Positions 1-64,000 of a DNA stretch of 64,000 nt are shown here, one piece after another. Made by a program: the position numbers and the translations under genes. Within the stretch, counting starts at the first letter, position 1. The number at the start of each line of letters is the position of its first letter. The notes under the pieces were generated by a model. It was not told the origin of the DNA and ran no database searches. It was given only the letters and a program-made list of their open reading frames with translations. This DNA is from Candidatus Melainabacteria bacterium (GTDB taxonomy: Bacteria; Cyanobacteriota; Vampirovibrionia; 2-02-FULL-35-15): the NCBI GenBank assembly GCA_023250195.1, contig JAHFBF010000002.1, positions 62,001 to 126,000 on the forward strand. Direction: 5' to 3'.

Positions 1-368
1 AATTCTCTGTGATTGATAGATATTTCAGAATGTACGATATTTTTTTCTGCTAAATGTCTGGCTAAACATTCTGTAATGTAAGGTGACCTGTGTTGTCCAC
101 CGGTACATCCAATTGCAATTGTAGTTTTTTCTCTGTCTGCAGATTTATTGAGATTTAAAATATATTCTGTCCAGTCAAATAATTTTTTCAAGAATTCATT
201 AATTTTTGAATCTTCTTTAAAGAAGTTTATTACTTCTTTGTCCAGCCCTGTTAAGTCTCTTAGTTTATCTATATAAAATGGGTTATTTAAAAAACGTACA
301 TCAATAAGGTAGTTTGTGTCTGGAATATCGTTTGTCTTAAAACCAAATGATATTAATTCTACTAGCAT
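1..368 (-). CDS. RapZ C-terminal-domain protein (partial, runs off the window)
   Basis: The reverse strand reads as the C-terminal domain of the RapZ/YvcJ family, with the hallmark GCTGGQHRS followed by a conserved HRE. In E. coli RapZ this domain binds the small RNA GlmZ. The start at 368 gives MLVELISFGFK, exactly where the C-terminal domain normally begins, and the region upstream belongs to the divergent lepA. The N-terminal P-loop kinase domain of full RapZ (total about 285 residues) is therefore missing, so this is a stand-alone domain rather than a canonical RapZ. The 3' end lies beyond base 1. The domain call is firm; an RNA-binding role is inference. Confidence 0.8.
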   Translation of the reverse strand, partial: MLVELISFGFKTNDIPDTNYLIDVRFLNNPFYIDKLRDLTGLDKEVINFFKEDSKINEFLKKLFDWTEYILNLNKSADREKTTIAIGCTGGQHRSPYITECLARHLAEKNIVHSEISINHRE

Positions 369-370
369 TT

Positions 371-396
371 TTATTTATACCTTATAATTAAAAAGC
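371..396. promoter_or_regulatory. Back-to-back -10 elements between rapZ-like gene and lepA
   Basis: TATAAT at 383-388 lies 8 nt before the lepA ATG, and TATAAA on the reverse strand (374-379) lies 5 nt before the rapZ-like ATG. The gap between the two start codons is only 28 bp and holds no Shine-Dalgarno sequence. Both transcripts would be leaderless or nearly so. No good -35 box is visible, and any -35 contact would fall inside the opposite gene. Confidence 0.6.
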
Positions 397-2202
397 ATGT
401 CATCAAAGTCAGTAAACATTAGAAACTTTTGTATTATTGCACATATTGACCATGGTAAGTCAACCCTGGCAGACAGACTTTTAGAATTCACCGGCTCAAT
501 TTCAAAAAGAGAAATGAAAGAGCAGATTCTTGACAGTATGGATATTGAACGTGAAAGAGGTATTACCATTAAGTTGCAGACAGCCAGGATGCAATACAAA
601 GCAAAAGATGGGAAAGAATACATATTGAATTTAATAGATACACCTGGACATGTTGACTTTACTTATGAAGTTTCAAGGAGTTTAGCTGCCTGTGAAGGGG
701 CCATTTTGGTGGTAGATGCCAGTCAGGGAGTGGAAGCACAGACACTGGCAAATGTTTATCTTGCTCTTGAAAATAATCTGGAAATTATACCTGTAATAAA
801 TAAAATTGATTTACCTGGAGCTGAACCGGAAAGAGTAAAAAAAGAAATTGAAGAATTAATCGGTATCGATACTTCAAAAGCGATTTATATAAGTGCAAAA
901 ACAGGTATGAATATAGAAGAAGTTTTAGAATCTGTCGTTAAATATATTCCTCCGCCGGTTGCAACACTTGACAAGCCTCTTAGAGCGCTGGTGTTTGATA
1001 GTTATTTTGAAAGTTATAGGGGAATAATAGTTTATTTAAGAGTTGTTGATGGTTTGGTTAAAGTTGGCGATGAAATTTTGTTTATGGCGAATAATAAAAA
1101 ATTTATTGTTAGTGAACTTGGCTACCTGCTCCCAAAGCAAATTTCACAGAATGAATTAAAATCAGGTGAGGTCGGTTATTTATCAGCTTTCATAAGAGAT
1201 GTGAGTTCTTTAGTCGGGGATACTCTCACAGGTTCGATAAATTCAGCAGATAAGCCTTTGATTGGTTATAGACCTGCAATGCCAATGGTTTTTTGTGGAC
1301 TTTATCCTATTGATGCTGATCAGTATCCGGATTTGAAAGATGCCCTTGAAAAATTAAAATTAAATGATAGTTCAATTTCTTATGAACCGGAAAGTTCAAA
1401 TGCACTTGGATTTGGTTTTAGATGTGGCTTCTTAGGATTACTTCATATGGAGGTGGCTCAGGAAAGGTTAGAGAGAGAATATAATCTTGCATTAATTGCT
1501 ACTGCGCCAAGTGTTGTTTATAAAGTGACAGATATAGTTGGAAAAGTTATTGATGTTGATAATCCTGCATTTTTACCAGATCCTACAAAGAGAGAAAAAA
1601 TAGAAGAGCCTTATGTTTTGCTTCATGTATTTGTTCCAAATGATTTTGTAGGGCAGATAATGGAGCTTTGTCAGGGACGAAGAGGAACATTTAAAGATAT
1701 GAAATATCTGGATTCAAAAAGAGTTCAGCTTTCATATGAGATTCCACTTGCAGAAATTATTACTGACTTCTTTGATACTTTAAAATCCAGATCCAAAGGC
1801 TATGCAAGTATGGACTATGATTTAATTGGTTACAGAGAATCAAAACTGGTAAAGCTGGATATTTTAATAGCTGGTGAACCTGTAGATGCGCTCTCTGCGA
1901 TTGTTCATACTGATAAAGCAGCTTACTATGGCAGGCAGATTTCAGGGAAACTTAAAGAGCTAATTCCCAGGCAGTTATTTGAAGTGCCGATTCAGGCTGC
2001 AATAGGTGGAAAAGTTGTAGCTCGTGAAACAGTAAGTGCTATAAGGAAAAATGTTTTAGCTAAATGTTACGGAGGAGACATTACTAGAAAAAAGAAATTA
2101 CTTGAAAAGCAAAAAGAAGGTAAAAAACGAATGAAAAATGTTGGTAAAGTAGAAATACCACAGGAAGCGTTTATGGCTATATTGAAAATTGAAAGCGAGT
2201 AG
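397..2202 (+). CDS. lepA: Elongation factor 4 (LepA), ribosome back-translocating GTPase
   Basis: A 601-residue protein, the normal LepA length. G1 is AHIDHGKS at about 15-22, G2 lies in RGITIKLQ, G3 is DTPGH and G4 is NKID. The LepA-specific C-terminal domain is present, with the conserved basic run around [13 protein letters not shown]4 acts on the 70S ribosome as a fidelity and stress GTPase at the membrane and cytosol. The ATG at 397 follows a -10-like TATAAT by 8 nt without a Shine-Dalgarno sequence. The gene is transcribed away from the RapZ-domain gene and is followed directly by hairpins that may end transcription. Confidence 0.97.
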
Positions 2203-2264
2203 GGGTAGATCAGCGTGTCTACCCAAAAGTGGCAGATCTTGTGTCTGTCTTGAATTAGGCAGAC
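2203..2264 (+). terminator. Two consecutive hairpins after lepA
   Basis: GGGTAGA (2203-2209) pairs with TCTACCC (2218-2224) directly after the lepA stop codon. A second stem, GTCTGTC with GGCAGAC (2243-2264, one G-U pair), follows. There is no clear T-run, so intrinsic termination is uncertain; these could instead be dispersed-repeat debris. Confidence 0.4.
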
Positions 2265-2290
2265 CAATGTTAGCCCAATGTAAAATCTAA

Positions 2291-3964
2291 ATGAACTTAA
2301 AATTTAACAAGATAAAAAATAGTGATATTTCCGATGGATTTCTAAAAACTTTAATTATTCTTTTGATCTTGTTTGTGATTTTATACTTTTATCGACTGGG
2401 AAGAGTTGGACTAATTGATGTAGATGAACCAAGATATGCTGAAGCTGGTAGAGAAATGCTTGAGTCAGGGAACTGGATAGTTCCATATTTTAACTATTCA
2501 GTACGTTTTGATAAGCCTATTTTATTTTACTGGCTTGAAGCGATTTCCATGAAAATCTTTGGTGTTAATGAATTTAGTGCAAGGTTTCCCTCTGCTTTAT
2601 GTGCACTTTTATGTATTTCAGGATTATTTATTTTCTTAAAAACTTTTTATAATACTGGATTTGCTTTAATAGGAACTTTGTTGTTAATGTCATGCCTTGA
2701 ATTTGTTGCATTAGCCAGATTTTCGGTTACAGATATGGCTTTGGCAAGTTTTATCTCATCCAGCATCTTTTCGTTTTTTTTAGGTTATCATCAAATAATA
2801 AATTCACATAGATTTTTCAAACTTCAAATCACTGAATTTAGCTTTTGGTATATTATTGGTTTTATTTTTTTAGCACTTGCTGTTCTTACAAAAGGACCAG
2901 TTTCTGTTGTAATTATGGGATTAATATTTCTTCCTTTTTTCTGGTGGATTGAAAAACTGGATTACTTTTTTAAAAGCTATTCTTTTTGGATTGGTTTCCT
3001 GCTTTTTTTGCTTTTGATTACTCCCTGGTATTTAATGGTGCATTTTGCAACAGGTGGTGAATTTACAAAAGTTTTTTTTGGTATACATAATTTCAGCAGA
3101 TTTACATCAGTTGTTTCTGGACATAAGGGTTCTGTCTTTTACTTCGTACCGGTTGTTTTGCTTGGCTTTTTACCATGGACATTTTTTCTTCCCCAGGCGA
3201 TATTTACTTTAATAAAAAAAGGATTAAAAAGTCTGCTTTCTTCTACTACAGAACAGGTTCCATGGTTTTGTTTATGGTGGGTTATTGTAGTGTTTGTGTT
3301 TTTTAGTTTTAGTAAAACGAAGTTATTAACTTATATATTGCCTCTTTTCCCTGCGCTAAGTGTAATAGTTTCATTTTGGATTAATGAGATGATTAAAAAA
3401 CATATTAATAATAAAGGGTTGGTTATAGGTCTTGGAGTTTTCTTTTTATTTTCATTAATTGTTTTATATATATGCCTGTTTAATTTGAATGTTATTTTGC
3501 CTAGAGAGATAAAAAGTTTAAAGCTGGATTTGTCGATTATATTTTTTGCATTCCTGATGTTTGTAGGAGTCAGCATGTCCTGGGCTAGTAGTCATAAGGA
3601 TGTGAGGATGACGGTAGTAATAATTTGTTCAACCTTTTTGCTTCTATATTTTTGTCTTGTTTCTTTTTTATTGCCAAAGACAGATAAGTATTCTCAGTAT
3701 AGACTTAGAACTTTTGCAAAGTCTATCCCTGAAGATGTTGAAATCGCTACTTATCAGATAATAAAACCCAGCCTTGTTTTTTATGCGGGAAGAAAAATAG
3801 AAAAATTTGATTCAATTGAAAAAATACAGGAAAAGTTAAATCAGGGAAACAAATTTGCATTTGTCACAAAGAAAAAATTATTAAATAATATCTCATTGGA
3901 AAATTCATACATTTGGGGTAAAGACAGCAGATACATTTTTATAACTAATTATCCTGTGAAATGA
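2291..3964 (+). CDS. ArnT-like membrane glycosyltransferase (PMT_2/GT83 family)
   Basis: A 557-residue multi-pass membrane protein. After a first membrane helix (about 20-35) comes the periplasmic-loop motif DVDEPRY (43-49) with AGREML, then NGW-like and FDKPILFYWL elements. This is the pattern of ArnT and related dolichyl-phosphate-mannosyltransferase-like enzymes that move a sugar from an undecaprenyl-phosphate carrier to lipid A or another envelope acceptor. About ten further hydrophobic segments follow and the C-terminal domain is soluble. Substrate cannot be told from sequence. It sits with a heptosyltransferase and, further on, O-antigen-ligase-like and UDP-xylose genes. The start lies only 4 nt after TAAAAT, so it is less secure than most. 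Confidence 0.85.
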   Translation: MNLKFNKIKNSDISDGFLKTLIILLILFVILYFYRLGRVGLIDVDEPRYAEAGREMLESGNWIVPYFNYSVRFDKPILFYWLEAISMKIFGVNEFSARFPSALCALLCISGLFIFLKTFYNTGFALIGTLLLMSCLEFVALARFSVTDMALASFISSSIFSFFLGYHQIINSHRFFKLQITEFSFWYIIGFIFLALAVLTKGPVSVVIMGLIFLPFFWWIEKLDYFFKSYSFWIGFLLFLLLITPWYLMVHFATGGEFTKVFFGIHNFSRFTSVVSGHKGSVFYFVPVVLLGFLPWTFFLPQAIFTLIKKGLKSLLSSTTEQVPWFCLWWVIVVFVFFSFSKTKLLTYILPLFPALSVIVSFWINEMIKKHINNKGLVIGLGVFFLFSLIVLYICLFNLNVILPREIKSLKLDLSIIFFAFLMFVGVSMSWASSHKDVRMTVVIICSTFLLLYFCLVSFLLPKTDKYSQYRLRTFAKSIPEDVEIATYQIIKPSLVFYAGRKIEKFDSIEKIQEKLNQGNKFAFVTKKKLLNNISLENSYIWGKDSRYIFITNYPVK

Positions 3965-4001
3965 TATGAATATTCGCTTCCAAACCTGAACGGTGATACG
4001 T

Positions 4002-4007
4002 TATAAT
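4002..4007 (+). promoter_or_regulatory. -10 element (TATAAT) for the PHP phosphatase, leaderless
   Basis: A perfect TATAAT ends 6 nt before the ATG at 4014, without a ribosome binding site. A GTG at 3993 in the same frame would place the -10 inside the gene, which argues for 4014 as the true start. Confidence 0.6.
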
Positions 4008-4013
4008 ATTCTC

Positions 4014-4787
4014 ATGTTGTTTTCTGATTACCATAATCACCCACAAGGACACAGAGATGATTTGCCTTATACACAGGAACTGCTAATGCCTTGGGCTGAA
4101 TATGCTAGAAAAGCTAATCTTTCTGATGTGGTTTTAACTGATCATGGACGTTATCACAAAGGGGTTAATTTAGAGGAGTTTTTAATATTTAAAGACAAGG
4201 TGAAAGATATAAATTTTAAATCAGGAATAGAAATAGATAATGATCCTGAAACTTCAAAAGCTGATTATGAATGGATGGAGAAAAATTTTGATAGATTGGA
4301 TTTTGTATTAGGCTCGATTCATTTTATTGATGATTGGGCTTTTGATCATCCGTATTATAAAGAACAATTTAATGACTGGGATATTGATGAATTGTATTCA
4401 AAGTATTTTGACAATATTAAAAAGCTTATTAATAAAGGATTTATAGACGGATTGGCACATCTGGATTTGATAAAAATATTTGGGCATAGACAAAAAAAAG
4501 AAATTAAGTTTTTTGTAGAGGATGTATTAAAGTTGGTTAAACAGAAAGGGTTAACTGTTGAAATGAGTACTGCGGGTTGGAGAAAGCCGGTTAATGAGTT
4601 GTATCCACAGCATGAGATAATACTTATGATTAAAGAAATGAACATTCCTATTACTACTGCTTCAGATGCACATACTGCTAAGGATTTAGGTTATGGATAT
4701 GACAGGCTATATAAAATGTTGAAAGATTATGGATTCAATCAGGTGGCCGTTTTTGAAAAACATAAGATGAAACTTATCCCGGTATGA
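4014..4787 (+). CDS. PHP-family histidinol-phosphatase (HisJ/HisK type)
   Basis: About 257 residues with the PHP metal-binding pattern: an H-x-H (H7, H9 in DYHNHP), TDHGRYH, the Glu in GIEID, the GSIH strand and a late SDAH motif. These bind the trinuclear metal centre that hydrolyses histidinol phosphate in histidine synthesis; other phosphoesters are possible for this family. I chose ATG 4014 because the PHP fold starts there and a TATAAT lies just before it. It stands alone, not in a his operon, so the substrate is inferred from family resemblance. Confidence 0.8.
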   Translation: MLFSDYHNHPQGHRDDLPYTQELLMPWAEYARKANLSDVVLTDHGRYHKGVNLEEFLIFKDKVKDINFKSGIEIDNDPETSKADYEWMEKNFDRLDFVLGSIHFIDDWAFDHPYYKEQFNDWDIDELYSKYFDNIKKLINKGFIDGLAHLDLIKIFGHRQKKEIKFFVEDVLKLVKQKGLTVEMSTAGWRKPVNELYPQHEIILMIKEMNIPITTASDAHTAKDLGYGYDRLYKMLKDYGFNQVAVFEKHKMKLIPV

Positions 4788-4809
4788 AAGATGAAATTAT
4801 AACTTGTTA

Positions 4810-4905
4810 CGTCATTGCGAGGAACTGCGGAGCAGTGACGCGGCAATCTCATTTACGTGAACAAGTTAAGGAGATTGCTTCGGGCTTTCAGCCCTCACAA
4901 TGATG
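4810..4905. repeat. Dispersed intergenic palindromic repeat (CGTCATTGCGAGG family)
   Basis: The segment opens with CGTCATTGCGAGG and closes with an imperfect inverse, CCTCACAATGATG. Internal inverted blocks GGCAATCTC and GAGATTGC are separated by a short spacer. This arrangement matches the widespread GTCATTGCGAG...GCAATCTC repeats of many bacterial genomes. It is visibly richer in G+C than its surroundings. Its right end supplies the ATG codons used by the next gene. Confidence 0.8.
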
Positions 4906-5931
4906 CGCAAAGTGAAATTTTTGTTAATTAGATTAAGCAGCCTGGGTGATATTATTCATTCGCTGCCCATTGTCTACAAATTGAGACAGAGTTTCCCTGA
5001 TGCCCAAATTGACTGGCTTGTTGGCGAGAAAGGACTTGAATTACTTCGGCTGATTAATGAAATAGACAATGTTTACCTGCTTAATTTGAAAAATATTTCT
5101 TTGATTCAAAAGCAAAATTATGATTATGTGATTGATGTTCAGGGGTTATTTAAGAGTGCTTTTATAAGCAGGCTATGTATGGGTAAAAAAGTCATTGGTT
5201 TTAAAAATACCAGAGAGTTTGCAGACATATTCTATGATCAGAAAATTGATGCTGGGCACCTTTTTAAAACCAGGAAACATATTGTCGATTTGAATCTAGA
5301 GTTGATTTCACATTTGTCAGATAAGAATAAGTCTGAGACTAAATTTGTGATCCCAAAAATCCTAAAACCAGATACACAGGGGATCCTGGAGATGGATAAA
5401 AATAAAGACTGTCCCAAAATAGTTATTTTTCCTTCCACAACATGGGAAAGCAAGTTGTGGAATATGGATTATTGGTTTGACCTTATAAATAAGGTGTCTA
5501 ATGATTTCCAAATTTATGTTTGTGCTGCTAGAAGTGATTTGAACATTATCAAGCCATTAATTAATAAGTTGGAGTTGCATAAGGTAAATTATAAAAACCT
5601 TATTGGAACAACTACAATTAAAGATTTGATTTATTTAATTCAAAATGTTGATCTGGTAATTGGATTGGATTCTGCAGGATTACATTTAGCAAGTGCTATA
5701 AAAAACGATTATTCTTCTTGTGAAGTTATTGGTATTTATGGACCAACTTCACCTTACAGGTCAGGTCCTTATGGCTTAATTCGAAATTGTTTATATTTAT
5801 CTGAGATGGATTGTATTGCCTGTAGAAAGAAAAAATGCCCACTTGTACATCATAATTGCATGAATAATATTTTGCCATCGATGGTTTTTGAATTGGTTAA
5901 TGATAAGTCAGGAAAGTGTATAAAAGCTTAA
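4900..5931 (+). CDS. ADP-heptose:LPS heptosyltransferase (GT9, WaaC/WaaF-like)
   Basis: A 343-residue GT9 protein. The N-terminus (FLLIRLSSLGDIIHSLP) and the C-terminal donor site (GLDSAGLHLASA, then IGIYGPTSPYRSGPYG) are typical of WaaC/WaaF/RfaQ enzymes that add heptose to the LPS inner core in the cytoplasm. A late C-x2-C...C cluster (MDCIACRKKKCP) is also common in the family. The two adjacent ATG codons (4900, 4903) lie inside the right end of a dispersed repeat, with no Shine-Dalgarno sequence, so the native start may have been altered by the insertion. Donor and acceptor are inferred. Confidence 0.9.
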   Translation: MMRKVKFLLIRLSSLGDIIHSLPIVYKLRQSFPDAQIDWLVGEKGLELLRLINEIDNVYLLNLKNISLIQKQNYDYVIDVQGLFKSAFISRLCMGKKVIGFKNTREFADIFYDQKIDAGHLFKTRKHIVDLNLELISHLSDKNKSETKFVIPKILKPDTQGILEMDKNKDCPKIVIFPSTTWESKLWNMDYWFDLINKVSNDFQIYVCAARSDLNIIKPLINKLELHKVNYKNLIGTTTIKDLIYLIQNVDLVIGLDSAGLHLASAIKNDYSSCEVIGIYGPTSPYRSGPYGLIRNCLYLSEMDCIACRKKKCPLVHHNCMNNILPSMVFELVNDKSGKCIKA

Positions 5932-5950
5932 ATGTGATAAACTCATAGCT

Positions 5951-7150
5951 ATGGTAATTTTAAATATAGTAATAGTTTTGGCTCTTATAAGTGTAATGAT
6001 TATTGTTCATGAATTTGGACACTGGATTGTTGCCCGCAAGCTTGGATTTCAAACCCCGGTTTTTGGGTTTGGATTACCTTTTGGTGGTCATTTAAAACTT
6101 GGGAATTGGAAGGATACAGAGTTTCGTTTTCACTGGTTTGTATTGGGGGGTTATGTTGCTATTCCTGAGCTAGGTGATGAATCAGGTGATGAAATCTTGA
6201 AGGAAATGCCGCACCTTAAGCCAATGAAATCATTTCCGGTATGGAAAAGGGCATGTGTAGCTAGTGCTGGAGTTGCATTTAATATTTTGTTTGCTTATCT
6301 TATGTGTCTTATCATGGTAGCTACAATTGGACCTCCAAGTACAAAAGGGAATGTGGTTATCACCAATCTTTTAGATTCAAATTCACCAACTGTAAACAAT
6401 TCTTTTAAACCAAATTCAATTGCAAAAGATGCAGGTCTCATGCCTGGAGATGTGATACTTCAAGCAAATCATATAAACATAAAAGAACCAGCACAGCTTG
6501 TACAGGTTGTAATGTCTAGCCCTGAAAAAGAAGTCATTGTTAAAGTGAAAAGAACTTATATTGAAAACGAAAAGAAAAAATCAGAAATTCTAAAAATAAA
6601 AGTTATACCAAATAAAGAAGGAATGATTGGGGTTGGACTTGGATTATCAACCAATGGAGAATATGATAAACCTTCTAGAAATCCTTTTGTCTGGACTGGT
6701 CAGGCAGCTCAGGTTTTATCTGAATGGACTCTAAATATGCTCATTGGTTTATTTCTAATGATCATGAATATGGTTGGCATTACACCAAATGGAACTCCAA
6801 AAATAAATGCTGGTGATTTGCATGGAATTATTGCAATTGTTTCTGTATTTGCTCAGGCGATTACGATTGATTTTAGGGAAATTTACAGATGGACTGCTTT
6901 AATAAGTGTAAATTTGGCAATTATTAATCTATTGCCGATTCCAGCCCTTGATGGTGGGCACTTATTGTTTATGGCTATTGAAAAAATCAGAGGTAAAAAA
7001 TTAGCTGAATCAATTCAGCAAAAAGCTATTCAGACTGGTTTTGTTCTTTTAATAATGCTTATGTTCTTTGTATTATTTAATGATATAAAGGGTTTAATTT
7101 CCGGGAAGTTCAATTTAATGCAGGAGAAGAAAGGAAATATTACAAAATAA
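5951..7150 (+). CDS. rseP: RIP metalloprotease RseP (site-2 protease)
   Basis: A 399-residue membrane zinc protease. The active site HEFGH is at 20-24 in the first helix, and the second zinc ligand lies in LLPIPALDGGH near 340. One PDZ domain (about 150-215, around AKDAGLMPGDVIL) sits between, as is usual for this size class; E. coli RseP has two. It cleaves membrane-bound anti-sigma factors or remnant signal peptides inside the bilayer. It starts 19 nt after the heptosyltransferase and probably continues that transcript or uses a GATAAA-like -10 just before the ATG. Confidence 0.94.
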   Translation: MVILNIVIVLALISVMIIVHEFGHWIVARKLGFQTPVFGFGLPFGGHLKLGNWKDTEFRFHWFVLGGYVAIPELGDESGDEILKEMPHLKPMKSFPVWKRACVASAGVAFNILFAYLMCLIMVATIGPPSTKGNVVITNLLDSNSPTVNNSFKPNSIAKDAGLMPGDVILQANHINIKEPAQLVQVVMSSPEKEVIVKVKRTYIENEKKKSEILKIKVIPNKEGMIGVGLGLSTNGEYDKPSRNPFVWTGQAAQVLSEWTLNMLIGLFLMIMNMVGITPNGTPKINAGDLHGIIAIVSVFAQAITIDFREIYRWTALISVNLAIINLLPIPALDGGHLLFMAIEKIRGKKLAESIQQKAIQTGFVLLIMLMFFVLFNDIKGLISGKFNLMQEKKGNITK

Positions 7151-7164
7151 TGAAGTGAGTCCGA

Positions 7165-7182
7165 GGGAAGCTCGAGCTTCCC
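7165..7182. repeat. Perfect 18-bp palindrome before purE
   Basis: GGGAAGCTC is followed immediately by its complement GAGCTTCCC, flanked by G-rich sequence. No T-run follows, so a terminator is possible but not shown. It could be another dispersed palindrome of this genome. Confidence 0.6.
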
Positions 7183-7199
7183 TGGAGCTATAAAAACAA

Positions 7200-7673
7200 A
7201 TGAAAAAAATTGATGTTCAAATAATTGTAGGTAGTAAGTCTGATGAATCCAAAATCAAGCCGGCTCTTGATACTTTAAGTGAGTTTGGTATTGCTTATGA
7301 CTTTAAAGTTGCAAGTGCTCATAGATCGCCATCTTATGTGGAAGAAATTATAGATAATGCTGTAAATCTTGGGGTAAAAGTTTTTATAACTGGTGCTGGT
7401 ATGGCGAATCATTTATCTGGTGCAGTTGCCAGCAGGACTATACTTCCTGTTATTGGTGTTCCTTTTAGCGGGAGTTCTATGGGTGGGATTGATTCTCTTT
7501 TTTCTACGGTACAAATGCCGCCGGGAATTCCTGTAGCTACAGTAGCAGTTGATGGTGCAAAAAATGCCGCAGTTTTAGCGCTTGAAATATTGTCAATTGA
7601 AAATAAAGATCTTCAAAAGAAAATTATAGAGTTTAGGCATAAGGAAACAGAAAAAATCAGGAATGCAGTATAG
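7200..7673 (+). CDS. purE: N5-carboxyaminoimidazole ribonucleotide mutase (PurE class I)
   Basis: 157 residues, normal for PurE. The nucleotide-binding loop GSKSDESK is at 11-18, and SAHRSP and GAGMANHLSG follow, all conserved in the active site. The enzyme rearranges N5-CAIR to CAIR in de novo purine synthesis; no purK is in the window. A TATAAA at 7189-7194 ends 5 nt before the ATG, so the mRNA may be leaderless. The 3' end overlaps tadA by 11 nt, which suggests translational coupling. Confidence 0.95.
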   Translation: MKKIDVQIIVGSKSDESKIKPALDTLSEFGIAYDFKVASAHRSPSYVEEIIDNAVNLGVKVFITGAGMANHLSGAVASRTILPVIGVPFSGSSMGGIDSLFSTVQMPPGIPVATVAVDGAKNAAVLALEILSIENKDLQKKIIEFRHKETEKIRNAV

Positions 7674-8118
7674 TTCAAATACTCATCAGGATTGGATGTC
7701 ACAAGCTATTGTTTGTGCTTCTGAGGTAAAAGATGAAGTGCCTGTTTGTGCATTCATTATACAAAACAACGTTTTAATTTCAAAAGCGATAAATCAAGTT
7801 GAATCTCTACATGATTGTACTGCTCATGCTGAAATCCTTGCTATAAGAGAAGCATCTGAAAAATTTAATAACTGGAGATTAGATTGCATTTTGTATACTA
7901 CGCTTGAGCCCTGTGCGATGTGTGCAGGAGCTATTATTAATTCGAGAATTAAAACTGTAGTCTTTGGAGCTTATGATTTAAATGCGGGTGCATGTGGTTC
8001 TAAAATCAACTTGTTTAGTGATCTGGATAAAGAGAATAAGGTAGAAGTAATTGGTGGAATTTTAGAGCTTGAAGCGAGTAAGTTATTGAAAGAATTCTTT
8101 TCTATAATAAGAAGGTAG
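7663..8118 (+). CDS. tadA: tRNA-specific adenosine deaminase (TadA)
   Basis: 151 residues with the cytidine/deoxycytidylate deaminase zinc site: HAE at 55-57, and PC..C at 83-87 (EPCAMCAGA). TadA makes inosine at position 34 of tRNA-Arg(ACG), an essential step in most bacteria. The family also contains guanine deaminases, but the EPCAMC and FGAYDLNAGACGS region matches TadA. The ATG lies inside the end of purE, preceded by a short AGGA. It ends 2 nt before the convergent stop of the next gene. Confidence 0.92.
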   Translation: MQYSSNTHQDWMSQAIVCASEVKDEVPVCAFIIQNNVLISKAINQVESLHDCTAHAEILAIREASEKFNNWRLDCILYTTLEPCAMCAGAIINSRIKTVVFGAYDLNAGACGSKINLFSDLDKENKVEVIGGILELEASKLLKEFFSIIRR

Positions 8119-8120
8119 AT

Positions 8121-8981
8121 CTAATTGTCGCTTAAATCAAATTTCCCTAAAGTCTCAACCTGATGTTCTTTTGGTGTGTACCATGGATAGAGACTTACGC
8201 CGGCATTAATATTGTTATCGCTTGCGGCTTTTAAAAATCCGATTATTTCTTCTCTTGATGTTTTTTGTCCGTCACCGATTAAGTGTATTTGTACGTCTTC
8301 TTTCTGAGTGTATTCTTTTATTTTTGAAATGGTCTGAGCCGTATAATCATAGGCACCTTTTTCAGAGCGAAGTTTTACAAAGCCGTGCCAGTATGTCATG
8401 GGTGCAATGATGTCAAAATTATTTGCAATGGTTTTCCATGCATAATGTCTGGGATCTGCTCTTTTTAACACCGGTGAAAATGTAATTGCTATAAGTGGAT
8501 ATTTTGGTCCGACTGATTTTCTGACAGCTTTTGCAAAGGTCTCAATAGAGCGGGAATTAGTAACTTCTTCTATATCAGCTGCAAGACCATCCAGCTTATC
8601 GCTGTCTGGAGTTTTATAATTTACAGCCTGAATAAATTTTTGTGCATCAGAAAGAGGATCTTTTAGAAACGAATAAGTCCATCCAATAACTTTAATATTT
8701 CTTTCATGGGCTGATTTGATTACTTTGTTTAATCCAGCCGGGTTTTTTATAGCAGGTGTATTTGATCTGGAAATCTGAAGATAGATAGTATCAATGCCTT
8801 TTGATTTTAAGTGTTCACAGAACATATCCGGATTTGCAGGATAGTTCCAGATATTTAACCAGATTCCTTTTCCAAAGGTGATAGGTTCTTTTGCTTCTGA
8901 ACTGATTGGTTCAAGAAACAAAACAATTAAAATTATAATTAGATTAAAAAATTGTTTATAAGTCATATTTCTTATCTGCAT
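8121..8981 (-). CDS. Secreted TIM-barrel glycoside-hydrolase-like protein
   Basis: 286 residues with an N-terminal hydrophobic segment (about 10-25) followed by a likely cleavage site, so it is exported. The rest has a (beta/alpha)8 pattern resembling putative glycosyl-hydrolase families of the DUF4015/GHL type: GIWLNIW, GIDTIYLQISRS, VIGWTYSF, LDGLAADIEEV, IAITFSP and IIAPMTYWHG, with acidic residues at strand ends. A second Met six residues in is an alternative start. Substrate is unknown; I rely on fold-like motifs only. It faces tadA tail to tail and is probably monocistronic. Confidence 0.6.
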   Translation of the reverse strand: MQIRNMTYKQFFNLIIILIVLFLEPISSEAKEPITFGKGIWLNIWNYPANPDMFCEHLKSKGIDTIYLQISRSNTPAIKNPAGLNKVIKSAHERNIKVIGWTYSFLKDPLSDAQKFIQAVNYKTPDSDKLDGLAADIEEVTNSRSIETFAKAVRKSVGPKYPLIAITFSPVLKRADPRHYAWKTIANNFDIIAPMTYWHGFVKLRSEKGAYDYTAQTISKIKEYTQKEDVQIHLIGDGQKTSREEIIGFLKAASDNNINAGVSLYPWYTPKEHQVETLGKFDLSDN

Positions 8982-9065
8982 ATACCACTTTTTAGCATTC
9001 TCTAATTAAACTAACATTAAATGACGAAAATACATGTAAAATGTTTTAAATTTTAGGATATACTA

Positions 9066-9100
9066 TTTCTGATTATCTGACTTCTGATACTCTGATTCTC
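9066..9100. repeat. Degenerate TCTGAT-type short tandem repeat before tRNA-Arg
   Basis: Repeated words TCTGATTATCTGACTTCTGATACTC and similar precede the tRNA. The same words recur before tRNA-Leu at 36.5 kb and, on the other strand, inside the DUF3326 gene. Confidence 0.55.
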
Positions 9101-9107
9101 TAGAATT

Positions 9108-9181
9108 GTCCACGTAGCTCAGTTGGATAGAGCAAGGCACTCCTAACGCCTAGGTCGGAGGTTCAACTCCTCTCGTGGACG
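9108..9181 (+). tRNA. tRNA-Arg (CCT anticodon)
   Basis: The acceptor stem GTCCACG pairs with CGTGGAC (9174-9180). The D-arm is GCTC...GAGC, and the anticodon loop CTCCTAA gives CCT, reading AGG. The T-arm is GGAGG/CCTCT with loop TTCAACT. One mismatch closes the anticodon stem (A-C). CCA is not encoded. Its 3' two-thirds is duplicated just downstream. Confidence 0.92.
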
Positions 9182-9325
9182 AGTAAATATAAGCGAAGGA
9201 TGTTGCGATGAGCAATATCCTGAGCGCCGGTAAGGAAAAGGAAAAATCTTAAAAGGATTTTTCCGGTATAAAAAACCAAGGCACTCCTAACGCCTAGGTC
9301 GGAGGTTCAACTCCTCTCGTGGACG
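9182..9325 (+). repeat. Duplicated 3' part of tRNA-Arg with a hairpin spacer
   Basis: The 49 nt at 9133-9181, from the end of the D-arm through the discriminator, recur without change at 9277-9325. The 95-nt spacer holds two hairpins: AGGATGTTGC/GCAATATCCT (9197-9221) and GGAAAAATC/GATTTTTCC (9240-9264). The second copy has no 5' half, so it cannot fold as a tRNA. It looks like either a tandem duplication scar or an att-type remnant of an integration event. Confidence 0.85.
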
Positions 9326-9345
9326 CGTTTTATAAATGAAGAAAA

Positions 9346-10314
9346 ATGAAAAATCTTCAGACATCTGAAAATTTACATAAAGTTGTCTATGCTCTGGTAG
9401 GACCTACCTGCACATATAAGTCCAATATTGCAGTTGACCTTGCTAAAAAATATCCATTTGAAATTGTTTCTGCGGATTCAAGACTTATATATAAAGAAAT
9501 GGATATTGGAACTTCTAAGCCTACTATTAAAGAGATGCAAGAAGTGCCACATTATATGATTGATTTGGCTTTGCCAAGTGAAAATTATTCTGTAGGATTA
9601 TATAAAAAAGAATCAGAAGAAAAGATAAATGATATTTTTTCAAGGAGTAAAATACCTTTATTTGTAGGTGGAACAGGACTTTATTTAAATTCTGTGCTTC
9701 TTGGTCTTTCAATCCCGGAAGTTAAGCCTGATTTGAGCTTGAGAAGACAGCTTAAAGAATTTACTCAGGAAGAGCTATATAAAAATCTCAACAAATTAGA
9801 TCCAAAGGCAGCAGAAATTATTCACAAAAATGATAACTTCCGTACTATAAGAGCTTTAGAAGTCATTTACAAAACGAATAAGTTATTTTCTGAGTTGAAG
9901 ACTATAAATGAGTTGCCTTTTAGAGTTGTATGGATTGGATTAACCTATAAGGAACGTGAATTACATACAGAAAATATAAGAAATCGTGCAGAAGCTTTTT
10001 GTGAAAATGGTTTTGTAGAAGAAGTTAGATATCTCCTGGATAAATATGGAGAGCTTGATTTGTTTAAAAGGACAATAGGATATTTAGAAGTTATGCAGTA
10101 TTTAAAAAACTTGTTTGATAAAGAGCAACTGGTGGAAAAGATTACCTTAAATACAAGACGTCTTGTTAAGAGGCAAATGACATGGTTTAGAGCTAATAAA
10201 GGAATTAAATGGGAATATCTGGATGAGCTTGATTATAAGGGAGCTTTAGAAAGAGTCTTTAATTTGATAGATGAAGGGTCTTTTGCAAAGACATCCAAAG
10301 TGTCAATGTCTTGA
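9346..10314 (+). CDS. miaA: tRNA dimethylallyltransferase (MiaA)
   Basis: 322 residues matching MiaA: DSRLIYKEMDIGTSKPT, VGGTGLYLNSVL, IRALEVI and IGYLEVMQYL are in the right order. The enzyme prenylates A37 of tRNAs that read UNN codons. The P-loop is unusual: residues 19-26 are GPTCTYKS instead of GPTASGKT, so the glycine before the catalytic lysine is a tyrosine. A TATAAA at 9331-9336 precedes the ATG by 9 nt. Its last 82 nt overlap the convergent tsaD gene. Confidence 0.93.
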   Translation: MKNLQTSENLHKVVYALVGPTCTYKSNIAVDLAKKYPFEIVSADSRLIYKEMDIGTSKPTIKEMQEVPHYMIDLALPSENYSVGLYKKESEEKINDIFSRSKIPLFVGGTGLYLNSVLLGLSIPEVKPDLSLRRQLKEFTQEELYKNLNKLDPKAAEIIHKNDNFRTIRALEVIYKTNKLFSELKTINELPFRVVWIGLTYKERELHTENIRNRAEAFCENGFVEEVRYLLDKYGELDLFKRTIGYLEVMQYLKNLFDKEQLVEKITLNTRRLVKRQMTWFRANKGIKWEYLDELDYKGALERVFNLIDEGSFAKTSKVSMS

Positions 10315-11240
10315 TGAACATCTTTTAGAAAATAACCAGCAGCAGCAATCATTGCAGCGTTATCAGTGCAGTATTTTAAGTTTGGCATAAAAACTGGAAT
10401 ATGGGTACATTCCTGTATCTTTTTTCTCAAAGTTTTATTTGCAGCTACTCCACCGGCAACAACAATCTTCTTTGAGTTTTTATCTTTTGCCGCTGAAATT
10501 ATTTTTTTTACAAGAGTGTTTGTGACATTTTCCTGAAAGCTTGCGGCAAGATCTGCTTTGTTATAATCAACAGGTAGTTTTTGTACAAGTCTTAAGACAG
10601 CAGTTTTCAAGCCACTAAAACTGAAATCATATGGTTTTACTTTTGCTTCAGGAAGTTTAAAGGTTTCCGGATTTCCATCCATGGCTAAGATTTCAAGGTT
10701 CGGTCCACCTGGATAGGGTAGTCCTAGCAATCTGCCGATCTTGTCAAAAGCTTCTCCGCAGGCATCATCAAGTGTGCTACCAAGAATCTCGTATTCAGTA
10801 TAAGTTTTCACATCTATAATTTGAGTATGTCCGCCGCTTGCAAGCAGGCAAATAAAAGGAGGCTCTAGATCTGATTCCAAAAAGTTTGAGCAAATGTGAC
10901 CAAATAGATGATTTACTCCAATTAGTTTTTTGTTAAATTTCTTTGCAAGTTCTTTTGCGGATTTAAGGCCAACAAGTAAAGAAATTACAAGTCCTGGTCC
11001 GACAGTTACAGCAATTGCATCAATTTCTTTCATTGATAATTTTCCATCAATAAGTGTTTGTTCAATCAAATTGTCTATAACCTGCTCATGTGCAAATTTT
11101 GCAATGCTTGGTTTTACACCGCCAAATTCTTTGTGAAGTTCAATCTGGGAGATTGTATTATTGATAATGACTTCTCTGCCATCTTTTACAATAGCTATGG
11201 AAGTCTCATCACAACTTGTTTCTATACCCAGAATTTTCAT
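10233..11240 (-). CDS. tsaD: tRNA N6-threonylcarbamoyladenosine synthase subunit TsaD
   Basis: 335 residues, normal length. It begins MKILGIETSCDETSIA. The metal-binding pair lies in GVNHLFGHI (usual form NHxxGH), and ASGGHT, GEAFDKIGR, SFSGLK and the ATP site GGVAAN are present. TsaD acts with TsaB and TsaE to put t6A at position 37 of ANN-decoding tRNAs. The neighbours miaA and trmD also modify position 37 of tRNAs. The ATG is 6 nt downstream of a reverse-strand TATCCT. The 3' end overlaps miaA by 82 nt. Confidence 0.96.
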   Translation of the reverse strand: MKILGIETSCDETSIAIVKDGREVIINNTISQIELHKEFGGVKPSIAKFAHEQVIDNLIEQTLIDGKLSMKEIDAIAVTVGPGLVISLLVGLKSAKELAKKFNKKLIGVNHLFGHICSNFLESDLEPPFICLLASGGHTQIIDVKTYTEYEILGSTLDDACGEAFDKIGRLLGLPYPGGPNLEILAMDGNPETFKLPEAKVKPYDFSFSGLKTAVLRLVQKLPVDYNKADLAASFQENVTNTLVKKIISAAKDKNSKKIVVAGGVAANKTLRKKIQECTHIPVFMPNLKYCTDNAAMIAAAGYFLKDVHQDIDTLDVFAKDPSSIKLKTLSKAPL

Positions 11241-11282
11241 ATTTTAAGGATAACATTTAATATTTAAGTTATAATTTGAAAT
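11241..11282. promoter_or_regulatory. Divergent leaderless promoters for tsaD and trmD
   Basis: TATAAT at 11270-11275 ends 7 nt before the trmD ATG (11283). On the other strand TATCCT (11247-11252) ends 6 nt before the tsaD ATG (11240). Only 42 bp separate the two start codons and neither gene has a Shine-Dalgarno sequence. Confidence 0.6.
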
Positions 11283-11951
11283 ATGCAATTTGACGTCATT
11301 ACTTTATTCCCAGATTTTATTAAAAGTTATTGTCAGTTTGGTATTATTGGCAGGGCTTATAAGGAAGAAAAGATTCAACTTAATACTGTAGATCTAAGAC
11401 AATTTGGGCTTGGTCGACATAAACAGGTTGATGATTTATCTTATGGCGGCGGCGTTGGTTTGATTTTTATGGTTGAACCGCTTTTTAATGCTTTAACCAG
11501 TATTCTCAGAAAAAAAAAATCCAAAGTTTTAATTACATCAGCAAGTGGAAGAAAATGGGATCAAAGCTTTGCGAACGATTTGAAAAATGAAGAACAAATT
11601 ATAGTAATTTGTGGTCGTTATGAGGGATATGATGAAAGGATTGTCAATGCTGTGGATTATGAAGTCTGCCTTGGTGATTTTATTTTAACCGGGGGTGAAC
11701 TCTGTGGATTAGCAATAATTGATTCTGTCTCAAGGTTACTTCCAGGAGTTTTAAAAAAAGAAGAAACTTTGGAAGAAGAATCTTTTAACAACGGGCTTCT
11801 TGAATATCCTCAATACACAAGACCAAATGAATTTAATGGCTGGAAAGTCCCCGACGTATTATTAAGTGGACATCATGCTGAGATTAAAAAATGGCGGGAA
11901 GAACAGTCGAAAGCTAAAACCAGAAAAAACAGACCTGATTTAGGTAATTAA
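11283..11951 (+). CDS. trmD: tRNA (guanine-N1)-methyltransferase TrmD
   Basis: 222 residues with the SPOUT trefoil-knot signature: GGGVGLIF, CGRYEGYDERI, LGDFILTGGE and SRLLPGVL. It methylates G37 of tRNAs with SAM and prevents +1 frameshifting. It opens a three-gene rightward run, trmD-uppP-frr. The stop TAA directly abuts the uppP ATG (TAAATG), so uppP is likely translated by termination-reinitiation. The usual partners rimM and rplS are not adjacent. Confidence 0.97.
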   Translation: MQFDVITLFPDFIKSYCQFGIIGRAYKEEKIQLNTVDLRQFGLGRHKQVDDLSYGGGVGLIFMVEPLFNALTSILRKKKSKVLITSASGRKWDQSFANDLKNEEQIIVICGRYEGYDERIVNAVDYEVCLGDFILTGGELCGLAIIDSVSRLLPGVLKKEETLEEESFNNGLLEYPQYTRPNEFNGWKVPDVLLSGHHAEIKKWREEQSKAKTRKNRPDLGN

Positions 11952-12806
11952 ATGTATTCAATGCTCCAATCAATTGTTTTAGGGATTATTCAAGGGTTGA
12001 CTGAATTTTTGCCTATTAGCAGTACTGCTCATTTGAGAATCTTTCCTGCACTTCTTAAGTGGAGTGATCCTGGTACGGCATTTTCAGCTGTAATTCAGTT
12101 AGGGACAATGTTTGCAGTAATTATTTATTTTCGCAAAGATTTAAGTAAAATATATGGAGCATTGTTGAATGATTTGTTTCTGTGGTGTAGAGGTGAGATA
12201 ACCTCGCCTCTACAGAAGCATGAATCAAAAACTGCTTTCTGGATTTTGCTTGGTACTATTCCAATTTGTGTTTTTGGTTTGTTATTTAAAGAACAAATTG
12301 AAAAAGGAATGGTAAGAGACTTAAATCTTATTTCTTTTTATCTCATTTTTTTTGGTATATTACTTTTTATTAGTGAACTCATTGCAAAGCAATCGAGAAG
12401 TATTGGTAAAATCAATGCACTTGATGTTATTTTATTTGGACTGGCTCAGTCTTTTGCTTTAATCCCAGGGGTCTCACGCTCAGGTGTGACTTTATTTGCG
12501 GGGCTGCTTCTGGGGTTTAAAAGAGCAGATGCTGCCAAATTCTCTTTTTTATTAAGTGTGCCTGCTGTATTTGCAAGTGGTCTTCTGGAACTAAATACTT
12601 TTTTTCATGCGGTGAAAATAAATAGTGGAAATACGAGCTGGACGAATTTATTTATAGGGGTGGTGTGTGCTTTTCTTTCAGGTTATTTTTCTATACATTT
12701 TCTTTTGAAATATTTGCAGACAAATAAGACAACTATATTTGTTATTTACCGGATATTGCTTGGAGCATTGGTTATTTATTTGAATTATAAGGGGATTATT
12801 CATTAA
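11952..12806 (+). CDS. uppP: Undecaprenyl-diphosphatase UppP/BacA
   Basis: 284 residues, an integral membrane phosphatase. Both BacA signatures are present: QGLTEFLPISSTAHL near the N-terminus and PGVSRSGVT in the middle, together with about eight membrane segments. It recycles undecaprenyl diphosphate for peptidoglycan and LPS carriers. Residues 79-88 (CRGEITSPLQ), between the second and third helices, are encoded by a dispersed GTAGAGG palindrome that has inserted in frame. It is coupled to trmD at a TAAATG junction. The carrier-lipid synthase uppS is 14 kb away. Confidence 0.95.
   Translation: MYSMLQSIVLGIIQGLTEFLPISSTAHLRIFPALLKWSDPGTAFSAVIQLGTMFAVIIYFRKDLSKIYGALLNDLFLWCRGEITSPLQKHESKTAFWILLGTIPICVFGLLFKEQIEKGMVRDLNLISFYLIFFGILLFISELIAKQSRSIGKINALDVILFGLAQSFALIPGVSRSGVTLFAGLLLGFKRADAAKFSFLLSVPAVFASGLLELNTFFHAVKINSGNTSWTNLFIGVVCAFLSGYFSIHFLLKYLQTNKTTIFVIYRILLGALVIYLNYKGIIH
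12187..12213. repeat. GTAGAGG...CCTCTAC palindrome inserted in uppP
   Basis: A 27-nt near-perfect palindrome, GTAGAGGTGAG then ATA then ACCTCGCCTCTAC, sits inside the uppP reading frame. Three further copies of the family lie at 15327, 50464 and 51203. It resembles the GTAGAGACG...CGTCTCTAC repeats of filamentous cyanobacteria, as I recall them. Confidence 0.85.
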
Positions 12807-12856
12807 ACTGTATAGGTGTTGTATTATATTTATTATTATTTGGAGGAAGATAAAAT

Positions 12857-13417
12857 ATGCAAGCAGCAGATGTTTTAAAAAGTGTAGAAGAACAGATGAA
12901 AAAAGCTGTCAGTAGTACACAAAAAGAACTTCAAGCTATTAGAACAGGTAGAGCAAATCCCGGATTATTGGATAGAGTTGTTGTAGATTATTATGGAGCC
13001 CCAACACCTCTAAAACAGGTTGCAAACATTTCAACTCCGGATGGAAAATGTTTAGTTGTTCAACCTTATGACAAAGGCTCTTTAAAGGATATTGAGATTG
13101 CAATAAACAAATGTGACATTGGAATGACTCCGAATAATGATGGTAATGTAATTAGAATAGTAGTACCGGCATTAACTGAAGAAAGAAGAAAAACACTGGT
13201 AAAAGATATTAAAAAAATTGCTGAAGATAACAAAGTTGCAATTAGAAATTCCAGGCGAGATGGACTTGAGTCTGTAAAAAAACTTGAAAAAGATAAAACG
13301 ATTTCCGAAGATCAATCCAAAAAAGAACATGAGCACATTCAAAAGCTTACGGATAAATACTCTAAAGAAATTGATGAAGTAAGTGCTTCCAAAGAAAAAG
13401 AAGTGATGACTGTCTAG
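12857..13417 (+). CDS. frr: Ribosome recycling factor
   Basis: 186 residues matching RRF: AIRTGRANPGLLDRV near the N-terminus, YYGAPTPLKQVANIS, and VPALTEERRK. Together with EF-G it splits post-termination ribosomes. Unlike most housekeeping genes here it has a strong Shine-Dalgarno sequence (GGAGG, 9 nt before the ATG), after a 50-nt gap with TATTAT/TATATT -10 candidates, so its mRNA has a leader. pyrH, its usual upstream neighbour, is absent. The stop overlaps the convergent gcvT stop in a shared CTAG. Confidence 0.97.
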   Translation: MQAADVLKSVEEQMKKAVSSTQKELQAIRTGRANPGLLDRVVVDYYGAPTPLKQVANISTPDGKCLVVQPYDKGSLKDIEIAINKCDIGMTPNNDGNVIRIVVPALTEERRKTLVKDIKKIAEDNKVAIRNSRRDGLESVKKLEKDKTISEDQSKKEHEHIQKLTDKYSKEIDEVSASKEKEVMTV

Positions 13418-14505
13418 GAAGATTTCTTATAAAATGGCCTGGGTAAAACAGTTGCAGGAATTAATTTCTCTCTTATATTAACCATTAATTCTGTCCCAAT
13501 TGCACTGAAATTTGGTGGTATAAATGCAGTTGCAATTGGGTACCCTACTGTGATTCCCTGTGATCCGCTTGCAACTATTCCTATTTCATTTCTATCTTTT
13601 GAGAATACTTTGTATCCTTGTCTGCCAATTATCTTGTCATTTATTTTTAGACAAACCAGTTTTCTTGTTAACCCGTTATTTTTTTGTTTTATCAGGACTT
13701 CTTTCCCGGGAAAATCACATTCTTTATCCAGCTTTACACTCCAGCTTAAGCCTGCTTCAAGCGGTGAAATATCATCAGTTAATTCATGTCCATAAAGTGG
13801 ATAAGCAGCTTCCAGTCTTAAAGTGTCTCTGGCACCTAACCCACAGGGTTTTATTCCAAGATTTATTAAATCTTTCCAGATTGTAACTGCTCTGTCCGGG
13901 TTATCAATAAAAACTTCAAAGCCATCTTCACCGGTGTATCCTGTTCTTGCAATCCAGTTTTGACTGTATTTTCTTATGTGGAAATATTTTTGTAGTTTTA
14001 AAGAGTCAGGGCTTATTTTTAAAACTTTAGCTAAAATATCCGGACTGTTTGGTCCTTGAACTGCAAGCAATGAGATATTTTCAGAAAGATTTTTTAATTC
14101 AATATCAAAACCTTTTGTATGTTTCTTAAACCAATCCCAGTCTTTTTCAATGTTTGATGCGTTAACTACTACTAAAAAATCCGAATCTAACTTATAAATA
14201 ATCAAATCATCTACAGTCCCACCTTTTTCGTTGCAAATTTGAGTATAAAGCCCAGTGCCTGATTCTTCAATTTTTCTCACATTGTTAGGGACCAAAAAAT
14301 TTAAATAATTCAATGCATCTTTACCGGAAACCAAGAATTCCCCCATGTGAGAAACATCAAAAACCCCTACATTTTTTCTTACGGCATTATGCTCAGCAAT
14401 AATCCCATCATATTGAACAGGCATTTCAAAACCGGCAAATTCAACTAGTTTCCCCCCACATTTTTTATGCTCTTCAAAAAGCGGTGTTTTTCTTAGGGTT
14501 AGCAC
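13414..14505 (-). CDS. gcvT: Glycine cleavage system T protein (aminomethyltransferase)
   Basis: 363 residues. The start region LRKTPLFEEHKKCGGKLVEFAG, the core NHAVR-like AEHNAVRKNVGVFDVSHMGE, RTGYTGEDGFE and LEAAYPLYGHEL are diagnostic. The T protein transfers the methylene group from the aminomethyl-lipoyl H protein to tetrahydrofolate. The start codon is GTG at 14505, since the family motif starts there. gcvH and gcvP are not in the window. Convergent with frr, sharing a CTAG stop overlap; YgfZ-like alternatives are less likely because the full GcvT_C domain is present. Confidence 0.94.
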   Translation of the reverse strand: MLTLRKTPLFEEHKKCGGKLVEFAGFEMPVQYDGIIAEHNAVRKNVGVFDVSHMGEFLVSGKDALNYLNFLVPNNVRKIEESGTGLYTQICNEKGGTVDDLIIYKLDSDFLVVVNASNIEKDWDWFKKHTKGFDIELKNLSENISLLAVQGPNSPDILAKVLKISPDSLKLQKYFHIRKYSQNWIARTGYTGEDGFEVFIDNPDRAVTIWKDLINLGIKPCGLGARDTLRLEAAYPLYGHELTDDISPLEAGLSWSVKLDKECDFPGKEVLIKQKNNGLTRKLVCLKINDKIIGRQGYKVFSKDRNEIGIVASGSQGITVGYPIATAFIPPNFSAIGTELMVNIREKLIPATVLPRPFYKKSS

Positions 14506-14588
14506 TTATAGTTATCTCCAGTTTTTATAATGAAGGTACAGTATTTAACGCATTAAGTAAGTTCATACCTTTCCGATGATTATATCGT

Positions 14589-14861
14589 ATGAGATATGAA
14601 GTTGTAAAAAACAAAATTGAAGATGAAACAATAAGAGTCAATTATTGTAATAATAATTTAATAGATACAGATAGTATTGAAGGACAACACTTTGGACTTC
14701 CTATCCAGAAGAAAAATTATCCAAGCTGCTACCAATATAATGTGCTTATAATGCTTGCAAAGAGACTTATTAAAGAAGAAAAACAAAGTGCTGACATATT
14801 TGCTAACAGGTTACATTTGGACAGAAAGTTTGCAACAAGAATTTTTAGTTCTGAGGAATAA
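14589..14861 (+). CDS. Small conserved-looking protein, function unknown
   Basis: 90 residues, soluble, without signal peptide. The C-terminal half (YNVLIMLAKRLIKEEKQSADIFANRL) looks like a helical region. I recognise no family. The ATG at 14589 follows TATAT-rich sequence without a Shine-Dalgarno sequence. The 3' end overlaps the end of the convergent thiO gene by 17 nt, as other real convergent pairs here do. Confidence 0.55.
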   Translation: MRYEVVKNKIEDETIRVNYCNNNLIDTDSIEGQHFGLPIQKKNYPSCYQYNVLIMLAKRLIKEEKQSADIFANRLHLDRKFATRIFSSEE

Positions 14862-16083
14862 GAGAACGATTTAGTTTTTCTTTCCCCTGGGGTTTTAATA
14901 AACGATCAATTTGAAAATGTTCAATATTGTATTCTGAATGGTTTTCCAGAATTAAATCTTTTACAATTTTTCCTGAATATGGACCCATTAGAATCCCATT
15001 TCTATAGTGTCCAAGTGAACAATATAGATTTTCCAGTTCTGCAATTTTTCCAATTATTGGAAGTTTGTCTTTTGTCTGAGGACGTAAGCCTGCCCAGTAA
15101 TCAGCAATTAAATAATCTTTGTAATTTGGCATCAGCTTTTTAAAAAGATTCAGCACTGACGATATTCCTGAAACAGTATTTGCTAGGGGCGTGCCATGGC
15201 TCATCCTTATCTTTTCAAGATCAATTTCTTCACTTGTACTGCCAATTAAAATAGAATCAGTTTCAAAGTGGTTTGTAGCTGGTCTTGGTAATATATAACC
15301 TTCAGAACAGAAAATTATTTTCTGCAGTAGAGGCGTTGCATGCAACGCCTCTACACGAATGATTTCACCCTTTATGGGTTTGATAAGAGTTTCGTCAGTA
15401 TTAAAAATCTCTTTCAAAAAATGATTTGCCCATGCTCCATTACAGAGAACAAATTTCTTTGCAGAGATTGTCTGTCCGTTATCTAAAACAATATTTTCAA
15501 CAGTGTTATTTTTCAGATTTAATTTTTTGACTGCTGTGTCCAAAAACTCAACATTTTTTTCAATACAGTATAAATAGATTGCTTTTAGAAATTTAGGATT
15601 ATTAATATAAGCTTCACTTGGATAATGATAGGCACCTATTACATCTTTGGTTACTAGAGGTTCATATTTTGGGACTTCAACTTTACTTAAAAACGAAGCT
15701 TTTGGTTCAATTGTTCTTAAATCTTTTATTTCGTTTTCTTTTTGTGCAAATTCAAGATTTGAAAAAATTAAATATAAAGATCCAGCCTGCCTGTAACCGA
15801 AATCAATATTTTTTGTTGAAGGAACAGAAGTTATAGTCTCAAGGAATTCCGGGAAATGCTCAAACGACTTAAAACAAAAATCTTTAAGCACTGGATTTTC
15901 AAGTTCGTTTAACTGAAATGGTGTTAAAAGCCCGGCAGCAGCCTGAGATGCCATCATTCCAAGGTTTGTTGAGTTAACAAGAGCTATTTTTAACTTTTCA
16001 CTTTTTTCGCTGGCCAGATAAGCTGCAAGTGAACTGCCAATAATACCGCCACCAATAATTATTACGTCATAATCCTGAGCCAT
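14845..16083 (-). CDS. FAD-dependent glycine oxidase / D-amino-acid oxidase-like (ThiO type)
   Basis: About 412 residues from MAQDYDVIIIGGGIIGSSLA, a Rossmann FAD-binding motif (GGGIIGS). It continues with the DAO fold and a C-terminal SLGHYRNGILMGP motif typical of ThiO glycine oxidase, which makes iminoglycine for thiamine thiazole synthesis. An upstream in-frame Met (16164) exists, but TATAAT at 16090-16095 (reverse) favours 16083. Residues 244-253 (VEALHATPLL) are encoded by an inserted GTAGAGG palindrome in frame. No other thi genes are nearby, so a general D-amino-acid oxidase role is not excluded; gcvT next door also touches glycine metabolism. Confidence 0.8.
   Translation of the reverse strand: MAQDYDVIIIGGGIIGSSLAAYLASEKSEKLKIALVNSTNLGMMASQAAAGLLTPFQLNELENPVLKDFCFKSFEHFPEFLETITSVPSTKNIDFGYRQAGSLYLIFSNLEFAQKENEIKDLRTIEPKASFLSKVEVPKYEPLVTKDVIGAYHYPSEAYINNPKFLKAIYLYCIEKNVEFLDTAVKKLNLKNNTVENIVLDNGQTISAKKFVLCNGAWANHFLKEIFNTDETLIKPIKGEIIRVEALHATPLLQKIIFCSEGYILPRPATNHFETDSILIGSTSEEIDLEKIRMSHGTPLANTVSGISSVLNLFKKLMPNYKDYLIADYWAGLRPQTKDKLPIIGKIAELENLYCSLGHYRNGILMGPYSGKIVKDLILENHSEYNIEHFQIDRLLKPQGKEKLNRSLIPQN
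15327..15354. repeat. Perfect 28-bp GTAGAGG palindrome inserted in thiO
   Basis: GTAGAGGCGTTGCA followed by its exact complement TGCAACGCCTCTAC lies within the oxidase gene and keeps the frame open. It is the most perfect of four family members in the window. Confidence 0.9.
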
Positions 16084-16089
16084 GTGGTA

Positions 16090-16095
16090 ATTATA
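16090..16095 (-). promoter_or_regulatory. -10 element (TATAAT) for thiO
   Basis: A reverse-strand TATAAT lies 6 nt before the ATG at 16083, preceded by TTG, with no ribosome binding site. This implies a leaderless mRNA and supports the shorter start. Confidence 0.6.
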
Positions 16096-16232
16096 CAAGC
16101 GGAGTGAAAACCTTGTGAGCTTGCTTCTGAAGGTTTGAGCGAGTGAGTTCAAAGTGCTGAGCACACTTTATTGTGCAAAGCAGCAGCGTATTGCACTACG
16201 CCCTTATAGCCATGTTTTACAGGTCTTTAATG

Positions 16233-16238
16233 TATAAT
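16233..16238 (+). promoter_or_regulatory. -10 element (TATAAT) for nrdR
   Basis: TATAAT directly preceded by TG lies 9 nt before the nrdR ATG (16248). No Shine-Dalgarno sequence is seen. Confidence 0.6.
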
Positions 16239-16247
16239 AAATACATT

Positions 16248-16760
16248 ATGCTTTGTCCATTTTGTAATTCAGAAAATAGCCGTGTTCTTGAATCAAGAAC
16301 TACAGAAGAAAGTACCAGTATTAGAAGACGAAGAGAATGTGAAAATTCGTCTTGTAATAAACGGTTTACTACTTATGAACGTGTAGAAGTCATGCCTGTT
16401 TTAGTGGTAAAGAGATCCGGGGAACGTGAGCCATATTCAAGAGAAAAACTTAGAGCAGGACTTGTTAGAGCATGTGAAAAGACTTTAATCACAGCAGAGC
16501 AAATAGATACAATTATTGAAAATATTGAAAACGAATTAGTAAAACAGGGAAAGAGAGAAGTTAATAGTACTGTTTTAGGTGAGCTTGTTTTAAATGAACT
16601 AAAAGATTTGGATCAGGTTGCTTATGTAAGATTTGCATCTGTTTATAGGCAGTTTAGAAGCATTAATGATTTTATTAAAGAATTGCAGGATTTACATTCA
16701 GAATCCAGTTTTAAACTACAAAATGATGATTTCGTTTTAACTGTAGAACCACGTGCTTAA
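16248..16760 (+). CDS. nrdR: Transcriptional repressor NrdR
   Basis: 170 residues from MLCPFC; an in-frame upstream start at 16173 would add an unrelated tail. An N-terminal zinc ribbon is followed by RFTTYERVE and an ATP-cone domain (VVKRSGEREPYSREKL...). NrdR represses ribonucleotide reductase genes in response to dATP/ATP. The second zinc knuckle is C31-ENSS-C36, a C-x4-C where the family has C-x2-C. The protein is about 20 residues longer than usual at the C-terminus. No NrdR box is evident here and the nrd genes are outside the window. Confidence 0.94.
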   Translation: MLCPFCNSENSRVLESRTTEESTSIRRRRECENSSCNKRFTTYERVEVMPVLVVKRSGEREPYSREKLRAGLVRACEKTLITAEQIDTIIENIENELVKQGKREVNSTVLGELVLNELKDLDQVAYVRFASVYRQFRSINDFIKELQDLHSESSFKLQNDDFVLTVEPRA

Positions 16761-16761
16761 G

Positions 16762-17367
16762 TTATTTATGAATAATTTTCGGCTGCATAACTTTGATTTG
16801 TAATTCTTTTCCAGGATTTGTTTTCATTTCTTCTAATATTCTAAATGCGGCAAAACTTCCCTGTCCCTGCATTTTAGCTGCTCCGTAAGCTGTAAGTGCC
16901 TGAAAAAACATTGCTCTTGTTAATGTAACCAGTTTAACTCTTTTTCTTTGAAACACCCCAAACCCAAATACTAAGCCACTTATAAACATTCCAATTGCAT
17001 AGTAAATAACGAAGAGATTGCTTAAATTAAACGGTCTTGTGAAACTAAATAAAAGTGAAAAGGTAATTAACAGAATAGCTCCAAGAATCATGGGTAATAC
17101 CATAAAAACAACTTCTTTTCTCATTCCCTTTACTTCAGGCATTATAATCTCCACCATTTGCATTGCTGCTTGAGAGCTGACTTTATCTCTTTCCAGGCGC
17201 TTAACTATTTCTTTTGTGTATTCAAAAGAAGGGTCTATTTTATTTTTTTTGATAAATTTATTAAAGATAGTATTCCAGGATGAAAATTCTTTTTTATGAT
17301 CCAGAATGTATTTTTTAGCATGATTAATATAGTTATTTATTATTTGTTTTGTTTTTTCATCTGCCAT
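16762..17367 (-). CDS. Membrane protein with helical N-terminus, unknown function
   Basis: 201 residues. A charged helical N-terminal domain (1-80) is followed by two clear membrane helices (about 86-108 and 117-138) and a basic C-terminal region rich in Ala/Gln (TAYGAAKMQGQGS). I recognise no family. It is the last gene of the leftward run after gpmI (16 nt gap) and ends one base from the convergent nrdR stop. Confidence 0.65.
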   Translation of the reverse strand: MADEKTKQIINNYINHAKKYILDHKKEFSSWNTIFNKFIKKNKIDPSFEYTKEIVKRLERDKVSSQAAMQMVEIIMPEVKGMRKEVVFMVLPMILGAILLITFSLLFSFTRPFNLSNLFVIYYAIGMFISGLVFGFGVFQRKRVKLVTLTRAMFFQALTAYGAAKMQGQGSFAAFRILEEMKTNPGKELQIKVMQPKIIHK

Positions 17368-17383
17368 TTTTTTTGGTCCTCTG

Positions 17384-18991
17384 CTAGTTTAGCATTAAAG
17401 AATTACCTGTCATTTCTTTTGGTTTTTCAATTTCCATGATATCTAAAATTGTAGGCGCTATGTCAGATAGAGAGCCGCTTTGTTTTAACTTTTTATTTTT
17501 TAAACTATTATTTATCATTATAAATGGCACCGGATTCAAGCTATGAGCGGTTCTTATAGAACCATCTTCATTAAACATCTGATCTGCATTCCCATGATCT
17601 GCTGTAATAAGTAAAGTGCCGTTAACTTCTGTAATAGCTTTATAAATTTCACCCAGTGCTTTATCTATAGCTTCTGTGGCTTTTATTGTTGCTGGAATAA
17701 TGCCTGTATGACCTACCATATCAGCATTTGCAAAGTTTACTACCAGGAGCGCGTAATTTTTGGATTTAATTGCTTCAACAGTTTTTTCTTCCACCCCAAG
17801 TGCACTCATCTCCGGCATATGGTCATATGTAATAACTTTTGGTGAGGGCACTAATACCCTTTCTTCTCCTTTAAATTCTTCTTGTCTTCCCATATTAAAA
17901 AAGCTTGTCACATGTCGATATTTTTCTGTCTCAGCAATTCTTATTTGTTTTAAATCTAAGTTTGCAATTGTTTCTCCAAGTGAATTGTTTCTGTTAACCT
18001 CCGGAAGAGCATTATTTGTGAATGCTGTGGCTACCACCGGATTTGCAAATTCTCTACTATGTAATTTTATGTCATATTCTGTAAGACAGACATAGTGCAG
18101 GTTCTTAGGAAATATTTCTCTTTGAAACTCTGAAAAATTATTCTGGGTTAGCGCTGTTGTGATTTCTCTTGCTCTATCTGGTCTGAAATTGAAAAATATT
18201 ACAGCATCATTGTCTGATATTAACTCTTCTTTGGTTCCTACCAGCGAAGGCATAATAAACTCGTCAGAATTTTCAAGTGGGCATTCTTTTTCATCCTGAG
18301 TAACTTTATTTTCACCCCTTATGTATGCTTCTTTAATAGAATCATATGCACTTTTTGCTTTTAACCCGATTCCTTGTGTCACTAAATCATAATATCTTTT
18401 TATTCTCTGCCACCTGTTATCCCTGTCCATTGCATAATAGCGACCACATACAGTAACGATTTTTGCAGAACAAATTGTTGCTTTTTCTTCAACTTTTTTA
18501 ATTAGATCTATCCCGGATTTTGGAGGATCATCTCTTCCGTCTGTAATTGCATGAAGTAAAACTTTTTCAATTTTGTTTTTTGCTGCAAGTTCAAATAATG
18601 CATATAGATGTCCCGGATGGCTGTGTACATCTCCTTCACTTATTAAGCCCATTAGGTGTAGTTTTGAATTATTCTGTTTTACGTGGTTTATAGCACCAAG
18701 CAAATTTTTATTTGTAAAAAAAGATCCATCTTGAATAGTCTGACTGATAAGAGTTAATTTTTGAGTAACAATTCTCCCTCCCCCAATGTTTTCATGTCCT
18801 ACCTCAGAGTTTCCCATTACTCCGTCAGGTAACCCTACGGCTTTACCGCATGTATGAAGAATTGTGTTTGGAAAATTTGCAAGAAAGTAATTAAAGTTTG
18901 GCAAATCAGCCTGTGCAATTGCATTTCCTTTTTTATCAGGAGATAGGCCCCAACCGTCTAATATTAAAAGTGCAACAGGAGTATTTTTCAT
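17384..18991 (-). CDS. gpmI: 2,3-bisphosphoglycerate-independent phosphoglycerate mutase
   Basis: About 535 residues from MKNTPVALLILDGWG. The first metal-binding Asp, the phosphoserine loop GVMGNSEVGHENIGGGR, GRYYAMDRD, FFNFRPDRAREIT and ADHGNADQM are all conserved for GpmI. It interconverts 3- and 2-phosphoglycerate using two Mn2+ ions. A longer in-frame start (19084) overlaps the upstream gene and gives a Cys-rich tail not seen in the family; I reject it. The ATG is 5 nt after the stop of the PNP-like gene, so the two are probably coupled. Confidence 0.95.
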   Translation of the reverse strand: MKNTPVALLILDGWGLSPDKKGNAIAQADLPNFNYFLANFPNTILHTCGKAVGLPDGVMGNSEVGHENIGGGRIVTQKLTLISQTIQDGSFFTNKNLLGAINHVKQNNSKLHLMGLISEGDVHSHPGHLYALFELAAKNKIEKVLLHAITDGRDDPPKSGIDLIKKVEEKATICSAKIVTVCGRYYAMDRDNRWQRIKRYYDLVTQGIGLKAKSAYDSIKEAYIRGENKVTQDEKECPLENSDEFIMPSLVGTKEELISDNDAVIFFNFRPDRAREITTALTQNNFSEFQREIFPKNLHYVCLTEYDIKLHSREFANPVVATAFTNNALPEVNRNNSLGETIANLDLKQIRIAETEKYRHVTSFFNMGRQEEFKGEERVLVPSPKVITYDHMPEMSALGVEEKTVEAIKSKNYALLVVNFANADMVGHTGIIPATIKATEAIDKALGEIYKAITEVNGTLLITADHGNADQMFNEDGSIRTAHSLNPVPFIMINNSLKNKKLKQSGSLSDIAPTILDIMEIEKPKEMTGNSLMLN

Positions 18992-18996
18992 AATGA

Positions 18997-19413
18997 TTAA
19001 TTCTTTTGTTTTACTATACCAACAGCTTTTATTTTTAAACCCAGAGAAGCTGCAAAAATCGCAGCAGGAATAAGATGATAACAATAAGCTTTTACATTGA
19101 TTTTTAATAGAATCTTTTTTTCATGAGGATTTGGTTTTATGCCGTCTTTAAGTCCGACGATTGCAATTCCCTTTTTTGATTTGTATACATCTGTAAGAGA
19201 AATAAAATTTGGACCAACCAGAGGATTAAATCCGGAGAGATTTATATGATTTGAAATATCGTACTTTTTGCCTGAAAGCTTTTTCAATGGATAAATGTAG
19301 TCAGTTATTTCTATAACCGTAATTTTCTGATTTATCAGAAGAATTTTTTTAACGACATTAAAATTTTTTAATTTACTGTTTTCAGTAAAGTCAATTAAGA
19401 AGCTTTTTCCCAT
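18997..19413 (-). CDS. Small protein with a purine-nucleoside-phosphorylase-like motif
   Basis: 138 residues. The stretch ISNHINLSGFNPLVGPN (about 73-90), followed by LTDVY, closely resembles the substrate-loop motif of class I purine nucleoside phosphorylases (DHIN..G.NPL.GPN...MTDAY). IAAIFAASLGLKIKAVGIV near the end resembles the strand after it. The full PNP fold needs about 270 residues, so this is a half-size protein. Function is unknown and catalysis is doubtful. The ATG lies inside the end of rsfS (19-nt overlap) and gpmI follows at 5 nt, so it belongs to an operon. Confidence 0.6.
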   Translation of the reverse strand: MGKSFLIDFTENSKLKNFNVVKKILLINQKITVIEITDYIYPLKKLSGKKYDISNHINLSGFNPLVGPNFISLTDVYKSKKGIAIVGLKDGIKPNPHEKKILLKINVKAYCYHLIPAAIFAASLGLKIKAVGIVKQKN

Positions 19414-19808
19414 TTCTTTCTTTCAATAATTGTTGCATTGCTCCAGAATTTTTCAAGCTTGTAGTAATTTCTTTCTTTTTCATTCATAATATGAACTACT
19501 AAATTCCCAAAATCCAAGACAATCCAGGTATTTCCTACAAAACCTTCTTTTGAGATTAGATGATAACTGAAATTATTCAAAGTTTCTTCAATGTGTTTTG
19601 ATGTGGCTTCAATTTGAGGAGAGCTTTTTGCCGTAACAATTAAAAAATAATCCGAGATCACTGTTAGTTTGCTGACATCAAGCAGTACAATATCTTCGCC
19701 TTTTTTTTCGTTCGCTGCATTTGCAGCTATAAATGCAAAATCTAAATCGTTAAGCCTGGTTTTTCTTTTTTTTATTGAATTATTTTTTCTTTTTTGTTTT
19801 AAACTCAA
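19395..19808 (-). CDS. rsfS: Ribosomal silencing factor RsfS (Iojap family)
   Basis: 137 residues. The RsfS/DUF143 core is clear: KGEDIVLLDVSKLTVISDYFLIVTA, then SSPQIEATSKHIEETL and WIVLDFGNLVVHIMNEKERNYYKLEKFW. It binds L14 (uL14) and blocks subunit joining in starvation. The first 20 residues are a basic extension (KQKRKNNSIKKRKTR), and the start at 19808 is a TTG, so the true start could be further in. Overlaps the next gene by 19 nt. Confidence 0.92.
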   Translation of the reverse strand: MSLKQKRKNNSIKKRKTRLNDLDFAFIAANAANEKKGEDIVLLDVSKLTVISDYFLIVTAKSSPQIEATSKHIEETLNNFSYHLISKEGFVGNTWIVLDFGNLVVHIMNEKERNYYKLEKFWSNATIIERKKWEKAS

Positions 19809-19865
19809 TATAGTAATTGATTTCCCCTTTTTTATTCTATTTGGTTAATCCCACCTATTTGATTC

Positions 19866-21242
19866 CTAAACCCCTGCTTTAGTTTCTATTCTAGCAATTG
19901 AAGCCAATAAAAACCAGAAGGGAACAAATATTTGTGGCCTAAAAAACACAGTATCAACCATTCCATGAGTTAAGAGTCCTATTAAAGAAATAAAAATTCC
20001 AAATGAAAAAATACTGCCTTTTTGCCAGAAAAGATAGTGTAATTTAAAAAATGACAATAAAAAGGTAAAAATAAATATAAAGCAGCCTAAAAAACCAATT
20101 TCAATTGCAATTTCAAGAAAAATGTTATAAGCAGCCAGGGCGTCAAATCCGGTTACCATATATAGTCCGTAAGCTAATCTAAATGTGTTATTTCCCGGAC
20201 CTATGCCAATAAAGAAGTTGTCTTGTAGCATTTTGAAACATGCAATCCAGACATTAAGCCTGTAGTTATTACTGCTGTGTTCTCTGAATGTAAAAATTGT
20301 TAACATTCTTTCCGTAATTACTGGGAACAAGAAAGTTAAAGAAAGGATAAAAGTAATTATTCCGAATATAGTTAATATTAAAGTTAATTTTTTATTTGTC
20401 TTTTTTTGAAAAATAAAATAATTGAACAAAGCCATAAAGCTTATTGCAGATGAAAAAATTAATCCAATATAGCCGCCTCTTGAACCGGTTAAAATCAGGC
20501 AGACCAGCATTAAAGTACCTCCAATTGAAAAAAATAATTTTGAAAGTTTATCTTTTGCTTCAAAAATCAGGGCTATACAAATTGGTAATGTCAGAAGTAA
20601 ATAACCAGCCAGCAGATTTGGATTACCAAGGGTTGAGTATACCCTTGTATGAATGGTCTCTTGAGTCGGATCCTCCCATGTAGCAAGTGGTTCAACACCA
20701 ATAATGTACTGGTAGATGCCAATTGCTGCAGTGATAGTCGCGCATAAACATAAGAATCCCCAGAGATTTAAAAAAGTCTTTCTTGAACAATTTAAAAGAG
20801 TGTTCTTTATCATAAAATACCAGAGAAAAAAAACAAGATATTTCAACAAACCAATTAAACTTTCTTTAAAGAAATAAGAACTAAAAGTGCTTATTTCTGC
20901 AAAAACCAGAATAAATAGAATACAGAGATCCAGACTGTTAAAAGATATTTTTAAGGATTTGTCTGAAAATAGATTCAATAGAAATATAAAAAAGCAAAAT
21001 ATGATTATTAATCCAATTCCAAATCTATCGTTAGCAAATTGAGGCATAGATAGTGAACCAAATACCAGACTAATTGAAACTATTAACAATGCAGATAACT
21101 GGCTGTTAAAGCTAATAAGAAATCTGCTTGTTAAATTTGAAGTTTGATTTGAAATAAAAATAACAGATTTGTAAAAGAATGAATTTTTTATAGTGTTGTT
21201 GGACCAATTGTCTAGATCTGAAAGCCCTGCATTTATGTTCAC
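19866..21242 (-). CDS. O-antigen ligase / polymerase-like membrane protein (Wzy_C family)
   Basis: 458 residues with about eleven hydrophobic segments. The family signature is in the large loop and after: TGSRGGYIGLIF, then YRLNVWIACFKMLQDN and GIGPGNNTFRLAY, matching Wzy_C/WaaL proteins that attach or polymerise O-antigen at the periplasmic face. Some members glycosylate pilin instead. It starts 5 nt after the DUF4330 gene ends and is separated from rsfS by a 57-nt gap. Gram-negative surface polysaccharide is implied, together with the heptosyltransferase and ArnT-like genes. Confidence 0.85.
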   Translation of the reverse strand: MNINAGLSDLDNWSNNTIKNSFFYKSVIFISNQTSNLTSRFLISFNSQLSALLIVSISLVFGSLSMPQFANDRFGIGLIIIFCFFIFLLNLFSDKSLKISFNSLDLCILFILVFAEISTFSSYFFKESLIGLLKYLVFFLWYFMIKNTLLNCSRKTFLNLWGFLCLCATITAAIGIYQYIIGVEPLATWEDPTQETIHTRVYSTLGNPNLLAGYLLLTLPICIALIFEAKDKLSKLFFSIGGTLMLVCLILTGSRGGYIGLIFSSAISFMALFNYFIFQKKTNKKLTLILTIFGIITFILSLTFLFPVITERMLTIFTFREHSSNNYRLNVWIACFKMLQDNFFIGIGPGNNTFRLAYGLYMVTGFDALAAYNIFLEIAIEIGFLGCFIFIFTFLLSFFKLHYLFWQKGSIFSFGIFISLIGLLTHGMVDTVFFRPQIFVPFWFLLASIARIETKAGV

Positions 21243-21247
21243 TCCTC

Positions 21248-21763
21248 TTACCTCTGTGTTTTATTTAGCGGGTAAACATTAATTACTCTTCCATTTAGCC
21301 TGTAATTAAAGCCTTCAAGTTCAACCTGATTTCCGATTTTTATTTTATTTCCACCAATTACATAGCCGTCATTTGTAGTTAAAGCTTCGTCAGTTAAGGT
21401 GACAGTGTAATCTTTAACATTTGTCTTGGTGGGATCTGTGATTGCTTTATATGATGAGCTTGAAAGTGCCGGGATAATAACCTGCTTAGGGCTGGATTCT
21501 ATTTTTATTATTTTTAATTTTGTGTACGGTCTGTTTCTAATCGTAATTGCTGATTTATCGTTAACCATGAATAAATCAGTATTTTCTGAAAAGATATCAG
21601 GGATTAAAACCTCAATAGCAATATTTCCCTTCCCCTGAATTATTTTATTTAGTTGTGTTTTTTCTGCTTTTGCGAGCAAATAGCCTGTAATGCTGAATAA
21701 TATTGTGAAAATCAGGAGGAGATCCAGAAAGTTTAAATTTATTTGTATCTTTTTTTTCATCAT
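21248..21763 (-). CDS. DUF4330 membrane-anchored protein
   Basis: 171 residues: one N-terminal membrane helix (about 14-30, after MMKKKIQINLNFLDL) and an extracytoplasmic beta-rich domain. The layout and the FNYRLNGRVINVYPL C-terminus fit DUF4330, a family best known from cyanobacteria and some Firmicutes. Function is unknown; its conserved position next to polysaccharide genes hints at envelope or export work. A reverse TATAAT ends 7 nt before the ATG. Confidence 0.75.
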   Translation of the reverse strand: MMKKKIQINLNFLDLLLIFTILFSITGYLLAKAEKTQLNKIIQGKGNIAIEVLIPDIFSENTDLFMVNDKSAITIRNRPYTKLKIIKIESSPKQVIIPALSSSSYKAITDPTKTNVKDYTVTLTDEALTTNDGYVIGGNKIKIGNQVELEGFNYRLNGRVINVYPLNKTQR

Positions 21764-21780
21764 AGCTAATATTATATTAT
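21764..21780. promoter_or_regulatory. Overlapping divergent -10 elements
   Basis: A reverse TATAAT (21771-21776) serves the DUF4330 gene. A forward TATTAT (21775-21780), overlapping it by two bases, lies 10 nt before the hydrolase ATG (21791). The whole space between the two start codons is 27 bp. Confidence 0.55.
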
Positions 21781-21790
21781 CCTTATAAGG

Positions 21791-22633
21791 ATGTTACATG
21801 AAGGATACCTGAATAATATTTATTATCGATACTGGCAGGTTGATAAAGCAAATGATGCCATTGCAAATGTATTTGCAATTCATGGACTTGGAGGGCATTG
21901 TATATGGTTTGATTCTGCAGGAGTTCTGTTCAATAAAAGAAACATAAATCTTTTTTCATTTGACTTGCCTGGCTTTGGACAGAGTAAGTATCCAAAAGGA
22001 ACAGTTAGTTCATATTATGTGTGGCTTAATGAAACAAAGAATATATTAGAAAAATTTTTAATGGAGTTTAATGTAAAAGAGCCGGTTTTTATTCTTGGTC
22101 ATAGCCTTGGAGCACTTCTGTCAATTTTACTAAGTGAAACAGTGAAAGCAAATGGCTGGATACTTTCAGTCCCGGGTTTTGAAGGACAGAAGGAAACATG
22201 GCCATTTTTTGATTTTATAGTTCCTGCTTTATTTAAAGGGGTTTTTAAGCCTGATGAAAATATTCCTATGCCTTTTGGACCTGAACTTCTTACAAAAAAT
22301 AGAGAGACTCAGTTAAAAGTAAAACAAGATCCTTATAGAATTATTAGTCCGTCTGCACAAGTTTTCAAGCATGTTTATTTCCTTTCACAAAAAACAAAAA
22401 TGTTACATGATCTTCCAAGGGAGCCTGTTTTGATGTTAATTGCAGGAGAAGATAAAGTCTGCTCTATAGAAGGGATGGAAGAGTATTTTGATAAATTGCA
22501 GGTTGAGGATAAATGTAAGAAAATTTATACAAGCTCTTTTCATGATTTATTCATTGAAGATGAACTAAGTCAGATAGTAAACGACATTTCTGTATGGGTA
22601 ACTGAGCATATTTCAATGGTTATAAAAAAGTAA
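21791..22633 (+). CDS. Alpha/beta hydrolase (monoacylglycerol-lipase-like)
   Basis: 280 residues with an alpha/beta-hydrolase fold. The oxyanion region is HGLGGHC (31-37), the nucleophile elbow GHSLGA places Ser at 105, an acid lies in AGEDKVC, and the catalytic His is in SSFHDLF near 256. The pattern resembles lysophospholipases and monoacylglycerol lipases. It has no signal peptide, so it acts in the cytoplasm or at the inner face. Substrate is not determinable. Confidence 0.85.
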   Translation: MLHEGYLNNIYYRYWQVDKANDAIANVFAIHGLGGHCIWFDSAGVLFNKRNINLFSFDLPGFGQSKYPKGTVSSYYVWLNETKNILEKFLMEFNVKEPVFILGHSLGALLSILLSETVKANGWILSVPGFEGQKETWPFFDFIVPALFKGVFKPDENIPMPFGPELLTKNRETQLKVKQDPYRIISPSAQVFKHVYFLSQKTKMLHDLPREPVLMLIAGEDKVCSIEGMEEYFDKLQVEDKCKKIYTSSFHDLFIEDELSQIVNDISVWVTEHISMVIKK

Positions 22634-22741
22634 AGAACGATTTTAGCGACTCGGAGAATTGGTTGATTTTGTTATCTTTCTAGAGATACCCCTGACATTT
22701 GTACCATGATATAGGGCTAAATCTATTTAACAGAGGTAATT

Positions 22742-22936
22742 ATGACTCCTAAGAAGTTTAGAAAAGAAGACATTATTAGAGATTTGTTACTGAAAACGGT
22801 GGGTAAAAATCCGGATTTGTTTACTTACTATGTAAACCTGATGGAAGCAAAAGAACTTTTAGGGAAAAATACTTCAGAGAATATAAATAACAAAGAAAAG
22901 CTTGAAAAACCAAAAAAAATAATAATTGATTGTTAA
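22742..22936 (+). CDS. Small hypothetical protein
   Basis: 64 residues, charged and lysine-rich, with no recognised family. An AGAGG Shine-Dalgarno sequence ends 6 nt before the ATG, which supports translation. It ends 3 nt before the convergent stop of the ATPase gene. It may be regulatory; nothing more can be said. Confidence 0.5.
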   Translation: MTPKKFRKEDIIRDLLLKTVGKNPDLFTYYVNLMEAKELLGKNTSENINNKEKLEKPKKIIIDC

Positions 22937-22939
22937 TCA

Positions 22940-23497
22940 TTAACAGCTCTTCAGATAGTTTATGACTTCTTTTGCTCTCTCCTGCTTGTTTTTTGATTGT
23001 ACAACAAAAGTTCTGCCCATTAATTCCCACTCTAAAAGAGTCTCTCTGAAAAGTCTGTCTATTTGATTCTGATAGTTCTCGTCATTCCATCTAAAACCGT
23101 CCTCTTTTGACTTGAAGAGCCTGGGTACATAAATTATATGAGAATATTTAAGTGTCTGTGTGTATGCAAGTTTAAAGTATTTTTCTGATTCATAAGTTTT
23201 TGTTTTATTCCAGCTCCACCTTATCCAATGTATCCAACAGTCAATGGTGGAGCGATCTGATAAAAACTGCCCATAGTTTTCTTCAAATTTAATCTGCTCT
23301 TTTAAAACTAGAAACCTGAACTCATCGTGATCTTTTATTTCGTAAATATTTTTATAACCCAACTTATTGCAAATTTCTCTGGCTTGTTCGTGTATCGCCT
23401 GTAAGCCAATTGTTCCTTTTACGTTATTTAATAATGTTGTTTTACCAACGCCTGCTGAGCCTATAATTACAATTCTTTTCGGGGATTTATTTAGCAT
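22940..23497 (-). CDS. P-loop ATPase / kinase-like protein (AAA_28, NadR-like)
   Basis: 185 residues. The P-loop GSAGVGKT is at 13-20, and FLSDRSTIDCWIHW resembles the Walker B/DR region of nucleoside-kinase-like AAA_28 proteins. Conserved ending YVPRLFKSKEDGFRWNDE fits the same group, which includes NadR-type ribosylnicotinamide kinases and uncharacterised ATPases. Substrate unknown. A TTATAA lies too close to the ATG to be a normal leaderless -10, so the start is uncertain. Confidence 0.75.
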   Translation of the reverse strand: MLNKSPKRIVIIGSAGVGKTTLLNNVKGTIGLQAIHEQAREICNKLGYKNIYEIKDHDEFRFLVLKEQIKFEENYGQFLSDRSTIDCWIHWIRWSWNKTKTYESEKYFKLAYTQTLKYSHIIYVPRLFKSKEDGFRWNDENYQNQIDRLFRETLLEWELMGRTFVVQSKNKQERAKEVINYLKSC

Positions 23498-23551
23498 TTT
23501 ATAACGCTTTGTCGCTTCTTCGGTTTTTGTATTTTTGTCTGTAGATGTTCT

Positions 23552-23654
23552 GTCATTTCCGCCCCCTGCTTTCGCAGAGGGTAAACTCCAGCGGGAATCC
23601 AGATAAGTAAGCTAAAGTATAATCGTCTGGATTCCCAATCAAGTTGGGAATGAC
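23552..23654. repeat. Dispersed repeat with GTCATT...AATGAC ends
   Basis: The element begins GTCATTTCCGCC and ends GGGAATGAC, with internal inverted blocks GAATCCAG (23595-23602) and CTGGATTC. It resembles the widespread GTCATTCCCGCGAAAGCGGGAATCC-type repeats (written here in part only). It lies between the ATPase gene and the secreted 92-residue protein and is richer in G+C than its flanks. Confidence 0.75.
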
Positions 23655-23725
23655 AAATATTAACAGTCTTTTGCCTCCATACAACATTATAATGTTAAAC
23701 TAAGTGTCAGATTGAGGCTGCAAAA

Positions 23726-24004
23726 ATGAAAAAATTAATATTACCGGTAATCATTGTTTTAATTTCTTCTCAAAACAGTTTTGCATTAAATTCTTCCTCC
23801 AGTGAAATGGAGTATAAGAAAGAGAAAGCATTGCGATGTCATGATGATTACAACAAACTTTATGGAAATACTGCAAGTAGGGAAATCTCCTTTTTAAAGG
23901 ATAAAGCATTAAGATGGTATGGAAATTATGTTTCTACTTTTACTAATGAAACTAACTCTTTAAAGAGAAAGTCATTTCGCTGGCATGAAGACAACAATAA
24001 GTAG
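23726..24004 (+). CDS. Small secreted protein with three imperfect repeats
   Basis: 92 residues. Residues 1-20 (MKKLILPVIIVLISSQNSFA) form a signal peptide. The mature part holds three copies of a motif close to K-x-K-(A/S)-(L/F)-R-(W/C)-(H/Y)-x-(D/N): KEKALRCHDDYN, KDKALRWYGNYV and KRKSFRWHEDNN. GAGG lies 9 nt before the ATG, and a TATAAT stands about 35 nt upstream, so this mRNA has a leader. No family recognised. DUF3326 follows after 7 nt. Confidence 0.65.
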   Translation: MKKLILPVIIVLISSQNSFALNSSSSEMEYKKEKALRCHDDYNKLYGNTASREISFLKDKALRWYGNYVSTFTNETNSLKRKSFRWHEDNNK

Positions 24005-24011
24005 CTTGTAA

Positions 24012-25340
24012 ATGTCACTTTTAAAAACCAGTTCTTTAAATGTGAAAAATGAAATGATAGAGATTGACAATCCTCTTTTTTTTAAATGGGATGAGGTATT
24101 TTCTGCTGTTCAAAACAAAATCCAGGACAAGAAAAATAAATATTTAATCAAATTAAATCTTGTTAAAACGACGAAAGATAAACTGTATTTTAATGCGGTT
24201 TCTGTAGAAGGACTGAAAGGCTTTGTTAGTGAGCCTTTTGTTTCTAGTGGGATGGGTTTGAAATCTACCCTTACAAAAGATATCTCATGTCTGATAATTC
24301 CCACTGGTATTGGTGCTGCATTTGGTGGTTATGCTGGTGATGCAAATCCGTTAGCAAAGCTTTTTGCACAAACAAATAAATATTTGCTTACACATCCAAA
24401 TGTTGTAAATGGAGCAGTTTTAAGTGATATCCCTTCAAATTTGATTTATCTCGAAGGCTTTTTCTTAGATCAATTTCTGCTTGGAAAAATTAACATAATT
24501 CCGAATAATAAAAACAAAATAGGTGTAGTTTTTGATAAAGGAATATCTGAAGAAAGACTTGAATATGAAGTAAATGTTCTAAATGCGCTTAGAGCTTTTT
24601 ATGGTTGTGAAATTACTTCATGGACTGTTACTGATAAACCTCTAAAGGTGATTCCATCGATAAATAAGTTTGGTTTTTCAGAAGGTAAGGTTGAAAACCT
24701 TGAATGCCTTATAAATAGTGCGATTAAGTTAAAAAATCTTGGAACTACTGCTATTGCAATGTGCTGTGCTATTCCTGATCTTGAATTAAATAGTGATTAT
24801 ATTTCCGGCTCTGGAATTGATCCAATTGGCGGGATAGAATCTGTAATTTCTCGTTCAGTCTCAGCATTTACTGGACTTGTTTCAGCCCATGCCCCGGTTT
24901 TAATTTCAAATGAAAAAGTTGATTATAAAAAGATATCTCCTTTATCTGCAGCTGAATATATTGCACAGACATTTCTACCTTCAGTTATTTCTGGATTGCG
25001 CTTTGCGCCACAAATTAGAGATCAGAGGTCAGAGGTCAGAGATCAGAGATCAGAGGTCAGAGATCAGAAAGAAATCTCATCTCTGAATATTTCAAATGTT
25101 ATTGTTCCATATAATGCTTTTGGCAATCCGGGAGTAATGTATATGAATGAAGTCTTTAACAATGTGACTTTAGTAGAAGAAAATAAGACATGTTTAGATG
25201 TTAATTATAAGCATTTGAGTGTAAAGTTTAAAACCGTGAAAAAATATAGTGATTTAATTGATTCGAAAAAACTTGAAGAATCCGGTATTGATTTAAATGT
25301 TCTAAAGAGACCACTGGATAAGATTAATAGGATTATCTAA
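24012..25340 (+). CDS. DUF3326 protein
   Basis: 442 residues. [61 protein letters not shown] and CAHAP-like SAHAPVL follow the DUF3326 layout, a family known mainly from cyanobacteria and plant plastids. Function is unknown. An 85-residue N-terminal extension precedes the conserved part. A 49-nt stretch of seven 7-bp repeats encodes [17 protein letters not shown] near residue 338. The stop overlaps the argG stop by 8 nt. Confidence 0.85.
25017..25065 (+). repeat. Seven tandem copies of AGAGRTC inside the DUF3326 gene
   Basis: Heptamers AGAGATC or AGAGGTC repeat seven times without interruption. Because 7 is not a multiple of 3 the frame rotates, producing a 7-residue peptide repeat (RDQRSEV). 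Related CTGAT words occur before two tRNA genes. Confidence 0.95.
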
Positions 25341-26529
25341 TAGTCTTCAAATCCAACCCAAATAATTTTATAAACCCTTCGGCAGAGCTCTGATCAAAGG
25401 TGTCGCCTTTTCCATAGGTAGCCAGTTTTTCTTTGTAAAGTGAGTATGGTGACTGCCTTCCAACTATTACTGCATTGCCTTTAAAAAGCTTTACTCTTAT
25501 TGTACCGGTAACACGCTTTTGAATATAGTTATTAAACTTATCTATAGCTTCTCTAAGTGGATTGAACCATCTGCCATCATAAATCAGCTGTGAATATTTT
25601 TGATCTAATGTGGTTTTGAATAACATAGTTTCTCTGGTATGAACCAGTGATTCTAAATCTTTATGGGCTTTTAATAAAACAACAGCAGCAGGAGACTCAT
25701 ATATTTCTCTGCTTTTAATTCCGACTACTCGATTTTCAATCTGATCAATTCTGCCAATTCCATGTAAGCCGGCAATCTTATTTAAAGTCTGAATTAGTTT
25801 TACTCCTTCAAACTTCTTTTCGTTTATGCTGACAGGGATCCCATTTCTAAAGCTAATGGTTATATATAAAGGTTTTGAAGGAGCTGACTTTGGGGCTTTG
25901 GTTAGTGCATAAACTTCTTCAGGAGGTTCTTTCCATGGGTTTTCTAAAATGCCGCATTCTACAGATCTTCCCCATAAATTCAAATCAACACTGAATGGAG
26001 ATTTTTTCTTTACTGGAATTGGGATGTTATATTTTTTTGCATATTCAATAGACTGTTCTCTTGTCATTTTCCATTCACGCGCTGGAGCAATAATCTTTAA
26101 ATGCGGTAGTAGAGCCATTGTAGAAACATCAAAACGGACCTGATCATTTCCTTTTCCGGTGCAACCGTGTCCAATAGCGTCTGCTTTTTTTGCTTTAGCA
26201 GTTTCTACTAAAAGTTTTGCAATAAGTGGTCTGGCTAAGGCAGTAGCCAGAGGATAATCACCGTAAATAGCATTTGCAAAAAGTGCTGGCCAAATATACT
26301 GACTAACAAATTCCTTTTTTGCATCTATTACTAATGATTCTGAAGCGCCTATTGAAAGAGCTTTTTTTTGAATTGGCTTAAGTTCTTCTCCCTGACCCAG
26401 ATCGATAGCCAGTGCAATTACTTTTTCTGCCTTATTTTCGAGCAACCAGCGAATTGCTACGGATGTATCCAATCCACCTGAATAAGCTAAGACAACTTTT
26501 TTACATTTTTTTATATTGTTAGATTTCAT
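25333..26529 (-). CDS. argG: Argininosuccinate synthase
   Basis: About 398 residues starting [11 protein letters not shown]; the family length is near 400. The PP-loop AYSGGLDTS is close to the N-terminus, with [12 protein letters not shown] and [13 protein letters not shown] further on. It joins citrulline and aspartate using ATP. The longer in-frame start at 26568 would run into uppS. TATTCT on the reverse strand (26538-26543) is 8 nt before the chosen ATG. argH is not nearby. Confidence 0.96.
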
Positions 26530-26549
26530 ATCTTGATAGAATATCATAC
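26530..26549. promoter_or_regulatory. Fully overlapping bidirectional -10 between argG and uppS
   Basis: The whole space between the two start codons is 20 bp. It contains TAGAAT (26537-26542, 7 nt before the uppS ATG) and, on the other strand, TATTCT (26538-26543, 8 nt before the argG ATG). One AT-rich block seems to serve both directions and both mRNAs would be leaderless. Confidence 0.65.
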
Positions 26550-27293
26550 ATGAAAGATCTACTTCCAAAATCTGAAAATACAGAATCGGTGAAAAAAATA
26601 ATACCGAATCACATAGCCATCATCATGGATGGAAATAGGCGCTGGGCAACAAATAAAAACCTTCCTACAATGTTTGGTCATAGAGAAGGGGTCCAGGCAT
26701 TAAAAAAAATTACAAGATATGCAAATGATTATCTGGGTGTAAAGTATCTTACCGTTTATGCGTTTTCTACTGAGAACTGGAATAGAAAAAAAGATGAAGT
26801 AGATTTTTTAATGTTTTTAGTTCAGGATGCACTTCAAAGAGAAATAGATGAAATGCATAAAGAAAATGTAAGAATAAGATTTATTGGTTTTTTTAATGAA
26901 CTTCCAGCACCACTTCCAAAAGTTTTAATAGATGCAATGGAAAAAACAAAAAATAATACAGGCATAAATTTAAATGTAGCACTGAATTATGGCAGTAGAG
27001 CAGAAATTACAAATGCAGTAAAAGAGATTTCAAAGAAAGTAAAATCGGATGAAATTAAAATAGATGATATTACTCCAGAACTAATAAGTGAAAATTTACT
27101 GACCAAAGATATTCCAGATCCTGATTTTTTAATTAGAACAGGCGGTGAGATGAGAATCAGTAATTATCTCCTCTGGCAGTGTGCTTACACAGAATTTTAT
27201 TCTACAGATGTTTTATGGCCTGCATTTGACAGTAATGAACTGGAGAAAGCAATTGAAGAGTTTAATAAAAGGCAGAGAAGGTTTGGAGTTTAA
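26550..27293 (+). CDS. uppS: Isoprenyl transferase (undecaprenyl diphosphate synthase)
   Basis: 247 residues, typical. The active-site MDGNRRWA is near 27-34, GHREG follows, and the C-terminal [15 protein letters not shown] with [13 protein letters not shown] is present. It builds the C55 carrier from FPP and IPP in the cytoplasm, feeding peptidoglycan, LPS and the ArnT-like and ligase-like enzymes here. cdsA and dxr, the usual neighbours, are absent. Its TAA overlaps the convergent stop in a shared TTAA. Confidence 0.96.
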
Positions 27294-29083
27294 ATACTTG
27301 CAGCCCCTGAATGACACGCGTCAATAATTACATATATTTGATCAACAGGCATATATGTTGCAGAAGTATTATAAAGAAAAGGTTGCAGTTTTTGAAGTAG
27401 GCGCTTAAGTCCTGTCTCATCCAATGTACCGTTCTTTAGTGTAAGCTCCAATTTCATTCCACCTTCTTTTGTGAAATCAATTTTCGTTCCGGGCTCTAAA
27501 TCTTCCGGGTCTTTAGCCTCTCCATGGCTGCTTATAAATACAACGACTTGTACAGTTTGATCAGGAGTAGTTGGAACAATTTTTGTCTTGGCTAGGCTGG
27601 CTTTTCGGGAAATTGTATCAAAAATACTTCCAAGGTCATTGTAATCATTTACATAAAAAATATTATTAAAGCCGTTATAAGTATTTAAAACATGTTTCAT
27701 TAGTTCGATATCGTTATGGAAGTCAAATTGATCTGCTTCATCTTCACCTTCACCCTCAATTAAAATAGCAAACTTTACAATATTGTTATTGTCATTGGTT
27801 ATTTGAAAACTAGGATTCCAGGGGGATTCAACAGGTTCTTGAGCAACAGTAATTGTATCGGGTCCTGCAAATTTATTTAGGACAGAACCCCAGTTTGAAC
27901 GTACAAAATTATGTGCCAGATCTATAGAACTACTCATAGTTTGAGAGATAGCATAAGCTAATCCTCCTGAGTAAAATGATAAAAAAGTCCCATGGTAATA
28001 AGGTTTCCATGTACACCCCGGTAGGGGTATGCCATGTTTATTACGAATTATCATTTTATATTCAAAAGAACCATCGATAACCCTCGCTCCGTCATAATCA
28101 GGCCAAACATCACCTTTTAAATCTTTAATAGCTTGAGCTGGATTTGGCGGTTTTATTACTCCATCTTTTATTTTTTTTAGTATAGACTTCGATGGATAAA
28201 AAGAAACTCTTCTAGAACCTACTACAAATGTGACTTTGTCAGGCAAGGCGTTAGCTTGGCTTTTCTGAGATTGCTTAGTTGAAGCATAGACTTTAACTCC
28301 ATATGACAGTTTATCGTTTGTATTCCAGGCAGGCCAGAGATTTTTTAGAAGGTTTCTATCGTCAGGCGGAATATAATCTGCTGCATATACTAAAATAGGG
28401 TCATCAAAATTTGAAATTAAACAACGATCTAAAAGATGGTTTTTAAAATCAGAATTAAAGGCAGGATCCAGAAGCTGGCAGAGTGTAGTACCGCTACCCA
28501 AATCTCCATGATAATAGTTCTTTATAGTTTGTTTTACATTTATTTGTTGACCATTTAAAAGAGCATATTCCGGGCAAGAGTCATAACCAGCTTCATCACA
28601 GGAAATATCATCTATAACAGTAGTTCTTGAAACTTTATTAGGTACAGATTCAATTCCAGCAAATGGACAACCAAGAGTTTCACTAATCTGAGTAAATCCG
28701 TTATTGATATAGTCTAAACTAAGTATACTTTCTGCTGGAGCACTCCCTGCTTCAACTTCAATATCAATGCCATCTGCACATTTATTCACTAATTCACCAA
28801 TGTCTGGAATTAGAACACCACTTGAACTTGAGGAAGAACTACTTGAGCTGGAAGAAGATCCGCTTAAACTCGTAGATGTAAAAGTAGAATCATCTGGTGG
28901 TGGATCAATTGGTGGGACAGAAGGAGCCCCAGCATCTGCTGTTCCTTGAGTAATTACTGCAATTGGTTCAGCAGCAGATGAAAAGTAATTTTCTGTAAAC
29001 AAAACTACAAAAGGTAAAATTAAGATAGTTATGAGAAGGCTCTTCATGATATTTTTAAATTGACTCTTTTTGGTTATACCCAT
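27290..29083 (-). CDS. Secreted caspase/legumain-like (clan CD) protein, truncated after the catalytic Cys
   Basis: 597 residues. An N-terminal hydrophobic segment (about 14-32) indicates export; a Ser-rich linker follows (around 65-90). The C-terminal region carries the clan-CD pattern: ILIEGEGEDEADQFDFHND, a hydrophobic strand before SSHG (His 520), and VIIDACHSGA (Cys 590). Metacaspases and C13-type proteases have this His/Cys dyad. The protein ends seven residues after the Cys, so the part that normally completes the substrate pocket is missing. The middle 400 residues are unrecognised. Activity is uncertain. Stop overlaps uppS (TTAA). Confidence 0.65.
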   Translation of the reverse strand: MGITKKSQFKNIMKSLLITILILPFVVLFTENYFSSAAEPIAVITQGTADAGAPSVPPIDPPPDDSTFTSTSLSGSSSSSSSSSSSSSGVLIPDIGELVNKCADGIDIEVEAGSAPAESILSLDYINNGFTQISETLGCPFAGIESVPNKVSRTTVIDDISCDEAGYDSCPEYALLNGQQINVKQTIKNYYHGDLGSGTTLCQLLDPAFNSDFKNHLLDRCLISNFDDPILVYAADYIPPDDRNLLKNLWPAWNTNDKLSYGVKVYASTKQSQKSQANALPDKVTFVVGSRRVSFYPSKSILKKIKDGVIKPPNPAQAIKDLKGDVWPDYDGARVIDGSFEYKMIIRNKHGIPLPGCTWKPYYHGTFLSFYSGGLAYAISQTMSSSIDLAHNFVRSNWGSVLNKFAGPDTITVAQEPVESPWNPSFQITNDNNNIVKFAILIEGEGEDEADQFDFHNDIELMKHVLNTYNGFNNIFYVNDYNDLGSIFDTISRKASLAKTKIVPTTPDQTVQVVVFISSHGEAKDPEDLEPGTKIDFTKEGGMKLELTLKNGTLDETGLKRLLQKLQPFLYNTSATYMPVDQIYVIIDACHSGAASI

Positions 29084-29153
29084 AGCTTAAATGAGCAATT
29101 GAAAACTAATCTAATATGAGATAGGGGTAGCCCTTAATTGCAGTATTATTTAT

Positions 29154-30230
29154 CTATACCAAAGTCTGCAACTGCTGCTTCTGGTCTTCTGCTATACAGG
29201 CTTCAAAAACAGGATCTAAATCACCTTCTAGTGCTGCATCCAGGGTGAAATTTTCATTTAATCGGTGATCTGTGATTCTGTTATCTTTGAAATTATAAGT
29301 TCTGATTTTTTCACTTCTATCTCCTGTACCTACCTGCATTTTACGTTTTGCATAAATCTCTTTTTGTTGTTTTTGTAATTCCATGTCATAAAGTTTTGTT
29401 CTTAAAAGCTGAAGTCCTTTATTTTTGTTTTGCAGTTGGCTCCTCTCTTCAGTACAGTGCACCATAATTCCGCTTGGCTTGTGAACTATTCTTACAGCAG
29501 TTTCTACTTTATTTACATTCTGTCCGCCTGCACCGCCGGATCTCATGGTAGTAATTTCCAGATCACTTTGCTCAAGCTTTATATCTACTTCGTCTACTTC
29601 CGGCATTACAGCTACAGTTACAGTACTTGTATGAACCCGTCCTGAAGCTTCAGTAAGAGGAATTCTTTGCACCCTGTGAACCCCGGATTCAAATTTTAAT
29701 TTACTGTAGACATTTTCACCATTCATTTCTACTGTTACCAGTTTATAACCGCCGATATCACCAGCATGGAAGTCAACAATTTTTGTATTCCATCCCTGTT
29801 TGTCTGCATATCTTGTATACATTCTAAGTAGATCACCTGCAAAAATAGAAGACTCTTCTCCGCCTGCGGCAGCGCGGATTTCAAGCATAATATCTTTCTC
29901 ATCATTTGGGTCTTTCGGTAAAAGTAAAACTCTAAGTCTCTCTTCTATTGAAACTACTTCTTTTGTGATTTCTTCAATTTCTGCTCTGGCTAAATCTATT
30001 AGTGAAGCATCGCTTTCACCTTTGATTATTTCTTTTGCACCTTCCAGCTCTTTGTTGAAAGATTTAAATTTTTGATATAAATCATAAGTTTCTTGAAGAG
30101 ATTTTTTTGATTTTGATGTTTTTTTTAATTGCTCCTGATCTCCATAGACGGCAGGATCTGCAAGCTTTTTATCCAGCTCATTGTAAGTCTTTTCGATCTC
30201 TTCTAGTTTTTTTATTAGGATGTCGTCCAT
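29154..30230 (-). CDS. prfA: Peptide chain release factor 1
   Basis: 358 residues. The GGQ loop ([12 protein letters not shown], about 230) hydrolyses peptidyl-tRNA at UAA/UAG, and HCTEERSQ follows. The [17 protein letters not shown] wording is close to that of cyanobacterial RF1. prmC, its frequent partner, is absent. The start lies in AT-rich sequence without a Shine-Dalgarno sequence. Length and domains are complete, so it is not the shorter ICT1-like factor. Confidence 0.95.
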
Positions 30231-30363
30231 ATAATTTAAGTTGTATTTGAACCAGGTTCGAACAAAAATTATAGCTTATAAAGAGTATTTTATCTCTAAA
30301 GAGGTTTTTGTGAATATATGTCCCAGTAATCACTGTACAATTTATCTAATTTTGAAAATAAAT

Positions 30364-30570
30364 ATGAGCACGACACTAATACCGACAGAAATAATTGAAA
30401 AAAGAATACTTCTTAATACATGGTAAAAAAGTAATTATTGATGTTGACTTTGCTGAACTATACGAAGTGCAAACAAAGGTTCTGAATCAATAAGTTAAAA
30501 GAAACATAAAGCGTTTTCCGGAAGATTTCTTGTCCACTTATAAACTTAGAAACAATATGAACTTTAGAAA
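30364..30570 (+). pseudogene. ORF6N/KilA-N-type DNA-binding gene remnant
   Basis: Translation gives PTEIIEKRILL, then after a one-base frameshift near 30415 HGKKVIIDVDFAELYEVQT, KVLNQ, an in-frame TAA at 30491-30493, and VKRNIKRFPEDF. This is the ORF6N domain (usually ...LDxDLAxLYxVxTKxLNQxVKRNxxRFPxDF). The reading breaks off soon after. ORF6N proteins are common in phages and toxin-antitoxin islands. The rest of the 30231-30802 gap shows nothing else. Confidence 0.8.
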
Positions 30571-30802
30571 ACATCTAATAGGCATCGATTAAGAAATAAT
30601 TAGAATAAGCTCTTCTGTTTGAAATAATAAACAGCTTTTAATAATAAAAATTCATAGGAATTAACTTAATCTAAATTAAGGATTAATGTTAAGGTTCTAC
30701 ATTAGACAGAATTAATTTTTCTTCTTGATTGTGTGATCTTCAATCTGTTATATAGTAATTAAAAGACTTGTTTTAATTAAATTTATTTAAGAGCAAATAT
30801 TT

Positions 30803-32368
30803 GTGGATAGTTTAGAAAAATTTTATGCATCGCATTGCACCTCTCCTAAGAGAGTAAGGGTTAAGGGGGACTTGGGCTCTGCTGAAACAAAAGTCCCAAG
30901 AGGAAATATAAGCCCTATAGATGGAGCAAGAACATTTATTCAAACTTCTCCAGGTGCTACTTCCCTTTTTAAATCAATAGATTCTAAAGATGAGCGAACT
31001 AGAGATATGGCAGCACTTTTAATTGCTTCAAATGGAGGCAATGTAAGTCCAGACGAATATACTTCTTATGTAGAAACGCTCCATCAGTTATATGGCAGCA
31101 AAGAACATCAATTTAGCGGTGTTGATCCAAGGATAGCTCTAATAATAAACAGAGCACTTCATGGAGTTGCAAACATTTATCCACAGCTTGCTTTTTATTG
31201 TCGAACCAATTATATAAAAAAAGAAGAGGCTGGAAATATTACTAGAGACTGGATGTTAAGACGATTTGCACAGCAGGTAAGTGGACAAGATAGTTACAAA
31301 ATAGACAAACCAACTTATCACAGGCTCCCTGATGGACATCCAAGGAGTGAAACTTATCAAATAACAAGCCAGGTCTTTGATGTTAAAGAATTTCCCGGCA
31401 CAGGAATTGTAATTCATGGGCTTGGAATAAAAAATAAAATCTTTCCAGGTGAAAATTATTTATATCAAAGATTTCGTGATAGTGAACTCCCTATTCCTTT
31501 TGCATTTAAAGAAGGATTAGATTCCTACAAGGACCTACTAATAAGTGGTGAAAGCGATCTGAAGAATACTCGATTTGCATTCTTCAATGGGTTTATCATA
31601 GTTTATAATCCATGCTATTCACATGGTCTCCTTATATTTAATGAGCATGCTGATAAAAACAGAAGAGAACGAAAGCTTGTATATTTACTGCCGGGAGATC
31701 ATTTAACTAAAGTCTTAAATTTGCCAATGAGCTCTGATCAGATGCAGGATCGTCATCCATTTTATCCTGCTGGTACATTTGATGAAAACTTTGGAAGCGA
31801 AGCTATGCCCCTTGTAACAACAAAATTACTGACTGGAGAAACCACCTTACCAGAAAAAGATATTGAAACAACGCTTTTCCTTTTTTCACAACTTGATCTC
31901 TGTATGGAAGCCCTGGGAATTTATGCACGGGGAGAATCTTTTCAAAACGGCAAATGGAGAATGGATGAAACCTGCGTACCAAACGAAGTATTGAACTGGC
32001 ATGCATGGTCAAGAGCAAATCCAATACTAAATGAAGCAAACTTTGTTAGAAAATCAAAGAGTGCTCCTTCAGTTCTAGCTGTCGATCCTATTGATGACAT
32101 TATTGATGAAAGAGTTTTAGATCTAGGGTTTGTTCGAACTTCTGATTTAAAGTTAATTGATTCTGAGAGCCCAGATGGCTTTATTCTTTCAGAATTACAA
32201 GGGTTTAGACCGAGATATACACCAGAAGGTTTGAGTAGAGTAAAAGGCTGGACAGAAGCTTTAAGAGATAATCATCTCTCTCCATTTGCATATGATCGTT
32301 ATTGGGGTGATACTATGATTGCAATTTTACAAAGCAGAAAAGAGAGCCTATCTTTTGCTAGTACTTAA
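30803..32368 (+). CDS. Large protein of unknown function
   Basis: 521 residues, soluble, no signal peptide or membrane helix. I recognise no domain. The start is GTG at 30803 (GTGGATAGTTTAG). The central part has many aromatic and charged residues and a long segment around YNPCYSHGLLIFNEHADKN. The gene is the only one between the ORF6N remnant and tRNA-Ser and stands alone. Its composition resembles the other unknown proteins of the 40-63 kb region, which may share a lineage-specific origin. Confidence 0.7.
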   Translation: MDSLEKFYASHCTSPKRVRVKGDLGSAETKVPRGNISPIDGARTFIQTSPGATSLFKSIDSKDERTRDMAALLIASNGGNVSPDEYTSYVETLHQLYGSKEHQFSGVDPRIALIINRALHGVANIYPQLAFYCRTNYIKKEEAGNITRDWMLRRFAQQVSGQDSYKIDKPTYHRLPDGHPRSETYQITSQVFDVKEFPGTGIVIHGLGIKNKIFPGENYLYQRFRDSELPIPFAFKEGLDSYKDLLISGESDLKNTRFAFFNGFIIVYNPCYSHGLLIFNEHADKNRRERKLVYLLPGDHLTKVLNLPMSSDQMQDRHPFYPAGTFDENFGSEAMPLVTTKLLTGETTLPEKDIETTLFLFSQLDLCMEALGIYARGESFQNGKWRMDETCVPNEVLNWHAWSRANPILNEANFVRKSKSAPSVLAVDPIDDIIDERVLDLGFVRTSDLKLIDSESPDGFILSELQGFRPRYTPEGLSRVKGWTEALRDNHLSPFAYDRYWGDTMIAILQSRKESLSFAST

Positions 32369-32473
32369 TGATTGTGACATAGTTAAAGGATTGACAGATG
32401 TTTGGTTACTTATAACCTTAAGTGTAGGTTTTTCCATAAGCGAAAAATCTAATCTTTCTTGCAGAATTTCTAA

Positions 32474-32503
32474 GCGAAGACTTTCTTTAGTGAAAGTCTT
32501 CGC
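32474..32503 (+). terminator. Perfect 12-bp stem hairpin
   Basis: GCGAAGACTTTC (32474-32485) pairs exactly with GAAAGTCTTCGC (32492-32503) around a 6-nt loop. It lies about 100 nt after the unknown gene. No T-run follows directly, so a Rho-independent role is possible but unproven. Confidence 0.5.
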
Positions 32504-32567
32504 GTGCTAAATGACGAACCTAATAGCCGAAAAATCTGCGTAGCAGTTCTGAGGCGTTTAAAAAATC

Positions 32568-32654
32568 GGAGAGAGAGGGATTCGAACCCTCGGTACTCTT
32601 TTGGAGTACACAGACTTTCCAGGTCTGCTTCTTAAACCACTCGAACATCTCTCC
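32568..32654 (-). tRNA. tRNA-Ser (GGA anticodon)
   Basis: Reverse strand: acceptor GGAGAGA, anticodon arm CAGAC-CTGGAAA-GTCTG giving GGA. A long variable arm (GTACTCC...) and T-arm GAGGG/CCCTC make it class II. CCA is not encoded. 87 nt long. Confidence 0.95.
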
Positions 32655-32751
32655 TTTTGTATACGCTCGTCGCATCTTCGTTCTTTAATATTTTTTCTTG
32701 AGGAACTACGATGACTCCTCGCTTTTTACTTCTTCTCCTTTCCACTTGGTC

Positions 32752-32779
32752 GGTTTTGCCGAATGAATCGGACAAAACC
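32752..32779. repeat. GGTTTTGCCGA...TCGG.CAAAACC hairpin repeat, copy 1
   Basis: The 28-nt unit folds as nested stems (GGTTTTG/CAAAACC outside, CCGA/TCGG inside). Copies lie at 37554-37581 (diverged) and 39073-39100. A C+T-rich stretch ending CTCC TTT precedes copies 1 and 3. Confidence 0.7.
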
Positions 32780-32915
32780 TTTCTTTGCGAGAACGCAGGT
32801 TGTTTATCTTCTGGTATTTCTCAGCACTTAGATTTTCGCTACGGAAAATCTTCACTTAGATACTCTTTGAAAACCCTATAACGTATAAATTATAGCTTAT
32901 CTTTTACCATGATTT

Positions 32916-32924
32916 TGCTATTAT
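32916..32924 (+). promoter_or_regulatory. Extended -10 (TGCTATTAT) for plsC
   Basis: TG-C-TATTAT ends 7 nt before the plsC ATG at 32932. This is the best extended -10 in the window, with no Shine-Dalgarno sequence. Confidence 0.6.
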
Positions 32925-32931
32925 TTATTCT

Positions 32932-33552
32932 ATGGCAGCCTATAACCCAAAGCGATATAACTGGATTACCAAGCTTTATCAATACATAGTTATCTGGCTT
33001 TTGTTTAGACCGGTTTATTATTTGTTTTATCGTTTAAAAGTTCATGGAAAAGAAAATATTCCAAAAGATAAAAAACCTTTTATCGTAATGCCAAACCATT
33101 TGTCGAATAATGATCCACCGCTTGTCTCTTTGGCATTAAATATTCCTGTAGCATATATGGCAAAGAAAGAGCTTTTTGAAATTCCGTTTTTAGGATGGGC
33201 AATTACAATGCTTGGAGCATTTCTGGTGGACAGAGAAAATGTTTCAAAGACAACAATTAAAGGAGCTAAAGAAGTTATAGGTAAAGGCTGGTGTCTTGGA
33301 GTATTTCTTGAAGGTACAAGAAGTAAGATACCAGGTTCATTAGGTAAACCAAATGTAGGTCCGGTTTATATTTCACATTTAGCAGGAGTGCCTATTTTGC
33401 CTATTGGAATTGTCGGATCAAATAAACCTTTTGGTCCAATTACGATGAAAATTGGAAAATTATTTTATCCGGATCGTGATTTAGAAAAAGGAAAATGGCA
33501 GTGTGCAGGAAAATTGGTTGAACTTACAGGGTTTAAGATGTCAGAAAGATAG
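32932..33552 (+). CDS. plsC: 1-acyl-sn-glycerol-3-phosphate acyltransferase
   Basis: 206 residues. The catalytic NHLSNNDPP (H-x4-D, about 55-63) and the phosphate-binding FLEGTRSK are present, followed by VPILPIGIVGS. The N-terminal hydrophobic segment (about 15-28) binds the membrane. It makes phosphatidic acid from lysophosphatidate. Monocistronic, ending 12 nt before the convergent pcrA stop. Confidence 0.92.
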   Translation: MAAYNPKRYNWITKLYQYIVIWLLFRPVYYLFYRLKVHGKENIPKDKKPFIVMPNHLSNNDPPLVSLALNIPVAYMAKKELFEIPFLGWAITMLGAFLVDRENVSKTTIKGAKEVIGKGWCLGVFLEGTRSKIPGSLGKPNVGPVYISHLAGVPILPIGIVGSNKPFGPITMKIGKLFYPDRDLEKGKWQCAGKLVELTGFKMSER

Positions 33553-33564
33553 CGACATGAAAAG

Positions 33565-35976
33565 TTATAGCTTTATTAACTTTGCGTATTTAGGATCTAA
33601 AAGTTTTTTCCCCTGTCCTTCAAAATCAATATTTACAAGCAGTTTACTACCCTCTCCAAGAATCTGTTCTATTGTTCCAATACCAAATTTTTCATGTGTA
33701 ACCCTGTCGCCTACATTGAAAATAGATTTGTAATTTTTAACTTCTTCCATTCTTTCTTCTGTATTTAATTTTCTTATTACAGTTACGTTTTGGACTCCAT
33801 CAATTTCAATCAATTCATCTGATTCGTAATCTGAGATTTTTCTTTTTATTCCTTTTTTTGATACATAACGTTTATCATTTTTAACTTTTTCATCTAAACC
33901 ACCATAAAACCCGCTTAGACATTCTTTTGGAGCTTCACTGACAAATCTGCTTACTTCTGCAAATTCACTTGACCCGAATAATCTTCTTTCTCTTGCAAAA
34001 GTAAAATAAAGTTTTTCCTTTGCACGAGTTACTCCTACATACATTAATCTTCTTTCTTCTTCGATTTCGCTTTCATCAAGAGAGTTTATGGATCTGCTGT
34101 GTGGAAATACTCCTTCTTCAAGTCCGCAGATAAAAGCAATGGGGTATTCCAGTCCTTTTGCCAGATGTAGTGTCATAAGAGTAACTTTATTTGTAGTTTG
34201 TTTTAAATTATCCAGATCGGTATATAGAGAAATTTGTGTAAGGAAATCTCCTAGTAGAGATGCGCCATGGCGTGTCTCTATATCGTCACCATGATTAATA
34301 TTGGCGTTATAATTTGCCTCAAATTCATTTGCTACAGAATAAAGCTCCTGCACATTTGCCAATCTTTCTTCCGAATCCAGAGTCCCTTCTTTTTCCAACT
34401 CATCCCAATAACCGGATTTTTTCAAGACAGCATCCAGCAAATCACTCATAGAGAGTGATTTTGAGGCTTTCCTGCAGTATTCCATAAGCTCTACAAAGTT
34501 TTGTACTGAAACAATCGTTTTTTCTGATAAGCCTGGAACATCAGTAATTTCAAGAAGTGTTTTATATAATGTGAAATTGTTTTTGTTTGCATACTCGTCA
34601 ATTTTTATAAGAGTAGTTGCACCAAGTCCTCTCTTTGGAATGTTAATTATTCTTTTTAAGGAAATAGAATCGCTTGGATTATAAATTACTTTTAAATATG
34701 CAATTATATCTTTTATTTCTCTTCTCTCGTAAAATCTAAATCCACCTACGATCTGATAAGGAATGTTTCTTTTAATCAATGCTTCTTCAATAGCCCTGCT
34801 TTGAGCATTTGTACGGTAGAGGATACCCATGTCACTGTACTTAAAATCCATTTTTAAAAGCCTTGCCATTTCTTTGGTAAGGTATTGAGCTTCTTCAATT
34901 TCATCTTCTGCTTCAAAACAAATTACTTTAGCTCCTTCATCTTTTGTAGGCAATAAAGTCTTTTCAATTCTTTCTTTGTTGTTTTTAATTATTGCATCAG
35001 CCACACTTAAAATTGTTTTTGTAGAACGATAATTTTTTTCAAGTTTGACTATGGTGTTTTCAGGGAAATTATTTTGAAACCCAAGAATAATTCTAAAGTC
35101 TGCTCCACGCCAGGAATAAATGCTTTGATCTATATCACCTACTACGGTTATTCCTCTTCCCTGCCAAAGGGTGTTTCTATCTATATTTAAACGCTCAGCT
35201 TTTGGTAGTCCTTCGGAAATTAATCGTACTAATTCATACTGGATTAAATTTGTATCCTGAAACTCATCTACAAGAACATGTTTGAATCTTTTGTGATAAT
35301 AAGATCTGACTTTTTCATTTTGTTCTAAAAGCTTTACAGTGTATAAAAGCAAATCATCAAAATCAAGTGCATTATTCTTTGCCAGTTCTTTTTGATATAG
35401 ATCAAATATTTCAGAGATTTTAACTTCACGATGATTTTTCGCATTGTCTCCAAATGATTTTGCATCGTGTCCCTGTGATTTAAGAGAGCTAATATATGAT
35501 TTTATACTTTTTGGTACATATGCTTTGTCATCTAAATCCAAAGCTTTTATGCATTGCTTAATTAAATTTGTACTGTCTGACTCATCATAAATTACAAAAT
35601 TGTTTGTCCATCTCTCCCCGGTTTCTAAGGAAAACTTACCTATGTCATGACGCAATATCCTCCCGCAGATATTGTGAAAAGTTCCTATCCAGATTAAATC
35701 TGAAATATCTTTTGGCAATAGATTACAGAGCCTTTCTTTCATCTCTGCAGCAGCTTTGTTCGTAAAGGTTACTGCTAGAATATTTTCTGGCATACAACCA
35801 TTAGAAATCAAATATGCAATTCTGTGGGTTAAAACCCTTGTTTTCCCTGATCCTGCACCGGCAATAATCAGGAGTGGCCCGTCACCGTGAGTAACTGAAT
35901 GGAGCTGATTTTCATTTAAGCTTGATGTGATGATATCATTGGAGAGCAAATTATTTGAATAAGATTTTTGAGTCAT
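33565..35976 (-). CDS. pcrA: UvrD/PcrA-type superfamily 1 DNA helicase
   Basis: 803 residues. Motif I AGAGSGKT is at 39-46; VDEFQDTN (II), GDIDQSIYSWRGAD (III), NYRST (IV), TLHLAKGLEYP (V) and RRLMYVGVTRA (VI) follow. The C-terminal FNVGDRVTHEKFGIGTI is the Tudor-like domain of PcrA/UvrD. It unwinds DNA 3'-5' in repair and plasmid replication. A reverse TATTAT (35983-35988) ends 6 nt before the ATG. PcrA rather than Rep because of the C-terminal domain. Confidence 0.93.
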   Translation of the reverse strand: MTQKSYSNNLLSNDIITSSLNENQLHSVTHGDGPLLIIAGAGSGKTRVLTHRIAYLISNGCMPENILAVTFTNKAAAEMKERLCNLLPKDISDLIWIGTFHNICGRILRHDIGKFSLETGERWTNNFVIYDESDSTNLIKQCIKALDLDDKAYVPKSIKSYISSLKSQGHDAKSFGDNAKNHREVKISEIFDLYQKELAKNNALDFDDLLLYTVKLLEQNEKVRSYYHKRFKHVLVDEFQDTNLIQYELVRLISEGLPKAERLNIDRNTLWQGRGITVVGDIDQSIYSWRGADFRIILGFQNNFPENTIVKLEKNYRSTKTILSVADAIIKNNKERIEKTLLPTKDEGAKVICFEAEDEIEEAQYLTKEMARLLKMDFKYSDMGILYRTNAQSRAIEEALIKRNIPYQIVGGFRFYERREIKDIIAYLKVIYNPSDSISLKRIINIPKRGLGATTLIKIDEYANKNNFTLYKTLLEITDVPGLSEKTIVSVQNFVELMEYCRKASKSLSMSDLLDAVLKKSGYWDELEKEGTLDSEERLANVQELYSVANEFEANYNANINHGDDIETRHGASLLGDFLTQISLYTDLDNLKQTTNKVTLMTLHLAKGLEYPIAFICGLEEGVFPHSRSINSLDESEIEEERRLMYVGVTRAKEKLYFTFARERRLFGSSEFAEVSRFVSEAPKECLSGFYGGLDEKVKNDKRYVSKKGIKRKISDYESDELIEIDGVQNVTVIRKLNTEERMEEVKNYKSIFNVGDRVTHEKFGIGTIEQILGEGSKLLVNIDFEGQGKKLLDPKYAKLIKL

Positions 35977-35982
35977 TTTTTT

Positions 35983-35988
35983 ATAATA
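35983..35988 (-). promoter_or_regulatory. -10 element (TATTAT) for pcrA
   Basis: Reverse-strand TATTAT separated from the ATG by six A residues; no ribosome binding site between. Confidence 0.5.
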
Positions 35989-36042
35989 AGGAGATAAACA
36001 ATTTACGCTTCAGAAAAAAAAGGTGGGACCGGACAACTGACA

Positions 36043-36531
36043 ATGCCTACTGTAGATAGTTTGGTTGAAGAACTTAAGTTAATACAGAACATAGGCACAA
36101 GAAAAATTGCAATAATCGGAACCAGAAACTTATCACTTATGCATCAGCAGTTGGTTGAAATCCTTGCTTATGCACTGGTAGTAAGTGGAAATATTATTAT
36201 AACAAGTGGTGGAGCCAGCGGTGTTAACTCTGCAGTAATAAAGGGTGCCTGTCGTGCTGATCAAAATAAGCTGGAAGTAATTCTTCCACAGACAATTGGA
36301 CAGCAGCCAACAGAAGTTCAAAATGCATTAATTGGAATTAAAGGAGTACAAGAGCATCCTGAAAGACAAAATATGACACTTGCAGATGCAAGTAGAATTT
36401 GTAACAGAGAAATAATTGAAATGGCACACCAATTAATATGTTTTTTATATCACGATAGTAATACACTTAAAGAAGCTATAGATTATGCACATATGCAGCA
36501 TAAGATAGTTACGAAATTTTATTTAGATTAG
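36043..36531 (+). CDS. DprA-like SLOG-fold protein (cyanobacterial short type)
   Basis: 162 residues. The Rossmann-like core IAIIGTRNLS...ALVVSGNIIITSGGASGVNSAVIKGA matches DprA and other SLOG proteins. It lacks the SAM and winged-helix ends of full DprA (about 360 residues). Short proteins annotated as recombination mediator A are widespread in cyanobacteria, as I recall. It may bind a nucleotide ligand or DNA; transformation is not implied by the neighbours. Diverges from pcrA; no clear -10 or Shine-Dalgarno sequence is next to the ATG. Confidence 0.75.
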   Translation: MPTVDSLVEELKLIQNIGTRKIAIIGTRNLSLMHQQLVEILAYALVVSGNIIITSGGASGVNSAVIKGACRADQNKLEVILPQTIGQQPTEVQNALIGIKGVQEHPERQNMTLADASRICNREIIEMAHQLICFLYHDSNTLKEAIDYAHMQHKIVTKFYLD

Positions 36532-36539
36532 ATTTTCAA

Positions 36540-36578
36540 ATTCTGATACTCTGATTTCTGATACTCTGATTTCTGATT
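36540..36578. repeat. TTCTGATACTCTGAT tandem repeat before tRNA-Leu
   Basis: The unit TTCTGATACTCTGAT occurs twice and then breaks off as TTCTGATT, ending at the tRNA. It is the same word family as at 9066-9100. Confidence 0.8.
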
Positions 36579-36580
36579 GT

Positions 36581-36666
36581 GCCCTTGTGGCGGAATGGTA
36601 GACGCAACGGACTTAAAATCCGTTGGTTTGAAAAAAGCCGTGCCAGTTCGAGTCTGGCCAAGGGCA
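36581..36666 (+). tRNA. tRNA-Leu (TAA anticodon)
   Basis: Acceptor GCCCTTG/CAAGGGC, anticodon arm ACGGA-CTTAAAA-TCCGT giving TAA, a long variable arm and T-arm GCCAG/CTGGC. 86 nt including the discriminator A; CCA not encoded. Confidence 0.95.
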
Positions 36667-36768
36667 GCTTTCATTTGAAGAGTTTATAGACTAACGGAGT
36701 CTTTCAAATTCATGTTGGTTTGAACAAAGTTGTACAAGTTATTTAAGCCTGAACAAGGAAAAATTTTA

Positions 36769-37494
36769 TTAATCATGATGCTCATGAAGCTCATCAAGTG
36801 AACCTAAATCTATTTTTAATCCAGGTCCCATAGTAGTGCTTATGTAAACGGATCGAATATAAATACCTTTTGCACTTGCTGGTCTTGCTTTATTTATTCC
36901 GTCCATTACAGCAGAGAAATTTTGTAAAAGTTTAGTTTCGTCAAATGAAAGCTTACCGATTGGTGCATGGACGATCCCACTATCTTTTTCAGCACGAAAA
37001 CTAACCTTACCTGCTTTAAGCTCTCCAATGACTTTTTTAAGATCGGCACTAACTGTTCCGTCTTTTGGATTTGGCATAAGTCCCTTTGGACCAAGAATCT
37101 TACCAAGCTTTGCCATTTGTCCCATCATGTCAGGGGTAGCAACTAACTTTTCAAAATCAAGAAAACCGCCTTCTATCTTTGCGATTAAATCTTCAGAACC
37201 CACTACATCTGCTCCGGCAGCTTCTGCTTCTTTTACTTTTTCACCCTTTGCAATTACTGCGATTTTTACTTTTTTTCCTGTTCCGCCTGGCAGTGCCACA
37301 GAGCTTCGGACCTGCTGGTCGCTTTGCTTTGCATCGATTCCAAGTCTTACAGCCAGCTCTACTGTCTCATCAAATTTCCTTTTTGCTTTGCTTGAAACTT
37401 CCTTTATCTTTGCTATTGCTTCTTTAGGTTTATAGATTTTTTTTTCTCCCAAAAGTTCATTAATTTGTTTTTTCTTTTTTGTTAGTGTCTGCAT
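36769..37494 (-). CDS. rplA: 50S ribosomal protein L1
   Basis: 241 residues. [23 protein letters not shown], the L1 signature ([15 protein letters not shown]) and [15 protein letters not shown] are present. L1 forms the stalk at the E site and usually represses its own operon. It follows rplK by a 169-nt gap with a hairpin repeat. rplJ and rplL, which normally come next, are missing; tRNA-Leu on the other strand lies there instead. TATAAA ends about 4 nt before the ATG. Confidence 0.97.
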
Positions 37495-37553
37495 TGTTTT
37501 TATAAAGCTTCAGACAAGCTGAAACTTCCTCCGTTCTTATCTCCCGATTGATC

Positions 37554-37581
37554 GGATTTACCGAGTAAACTGGATAAATCC
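37554..37581. repeat. GGTTTTGCCGA-type hairpin repeat, diverged copy 2
   Basis: GGATTTACCGAGTAAACTGG.TAAATCC keeps the stem pairing by compensating changes (GGATTTA pairs with TAAATCC). It lies in the rplK-rplA spacer, where an L1 site or terminator might otherwise be expected. Confidence 0.55.
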
Positions 37582-37663
37582 TTTAAATTGTAAATTGTTT
37601 TTGACATCTTTTTATTGGTGCAAACGATTAGACTAATCTAATCTCCCAACTCCTGTGTAAAAA

Positions 37664-38107
37664 TTAACCTTCTACTGTAACTCCCATTTGCCTTGCTGTA
37701 CCCATGATAGTATTCATTGCTCCTTTAAGATCAATTGCATTTAAGTCAGGCATTTTATCCTTTGCAATTTCTTCTATCTGCTGCATGGTTATCTTTCCGA
37801 CTTTTTCTCGATTTGGAACTCCTGAACCTTTTTCAATTTTAATTTTCTTTTTAATCATGTCTGAAGCAGGAGGAGTCTTTGTAATAAAATCAAATGATCT
37901 ATCTTCATAGACATTTATAACTACAGGGATAATCTGCCCGGCTTTGTCTTTTGTCTTTTCATTATATTCTTTGCAGAATGCCATTATGTTTACACCATGC
38001 TGACCGAGTGCTGGTCCGATTGGTGGAGCTGGATTTGCTTTTCCTGCTTCAATCTGTAATTTGATTTGTGTATGTAATTTCTTTTTCTTTTTTGTTGGAG
38101 CTGCCAT
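37664..38107 (-). CDS. rplK: 50S ribosomal protein L11
   Basis: 147 residues. The N-terminal [26 protein letters not shown] and the C-terminal GVTVEG are standard. L11 binds 23S rRNA in the GTPase-associated centre and is required for RelA sensing. secE and nusG, its usual upstream genes, are not present; a D-aminopeptidase gene is. A reverse TATACA lies 4 nt before the ATG and a weak AAAGG 10 nt before it. Confidence 0.97.
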
Positions 38108-38168
38108 GATTTGTATACCTTTATTTCATTGTGAGAACTAATAATTTATCATATTTAAAGTGTAAATA

Positions 38169-38999
38169 TCATGTAATAACGTCATCTCTGGATGCCGCAA
38201 GTGCTCCCATAGCTAAAAAACACTTAAAGACTACAGAATAATCCTCATGTTTGAACTCTACCCGGTTATCGCTAACCCTTTTTACTCCAGGAATTAATTC
38301 ACAGGCATCCGCATGATTTGGCAGGGCAAATTCTATAGAAAGAATAGATGGTGATTGAATTTTAAAAACTTTCCATTTCTTTTTTTCTTTTATTGCCTGC
38401 GCAGAAACCAATTTAAATTTTTTTAAAACTTCTTCAAATGGATATGACATTGCTGAATATCGGCTTAAACTTTTTTTTGTTTCTACGGTGAATAATTGTT
38501 TCCCAAGTAAATTGTTTGCTTCAGCACAGGTTTCCTTATCTCCTGAAACAAGAACTACGGGAACATTAAATGCTCCTGCAAGTGCTGCATTTAATCCTAT
38601 TTCACCGACAGTTTTTTTGTTTAACTTCACTCTTTTTATAATTCTTGGTCTATAAGTATGGCTGAGTGTTCCGTTTGCTCCTGCCATTGTATGGTAACCG
38701 GTAAAAAAGCAGGCATCAAATCCTTTCTCAACACCAGAAACCATTGAATATGGTCTCTGCCATCCCGTTACTATTTTTGCTTTTGGAATAAGAGATGAGT
38801 TTAGATTTCGCGAGTGGTTATGCGAGTCATTAATAACTATTTCTTTTACGCCGGCTTCATGCAACCCTTCTACAATTGCATTTAGTTCTTTAGACCATCT
38901 GACGACTGTTTCTTTGTAGTATTTTCCTTCAGGATAAATCTGATCAGTGTGGGCGACACCGTTTACACCTTCTAAATCTGCTGATATCAATATCTTCAT
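38169..38999 (-). CDS. D-aminopeptidase, M55 family (DppA-like)
   Basis: About 276 residues from MKILISADLEGVNGV; a longer start at 39038 is unsupported. The M55 zinc ligands lie in D-L-E (DLEG), VINDSHNHSRN and TGYHTM. These decameric metalloenzymes release D-amino acids from peptides such as D-Ala-D-Ala. AAGGA lies 5-6 nt before the ATG, a true Shine-Dalgarno sequence. Neighbouring genes give no pathway. Confidence 0.85.
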   Translation of the reverse strand: MKILISADLEGVNGVAHTDQIYPEGKYYKETVVRWSKELNAIVEGLHEAGVKEIVINDSHNHSRNLNSSLIPKAKIVTGWQRPYSMVSGVEKGFDACFFTGYHTMAGANGTLSHTYRPRIIKRVKLNKKTVGEIGLNAALAGAFNVPVVLVSGDKETCAEANNLLGKQLFTVETKKSLSRYSAMSYPFEEVLKKFKLVSAQAIKEKKKWKVFKIQSPSILSIEFALPNHADACELIPGVKRVSDNRVEFKHEDYSVVFKCFLAMGALAASRDDVIT

Positions 39000-39072
39000 T
39001 GTTCCTTTTTTTAACGCTCCGTGTTTTCTTGAAAACACTTCGCTTTTTCTCTGCTACTCCTTTTTGCTTGAC

Positions 39073-39100
39073 GGTTTTGCCGAATAAATCGGACAAAACC
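39073..39100. repeat. GGTTTTGCCGA...TCGG.CAAAACC hairpin repeat, copy 3
   Basis: Differs from copy 1 by one loop base (ATAAA for ATGAA). It lies between the D-aminopeptidase and UDP-glucuronate decarboxylase genes. Confidence 0.75.
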
Positions 39101-39126
39101 TTACTTCATTAAGTGTGTTCACTCTT

Positions 39127-40062
39127 CTATATCTTGATTCCAACTTTAATCTCCTTATAGTATTCGATCATTTTCATTAAACCGGATTCCAGTGATACTT
39201 TTGCCTCCCATTTTAAAATTTGTTTTGCTCTTGATATGTCAGGTCTTCTGCGTTTTGGATCTGCTTCAGGCAAGGGCTTAAAAATAATTTCACTGTTTGA
39301 ATTCGTAAGATTTTTAATTATTTTTGCTAAGTCTAAAATGGTGTATTCATCTGGGTTACCAAGGTTTACAGGATCATGAAAATCGACATCCAGTAACTTT
39401 GTAACTCCTTCAATTAAATCAGTTACATACTGAAAGCTTCTTGTCTGAGTTCCATCGCCGTAGACAGTAATTTGTTTATTTGTAAGAGCCTGACTGATAA
39501 AATTTGAAATTACTCTTCCATCTTCCGGACGCATTCGTGGACCATAAGTATTAAAGATACGAATAATCCTGGTATCGATTTTATGAAATCTATGATATGC
39601 CATGGTAGTAGCTTCTGCAAAACGTTTTGATTCATCATAAACAGATCTCTCGGAAATCGGATCTACGTTTCCTACATAAGTCTCTTTCTGTGGGTGTTCC
39701 AGAGGATCACCATAAACTTCAGAAGTGCTGGCAAGAAAAAACTTTGCTTTTTTTGCTTTTGCAACGCCAAGAGCGTTTATAGTACCGCTTGAACCAACTT
39801 TTAAAATTTGAATGGGTAACTTTTTAAAGTCAATGGGGGAAGCAGGACTTGCAAAGTGCATAACCCAGTCTACTTTTCCTTCTATTTCAATATACTTGCA
39901 GACATTTTGTTCTATAAAAGTTAAATCTTTATTCAAAGTCAGATTTTCAAGTTTCCCGGTAATTAAATTATCAATAACAATGACCTGATGACCAAGAGAG
40001 AGAAATCTTTCCACAAGGTGTGAACCTATAAATCCTGCTCCGCCTGTAATTACAATGTGCAT
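39127..40062 (-). CDS. UDP-glucuronate decarboxylase (UDP-xylose synthase), NAD-dependent epimerase family
   Basis: About 311 residues from [25 protein letters not shown] binds NAD, and the S...Y-x3-K catalytic triad lies in [16 protein letters not shown] and [11 protein letters not shown]. The ending [19 protein letters not shown]-like [15 protein letters not shown] and [10 protein letters not shown] fits UXS. It makes UDP-xylose from UDP-glucuronate for surface glycans. A longer start at 40110 is possible, but TAGAAT (reverse 40070-40075) lies 7 nt before this ATG. dTDP-glucose dehydratase is less likely given the [10 protein letters not shown] motif. Confidence 0.88.
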
Positions 40063-40069
40063 CAAATCT

Positions 40070-40075
40070 ATTCTA
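40070..40075 (-). promoter_or_regulatory. -10 element (TAGAAT) for the UDP-glucuronate decarboxylase
   Basis: Reverse-strand TAGAAT, 7 nt before the ATG at 40062, no Shine-Dalgarno sequence between. Confidence 0.5.
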
Positions 40076-40250
40076 GCGATTAATAGAGTTAAAAAAAAAA
40101 ATTGTAACAATGTTGATTAAGTGGTCTTTCTTATGTTTTTAAGTATTTAATGGTTAAACTTGTAGGAGGAAGTCAAATTTTACTTTAAGGTTTCTTTGTA
40201 TTTTAGGGCTTCAATTAGGCAGGATGATATTTCGTTAAAATTATTAAAAC

Positions 40251-40886
40251 TCAATTTGAAAGCCATGTATAAAATAAATCAAATGCTTTTTTCCCGCCAG
40301 ACAGAAACTCATCTTTATTTAGGGTTTGACGAGTGACTGCTGTAGCAAAACTCATTCGCATTTCATTTCGTTTATCACCATAATTATTAAAAAACTCTGC
40401 TCCATTGTGAGGACCCAGCTTTAAATTACTAACTGCTAATTTTTGTGCTGTAGCCGCAGCACCAGCAGTAGAGCCTTCTATTACTGCCATGCACCCTAAA
40501 ACCTCAGACATTGTTCTAAGCTCTGGGAGGTTAGTACAAACTGGAATCTCGTTAAGTTTGTCTTTTCCTATACCAAACTTTTGTAAATCTCTTTCAAGTA
40601 AAGGTAATCTTTTCCTTTCATTAAAATCCACTCCAAGCTGCCCCCAATTAACTGCAGTTTCTAATTTTGGTTCTAAAGCTGCATATAAACCATACATTTT
40701 TTCTAGAGCAGCAACATATTCTTCATGAGTAACATTTTGTTTTTCAAGTGCAACTAATACTGGAATCTCTCCAAGTTTTCTATGTGTGTCAGCATTTTGT
40801 TGGAGCAGATCTTTGAAAATCCGAGGTATAAACATTCTTCCAATCCTTCTGCCACCTAAAGCTGATAATATTCTAGTAAAGTCCAT
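40251..40886 (-). CDS. Heme-oxygenase-like protein
   Basis: 211 residues. The likely proximal-ligand region is QQNADTHRKLG; YVAALEKMYGLYAALEPKL and CMAVIEGSTAGAAATAQKL follow the helices of biliverdin-producing heme oxygenases (usual form GCxYVxEGSTxGG). The second glycine of the GSTxGG motif is changed, so heme chemistry is not certain; some members bind other ligands. AAAGGA lies 7 nt before the ATG, and a TATAAT lies about 28 nt upstream, so the mRNA has a leader. It follows the unknown 325-residue gene by 68 nt. Confidence 0.7.
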   Translation of the reverse strand: MDFTRILSALGGRRIGRMFIPRIFKDLLQQNADTHRKLGEIPVLVALEKQNVTHEEYVAALEKMYGLYAALEPKLETAVNWGQLGVDFNERKRLPLLERDLQKFGIGKDKLNEIPVCTNLPELRTMSEVLGCMAVIEGSTAGAAATAQKLAVSNLKLGPHNGAEFFNNYGDKRNEMRMSFATAVTRQTLNKDEFLSGGKKAFDLFYTWLSN

Positions 40887-40954
40887 TAGAGAATCCTTTA
40901 TTTAATACATTTGGCATTATATTAACATGAATTGTATTCTAAAATAAAAAATAT

Positions 40955-41932
40955 TTAATCTACTTTGTCTTTCCATGCAGGAATCTTGATATCTTCTGGA
41001 TATTTGCTCCCGCGAAAATGTCTTGCCCTAAATTGATTTGTGAAATTCACATTCCCACTTCCATCTAACATTAGATAAGTTAAAAATCTATTTTTTGTTT
41101 CATCAAATATTTTAAATGCAGATTCTATTCCATAAGATACTGTAAATCTAGAAACTCTTTCTCCTTCTTCCTGAAAGATTGCGATTACAGTATCTCCAAG
41201 TCTTGAAAGTTTACCTATTATAGCTGCAGTTATTCCACGACAATTTGCAACAAACTCTTTTTTTAGTGCTTTTGTTCTTTCTTTTACATCTGCAAATTGT
41301 TGAAAAATCTCTTGTATTCTAAATTGAGGATTTTCTGGCACATTACAGGCAATGCTACATTTTTCCTTATCTCTTGCTCTAACCACATTAGCTATAGCTT
41401 CTATTTTAACTGGTGAAGCTTCACTAAAGATTCTCTCATATAAATCTATTCTTGCTAAATCTTCTGTAAGAACTCTGACTTTGCTTAGATCGATCTGAGC
41501 GGCATCAGCAGTTGGTTTATAAACAGCTTTTATAGAAGGATGCAAATGTGACATATTTAAATGACTTAAAGTCCTTTTTCTTGCTGTTGCAGAAAGATTA
41601 TTTACTTCAGGATCAAAGAATCTTTTCTCTTCGGTAAAAATCCCCAGATGATCTACGCAAACGGCAGGTACGATTTCTCTTTCCATTAATGCAAACTCAA
41701 CAGTCCCTTTTACATTTGCACTTCCACCAACACCTAATCTTTTATAGAAATCATTTTGGTGTCTGGCATCGACTACAGTTTGAAGTCCATCTCTAAACGC
41801 ATGTAACTGTGGTGATAAATCAATTTCACCTGTTTCACTTATGCTAATCCTGGGATTACCGCAAAGTACTACTGTAGCTTCTTTAAAAGGATGTCTTCGA
41901 AATACGGTGGTTAATGGAGCTATTTCAATCAT
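40955..41932 (-). CDS. Unknown protein next to the heme-oxygenase-like gene
   Basis: 325 residues, soluble, no signal peptide. I recognise no domain. The start at 41932 is supported by a reverse TATAAT (41941-41946) 8 nt upstream. It may be expressed together with the heme-oxygenase-like gene, although that gene has its own -10. Many basic and aromatic residues cluster in the C-terminal third (NQFRARHFRGSKYPEDIKIP). Confidence 0.65.
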   Translation of the reverse strand: MIEIAPLTTVFRRHPFKEATVVLCGNPRISISETGEIDLSPQLHAFRDGLQTVVDARHQNDFYKRLGVGGSANVKGTVEFALMEREIVPAVCVDHLGIFTEEKRFFDPEVNNLSATARKRTLSHLNMSHLHPSIKAVYKPTADAAQIDLSKVRVLTEDLARIDLYERIFSEASPVKIEAIANVVRARDKEKCSIACNVPENPQFRIQEIFQQFADVKERTKALKKEFVANCRGITAAIIGKLSRLGDTVIAIFQEEGERVSRFTVSYGIESAFKIFDETKNRFLTYLMLDGSGNVNFTNQFRARHFRGSKYPEDIKIPAWKDKVD

Positions 41933-41940
41933 GAATACTT

Positions 41941-41946
41941 ATTATA
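41941..41946 (-). promoter_or_regulatory. -10 element (TATAAT) for the 325-residue gene
   Basis: Reverse-strand TATAAT, 8 nt before the ATG, no ribosome binding site. Confidence 0.55.
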
Positions 41947-42153
41947 ATCAAATTTAAATTCCAGTACATTAATTTACTTTTATCTAGCTATTCCATCTAA
42001 ATTTCATTTGTAATTACAATCTGGTATTTAGCTTTAGAATTAAAGATATAGGCTTTAGGATATAATTATCTCTGCCTTTCTGAATCCTGAATTAAAAATA
42101 GTGACGTAGATAATGCTTTGGTATTTTAGAAACTAATTTCTAAATGCTCTTAC

Positions 42154-42227
42154 GGGGTCGTAGTTCAGTTGGTTAGAACGCATGCCTGTCACGCATGAGG
42201 TCGCGAGTTCGAGTCTCGTCGGCCCCG
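42154..42227 (+). tRNA. tRNA-Asp (GTC anticodon)
   Basis: Acceptor GGGGTCG/CGGCCCC (one T-G pair), anticodon arm CATGC-CTGTCAC-GCATG giving GTC, discriminator G. The 3' half is overlapped on the opposite strand by the MNT-domain gene. It marks the left edge of the accessory region. Confidence 0.96.
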
Positions 42228-42599
42228 AGTTTTTAAATCAGTATTTCCATTAGGGTAAATTATTTTTCCAGTTTCTTTTATTTCACGAATAAAGGAACCA
42301 ATGGGGCTTTCAGTGTCGTTTTCAAAAGATTCTTTTGCAAAAGGTACCAATTGAAGATCCGGATCGTATTCCATCTTAGACTTTTCTATGATTAGTTCTA
42401 TATTTTGCCATCTCGCAAGTTTTGGATCTAGATCCTCTGAGACTAAAGCAATATCTATATCACTGTATTCATGAGGGTTACCTTTAGCATATGAACCAAA
42501 AAGTATGATTTGATCAATATTAATAGTATTGGTTACGCTTTTAATGAAGTTTTTTAATTTATCTTCTAATTCTATTTCGGTATATTTTTTTCCAGACAT
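42189..42599 (-). CDS. MNT-type nucleotidyltransferase (antitoxin-like), partner of HEPN
   Basis: 136 residues. The minimal nucleotidyltransferase motif is GSYAKGNPHEYSDIDI, with Gly-Ser at 35-36 and the metal-binding Asp pair at 47 and 49. In studied HEPN/MNT modules the MNT protein neutralises the HEPN RNase, in some cases by AMPylating it. The last residues (TRGRRDSNSRPHA) are the antisense of tRNA-Asp, so the frame reads 39 nt into the tRNA and the natural C-terminus was probably lost or replaced. Overlaps the HEPN gene by 28 nt. Confidence 0.85.
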   Translation of the reverse strand: MSGKKYTEIELEDKLKNFIKSVTNTINIDQIILFGSYAKGNPHEYSDIDIALVSEDLDPKLARWQNIELIIEKSKMEYDPDLQLVPFAKESFENDTESPIGSFIREIKETGKIIYPNGNTDLKTRGRRDSNSRPHA

Positions 42600-42961
42600 T
42601 TGAATACCTCCTTTACTCTAGATAGAATAGTTTGAACAGTTTCTTTCGGGAAAGATTTTTGCAGATAATCGATATCTTCAGGGTACCTAACAGCAATATA
42701 TTTTATATCCAGCTCCTGAAGCAACCTTTTCATATCTTCTTCTAAATTTCCGATTAATGCTAAACTTACAAGTTCTAATAGGCTATGGATTCTAGGTGGA
42801 GTTTTATTACTTTTCTCTACAATAATTCCCTTAATCAATTTTTCCAAGGCAGCATGACTATGTTCTATTACTCCTAGATATAAACCTTCTTTAAATAAAG
42901 CTTCAGCAATTTTTAAATCATTGTTTGCTATTTTTAGCCAATTTTCGGTCTCTTTTTTCAT
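42572..42961 (-). CDS. HEPN-domain protein (toxin-like)
   Basis: 129 residues, all-helical. WLKIANNDLKIAEALFKEGLYLG, SHAALEKLIKGIIV, PPRIHSLLEL and the YIAVRYPEDIDY ending match the HEPN family of MNT partners. HEPN proteins are often RNases; the RIH and RYPED motifs are the ones conserved in this subgroup. It is upstream of and overlaps the MNT gene, the standard order for this toxin-antitoxin type. Placement next to tRNA-Asp is typical of mobile modules. Confidence 0.85.
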   Translation of the reverse strand: MKKETENWLKIANNDLKIAEALFKEGLYLGVIEHSHAALEKLIKGIIVEKSNKTPPRIHSLLELVSLALIGNLEEDMKRLLQELDIKYIAVRYPEDIDYLQKSFPKETVQTILSRVKEVFKCLEKNIPK

Positions 42962-43043
42962 CTGAAGTTAATTATATAACATGTAAAAAATATCCTATTT
43001 TGGAGTCTAAAATAAATAATGTGGGTTATGGTAGGGTAATAAA

Positions 43044-43133
43044 CTACTCTGGTGGTGGTGGCAATTTAGGTATGTTAATAGAGCCTTCGTAGTTCTGTGT
43101 TTCTGTCCTGACTTTGTTTATTGTGTTCCGAAT
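43044..43133 (-). pseudogene. Coding-like remnant ending NIPKLPPPPE
   Basis: Thirty open codons after an in-frame TAA, without a start, read KVRTETQNYEGSINIPKLPPPPE and stop. They lie directly after the RhuM-Fic gene. The composition looks like a protein C-terminus, but I cannot name the family. Confidence 0.3.
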
Positions 43134-43146
43134 TTATACTTACACT

Positions 43147-44154
43147 TCACGTATTTAAAAAATTCATTACTAATTTAATCATTGTGTCTTTTTGTTTTGG
43201 ATTACTTTGGGCAATTAAAAGAGCTAAGGCTACCAGTGCATTGTCATTTATTTTTCTTTCACCATTTGCTTTAAATAAATATTCATTGTTTGCTAAATAT
43301 AAAATAAATAAGAATGAACCGATACGTTTATTTCCATCTGTAAACGGATGGTCTTTTATTATGAAATAAAGCAAGTGAGTTGCTTTATCTTCAATACTAG
43401 AATAAAGTTCATCCCCGCCAAAAGTTTGGTAGAGATTTGCAATGATTCCTTCAAAAGACTTATCTCTTTGATTTCCAAATAAATCTGATGCTTCTTTTTT
43501 AGACTTTAAATCAGACTTTAGCTTCGAAATAGCTTCTATAGCTCTTTCATAAGTAAGTTCATATTTAGGCTTATGTTTCTTCTTGGGGTTTTCTAGTTTG
43601 TTACTGTCATATTTTTGAAGCAAAATCCATGAGTTTGTATAGTCAGTAATTACTTTTAATAAACCTTTAGACTCGTCACTCGTTAACTCTTTGGTTGTAA
43701 GAGTACTTTTTATTAGTTTTATAGCTTCTTCTAGTTCTTTTAAGCTTGATTCAGGTAGTCTTTTAGGATTTAATGTATAGCCTTTTATTAAATGGTCTTT
43801 TAGTACTTGGTTTGCCCAAATACGGAATTGGGTACCTTGTTTTGAATTAATTCTATAACCTACTGAAATAATCATATCTAGGTTATAGTGTTCAATCTTT
43901 CTTTCTATAAGCCTTTTACCTTCTTTTTGAACTATCTGGAATTCCCGGATAGTTGGTTTTTCTTCCAGTTCTTTTTCTTTATAAATATTGTTAATATGCT
44001 CATTAATGGTTTTTACATCTTTTTGAAAAAGCTCTGATATCTGTTTTTGGGAAAGCCATATAGTCTCTTCATTAAGCTTAACTTCTAAAGATGTTTTCCC
44101 ACCTTTAGTTTTATAAATTATAATTTCACCTTTATTTGACTCATTAGTTTTCAT
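43147..44154 (-). CDS. RhuM-Fic fusion protein
   Basis: 335 residues in two parts. Residues 1-130 form a RhuM/virulence-protein domain (TIWLSQKQISELF, MIISVGYRINSKQGTQFRIWANQVLKDHLIKGY). Residues 200-335 form a Fic/DOC domain with HPFTDGNKRIGS at 269-280, which keeps the catalytic His and the DGNK phosphate loop. Fic proteins AMPylate or phosphorylate targets and can be toxins. Such fusions often lie in defence or pathogenicity islands. TATATT is 8 nt before the ATG. No separate antitoxin gene is adjacent. Confidence 0.85.
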   Translation of the reverse strand: MKTNESNKGEIIIYKTKGGKTSLEVKLNEETIWLSQKQISELFQKDVKTINEHINNIYKEKELEEKPTIREFQIVQKEGKRLIERKIEHYNLDMIISVGYRINSKQGTQFRIWANQVLKDHLIKGYTLNPKRLPESSLKELEEAIKLIKSTLTTKELTSDESKGLLKVITDYTNSWILLQKYDSNKLENPKKKHKPKYELTYERAIEAISKLKSDLKSKKEASDLFGNQRDKSFEGIIANLYQTFGGDELYSSIEDKATHLLYFIIKDHPFTDGNKRIGSFLFILYLANNEYLFKANGERKINDNALVALALLIAQSNPKQKDTMIKLVMNFLNT

Positions 44155-44162
44155 AATTTACT

Positions 44163-44168
44163 AATATA
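44163..44168 (-). promoter_or_regulatory. -10 element (TATATT) for the RhuM-Fic gene
   Basis: Reverse-strand TATATT preceded by TG, 8 nt before the ATG at 44154; no Shine-Dalgarno sequence. Confidence 0.5.
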
Positions 44169-44220
44169 CACTAAGTGTTTAAAAACTTCTGTAACCGTGG
44201 GTTACATTGCACGAAATTAT

Positions 44221-44340
44221 TTAAGCAGCAATTCCAAGCATTCTTAAAACCCTAATAACCTTCTCTGGATTATTCCTCAAAAAGGTTTGATAATTGTCCA
44301 ACCCGCCCCGAATTTTTAGTAATATAAAAATTAAGTCTTA
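44221..44340 (-). pseudogene. Coding-like remnant with no start (C-terminus of an unknown gene)
   Basis: About 40 open codons on the reverse strand end KIRGGLDNYQTF, LRNNPEKVIRVLRMLGIAA and a stop. There is no plausible start and the upstream frame is closed by TAA. The helical, basic ending is reminiscent of a DNA-binding or transposase C-terminus, but the family cannot be named. It lies in the 44155-44457 gap, otherwise empty. Confidence 0.35.
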
Positions 44341-44457
44341 ATTATCTTAAGCTTTTTTACAGTACCTAAAATCTGAAATCTATTTTAGATTTAGGATAGT
44401 TGGAGTTTGCTTTTAATGACTGTGTTAGTGAAGCAGAGGTAACACTTGTCTGGGATG

Positions 44458-44640
44458 TTATTGGTATAAATTGTGCATGAAATATAACTGGTGGGTATCC
44501 ATAATCAATCTCATATATGTAATATCATCTAATCTGTATTTAATAAAAGGATTTTGCAAAGGATGTGCTTGGATTTCTGTTGCATCATCAACTGGACGAC
44601 CTTTTGCAGTTACTGTTTGACCAACTGTTGGTGATTGCAT
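44458..44640 (-). CDS. Small hypothetical protein
   Basis: 60 residues (MQSPTVGQTVTAKGRPVDDA...). AGGG lies 8-9 nt before the ATG. No family recognised; composition is unremarkable and it could be a remnant. It stands between the RhuM-Fic gene and the 185-residue gene on the same strand. Confidence 0.35.
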   Translation of the reverse strand: MQSPTVGQTVTAKGRPVDDATEIQAHPLQNPFIKYRLDDITYMRLIMDTHQLYFMHNLYQ

Positions 44641-44725
44641 AATTATTCCCTAGGTTATTTAGTCTTCTTAAGATAGTTTATAAATCAAGCTTTAGCTTGT
44701 CAATTAAGAACCGAAAAGAGTGCGA

Positions 44726-45283
44726 TTAAATAGATAATGTTCTTAAATATCCGGATAGAATTTCAAGTGGTCTTAAAATATACTCATCAGCTTTACTTTG
44801 ATCTACACTAACAGAACTCCTTACCCCAATTCTTTCTTTCTCAAATAAGATTATTTCACCTGTTTGTCTTTCTACCTTTGCTTCAAATATTCCATCACTA
44901 TTAGAATGTCTCACAGTAATAGTATCTGGCTCAACACTTATCCATGCAGTAGAAAATAAAGCCCCATTGTCAATTTTTGATTGTCTGTATGCTTTATCAA
45001 GAATTAATTTATTTAACATTTCGGCTTCTTCAGTGGTAGTAGGAGTGCGTTCCTGAAGAATAAAATCGAAACTATGATCATTGGCTGGTCTTGCAGCATA
45101 TAATTTTATAATTCTATTTTCGTCTGGAGTAGGTATTCTACTGCTAGAAATTAATCCTTTTTCTTCACCATTTGATTGTGCTGATTGCTCTCTTGCTGCA
45201 AGAGTAGATAATATATTTGCAATAGCTATGCTATTGTCTCTTACTAGTAGTGGAACATTCGTGATTGTTAATAATAAAAACAT
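44726..45283 (-). CDS. Unknown protein with N-terminal hydrophobic segment
   Basis: 185 residues. The first 25 are hydrophobic (MFLLLTITNVPLLV...), perhaps a weak signal, followed by a charged domain with VSVEPDTITVRHSNSDGIFEAKVERQTGEIILFEK, a beta-rich pattern. No family recognised. The start is uncertain since GAGA is the only ribosome-site-like sequence nearby. Confidence 0.5.
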   Translation of the reverse strand: MFLLLTITNVPLLVRDNSIAIANILSTLAAREQSAQSNGEEKGLISSSRIPTPDENRIIKLYAARPANDHSFDFILQERTPTTTEEAEMLNKLILDKAYRQSKIDNGALFSTAWISVEPDTITVRHSNSDGIFEAKVERQTGEIILFEKERIGVRSSVSVDQSKADEYILRPLEILSGYLRTLSI

Positions 45284-45505
45284 ATAATTCTCTTAAATAA
45301 GTTGCCTTTTATTTTAATAAGATTTAGCTATAAGAATAGGCTTCTTAATATTGATTTAAGATTTGAAGGTTATTAGTTCTAAATCATAATCTTAGTTCTA
45401 GCATTCTCTACGATGCTGCCCTGGTCTAAACTAGTATGCAGACCTTAAAGTGAATCTGACGTTGTGTAATAAATAGGGACAAGATGGTGGGGTACAATTT
45501 GTAAG

Positions 45506-45718
45506 TTATGCCAATTTGGGGATGTTTAGAGGGTCTGGATCTTCATCAAATTTTTTCCTAACTTCGTCTACAAGTCCCCGATTTTTCCAAATTGCACTGC
45601 TTTTGAGAACTCTACAAATGCTGAACACACTGTTATCAGAAGGTTTGCTCCACATAATTTGGAGTATGCAAAGATTTTTTAAAATAGAGAGATGTCCTCT
45701 AAAGGATTTGCTGCTTAG
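45506..45718 (-). pseudogene. Open frame continuing past the 423-residue gene
   Basis: The stretch after the 45720 stop is open in another frame for about 70 codons and ends NRGLVDEVRKKFDEDP, DPLNIPKLA, stop. An internal ATG (45655) would give a 49-residue peptide. It may be a frameshifted former C-terminus of the neighbour or an independent small gene. Nothing else is seen in the 45284-45719 gap. Confidence 0.35.
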
Positions 45719-45719
45719 T

Positions 45720-46991
45720 CTAGATTGAATTACTTTTACGATCTTTGTGATTTAGTTTGTCTAGGATTTCATCAGCCCTTGTAATTCTTTTTGCTGACCA
45801 GAACATATCAAATGAACTGTCTTTTATAATTCTCATAAACTCAACTGAGTGTTGTATAAGATTAGGAGATTCATTTATTTTATTTTCAAAGATTGTAAGT
45901 GGCAAATCTAAAACGTCACCTACTAAAGAAGCTAGATATAAATTGGAAGGTTTGAATATGCTTGTTATTCCTTGTTTATGTTCTGCAATTGTTTCTGGCA
46001 AGTAATGTCTGAACCAATAATTGGTTCCTATAATGGATCTGTCAGCTACAGATAAAGTACGAACTATTGTTCTAATTGGACCAGTCAAATCCAATCTTCT
46101 AAGGATTGGTCTAATTGTATCTCCAAGCAGGTTTGATGGGAATGAAACAAATGGTAGAATTATAGCAGTTGCCTGATCCATATGATTACACCACTTAAGC
46201 AAAGCCCTAGTTCTTTCATCTGGCTTTGCATTCTTAAATGCTTCTTTTGATTTCTTTGCATTGTCAAGATGTTTATTGAATTGGTTTTTAACAAAATCCC
46301 AAGTAGGTGGGTATTCACCTTTTCCAGCAATTTTTTTCCCCCATTTCGTTAAAAGATCCTGAACAATACCGGGATAGAACCCCGAGTTTAAGCCCATTTT
46401 ACGCCACCAGGAACTGTCAATCATTCGGAAGAATGCATTATCAATATCGTTTGCTAAGTCAGTATTAAAAAGTCCTAAAAACGGAATTGCAAACCTATAT
46501 TTTGTTTGTAGAGCATTATTTAATTTTGAAAGCCAGGCTGTTTTTTCATCTCCAAAGTTTTCTTTTTTACTTGCCCAGACTTCTGCACCTACGTTGTCAT
46601 CAAGCTCTCCTTTTGAATTTTTATGACTGTAAATTCTATTTCTAAACATTCCAGCTGTTGTACTTGTAAGTCTTTCAGCAACAAACAATCCTTTTGAAGT
46701 TAAAGTGTTGCCTTCTTGAGAATTAGAGACAAAATAAGAAATTATTTTTAAGGGGAACTCAAGTAAATAAAAGAACCTGCTTGTTTTTGCTAATTCCTTT
46801 GTATCATTTGCCCATTTTCTCTTATCTCCTTCTGATTGATTCTTATTTCCCAGTCCGCTAAAACCAATAGAAGCGTAATCATCATTTGGAGCAGATTCAC
46901 TGCGTGCCTCAGGATCTACAGGTGGGAGCAACTCTGTATGATAAATAGTATGAAATCTATCGAGGCAACTTGTTGAATTCATTATTAACAT
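45720..46991 (-). CDS. Large unknown protein
   Basis: 423 residues, soluble with amphipathic helices, no signal peptide. I recognise no domain. The region 190-420 is rich in aromatic residues with basic segments (NYWFRHYLPETIAEHKQG). The first two ATGs (residues 1 and 4) are equally possible; TATAGA lies 8 nt before the first. Stands alone between gaps that hold remnants. Confidence 0.6.
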   Translation of the reverse strand: MLIMNSTSCLDRFHTIYHTELLPPVDPEARSESAPNDDYASIGFSGLGNKNQSEGDKRKWANDTKELAKTSRFFYLLEFPLKIISYFVSNSQEGNTLTSKGLFVAERLTSTTAGMFRNRIYSHKNSKGELDDNVGAEVWASKKENFGDEKTAWLSKLNNALQTKYRFAIPFLGLFNTDLANDIDNAFFRMIDSSWWRKMGLNSGFYPGIVQDLLTKWGKKIAGKGEYPPTWDFVKNQFNKHLDNAKKSKEAFKNAKPDERTRALLKWCNHMDQATAIILPFVSFPSNLLGDTIRPILRRLDLTGPIRTIVRTLSVADRSIIGTNYWFRHYLPETIAEHKQGITSIFKPSNLYLASLVGDVLDLPLTIFENKINESPNLIQHSVEFMRIIKDSSFDMFWSAKRITRADEILDKLNHKDRKSNSI

Positions 46992-47215
46992 TAATTATTT
47001 CTATAATATTTTTTTAATAAACATACAGACAAAACAACAGACAGCTTTTTGAAGCTAAAAAAAATCGATGTTGCTTTATGTATACCGATTGATTTTAGTA
47101 ACATTAAAACCAAATGTCCATGATTTCTTAACCTAAATCATGAACTTTAAATTTCTTTAAGGTTTGAAATCATAGTCACTCTGTCAAGTACCCCAAATTT
47201 GAAACAAATTATTAT

Positions 47216-47323
47216 TTATACTAGTTCTTCATTAACTGTTGTCAGGTAAATTTTACGCGGACATACACGAACCATAGGGACAGAATAATCATCGTTGTTG
47301 GTAGGGTGTTTCAGCCAGTTTTT
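47216..47323 (-). pseudogene. Coding-like remnant with a possible 19-residue peptide
   Basis: Thirty-five open codons read NWLKHPTNNDDYSVPMVRV and CPRKIYLTTVNEELV before a stop, with an in-frame ATG (47275). The sequence looks protein-like, but there is no promoter or Shine-Dalgarno sequence and the upstream frame is closed. It lies in the 46992-47338 gap, in which I see nothing else. Confidence 0.3.
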
Positions 47324-47338
47324 TCAGTAACATAAGAA

Positions 47339-48235
47339 TCAAATCTTACCTAATACAAAATGACAGTGCGGAACTGACATATTTCTTCTATCTTTACCTT
47401 GAGAAACATGGGAATATTTAACTGAAAGTTCATGAGCAACAAAAACTTTCTCCCATTCTGCTGGAGTTCTAAAAGTTCCTGGTACAGGAATATCAGGTGT
47501 TCCGTGAGCAATTGGTCTAAGCATTCTATTTGAAAAATAATCAGATGTAAGGACCAATGGGCGATTATCAGAATGAGCGCTGATTGGAGTTTCTACAACA
47601 TATAATTGATCTGAAGTAACTCGACGAAGCTCATCAATTAAACCTTCTTGCTGTCCAAAAGTTTCTATATGATGTAATAGTTTGACAATTATAGAGATAG
47701 CAAAATGATTATTCGCCCAATCTAGATTGCCATTTGGCAGGATCCTTTTAACTGGTATCTCAGTATGTTCAGGTGGCATTATATCTGCACCTTCCATAGT
47801 GACTCCAAGTCCATCAGCTATTTTTCTACCAACATAACCATCGCCTGCACCATAATCTAAACCTCTTACACCACTATTCTTCCATCGAGGATCAATCAAT
47901 TCTGTTAGCTCAGCTGCAGATCTTGTTGAACTATTATGAAAAGTATCTCTAAGATCCCTAGCAATATTTGGATCTAATCTTTCAAGCATAGCTCTTAAAT
48001 CAGCTTCTATATCTCTAAATTCTTGAACGCTTCTACATCTAGCAAATCTTTGAACCATGCTTTGAGCAAATTCTAATGCTCTTTCTTCTTGGACTGTAGT
48101 ACTGCTTGAAATGGTCGAAGCAGTATTTTTTATCACCTGCTCGCTTGTGTCAGGAGATTTACAGGCTGCAACTACATTGCGAGAGTCGGTAACTTGTAAT
48201 CCCCATGGTATAGCTTTTATACTTCTTACAAACAT
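47339..48235 (-). CDS. SAM-dependent class I methyltransferase
   Basis: 298 residues. Motif I is GLDYGAGDGYVG (125-136), followed by a DI acid at strand beta2 (GADIMPP) and a motif IV-like stretch ANNHFAISIIVKLLHHIE. The N-terminal 100 residues are helical and unassigned. Target unknown. A TATAAT lies 17 nt before the ATG, so a short leader is likely. Stands alone on the reverse strand. Confidence 0.75.
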   Translation of the reverse strand: MFVRSIKAIPWGLQVTDSRNVVAACKSPDTSEQVIKNTASTISSSTTVQEERALEFAQSMVQRFARCRSVQEFRDIEADLRAMLERLDPNIARDLRDTFHNSSTRSAAELTELIDPRWKNSGVRGLDYGAGDGYVGRKIADGLGVTMEGADIMPPEHTEIPVKRILPNGNLDWANNHFAISIIVKLLHHIETFGQQEGLIDELRRVTSDQLYVVETPISAHSDNRPLVLTSDYFSNRMLRPIAHGTPDIPVPGTFRTPAEWEKVFVAHELSVKYSHVSQGKDRRNMSVPHCHFVLGKI

Positions 48236-48467
48236 AAAGTTTAGCTAATTTTATTATATTTTTCTTAAATACTGTAAAAGTTTATTTTTTCTTTAGTTTT
48301 AATTATAGTTCCCTATAAAGACTAATTAATCCCTAAGTAGCTTTCATAGAAATAAGCAATGGATGAAATGATAAAGAAGGGTAATAAAATATATACTAAA
48401 TTAGATAAATTACTTGCTCAATCTGGGAAATGCTATGCCGGTTTAAATTTTTTAATAATCATTTCTA

Positions 48468-49457
48468 TTAAGGGACAGGCGGCGTAGTTTCTGGAATATC
48501 TCCTATGACAGAAACAGAGCTTGATTCCCTGTTAATAACATATAGTTTATTTGTCTTTGTATTAAAAGCAAGTTGTGAAGGACTGTCGCCTACGTTAATA
48601 GTGGTTTCTATTTTTTTGTTACTTAAATTTATTATGCTTATTTTATCTGAGTCTCTATTTGCTACAAAAAGTTTATTTCTTTTTTTATTTAAGGCTAAAC
48701 CGCTCGGTGTTTCACCGCCATTAAAATCATCAATATTAAGTGAGGTAAAGAAAAGTTTTTTTTCTAATTCAGCAGAAGCTATTTTATTGTCTCCCTGAAG
48801 TGAAATATAAGCTTTTCCATCAGATGGATTAAATATAATTGAATGCGGTGTATCACCTAAAGAATCTGTTTTTATATTAGAATTAGAATCTCCATCTATA
48901 ACAGATATATCTTCAGAATCTTGATTAGTTACAAAGATGTGATTATTTGATTCATCTATAGCTAAATCAGCCGGACTGTTTTTTGTAGATATTGTATCAA
49001 TTACTCTTTTTGCACCGGAATCAATTACAGAGATACTGCCGGAATTTGAATTTGCAACATAAGCTTTTCCTGTTCTTGAATTTATAGCGACTGAAACAGG
49101 GGTTGAATCTACACTTATGGATCTTAACGTTGAATTATCAACCTGATTTATAATTCTAAGTTTATCTTCATCACCAGCAACTATATAAATCCTGTCATTC
49201 CTTTTATTAATAGCTATACCGTTAGGACTGCCGTTTACATTAAAAGTAGATTCAACTTCATCTGTCTCCCCGTTAATAACTGTGATTAAATCATTGTCTC
49301 TATGGGTTATATAGATTTTATTTAGCTTTGTATTAATGGTTATTTGAGAAGGTTTATTTTGGAGAGGAATTGTTTTTAATACTTCTTGTTTTGCAAAAGC
49401 AAAAGTTGAAAAATAAAAAATCGAAAGAATTATTAGTATTGATTTTTTTAAACACAT
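48468..49457 (-). CDS. Secreted YVTN-type beta-propeller protein
   Basis: 329 residues. Residues 1-22 form a signal peptide (SIFYFSTFAFA then KQ). The rest is about seven repeats of the YVTN pattern (NKLYVINRESSSVSVIG, GKAYVANSNSGSISVID, NHIFVTNQDSEDISVID) with N-x-P-S-G/A-L/I-A between them. Such propellers serve in cell-surface adhesion or ligand binding. TAAACT ends 6 nt before the ATG. No catalytic domain is attached. Confidence 0.85.
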   Translation of the reverse strand: MCLKKSILIILSIFYFSTFAFAKQEVLKTIPLQNKPSQITINTKLNKIYITHRDNDLITVINGETDEVESTFNVNGSPNGIAINKRNDRIYIVAGDEDKLRIINQVDNSTLRSISVDSTPVSVAINSRTGKAYVANSNSGSISVIDSGAKRVIDTISTKNSPADLAIDESNNHIFVTNQDSEDISVIDGDSNSNIKTDSLGDTPHSIIFNPSDGKAYISLQGDNKIASAELEKKLFFTSLNIDDFNGGETPSGLALNKKRNKLFVANRDSDKISIINLSNKKIETTINVGDSPSQLAFNTKTNKLYVINRESSSVSVIGDIPETTPPVP

Positions 49458-49499
49458 ACTATTAGTTTAATGCTAGGCAGAGGTTTTATAACATAGTTT

Positions 49500-49572
49500 T
49501 TTAAAACCTGGTTTGCCCAGATGCGAAATTGGGTGCCTTGTTTTGAATTAACCCTTAGAAAACCAACTGATA
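49500..49572 (-). pseudogene. RhuM gene fragment
   Basis: The reverse strand reads VSVGFLRVNSKQGTQFRIW and ANQVLKN, matching the RhuM core of the intact gene at 43147-44154 (there ISVGYRINSKQG...). Only this core survives and no start or Fic part is seen. The remainder of the 49458-49840 gap is AT-rich with nothing recognisable. Confidence 0.85.
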
Positions 49573-49840
49573 CCTGCTGCCTGCTTTTTGTCCTATTCTT
49601 TGCAAGAGACTTTACTACTTTGTGTGATATTTATTTAAGTTCTGATTGGGTTTTGGATTTAGAACTAACTGCTAGTTCTTTAAGTAGCAATTATTTTTTT
49701 AATAGCATTATTTCTCTAAAAACCTCTTGTTAATACAAGAGAAATATTAAAGAAAATTAAATATTCAGCCTATATTCTTGAGAAGCAAATATAATTTAGT
49801 AATCTTAATTTAAGGATTTTTTTTCAGGAGGATTAATAAG

Positions 49841-50209
49841 ATGAACAGAGTTGATGTACAGTTCTTTAGTAGTGATCCTGTGAGATTTAGTAGAGCTAGA
49901 GAAGGACTTAGAGGTTTCAGAGGAGTTGAGTCTACTGAAACAGGATCAAACTTGATTGTAAATCCAGATGCTCTTGAAACTGCCTGTGTATTTCCAATAC
50001 TTGTTTGTGGAGATGAAGTTCCAGTTTCAGATCCTGGCAATATGATTATTGTGAATGCTTATCCAGATGATCAAGTAATTCCGGTAGTTCAAACTGAAAT
50101 TGATGAAAGCCAATATCCTGAAGGTAAGATGGGTGATGTAGTTAGAGTCCTTGTAGCATCTTATAGAGCTTCAAACTGTTATGCTCAGGTTTTAAATCCT
50201 AATCAATAA
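49841..50209 (+). CDS. Small protein of unknown function with strong ribosome binding site
   Basis: 122 residues, soluble, no signal peptide. CAGGAGGA lies about 9 nt before the ATG, one of the best Shine-Dalgarno sequences in the window, and TTTCAGGAGG follows a T-run. Two Cys residues (about 47 and 52) lie in ETACVFPILVCGDE. No family recognised. Confidence 0.6.
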   Translation: MNRVDVQFFSSDPVRFSRAREGLRGFRGVESTETGSNLIVNPDALETACVFPILVCGDEVPVSDPGNMIIVNAYPDDQVIPVVQTEIDESQYPEGKMGDVVRVLVASYRASNCYAQVLNPNQ

Positions 50210-50223
50210 CTTTTAAATTTTTT

Positions 50224-50358
50224 CTACTCTCTACAAAGAGAGTTCGCTCCAATTTCTAGGAAGTGGTCTTGCAGGTACATTTGTTCTGCAATATAGTCAC
50301 CTAAGTATCCAGCAAAGGAGTCATCAACTATTCCGGGGTTATCCCTAGTAGTAGTCAG
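50224..50358 (-). pseudogene. Coding-like remnant (DDSFAGYLGDYIAEQMYLQD)
   Basis: Forty-four open codons after a TAG, with no start, read DNPGIVDDSFAGYLGDYIA and EQMYLQDHFLEIGANSLCRE to a stop. It looks like the C-terminal part of a soluble protein of unknown family. The rest of the 50210-50676 gap contains a GTAGAGG palindrome and a G+C-rich stretch (50497-50562). Confidence 0.35.
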
Positions 50359-50463
50359 CTAGTTACTTCCTGGCTAATGTAACTTTCCCAAGCAAACAGC
50401 CTATAAGAGTAAGATTTTATTCTGCCTTTGGTGGATAAAATCTGAATAGTGTTACAAGAGATT

Positions 50464-50491
50464 GTAGAGGTGTTTTGCAAAACGCCTCTAC
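50464..50491. repeat. GTAGAGG...CCTCTAC palindrome, intergenic copy
   Basis: A 28-nt palindrome, GTAGAGGTGTTTTGCAAAACGCC then TCTAC, with one mismatch. Followed by an unusually G+C-rich stretch. Confidence 0.85.
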
Positions 50492-50676
50492 AGCAAAGCC
50501 TGACCCGCTTCGCCCGCAAAGCGAGGCGAGCAAGCGAAGAATGAGCGAGAAGGGGCGGTAGGTAGAAACATCAGCTATTTAACCTAGCATGCTTTAAGGG
50601 GTAACATGGGTACATTAGTTTTGTAAAGTTAAAAATAAATGTGACCTGTAAGATGAGACAAAAGGTGAAATAAACT

Positions 50677-51162
50677 ATGAAAAAATTTCTTATAATTCTC
50701 TTAGTCCTAACACTAATTAATATCTCTCTAGTAGTTCTAACTAATATTTCTCTAGAGTCATTTGCTAAACCTATGCCACCTGTAGGATGCCCTGCCTGTC
50801 CAAATGGAGCATCGGTTGGTATGGATTGTGAAGGTACGTGTGGTATATGCGCTAGCGATTTTGGGGCAAATTGTACACCCCCTATTCTCCCTGCTGTCTG
50901 TAATGGATTTCCGTGTCAGCAAATAAACCCTACTAATCCTGCAAGGGGATGTCTTGTAGCATTTAGTTGTCATCTTAAGCCAGGAAATACATGTACAAAT
51001 GACGATGGCTGTAATGTTGCTGGAGGAGAGATCTGTCAAAATTGTAATTGTGTTGTTCCAGCTGGTATTGTAGTACCACCAGCAGAAGTAGAAACAGTAA
51101 GAATAGTTGCACCCGAAGTAGTTGAACCAGCAGCAGTAGAACTATTAGTTGCACCAGAATAA
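50677..51162 (+). CDS. Secreted cysteine-rich protein
   Basis: 161 residues. Residues 1-31 form a signal peptide (MKKFLIILLVLTLINISLVV...). The next hundred residues contain about seventeen Cys in patterns such as GCPACPNG, DCEGTCGIC, PCQQINP, GCLVAF and CQNCNC, so the mature protein is probably disulphide-bonded outside the cytoplasm. The last 35 residues are Val/Pro/Glu-rich (VVPPAEVETVRIVAPEVVEP). AAAGGTGA lies about 9 nt before the ATG. No family recognised. Confidence 0.65.
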   Translation: MKKFLIILLVLTLINISLVVLTNISLESFAKPMPPVGCPACPNGASVGMDCEGTCGICASDFGANCTPPILPAVCNGFPCQQINPTNPARGCLVAFSCHLKPGNTCTNDDGCNVAGGEICQNCNCVVPAGIVVPPAEVETVRIVAPEVVEPAAVELLVAPE

Positions 51163-51202
51163 TCACTAGAAGAGTAGTAGAGGGCTACTAATCACAATAG
51201 CA

Positions 51203-51229
51203 CTAGAGGCAAGGTAACCTTGCCTCTAC
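51203..51229. repeat. CTAGAGG...CCTCTAC palindrome, intergenic copy
   Basis: A 27-nt palindrome, CTAGAGGCAAGGT then AACCTTGCCTCTAC, with one end mismatch. It lies between the Cys-rich gene and the serine-protease gene, just after that gene's stop. Confidence 0.85.
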
Positions 51230-51235
51230 GGAAAA

Positions 51236-52192
51236 TTATCTAATTAACCCCATAGAATCCAAGACCTCTTTAATAGGAAAAACAATTGTTTTATCTCTTA
51301 CGTCTGAATAATCATTACAACGTCCACATACCACTCCAACAAGTTCACCAGAGATATTTACTACTGGTCCACCACTACTACCGGGTAATGAAACAGCATT
51401 GGAGAATAGCTTTCTAACTTGTAAGGCTGTTGGATGTATATTAAAGAGGTTACTTAAATGTGTAGAACTATAATTCTCGGATTCTCTTTCATAAGCACCA
51501 AATCCATAGCTTGCAAAAGGTAATTTATGATATTGAGTTACCATTTCTCTTACTTCTGCCGGAAACCCAAGAATAAACAATGGTTTAATAACACTTTCAG
51601 AGTATGGCTCTAGAGGTATTCCTCCAAGTTTTCCATCATATTGAAATATAGCTATATCAGCAAAAGGAAGAGCTAAGCTACCCATTAAATTTTCTGGATA
51701 CAGTATAGGATATATTAACTGTTCTCTTCTTAAAGGGTACTCTTCATCACTGGATATGCAGGTTACAGTTTCATTGCTTCCAGAAACCATTCTTTTAATT
51801 GGAGAAATATGCGCTGCAGTTACAATAAACCTTTCTCCATCTAGATTTAAAACAAAACCAGAGGCACTTTCGCGTTGATATTGACCTTTAATTTCAACAG
51901 TAGATTCAATAGCAGGATCTAGTTCTTCAATAAGGATATTATGGCTCCTCACAAAGTTGCCTACCAGGTTATATCTATCAATATCATTAGGTGTTTTAGG
52001 TAACATTCTGTCATGTACAAGTAATTTTGCATACAAACCAATATCACTTCCCATAGTTGTCACATACTTATAATCAGCAGACTGCAGCCTTCTTCTTTCA
52101 GCTTCATAATTACTGTCTCTTGGTGGTCTAAAAAGCTTGACACCAGGTGGTAAAAGCTTTCTGGATATAGAGCTAGTATGTGTAAGTTGCAT
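51236..52192 (-). CDS. Trypsin-like serine protease without signal peptide
   Basis: 318 residues. The triad is visible: His 128 in TAAHIS, Asp 179 in FADIAIF and Ser 273 in GSSGGPVV. The S1/HtrA-like double-barrel lies between 110 and 310. Residues 1-105 are a unique helical region. There is no signal peptide or PDZ domain, so it would act in the cytoplasm unless exported by another route. Start is uncertain; TATACT lies 20 nt upstream. Confidence 0.75.
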   Translation of the reverse strand: MQLTHTSSISRKLLPPGVKLFRPPRDSNYEAERRRLQSADYKYVTTMGSDIGLYAKLLVHDRMLPKTPNDIDRYNLVGNFVRSHNILIEELDPAIESTVEIKGQYQRESASGFVLNLDGERFIVTAAHISPIKRMVSGSNETVTCISSDEEYPLRREQLIYPILYPENLMGSLALPFADIAIFQYDGKLGGIPLEPYSESVIKPLFILGFPAEVREMVTQYHKLPFASYGFGAYERESENYSSTHLSNLFNIHPTALQVRKLFSNAVSLPGSSGGPVVNISGELVGVVCGRCNDYSDVRDKTIVFPIKEVLDSMGLIR

Positions 52193-52319
52193 AAATATTT
52201 CTTAGTAATCTGAGTATATCAATGCCAGTTTATTGTTTTCAAGCTTTTAAGGAACTCTTTTAATTAAATAATTATAAAGATTTTAGCAGTTATTTAGCTA
52301 AGCAATAAATCTTTTAACC

Positions 52320-53054
52320 TTATAGAAAAAGTAAGTTTTTTTCTGCTTTCAATATATTTTCTGTAAGATCATAAGTAACATTAAATCCCTGCTTTCTAAA
52401 AAGTCCATCCATAGCGCTGTTGGATGGTAGAGTCGTTCCAACAATACATCTAATATTACCTTGTCTGGCAATACTTTCAAGTACTTCAAAAAGAGCAGTT
52501 CCTGTTCCACGTCTTTGAAAATCATCACTGACGATAAAAGAGACATCAGCATCATTAGTCTTATTTAAATGTATCAATCTACCTTCCCCAATTATTTTAT
52601 ATCCTTCAGGACTACTATCCGGAATTGTTGCAACTATTACAATTTCTTTTTGTCTATCAAAAGTACAGCTATCAATAACTTGGTCAAGAGATATTCTCTT
52701 TGAGATTGGGACAGGGGTAAAGTATCGATTATTTACAGTTTCATCTGATAAAGCTGCATGAAAATCAAAAAAAGGTTTTTTATCAAGAGGTTTCAATGTT
52801 CTTAAAGTCATTCTTCTTCCATCTTTAAGTAGGCAGTGAACTTCACCAGGTAAACAAAACCTCCCATGTGTTTTATGTTCTAAGCCCTGCTGTGCTTCAA
52901 ATATCTGTCGTAAATGTGGAAAGCGGATAGATCGATCAATCAAGCTAAGCAAAACATTACTATCACTATCAAAAGTAATTCCAATAACCTCTGGACGAAA
53001 AACTTCAGATGCTCTGGGTCTAAATTTATTTGGTTGTTCTGAAATATTTAACAT
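52320..53054 (-). CDS. GNAT-family N-acetyltransferase
   Basis: 244 residues. The GNAT domain covers about 85-230: LKDGRRMTLRTL, FFDFHAALSDETVNNRYF, then the acetyl-CoA loop SDDFQRRGTGTALFEVLESIA and FRKQGF. The wording resembles Pat-type protein acetyltransferases that modify acetyl-CoA synthetase. The N-terminal 80 residues contain no known domain. Target unknown. No strong ribosome binding site near the ATG. Confidence 0.75.
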   Translation of the reverse strand: MLNISEQPNKFRPRASEVFRPEVIGITFDSDSNVLLSLIDRSIRFPHLRQIFEAQQGLEHKTHGRFCLPGEVHCLLKDGRRMTLRTLKPLDKKPFFDFHAALSDETVNNRYFTPVPISKRISLDQVIDSCTFDRQKEIVIVATIPDSSPEGYKIIGEGRLIHLNKTNDADVSFIVSDDFQRRGTGTALFEVLESIARQGNIRCIVGTTLPSNSAMDGLFRKQGFNVTYDLTENILKAEKNLLFL

Positions 53055-53287
53055 TATTTAAAAAATTAGATTCTATATAAAAACTTTATAATAATTGAAT
53101 TATATTAAAAAGAAAGAGACAAAGTTTGTCAAAATTCTAAAGAAAACATTAAATAAGCCTAGAATCAAGTAATCATTGTTACTGCCTAGCTAATGTAACT
53201 CTTTTTAGAAATACTGTTCAATTAAAATGTACCCCTTTCAAAAGCTTAGTATGATTACATAAATGGATATAACCTGTAAACTTACAA

Positions 53288-55261
53288 ATGAACTTAACCA
53301 ATAGAACAAAAATTGCATTAATAGCATTCCTGATTTTATTTTTAGAGTTATGTCTTATTCGCTTTCTGCCTGCACAAATAGCATGTCTTGCTTACTATTC
53401 AAACTTTATTCTTCTTGCTAGCTTTGTTGGTATTGGCTTTGGCATTCTCCTTGCAGGTAAAAAAATTGAACTGGTTTCTTATTTTCCCTGGGCATTATTA
53501 TTGCTAATTATCTTATGTACAAAACTAACACTTTCAATCTCAATAATGGAAAAAGATGAACTTCATTTTTATTCACCCCCACCTGGCTATTTACTTCCTG
53601 AAAAGATTCTTATTCCTATTATTTTTATTGCAACTGCTATTGTGTTTGCACTGCTTTCTCAAAGACTCGGAAAACTTTTTAGTATAACCCCTCCACTAGA
53701 AGCCTACACATATGACATTATCGGAAGTCTAGTAGGAGTAGCTTCCTTTACTGCCTGTAGCTTTTTTAGTTCAACACCATTAGTCTGGTTTTTAATATTT
53801 GCTGTAGTTTTTCTATTTATCTATAGAGAAGAACGTAATCTATTTTACAGATCTCTAATTGCTTTTTTTATACTTATTATAGTTATTAATACAGCAATCA
53901 AAGATACATACTGGTCTCCATACCAAAAAATAACAGTATATCCATGGATTATTAAGAATGAACTGGCTGGTCATCACATACTCACTAATAACATTCATCA
54001 TCAATCTGTAGTAAAAGATCTTGCTTTGAAAGAATGGTTTTATAAAGTACCATATGAAGTTTTTAATGCAAATAATTACAATAACGTTCTTATAATTGGG
54101 TCAGGGACTGGAAATGATGTTGCCCTTGCACTAAAAGAAGGGGTCAAGCATATTGATGCAGTAGAAATAGATCCCACAATATATGACCTTGGGGTTAAAT
54201 TAAATCCGAATAAACCATTTAAAGATCCAAGGGTATCTATATATATAACTGATGGGAGATCTTTTCTTAATAAAACAGATAAAAAATATGACCTAATTAT
54301 TTATGCACTTACTGATTCACTAAGACTTGCATCAAGCCACAGCAATATACGGCTAGAAAGTTTCTTATTTACACTAGACTCGTTTAAAGCAGCAAAAGAG
54401 CATCTTACGGAAGATGGAATTATTGCACTCTACAATTATTACAGAGAGGGTTGGTTAATAGAAAAATTTTCTAGTATGTTAAAGAAAGTTTTTAATAGAG
54501 AAACTTTTGTCTATCGTTCTCAAGGGAATTCTGCAATTCTAATGAATGGACCCAGACTTAATAAACTTCGCGTTCCAATGCCCCCAATTGTTTCTAATGA
54601 AATAATTGAGTCTTCCACAGATGATTGGCCTTTCCCTTATCTAAATAAAAGGACTTTACCACCATCATACGTTTATATGTTGGCATTAATTGTAGTTATA
54701 GTTAGTGTTTCTTTTTATACAATACTTGGAAAACCATTATATGAAATAATTCAACCGTCATATTTTTTTCTTGGAATGGCATTTCTTTTACTTGAAACTA
54801 AAAGTATTATTTTATTCTCTTTGTTCTTTGGAGCAACTTGGATTGTTAACGCACTTGTATTTTTTGCAATTTTATTACTTGTGTTGCTTTCTATATACTT
54901 TGTGAAAGCAATTAAAATTAACAATATCAAGATTTTTTATATTGCTCTTTTTATATGCATTGCAATTCAATATTTCTTTCCTATGCAAACTCTATTACTT
55001 CTTCCTCCTTTTTTAAGGTATGCAGCAGTAAGTTTGTTTACATTATCACCTGTATTTATTGGCAATATAATATTTTCTGAAACTTTTAAAAGCTCTTCAA
55101 ATAATACAGTTAATTTTGCTTCTAATATACTAGGAGCTGCAATGGGAGGTATTGTAGAATACTTAGCACTTATTTCTGGATACAAAAACTTGGCTTTAGT
55201 AATTTTAGTCTTTTATATGCTTGCTTTTAACAGTAGCTTCAAAAAGATAGCAACTCAATAA
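53288..55261 (+). CDS. Membrane spermidine-synthase-like protein
   Basis: 657 residues. About five membrane helices (8-190) precede a methyltransferase-like domain with IGSGTGNDVALALKEG (about 270) and AVEIDPTI, as in polyamine aminopropyltransferases. After it come another six hydrophobic helices (470-650). Fusions of this type are known in many bacteria; the substrate, often proposed to be a polyamine, is not established. The ligand-binding YxxYxxD residues of true SpeE are not clear. Stands alone. Confidence 0.8.
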   Translation: MNLTNRTKIALIAFLILFLELCLIRFLPAQIACLAYYSNFILLASFVGIGFGILLAGKKIELVSYFPWALLLLIILCTKLTLSISIMEKDELHFYSPPPGYLLPEKILIPIIFIATAIVFALLSQRLGKLFSITPPLEAYTYDIIGSLVGVASFTACSFFSSTPLVWFLIFAVVFLFIYREERNLFYRSLIAFFILIIVINTAIKDTYWSPYQKITVYPWIIKNELAGHHILTNNIHHQSVVKDLALKEWFYKVPYEVFNANNYNNVLIIGSGTGNDVALALKEGVKHIDAVEIDPTIYDLGVKLNPNKPFKDPRVSIYITDGRSFLNKTDKKYDLIIYALTDSLRLASSHSNIRLESFLFTLDSFKAAKEHLTEDGIIALYNYYREGWLIEKFSSMLKKVFNRETFVYRSQGNSAILMNGPRLNKLRVPMPPIVSNEIIESSTDDWPFPYLNKRTLPPSYVYMLALIVVIVSVSFYTILGKPLYEIIQPSYFFLGMAFLLLETKSIILFSLFFGATWIVNALVFFAILLLVLLSIYFVKAIKINNIKIFYIALFICIAIQYFFPMQTLLLLPPFLRYAAVSLFTLSPVFIGNIIFSETFKSSSNNTVNFASNILGAAMGGIVEYLALISGYKNLALVILVFYMLAFNSSFKKIATQ

Positions 55262-55456
55262 ATTCTTTGTTTAGAAGTGGTACATTGGCTAGTCAGTAAC
55301 TTTTAATTGTTAACATTAAAACGTTTTAACCTAAAGGAAAGCTTTTATTTTCAATATCAAACAAGTTTTAGCTACTTTGTGATGATTTATTTAATCAGTT
55401 GAAAAAATATCTCTGATCATATACCATTACCTCTTAATTAAAAATAATTTTTACAA

Positions 55457-56875
55457 ATGTCACAAATAAAAACAGTTTCTACTTCTTCAGTAGTACCAAA
55501 TGGTATAAGTCGGAGAGATTTTTTTGGTGTTGGAGCTAGGTTGGCCGCCGGTGCTATAACTGCATTGCCATTCATGTTATCGGGAGAGGTTTCTGCTGCA
55601 CCGCTTCAAGCCTTAACAAACTTTTCAAATAATAGAAATGGAGATCCATGGGTTTTAGTTAGAAAGCCAGGAACTGAAGTAAGACCTCTTGTAATAATTT
55701 TTCTGGGTGGAGGGCCTAATCAAAAGATTTTTGATCCAAAACCAGATGCTCCTGCAGAATTTAGAGCATTGTTTGGAGCAATAGACACAAAAACGGAAGG
55801 ATTAAAGCTTTCTGAACTTCTTCCAAAAACAGCAAGAGATGTTGATCAGTTTAGGGTTATAAGATGCATGGAGGCTACAAGGTTGGATCATGCACAAGGT
55901 GCTGCTCAAAGTATGACAGGAAATCATAGGTTAGTCGGTAGCAGTCCAACAGATCAGCAGGCAGAGCCAGTGCATGATGCAGGCCACATTAAACTAGCAG
56001 AGTTTTACTCCAGAAGAACATTGGGTTGTGTTATGCTTGCTACCCGTACCTATAACACTTTTGGTGGACTGCAGCCTCGACACAGGTATGTAACATCATA
56101 TGTTGAGTGTGATCTTACTAATGGACATACTTACCCACCACAACTCAGAGCTGGAGGAAATCCAGAAAGAGCCAGAACGGTACTTGACTTGCGAAATGCA
56201 TTTGAAAGAGATACAAATCCTGAGATCTATGGACGACAGGGCAGAGATGTGGATGAAATATATGAAGCTACAAGATTTATCCTTGGAAGAAATTTTGCCA
56301 ATGCATTTGATTCTAATGTTCCAGATAAAGTCAGAGCACAAGTAGGTTATGGACCTTATCCAAATGCAGCAATAGTAGCTGCTAAGCTAATTCAGGAAGG
56401 AGCCCCTCTTGTATTTCTAAGCCTTGATGGGTGGGACACACATGGAGATGAACTTGCTACACTCAAAGAAAATGTTACTTATCGTATTGATGGTAGGGAA
56501 GTAACAGGACGTGGTTTAGGCTTTCAACTTGACGATGCAATAAATTATTTGAAAGATACTATTGGGGATCGTGCTGCTATTTTTGCATTTGGTGAGTTTG
56601 GTAGATCTCCTAATCATACTCAAGAAAGAGGTTATAGTGCTCGTGGTACTAACCATGGAGGTGTTTATTCAATGCTTGCTACAGGTGCTGGAGTAAGCCC
56701 AGGTGTAACAGGAGAAACAGACAGAACTGGAAGCCGAGTTATAAGCAGAGAAAGATATTCTCAAGGCAGTGCTCTTGAACGTGCATTAAATGCAGCCGGC
56801 TATATGCGTGTAAAGGTAATAGGAAGTGGTGTCCTTACATCAGATCCTGAGAGGTTTTCTACACAAGATTGGTAG
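55457..56875 (+). CDS. Tat-exported DUF1501 protein (sulfatase-like)
   Basis: 472 residues. A twin-arginine signal (SRRDFFG at 18-24, then a hydrophobic stretch) precedes FLGGGPNQKIFDPKPDAPAEF, RVIRCMEATRLDHAQGA and GGWDTHGD-like LDGWDTHGDE, all DUF1501 hallmarks. The family adopts an alkaline-phosphatase-like fold and is frequent in Planctomycetes with DUF1800 partners; no DUF1800 is seen here. Function is unknown. The start is followed by SSVVPNG, an unusually long region before the Arg pair. Confidence 0.85.
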   Translation: MSQIKTVSTSSVVPNGISRRDFFGVGARLAAGAITALPFMLSGEVSAAPLQALTNFSNNRNGDPWVLVRKPGTEVRPLVIIFLGGGPNQKIFDPKPDAPAEFRALFGAIDTKTEGLKLSELLPKTARDVDQFRVIRCMEATRLDHAQGAAQSMTGNHRLVGSSPTDQQAEPVHDAGHIKLAEFYSRRTLGCVMLATRTYNTFGGLQPRHRYVTSYVECDLTNGHTYPPQLRAGGNPERARTVLDLRNAFERDTNPEIYGRQGRDVDEIYEATRFILGRNFANAFDSNVPDKVRAQVGYGPYPNAAIVAAKLIQEGAPLVFLSLDGWDTHGDELATLKENVTYRIDGREVTGRGLGFQLDDAINYLKDTIGDRAAIFAFGEFGRSPNHTQERGYSARGTNHGGVYSMLATGAGVSPGVTGETDRTGSRVISRERYSQGSALERALNAAGYMRVKVIGSGVLTSDPERFSTQDW

Positions 56876-57072
56876 TTAAAAAAATGTTATTAATTATTAT
56901 TTGAAGATAGGCTAATTTAAAAACTATAGAGGACTATTTAATAACAACCTAATATTAAGTGGTTAAAGAGATTCAGGGGCAGTAGTTTGTAATCTGGGGA
57001 ATTAAAAGATTTTCAGGTTAAGGTTTCATTGACTTTTCTACTACTTTTAATTTAATATCGAATTAAGCTCTT

Positions 57073-58038
57073 ATGAATACACGAGAAATATTTTTGAGTA
57101 ATTTAAACCTTTTTGGGGCACTAAGAGGAAGAGCTGGTGGTAGTGAAAAAGAAAGAGAACAAATGCCAACTTATCCACTTCCTGCAAAAGGCAGTTTGTA
57201 TTTTAGAGGTGGCAGTGCAGTAGAAGAAGATGGAAATGTCAGAGTTGTTAGTGTGCCTAACTATGGTGTAGTAGCCCGATATACAGAACAAGAAAACAAA
57301 AAAGTTCTTGAAGCAGTTAAATTGCTAACTAAAATAGCTAATGGGGATTATGAGGATAGAGATTCAAAAATTGAAACTTTTTCAGATAGGGTTCAAAGGA
57401 ATTTTCTTAATCAGGAAGGAGAGGATCGATCTTTTGGGCAAGCTGTTTTTGATTCTACAACTGAATGTTATGAGTTATTTGCCAGACTTCATCCTGAAGA
57501 AACACCTTGTCTTCATGCAATTTTTTTAACAGCTGGTTCAGGTGGTAACCAGCTGTCAGTAACTTTATGTAGTGGTTTTTTAGATGCTGCAATTTCAGGA
57601 CATTTAAATGATACTAATGTTGGTGTTTTTAAAGAACTTCCAAATGGACTGTTTGCAAGGACTTTTATTGATGGTGATAATAGTGATGATTTTTTCAACC
57701 AATTAATTGCCAGTAAACTAACTGCTTATATGAGGAAAGTAATGCCGCCTCATTTAGCTTCAGCAATGCCAGGACTTGAACGTTCTTCTGAAATAGAGCC
57801 TATTCAACAAATCGCTCTGTATGAAAGGCAATGTTCAGGAATGAGTTTTGCTAAAAGAATAATTGGACAATCAGCAGATGCTGCATTAAAATTGTCTAAA
57901 TCCCAGGAAGTTATTGATTGGCATAAACAATATGGGAGCAACTTTCTTACTTCTGTTGGACAAGATTTTTCTAAGCTTACTGAAGATAAAATAAAAGAGA
58001 TTTTTGAAAGAGCTAAAAGCCATTTCGAGGTAGATTAG
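57073..58038 (+). CDS. Large unknown protein
   Basis: 321 residues, soluble, no signal peptide. I recognise no domain. The section HAIFLTAGSGGNQLSVTLCSGF is hydrophobic and Gly-rich, perhaps a nucleotide- or substrate-binding turn. Start with no Shine-Dalgarno sequence. It ends 5 nt before a convergent stop of the small secreted gene. The unknown proteins here share an Asp/Glu-rich, Lys-balanced composition with the region's other orphans. Confidence 0.6.
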   Translation: MNTREIFLSNLNLFGALRGRAGGSEKEREQMPTYPLPAKGSLYFRGGSAVEEDGNVRVVSVPNYGVVARYTEQENKKVLEAVKLLTKIANGDYEDRDSKIETFSDRVQRNFLNQEGEDRSFGQAVFDSTTECYELFARLHPEETPCLHAIFLTAGSGGNQLSVTLCSGFLDAAISGHLNDTNVGVFKELPNGLFARTFIDGDNSDDFFNQLIASKLTAYMRKVMPPHLASAMPGLERSSEIEPIQQIALYERQCSGMSFAKRIIGQSADAALKLSKSQEVIDWHKQYGSNFLTSVGQDFSKLTEDKIKEIFERAKSHFEVD

Positions 58039-58043
58039 TGATT

Positions 58044-58352
58044 TTAATTACCTTTATTTACTTTTGCAACAGCTTTTTTATATGCTTTTTCACAGCTTTT
58101 TTTACATCTTGGTGTACAGCCTTTAAAAGCGCTTTTAACAGAGCTTGGAACATGAGTCTGTGATACACTGCAGCAGTCTTTGCAAGCCTGAAGGAGCTCT
58201 TCATCCTTAACGGTAAGTTCATTAGTAACATTTGATACACAAGCTTTTGTTATAGCATTGCATGCTCTAGAATCTGCCTGACTTGGTGGAGAAAAGGCAT
58301 TAACTAAAAACAAAACAATTAACGTTAGACAAATAAAATATCTTTTTACCAC
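58044..58352 (-). CDS. Small secreted Cys-rich protein
   Basis: 102 residues. GTG start, preceded by AGGAGG 7-8 nt away. Residues 1-26 are a signal peptide (LTLIVLFLVNAFS...ADS). Eight Cys follow (CNAI, ACV, ACKDCC, GCTPRCKKSC), and the C-terminus is Lys-rich. Likely disulphide-bonded outside the cytoplasm. Family unknown. Confidence 0.6.
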   Translation of the reverse strand: MVKRYFICLTLIVLFLVNAFSPPSQADSRACNAITKACVSNVTNELTVKDEELLQACKDCCSVSQTHVPSSVKSAFKGCTPRCKKSCEKAYKKAVAKVNKGN

Positions 58353-58561
58353 AATATACTCCTCCTATTTAAAATTAAAAAAGATTCAGAACTTATTTTA
58401 TCTCAATATGAATTGTCATAGTTAAAATTATTATATGTTGAGTAGTTACGAGTTGCTCAACTGTTGTGTTGAGCCTAATAGAAACGACTCTTCAAAGGTA
58501 TTTATGATAGGATTAGCACCGCTTTATAAACTTAGTAAGGAGGGCGGTAAGTAATTATTAA

Positions 58562-60178
58562 ATGATAGAAACTTATAATCTCTCTTTATCTTTTGGTGGA
58601 AGAAAACTATTTGAAAATGTCAACATCAGATTTACTGACGATAACTGCTACGGCATAATAGGTGCAAACGGTTCTGGTAAGTCAACCTTTCTTAAAATAC
58701 TTTCAGGTGAAATTTCACCTTCAACTGGTTCTGTGATTAAAGGACCAAATGACAGAATTGCTGTTTTGAAACAAAATCACTTTGAATATGATGATTTTTA
58801 TGTGATTAAAACTGTTTTTATGGGACATCAAGAACTTTATAAAGTGATGGAAGAAAAAGAAGCTCTTTATGAAAAATCGCCTGATCAATTTACTGAAGAA
58901 GATGGTATTAGACTTGGCAAATTAGAAGGTGATTTTGCAGGATTTAATGGATGGGAGGCTGAAGCAGAAGCTGCTATTTTACTTAATGCATTAGGCATTT
59001 CAAATGAATTACATGATAAGAAAATGAAAGATCTATTGGATAGTCAAAAAGTGAAGGTGTTGTTGGCACAGGCACTTTTTGGTAATCCTGAAGTTCTGCT
59101 ATTGGATGAACCGACTAACCATCTTGATGCAAAATCGATTAACTGGCTGGAAGAGTTTTTATTGAATTATAAATCTACTGTGATAGTTGTATCTCACGAT
59201 CGCCATTTTTTAAATAAAGTTTGTACTCATATAGCAGATATTGACTATGAGCAAATTATCCTTTTCACTGGAAATTACGAATTCTGGAAAGAAACAAGTG
59301 AACTTGCCAGAAAGCTGTTATCGGAATCAAATAAGAAAAAAGAAGAGCAGATTAAAGAGCTGGAAGATTTCGTTCGGCGCTTTAGTGCAAACGCATCAAA
59401 ATCAAAGCAGGCAACTTCACGCAAAAAGCAAATAGAGAAAATTACTCTGGATGATATAAAACCTTCATCACGACGCTATCCTTACATTCAGTTTAACTGT
59501 GGGCGAGAAGTTGGAAAGGAAATTTTAAGCATTAAGGGTTTAACAAAATCCATCAATGGAGAAAAAGCGATAAATGGATTTGATCTGCTTATCACTCCAG
59601 GTGAAAAAGTTGCTTTTGTAGGAGAATATGATTTTGCAAAAACTGCTTTATTGGATATTTTATCTAATAATCTAAAGGCAGACAGTGGAACATTTAGCTG
59701 GGGACAAACTACCAGTCTGAGTTATTTACCGAAAGACAATAGTAAATTTTTTGATAACTGTGATTATAATTTGATCGATTGGCTGCGTCAATTTTCAGAG
59801 GATCAATCAATGGAATTTCTTCGTGGCTCTTTAGGACGGATGTTATTTGGAGGTGAAGAGGCTCTAAAAAAAGTAAATGTGCTATCCGGTGGTGAAAAGA
59901 TGCGTCTTATGTATTCAAGAATGATGCTAAGTAAAGCAAATGTTTTATTACTGGATGGACCAACAGATCATCTTGATCTGGAATCAATTGTCTCGGTTAA
60001 TGGAGCATTAGAAAAGTTTAAAGGAGTTATTTTGATTAACTCACATGATCACAGTTTAGTACAATCAGTAGCTAATAGAATCATTGAGTTTACTTCAACT
60101 GGAGTTATAGATAAAAAGATGAGTTACGATGAATATCTGGAAAATAAAGAAACTCGGACTCGATCGAAAGCTTTGTAA
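58562..60178 (+). CDS. ABC-F ATPase, YbiT-like, with one degenerate ATP site
   Basis: 538 residues with two ABC domains and the ABC-F linker. NBD1 has Walker A GANGSGKST (34-42) and Walker B LLLDEPTNHLD, but its signature is LLDSQ instead of LSGGQ. NBD2 keeps LSGGE but has VGEYDFAKT for Walker A and LLLDGPTDHLD, so the catalytic Glu is Gly. One composite site is intact and the other is dead. ABC-F proteins act on the ribosome E site, and similar asymmetry occurs in the YbiT-type branch. AAGGAGGG lies far (17 nt) from the ATG. Confidence 0.88.
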   Translation: MIETYNLSLSFGGRKLFENVNIRFTDDNCYGIIGANGSGKSTFLKILSGEISPSTGSVIKGPNDRIAVLKQNHFEYDDFYVIKTVFMGHQELYKVMEEKEALYEKSPDQFTEEDGIRLGKLEGDFAGFNGWEAEAEAAILLNALGISNELHDKKMKDLLDSQKVKVLLAQALFGNPEVLLLDEPTNHLDAKSINWLEEFLLNYKSTVIVVSHDRHFLNKVCTHIADIDYEQIILFTGNYEFWKETSELARKLLSESNKKKEEQIKELEDFVRRFSANASKSKQATSRKKQIEKITLDDIKPSSRRYPYIQFNCGREVGKEILSIKGLTKSINGEKAINGFDLLITPGEKVAFVGEYDFAKTALLDILSNNLKADSGTFSWGQTTSLSYLPKDNSKFFDNCDYNLIDWLRQFSEDQSMEFLRGSLGRMLFGGEEALKKVNVLSGGEKMRLMYSRMMLSKANVLLLDGPTDHLDLESIVSVNGALEKFKGVILINSHDHSLVQSVANRIIEFTSTGVIDKKMSYDEYLENKETRTRSKAL

Positions 60179-60275
60179 TAAGGGTTGTTTTATAAAATTG
60201 TCAAAAACTTTATTTTTTGTTTCTTTTAAAGAGTCTTATGTGATAATGTCTAGTGAACTTAGATAGGAGATTTAT

Positions 60276-61163
60276 ATGAAAAAAATGCTCAAAAATCAAA
60301 ATTTTATAGCTCTAATTTCAGTAGTTACCCTGCTTTGTTTAGCTGGCATAACATATGCAGCAAGCAATTCCAGCAGTATAAAAATAGGAAGAACAGTTTA
60401 TTCTCCTGCAATGAGTGCAGGGAGTCCTATTCCGCCTGTGATATGTAATGTGGTCTCTTCCGGATCTGACGGTGCAAATCTTTTAATTTCTTTTGTCAGC
60501 GGTAAAAGAGCAGGAAAAACAGCATTTGTAAATTTAAACTTTAATTTTTCTCCTAGTGACTATAACAGTCTCATGACTGGAGATACTATAGACTTTCAGC
60601 AGAGCAGTGATTTTACAAGTTTAATAGGACAAAAAGTTTTCTTTATTTTTTCTGAAGGAAGTGTTAAAAAAACAAGAACAAAAATAACTTCAATTAGTGA
60701 GAGTCAGCCGTCAGGAGCAGACAGCAGTTATTCGCTGATGGGAAGTGTAAAAATTCTAGATAAGAGAGCTGATGGATGTTTGGATGTAAGTTTTAATGCT
60801 GTTGCTCAAAATGCCAGTGTTAATAAAGTAATTACTACTATTGATCCGGCTATGGACTGTATTGAAGGTACTACTTCTGAAAAGTTAAGAACGGTACCTA
60901 GTGTAAGCATTTCAGGAAATCTTTATCCTGAGAAGTTTTCTGGAAACAGGAGCAATGGTAGTGGCAGTACCAGTATGCTTTGTAATGCATCAAGCTCATC
61001 TAGTAGTAGTACTGGTGGAAACTCTTCAGGCTTTATAATTCCTGGCTTTGGAAGTTCTTCAGGTAGTAATGGTATTCCCGGGCTACCAAATATACCTGGT
61101 ATCTTTGGGACTTCTTCGGGAATTTTTAATTTCCCTGATATTCCTGATGAAGATACTCTTTAG
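60276..61163 (+). CDS. Secreted protein with Ser/Gly-rich C-terminal tail
   Basis: 295 residues. Residues 1-30 (ALISVVTLLCLAGITYA) form a signal peptide. A beta-rich domain follows (about 35-215) with KIGRTVYSP and GKTAFVNLNFNFSPSDYNSL. The end is poly-Ser and Gly/Pro/Ile-rich (SSSSSSSTGG, GFIIPGFGSSSG, PGLPNIPGIF), like a flexible or surface-exposed tail. AGGAG lies 7 nt before the ATG. No family recognised; the poly-Ser feature is shared with the caspase-like protein at 27 kb. Confidence 0.65.
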   Translation: MKKMLKNQNFIALISVVTLLCLAGITYAASNSSSIKIGRTVYSPAMSAGSPIPPVICNVVSSGSDGANLLISFVSGKRAGKTAFVNLNFNFSPSDYNSLMTGDTIDFQQSSDFTSLIGQKVFFIFSEGSVKKTRTKITSISESQPSGADSSYSLMGSVKILDKRADGCLDVSFNAVAQNASVNKVITTIDPAMDCIEGTTSEKLRTVPSVSISGNLYPEKFSGNRSNGSGSTSMLCNASSSSSSSTGGNSSGFIIPGFGSSSGSNGIPGLPNIPGIFGTSSGIFNFPDIPDEDTL

Positions 61164-61172
61164 TTTTTAACC

Positions 61173-61655
61173 ATGCCTATAGTTACTGCTACACAACTGG
61201 GATTGAATGCAACATTTTGGGGAATAAATCCTTGCTTTGATCAGTTAACTCATATTTTAAGTGAAAGAAATGTAAGTGTTGAACCGATACAGACTGATGC
61301 TGGTCGATCAATTATTTCAATTGGAACACCATCGATAGTTGTTTATCAGGGAGAACAAACTAATGGGAGAGATATTAATGAAAAGGAGATACGGGATTTA
61401 AAAATATCATATGAGCCAAGTGGACAATTAAAACCCGAACCTAAGCCGCCAGATAGGTTTACTCGTGTTTCTCAGGTAAGTGGTTTTGCCGCTTCATATT
61501 TAAGGGCGCATGGTTATAAAGTTAATGTAAGTATTGAAGATCCTGAACAATTACCAGATTTAGATTTAAACTCACAGCAAATAAGATTTGATCAGGTAGA
61601 TCCAGCTGCAATCGATCCTGAAGTGCTTAGAAGAGAATTAGGATTGGAGTATTAA
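61173..61655 (+). CDS. Unknown soluble protein
   Basis: 160 residues, no signal peptide. Start 9 nt after the previous stop, so probably in the same transcript. An acidic proline-rich part (GQLKPEPKPPDRF) and an ending LDLNSQQIRFDQVDPAAIDPEVL suggest a partly disordered protein. No family recognised. Confidence 0.5.
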   Translation: MPIVTATQLGLNATFWGINPCFDQLTHILSERNVSVEPIQTDAGRSIISIGTPSIVVYQGEQTNGRDINEKEIRDLKISYEPSGQLKPEPKPPDRFTRVSQVSGFAASYLRAHGYKVNVSIEDPEQLPDLDLNSQQIRFDQVDPAAIDPEVLRRELGLEY

Positions 61656-61668
61656 TATTTTAAAATAT

Positions 61669-63540
61669 TTAAGCAACAGATGTGTGTTTATCGGTTATAA
61701 CAGTCTTACCTGGTTCTTCTGGTGGGGCAGGGGTTTTATCTAGTACTTGTTTAATAGCTGCTAGAAATACTATCCCCTTTCCTACATTAGCTTCAAGGTA
61801 ACCTTGAATTATAGATTTTGTATGTGAATCGATTAAATCTGAAGTATCCTTTGTTAACACTGAAGGATGAGCTGTTATTTCAGCACTTTCATTATCACCA
61901 GAAGTAGTAAAAGTGATTTTTACAGTTATTGCATCTTTCTCTTTTGTTGGAGTACATTCAAAACTTACTATTCCAGTGGGCTCATTTTTAAATGTATAAT
62001 CTCCTAATTTACAGACTTTAGGGGTTTGAGGAGATTGATCATCTGATGATTTGATAGGTAGTTTTTCTGCAAAAGAAGTGGTTCTGCTTTGTGCTACTCT
62101 ATCCCGTAGGGCATTAGAGTCTAAAGGTGCATCAGGGGTAATCTGATGTCTGGTTTGTAATTCAGCATCAACAGCTAAAGGAGTAACTGTAGCACTATCA
62201 GTTTCAAGTTCAGCCTTAATGGCTCCTCTTAAAGCAAATACTGCAGCGTGTCTGCCTTGATTAATCGTTGCTTCTTTCTGAGATACCACGACTTCTTCTC
62301 CATTTCCATCTAAAATCCTGTAAAGGTTTTGTCTTCCAAGCGTCCTATCTAATAATTCTAAAGTTGGTCTAACACCAGTATATGCTGATAAGTGATCAAC
62401 AGGAATATGTTGTGGTTGAACACCTAATAAGTAACCAGTGATAATTCCAGCAGCAAGTCTATTATTTAAAAAAGAATTTAAAGTTAAAACCGTGGTACCT
62501 GCATACTCTCTTGTCTTAGTCTTTATTAAGACTCCACCTGAATCTCCGGGTTCAGCAAGAGCATTAGTAACAACTTTGCCTTGAAAAGTTTTAAGTTGTA
62601 TGTGTGGTCCTTGTGTAATAGCTTGTAAAATTGCACCAGGACCGGACTCTGTCCTTAACTCACCAAAGACATTTAGAAGACTATGCTTAAGTCTTTTTAG
62701 CTGCTCTGCTATTTTATCAATTTGTTCTGGTGTCAATTCTGAAACTATAACTTCACCTACAGAAACTAGTGTTGGATCCGTACAGCCAGCATGCCCAACC
62801 TTTACAACGATGTCTCCAACATTTGGGTATTCAGCCCCCATTCTAACTAGAGGCATTTGGTTATTTGGAATTCCTGGGAATTGAATATCAGCAGTTGGAT
62901 CTTTAAGTCCTAATATAGCTAAATCATTTATAGGATCTTCACCTAAAATTACAGCCTGAACTGAAACGATTTTTATTTCGCTTCCACTTGCTCCATTTGA
63001 TTGAGAAAAAACAGTTGGTGCAACTGGAACCGGAAAATCAATCCAGATTTCAGCACCTTGCTTTGTTAGCTCATGAATATCTTTGAGAACGTCTGACCCT
63101 GAGATTGGATTTCTATCTCTTGATCCTATTCCCATTGCATTTACATGATTTGCTCCTACAAAAATACCTTTTCCTATTCTTGCACAAGATCCTCCACCTA
63201 CTGGAACTGTTCCTTTTCCATTAGGCAGTTTCATAGTAACTCTTGGAACGCCTAAAGAAAGTAATAGGAGTGAACTAGGGTCTCCATTAATATCAAAACT
63301 TGAAGCTCTGTTTATTTCCCGCTGATCAGTTAATGTAGTTTCTGTGGTTTCTGTCTCATGTCTTTCAGAACCACCTTCCAGAATTGTTCTATTTGAGGTT
63401 TCTCTTCTAGTGGTTAAAGTTTTCAAGTCTCGAGCAAGTGGTGAATCTCCATAATGTTCTTGCCCAACATTAACACTGGGATTTTTTGCGCCAAAGAAAG
63501 AACTGATAAGTGATGGTCCATTAATAGTCATAAAACCCAC
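61669..63540 (-). CDS. Large trypsin-like serine protease without signal peptide
   Basis: 623 residues. The triad is His 132 (GANHV), Asp 206 (NDLAIL) and Ser 334 (GDSGGV). The first 90 residues are Thr/Glu-rich. After the protease domain comes a region of about 280 residues with no known fold (contains PDAPLDSNALRDR and ITVKITFTTSGDNESAEITAHP). AAAGGTGG lies 6 nt before the ATG. No signal peptide, no PDZ. It is the second such protease in the region and is unlike the first outside the triad. Confidence 0.75.
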   Translation of the reverse strand: MGFMTINGPSLISSFFGAKNPSVNVGQEHYGDSPLARDLKTLTTRRETSNRTILEGGSERHETETTETTLTDQREINRASSFDINGDPSSLLLLSLGVPRVTMKLPNGKGTVPVGGGSCARIGKGIFVGANHVNAMGIGSRDRNPISGSDVLKDIHELTKQGAEIWIDFPVPVAPTVFSQSNGASGSEIKIVSVQAVILGEDPINDLAILGLKDPTADIQFPGIPNNQMPLVRMGAEYPNVGDIVVKVGHAGCTDPTLVSVGEVIVSELTPEQIDKIAEQLKRLKHSLLNVFGELRTESGPGAILQAITQGPHIQLKTFQGKVVTNALAEPGDSGGVLIKTKTREYAGTTVLTLNSFLNNRLAAGIITGYLLGVQPQHIPVDHLSAYTGVRPTLELLDRTLGRQNLYRILDGNGEEVVVSQKEATINQGRHAAVFALRGAIKAELETDSATVTPLAVDAELQTRHQITPDAPLDSNALRDRVAQSRTTSFAEKLPIKSSDDQSPQTPKVCKLGDYTFKNEPTGIVSFECTPTKEKDAITVKITFTTSGDNESAEITAHPSVLTKDTSDLIDSHTKSIIQGYLEANVGKGIVFLAAIKQVLDKTPAPPEEPGKTVITDKHTSVA

Positions 63541-63658
63541 CTTTAGTAGTTAAAACCTCTATAGGAAAAATAACTTTATATATCAATTAAAGCAAAACAT
63601 TCAATCTAAAATCAAGAGATAAATATAAAGAGATTATTAAATTTAATACTTTCAAAAT

Positions 63659-64000
63659 CTAAAAACCAATATCTACGGTTAACGGATTATGATCAGAAAG
63701 ATGTCCTTTGAGAGAATAATTTAAAGTTTTTAGTGTTCTTCCGTTAAATGGTAAAAAATGTTTTCCTACAGGTTTTACAAAAAACCAATCAAGTTTAAAA
63801 TATGCAATTATCCTGGGTTCCTCCAGCTTAAAAGTACTTTTAAACCCTTTCCAATGTCTCTGGTTGGAGTTTGCAAGAAGTCCTCGTTTTCCATTTGAAC
63901 TCCTTTTTTTATCTCCACTTAAATCAAAAGTATTACCATCATTAAATTTAAATTTCTTTAAGTAGGCATAAAATTTTCTTTCATGATTTGGAAATATTAC
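63659..64000 (-). CDS. Endonuclease/exonuclease/phosphatase-family protein (partial)
   Basis: The last 114 codons read toward the window end. The C-terminal motif LSDHNPLTVDIGF is the classical SDHxPL of the EEP superfamily, whose members include DNases, lipid phosphatases and toxin-like enzymes. The preceding FKLDWFFVKPVGK fits the D-W (substrate loop) region. The start is outside the window, so length and export are unknown. Confidence 0.75.
   Translation of the reverse strand, partial: VIFPNHERKFYAYLKKFKFNDGNTFDLSGDKKRSSNGKRGLLANSNQRHWKGFKSTFKLEEPRIIAYFKLDWFFVKPVGKHFLPFNGRTLKTLNYSLKGHLSDHNPLTVDIGF

Follow-up and report, generated by a model that had tools for sequence, protein, structure and literature searches.

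The window, a 64,000-nt stretch of a Candidatus Melainabacteria genome, carries behind its intact tRNA-Arg(CCT) gene a displaced copy of the 3' part of that gene, separated from it by a short insert of two hairpins. We read this scar as the attL/attR-type mark left when a gene-free hairpin micro-cassette, probably moved in trans, integrated into its tRNA target, and assign this reading a probability of about 0.57. The window's own case rests on analogy with other loci of the family. A preliminary description had proposed the att-like repeats of a tRNA-targeted integrase around an insert below phage size, either a deleted element or a tiny mobile unit, with simple tandem duplication as the alternative. 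The former gains support, with a presumed enzyme, and the latter is disfavoured, because the arrangement recurs at other tRNAs, the tRNA fragments lie in the configuration of integrated islands, integrase-bearing elements occupy other tRNAs of the family, and the two tRNA copies are of mixed ancestry in several relatives.

Anatomy of the tRNA-Arg(CCT) scar

The intact tRNA-Arg(CCT) gene, on the attL side of the scar, occupies positions 9108–9181 of the forward strand (Rfam RF00005, 62.2 bits; the ARAGORN call is 9107–9182). Its positions 9133–9181 (+), which by our reading of the cloverleaf would run from the last D-stem base to the discriminator base, recur with 100% identity as a 49-nt 3' fragment at 9277–9325 (+), on the attR side, as detected by repeat search and RF00005. 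The exact duplication and its start-to-start distance of 144 nt are as the preliminary description gave them. The repeat stops at the discriminator base, and in its extended form it measures 52 nt at 98% identity. The fragment is without the acceptor 5' strand and nearly the whole D arm, and gives a sub-threshold tRNA match of 21 bits (RF00005). A chance origin of the 49-nt repeat is practically excluded, and an assembly artefact is unlikely because the architecture is present in eight separate assemblies.

The 95-nt insert (9182–9276, +) contains two hairpins and a tail. Hairpin 1 (9193–9225, +), recognized by fold and motif scoring, has the form GC-GA-10 bp stem-GA-GC with a GA/GA internal loop; hairpin 2 (9240–9264, +) is an A/T-rich 11-bp stem, GGAAAAATCTT/AGGATTTTTCC, with one G-T pair; and the A-rich tail GGTATAAAAAAC (9265–9276, +), delimited by fold and motif comparison, abuts the tRNA fragment. 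Folding of 9183–9277 gave z = -6.1 against 200 dinucleotide shuffles, none of which was equally stable, and the two-hairpin spacer described earlier is confirmed. No other Rfam RNA matched the spacer at E ≤ 1, the matches being the tRNA and its fragment only, and no ORF of at least 80 aa was found between 8981 and 9346. The next gene after the scar (9346–10314, +), which from its sequence we take to be miaA, has one relative per genome in the 11 family genomes and served as the synteny anchor.

The insert belongs to a dispersed repeat of the window's genome. In that genome (2.21 Mb, hereafter G000) the spacer gave 13 matches at E ≤ 1, nine of them at E ≤ 0.001, showing that it does occur elsewhere; matches at E ≤ 0.001 were found in 7 of the 11 family genomes, with 27 in G003. 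The longest match between the 250-nt flanks was 10 nt in 25 other repeat copies versus 49 nt in the window copy. The long repeat therefore belongs to the tRNA site and not to the hairpin repeat itself, and a long target duplication created by the hairpin repeat, which we considered, is unsupported.

The tRNA-Arg(CCT) locus in relatives

Searching the 11 family genomes (G000 and the relatives G001–G010) with the fragment placed it beside tRNA-Arg(CCT) in only two, G000 and G009, and the structure is thus not common to all relatives. The flanks without a fragment were read as empty sites, among which a strongly diverged fragment could escape the search. The insert of G009 at this tRNA contains a hairpin module unlike that of G000. 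No integrase of 371–393 aa lies by tRNA-Arg(CCT) in any of the 11 genomes; G008 has a Xer-like gene of 288 aa approximately 1 kb upstream. The 40-kb interval from tRNA-Arg to miaA in G008 was rejected as an element, as its genes look housekeeping by eye, i.e., it appears to be a rearrangement. In G001 (L094/L093), the segment corresponding to window positions 9326–30230, from miaA to a prfA-like gene, is inverted, and one breakpoint is the 3' end of tRNA-Arg(CCT). A phage attP was also sought and rejected: viral contigs contained no match to a pattern built on the conserved 3' part of tRNA-Arg. The same pattern matched five contigs in named genomes, each titled Candidatus Melainabacteria.

Micro-inserts at other tRNAs of the family

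Sixteen micro-inserts at tRNAs of 11 anticodons were identified in 8/8 surveyed family genomes ('Ca. Melainabacteria' MAGs; all but G005, G007 and G010). Their plan is an intact tRNA, hairpins of 95–175 nt, and then a 3' fragment in the same orientation, the spacer measuring 95–148 nt in 15 of the 16. They adjoin the tRNAs Arg-CCT, Met and Thr-GGT in G000; Thr-TGT in G001; Thr-CGT in G002; Phe in G003; Ile, Lys and Ala in G004; Met in G006; Trp and Lys in G008; and Met, Thr-CGT, Ser-GGA and Arg-CCT in G009, where the CAT tRNA is a different gene from that of G000 and G006. These related groundwater bacteria thus carry more such scars, far below the usual size of the mobile elements that are sought.

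For G000 and G009, a tRNA covariance search returned sub-threshold tRNA-like pieces just behind intact tRNAs, which were then read, and the flanks of tRNAs above the Rfam cut-off were self-scanned, some of them ending at contig ends; ARAGORN found 41 of the 42 tRNAs of G000. For G001–G004, G006 and G008, mainly covariance-model matches were followed, so short fragments are undercounted there. Weak tRNA-model matches were left out of the count (G000 C1:200148, C2:77139 and C1:245657; G009 C23:35086; in other genomes L258, at which no fragment was scored, and L261–L265; plus several others).

Fold z-scores of the 16 micro-inserts, from 100 plain shuffles each, ranged from -1.3 (G000 Met, weak) to -7.5. 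The motif ATAAA[AG] lies at most 16 nt before the fragment in 11 of the 16, against a window background of 2.9% (binomial 5e-14, a generous value since the motif was picked after the tails had been seen), and is missing from five. Hairpins containing a GA/GA internal loop were likewise scored in 11 of the 16, two of which (G004 Ala and G008 Lys) look spurious, versus 105 of 3200 shuffles. The right edge of the repeat is at the tRNA end or at most 2 nt away in most cases; in G004 Ile and G009 Ile the repeat extends approximately 25 and 12 nt beyond it. A different arrangement was seen at tRNA-Tyr of G006 (L236:618–869), which has two 3' copies behind the gene with plain 35-nt spacers, in a tandem unit of 84 nt without the hairpin module.

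Side and orientation of the tRNA fragments

Exact 16-nt fragments were sought within 1.5 kb downstream and only 0.4 kb upstream of each tRNA in G000 and G009. A 3' fragment was found downstream of 4 of 41 ARAGORN tRNAs in G000 and 6 of 42 in G009, the six not including G009 Arg and Pro-CGG, whose copies have diverged; a 5' fragment was found upstream of none in G000 and two in G009. No 3'-upstream, 5'-downstream or inverted fragments were detected at these 41 and 42 tRNAs, so that every fragment had one of the two placements permitted by integration, 3'-downstream (10) or 5'-upstream (2). A non-family control of 20 tRNAs in 19 loci gave no fragment of any class. The same configuration rule is used by Islander for true islands (PMC4383910). 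In G009, tRNA-Gln (L178) is preceded by three copies of approximately its first 26 nt, and tRNA-Pro-TGG (L191) by one copy of its first 20 nt.

Larger inserts and integrases

Family tRNAs also host gene inserts of 0.6–1.2 kb and elements of 6–13 kb with related tyrosine integrases. The G009 insert at Leu-TAA contains a HicA match and a HicB-like match below its cut-off, and that at Pro-CGG an RHH + PemK/MazF-like pair; these toxin-antitoxin-like pairs fill most of the insert (L180:1035–1468 at tRNA-Leu and L201:917–1493 at tRNA-Pro). The G009 inserts at Trp and Ile have one ORF each without a Pfam match, and the G000 insert at His has an HTH match and a weak phosphoribosyltransferase match. 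At Ser(CGA) of G004, an 875-bp insert has an ORF that is HNH-like by reading, and its right end, adjoining the fragment, is a hairpin module with the tail.

Integrases (PF00589, open frames of 367–393 aa) adjoin tRNAs in several genomes, and the two tested by Pfam gave weak N-terminal HTH matches. In 8 of 17 integrase stretches the integrase is flanked on one side by the intact tRNA and on the other by a fragment or a second copy of it. Four of these are of the 3' type: G009 Pro-TGG (fragment at 12.4 kb, two more at 13.0 and 14.3 kb), G006 Thr-GGT (12.9 kb), G006 Arg-TCG (7.7 kb), and G004 Asp, with two tRNA copies 12.5 kb apart. The 5' type, with fragments 6.1–9.5 kb upstream, is found at G003 Val, G002 Pro-GGG, G002 Pro-TGG and G005 Arg-ACG. 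One further stretch (L245, G001 His) has a fragment at 1.1 kb and the integrase elsewhere, and no far-end fragment was seen in the other eight (L238, L240, L242, L243, L244, L246, L250 and L251), several of which end at contig ends. The G009 Pro-TGG stretch (L235:135–14572), with its integrase and three fragments, has the form of an array of successive inserts.

By alignment, seven tRNA-side integrases form one group, 55–64% identical to the first, with invariant residues including R227, H321, R324, H347 and Y356, which presumably have catalytic roles. The one integrase of the 371-aa group in G000 (C6:601821; L243:6786–7898) has no tRNA or tRNA fragment nearby. Two integrase peptide patterns searched against viral contigs returned two distant relatives at 26% identity.

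The larger inserts bear on the main rival explanation, in which a kilobase-sized tRNA-integrating element shrank internally and its right end, the hairpin module, was left between attL and attR. Bigger inserts are indeed present at family tRNAs, and the G004 Ser(CGA) insert ends in the same kind of hairpin and tail; however, 16 inserts of narrow size range and similar two-hairpin plan would be hard to produce by random deletions, and the ATAAA[AG] tail is missing both at the fragment of the four 3'-type integrase elements and from the cargo inserts at G009 Trp, Leu, Ile and Pro-CGG. We consider such shrinkage unlikely, while the window's insert taken singly may be either a mobile micro-unit or a deletion remnant.

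Ancestry of the two tRNA copies

At 21 loci, each copy was compared with orthologous tRNAs. The copies are identical at 11 loci, including that of the window, which is therefore uninformative on ancestry, and differ by one base at four; of these, the fragment is closer to the orthologues in G002 Thr and G009 Trp, and the intact gene in G008 Trp and G009 Met (the latter against its own type). At the other six loci the copies differ by 6–12 nt.

Among these six, the G009 Arg fragment is closer than the intact gene for 7/8 orthologues. G009 groups with the sisters G003 and G004 in the tree (support 0.99), and the tRNA-Arg genes of these two show 0 and 3 differences to the G009 fragment versus 8 and 9 to the intact gene, G004 having 0 and 8. 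The G004 Ala fragment is closer for two of three orthologues, with 0 versus 12 differences to G009, whereas for the third, from G003, the intact gene is the closer copy, with 6 differences in 40 against 9 for the fragment. An integrase adjoins this G003 tRNA-Ala, and since the two genomes are sisters, shrinkage in G004 of an inherited element would be consistent with this, a point in favour of the deletion explanation. The fragment is also closer for 3/3 orthologues at G004 Ser and, weakly (8 vs 10), for 1/1 at G009 Pro. At G004 Lys and G008 Lys the intact gene is closer for 3/3 orthologues each, each locus serving as the other's orthologue. Incoming DNA with its own tRNA part gives copies of unlike origin at a single locus, whereas tandem duplication does not.

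At the strongly differing loci, the intact tRNA is also consistent within itself, its 5' half fitting the 3' half. Such coherent 5' halves of foreign-type tRNAs make a plain swap of 3' halves insufficient, and allele import or compensation would therefore also have acted. Import by homologous recombination could by itself have spread the tRNA plus insert between species, with crossovers in the conserved tRNA and the first origin left aside. The intact tRNAs at G009 Arg and G004 Ala, which depart from their orthologues in both halves while the fragments fit, agree with this, but neither the first rise of insert and fragment at many tRNAs nor the hairpin plan is explained by it, and we hold it to be improbable.

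Least probable is a local duplication, in which slippage or template switching at the hairpins recopied the tRNA 3' part with no incoming DNA: hairpins can stall replication, short matches occur at the junctions (C, AGC, ACC), 15 of the 21 loci have copies that are identical (11) or one base apart (4), and at G006 Tyr an 84-nt unit with a plain 35-nt spacer occurs twice in tandem, but the six loci at which one of two unlike copies fits the orthologues better, the ending of most repeats no more than 2 nt from the tRNA end, the lack of long flanking repeats at 25 other hairpin-repeat copies and the exclusive island configuration in G000 and G009 argue against it.

Proposed mechanism

Under the favoured integration reading, a short gene-free cassette composed of two hairpins, an A-rich tail and a tRNA 3' part would recombine with tRNA-Arg(CCT), so that the tRNA gene is split and at once restored, an intact tRNA being left and the other 3' copy displaced behind the insert. 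The enzyme would be a tyrosine recombinase of the kind found beside family tRNAs, probably acting in trans because the insert codes for nothing, and we infer that such an integrase made the window's insert. A circular or single-stranded intermediate may have been involved, and the cassette may be mobile at present. Several points count against this explanation: no recombinase lies within the insert, none of the 371–393-aa integrases was found by tRNA-Arg(CCT), the integrase of this group in G000 has no tRNA or fragment beside it, and only 8 of 17 integrase stretches have a fragment at the far end. The tail motif is missing from five micro-inserts and from the four 3'-type integrase elements, G000 Met folds weakly, and duplex DNA does not readily form a circle of 144 bp.

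A broader proposal, which we put forward tentatively and at somewhat less than even odds, is a family-wide class of gene-free integrative micro-elements of approximately 100–150 nt, whose mobile unit would consist entirely of two hairpins (often with the GA/GA loop), the A-rich tail and the 3' end of a tRNA. In this proposal tRNA-specific tyrosine integrases would move the unit in trans, perhaps as a folded single strand, and related modules would also sit at gene starts. Should the micro-inserts prove mobile, site-specific integration would extend to units of very small size, which may exchange parts of tRNAs among lineages and would provide a test of the minimal DNA that a tyrosine integrase needs in trans.

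Comparison with known systems

The scar is of a known kind; its small size and hairpin build are new as far as our literature search shows, which returned no report of hairpin-only inserts of approximately 100 nt at tRNAs, a result that is not proof of absence. Islands at tRNAs, their displaced fragments, and the 5' and 3' types are well described (PMC4383910, PMC9897764). As in the tRNA/tmRNA islands covered by Islander, the window has an intact tDNA and a same-orientation displaced fragment, 3' fragments there being accompanied by rarer 5' ones and attachment being centred on the anticodon or T-stem region; unlike those islands, the window's insert is 95 nt long and codes for nothing (PMC4383910). 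The window scar shows the 3' fragment downstream of the intact tDNA and, with the fragment in only 2 of 11 family genomes (a much diverged one could be missed), an empty site in relatives. It contains no integrase within the interval and falls short of 2 kb. The Islander screen retains only elements with an integrase and a length of 2 kb or more (PMC4383910), and would be blind to very small integrative inserts.

Islands at ssrA of Dehalococcoides likewise have att repeats without an integration module and accrete in tandem arrays, comparable to the three successive fragments at G009 Pro-TGG; unlike the inserts of the window's family, they carry genes, use one site (ssrA) and involve a serine recombinase (PMC3146451). 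The family inserts consist of hairpins only and occur at many tRNAs. The additive islands of Ca. Methylopumilus are reported, in the sections drawn on here, to have repeats of the last 20 nt of tRNA-Lys and to span 330 bp–42 kb with 1 to 63 CDS each (PMC10872708). They and tycheposons resemble the present loci in that, in streamlined genomes, inserts ranging from very small to large are accompanied by repeats of tRNA ends; the smallest island there, in contrast, is 330 bp with CDS, and those sections contain no hairpin module (PMC10872708). A tycheposon, described as a cargo transposon of 4–200 kb that sits at a tRNA and has a tyrosine recombinase (PMC10872708), was rejected as a class for the window's insert, which has 95 nt and no genes.

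Two classes of small repeats were also considered. A MITE was rejected, as no inverted repeat pair of at least 12 nt was reported within 8950–9500 and the direct repeat is 49 nt long. REP/REPIN sequences are dispersed palindrome pairs in intergenic DNA that are mobilised by RAYT, and the hairpin repeat resembles them in consisting of dispersed intergenic palindrome pairs. To our knowledge, long flanking repeats are not expected from RAYT. The REPIN/RAYT assignment was not adopted: PF01797 (Y1) matched at E ≤ 0.001 in 6 of 11 genomes and not in G003, which has the most repeat matches (27).

The hairpin repeat at gene starts

The A-type hairpin repeat was also observed at gene starts. The scan covered 28 loci. 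In the tail-forward reading hairpin 2 is intact at 14 of them, and in 13 of these 14 copies a start codon (ORF of at least 40 aa) or a tRNA 5' end follows 7–16 nt after hairpin 2; in the remaining copy the start is at 40 nt. Reverse readings of the palindrome had a start within 25 nt in 0/16. These counts come from 30 printed readings sorted by tail, by eye. The gene-start loci are L002, L003, L004, L105, L111, L116, L120, L124, L129, L125, L112, L114 and L128, with the repeat around position 1500–1600. The repeat may be a mobile 5' leader or may have a strict insertion preference, and its placement at gene starts may matter more than the tRNA scar. In G001, a piece of the repeat (L118:1501–1538) lies inside an RNase P RNA match (1447–1866, RF00010).
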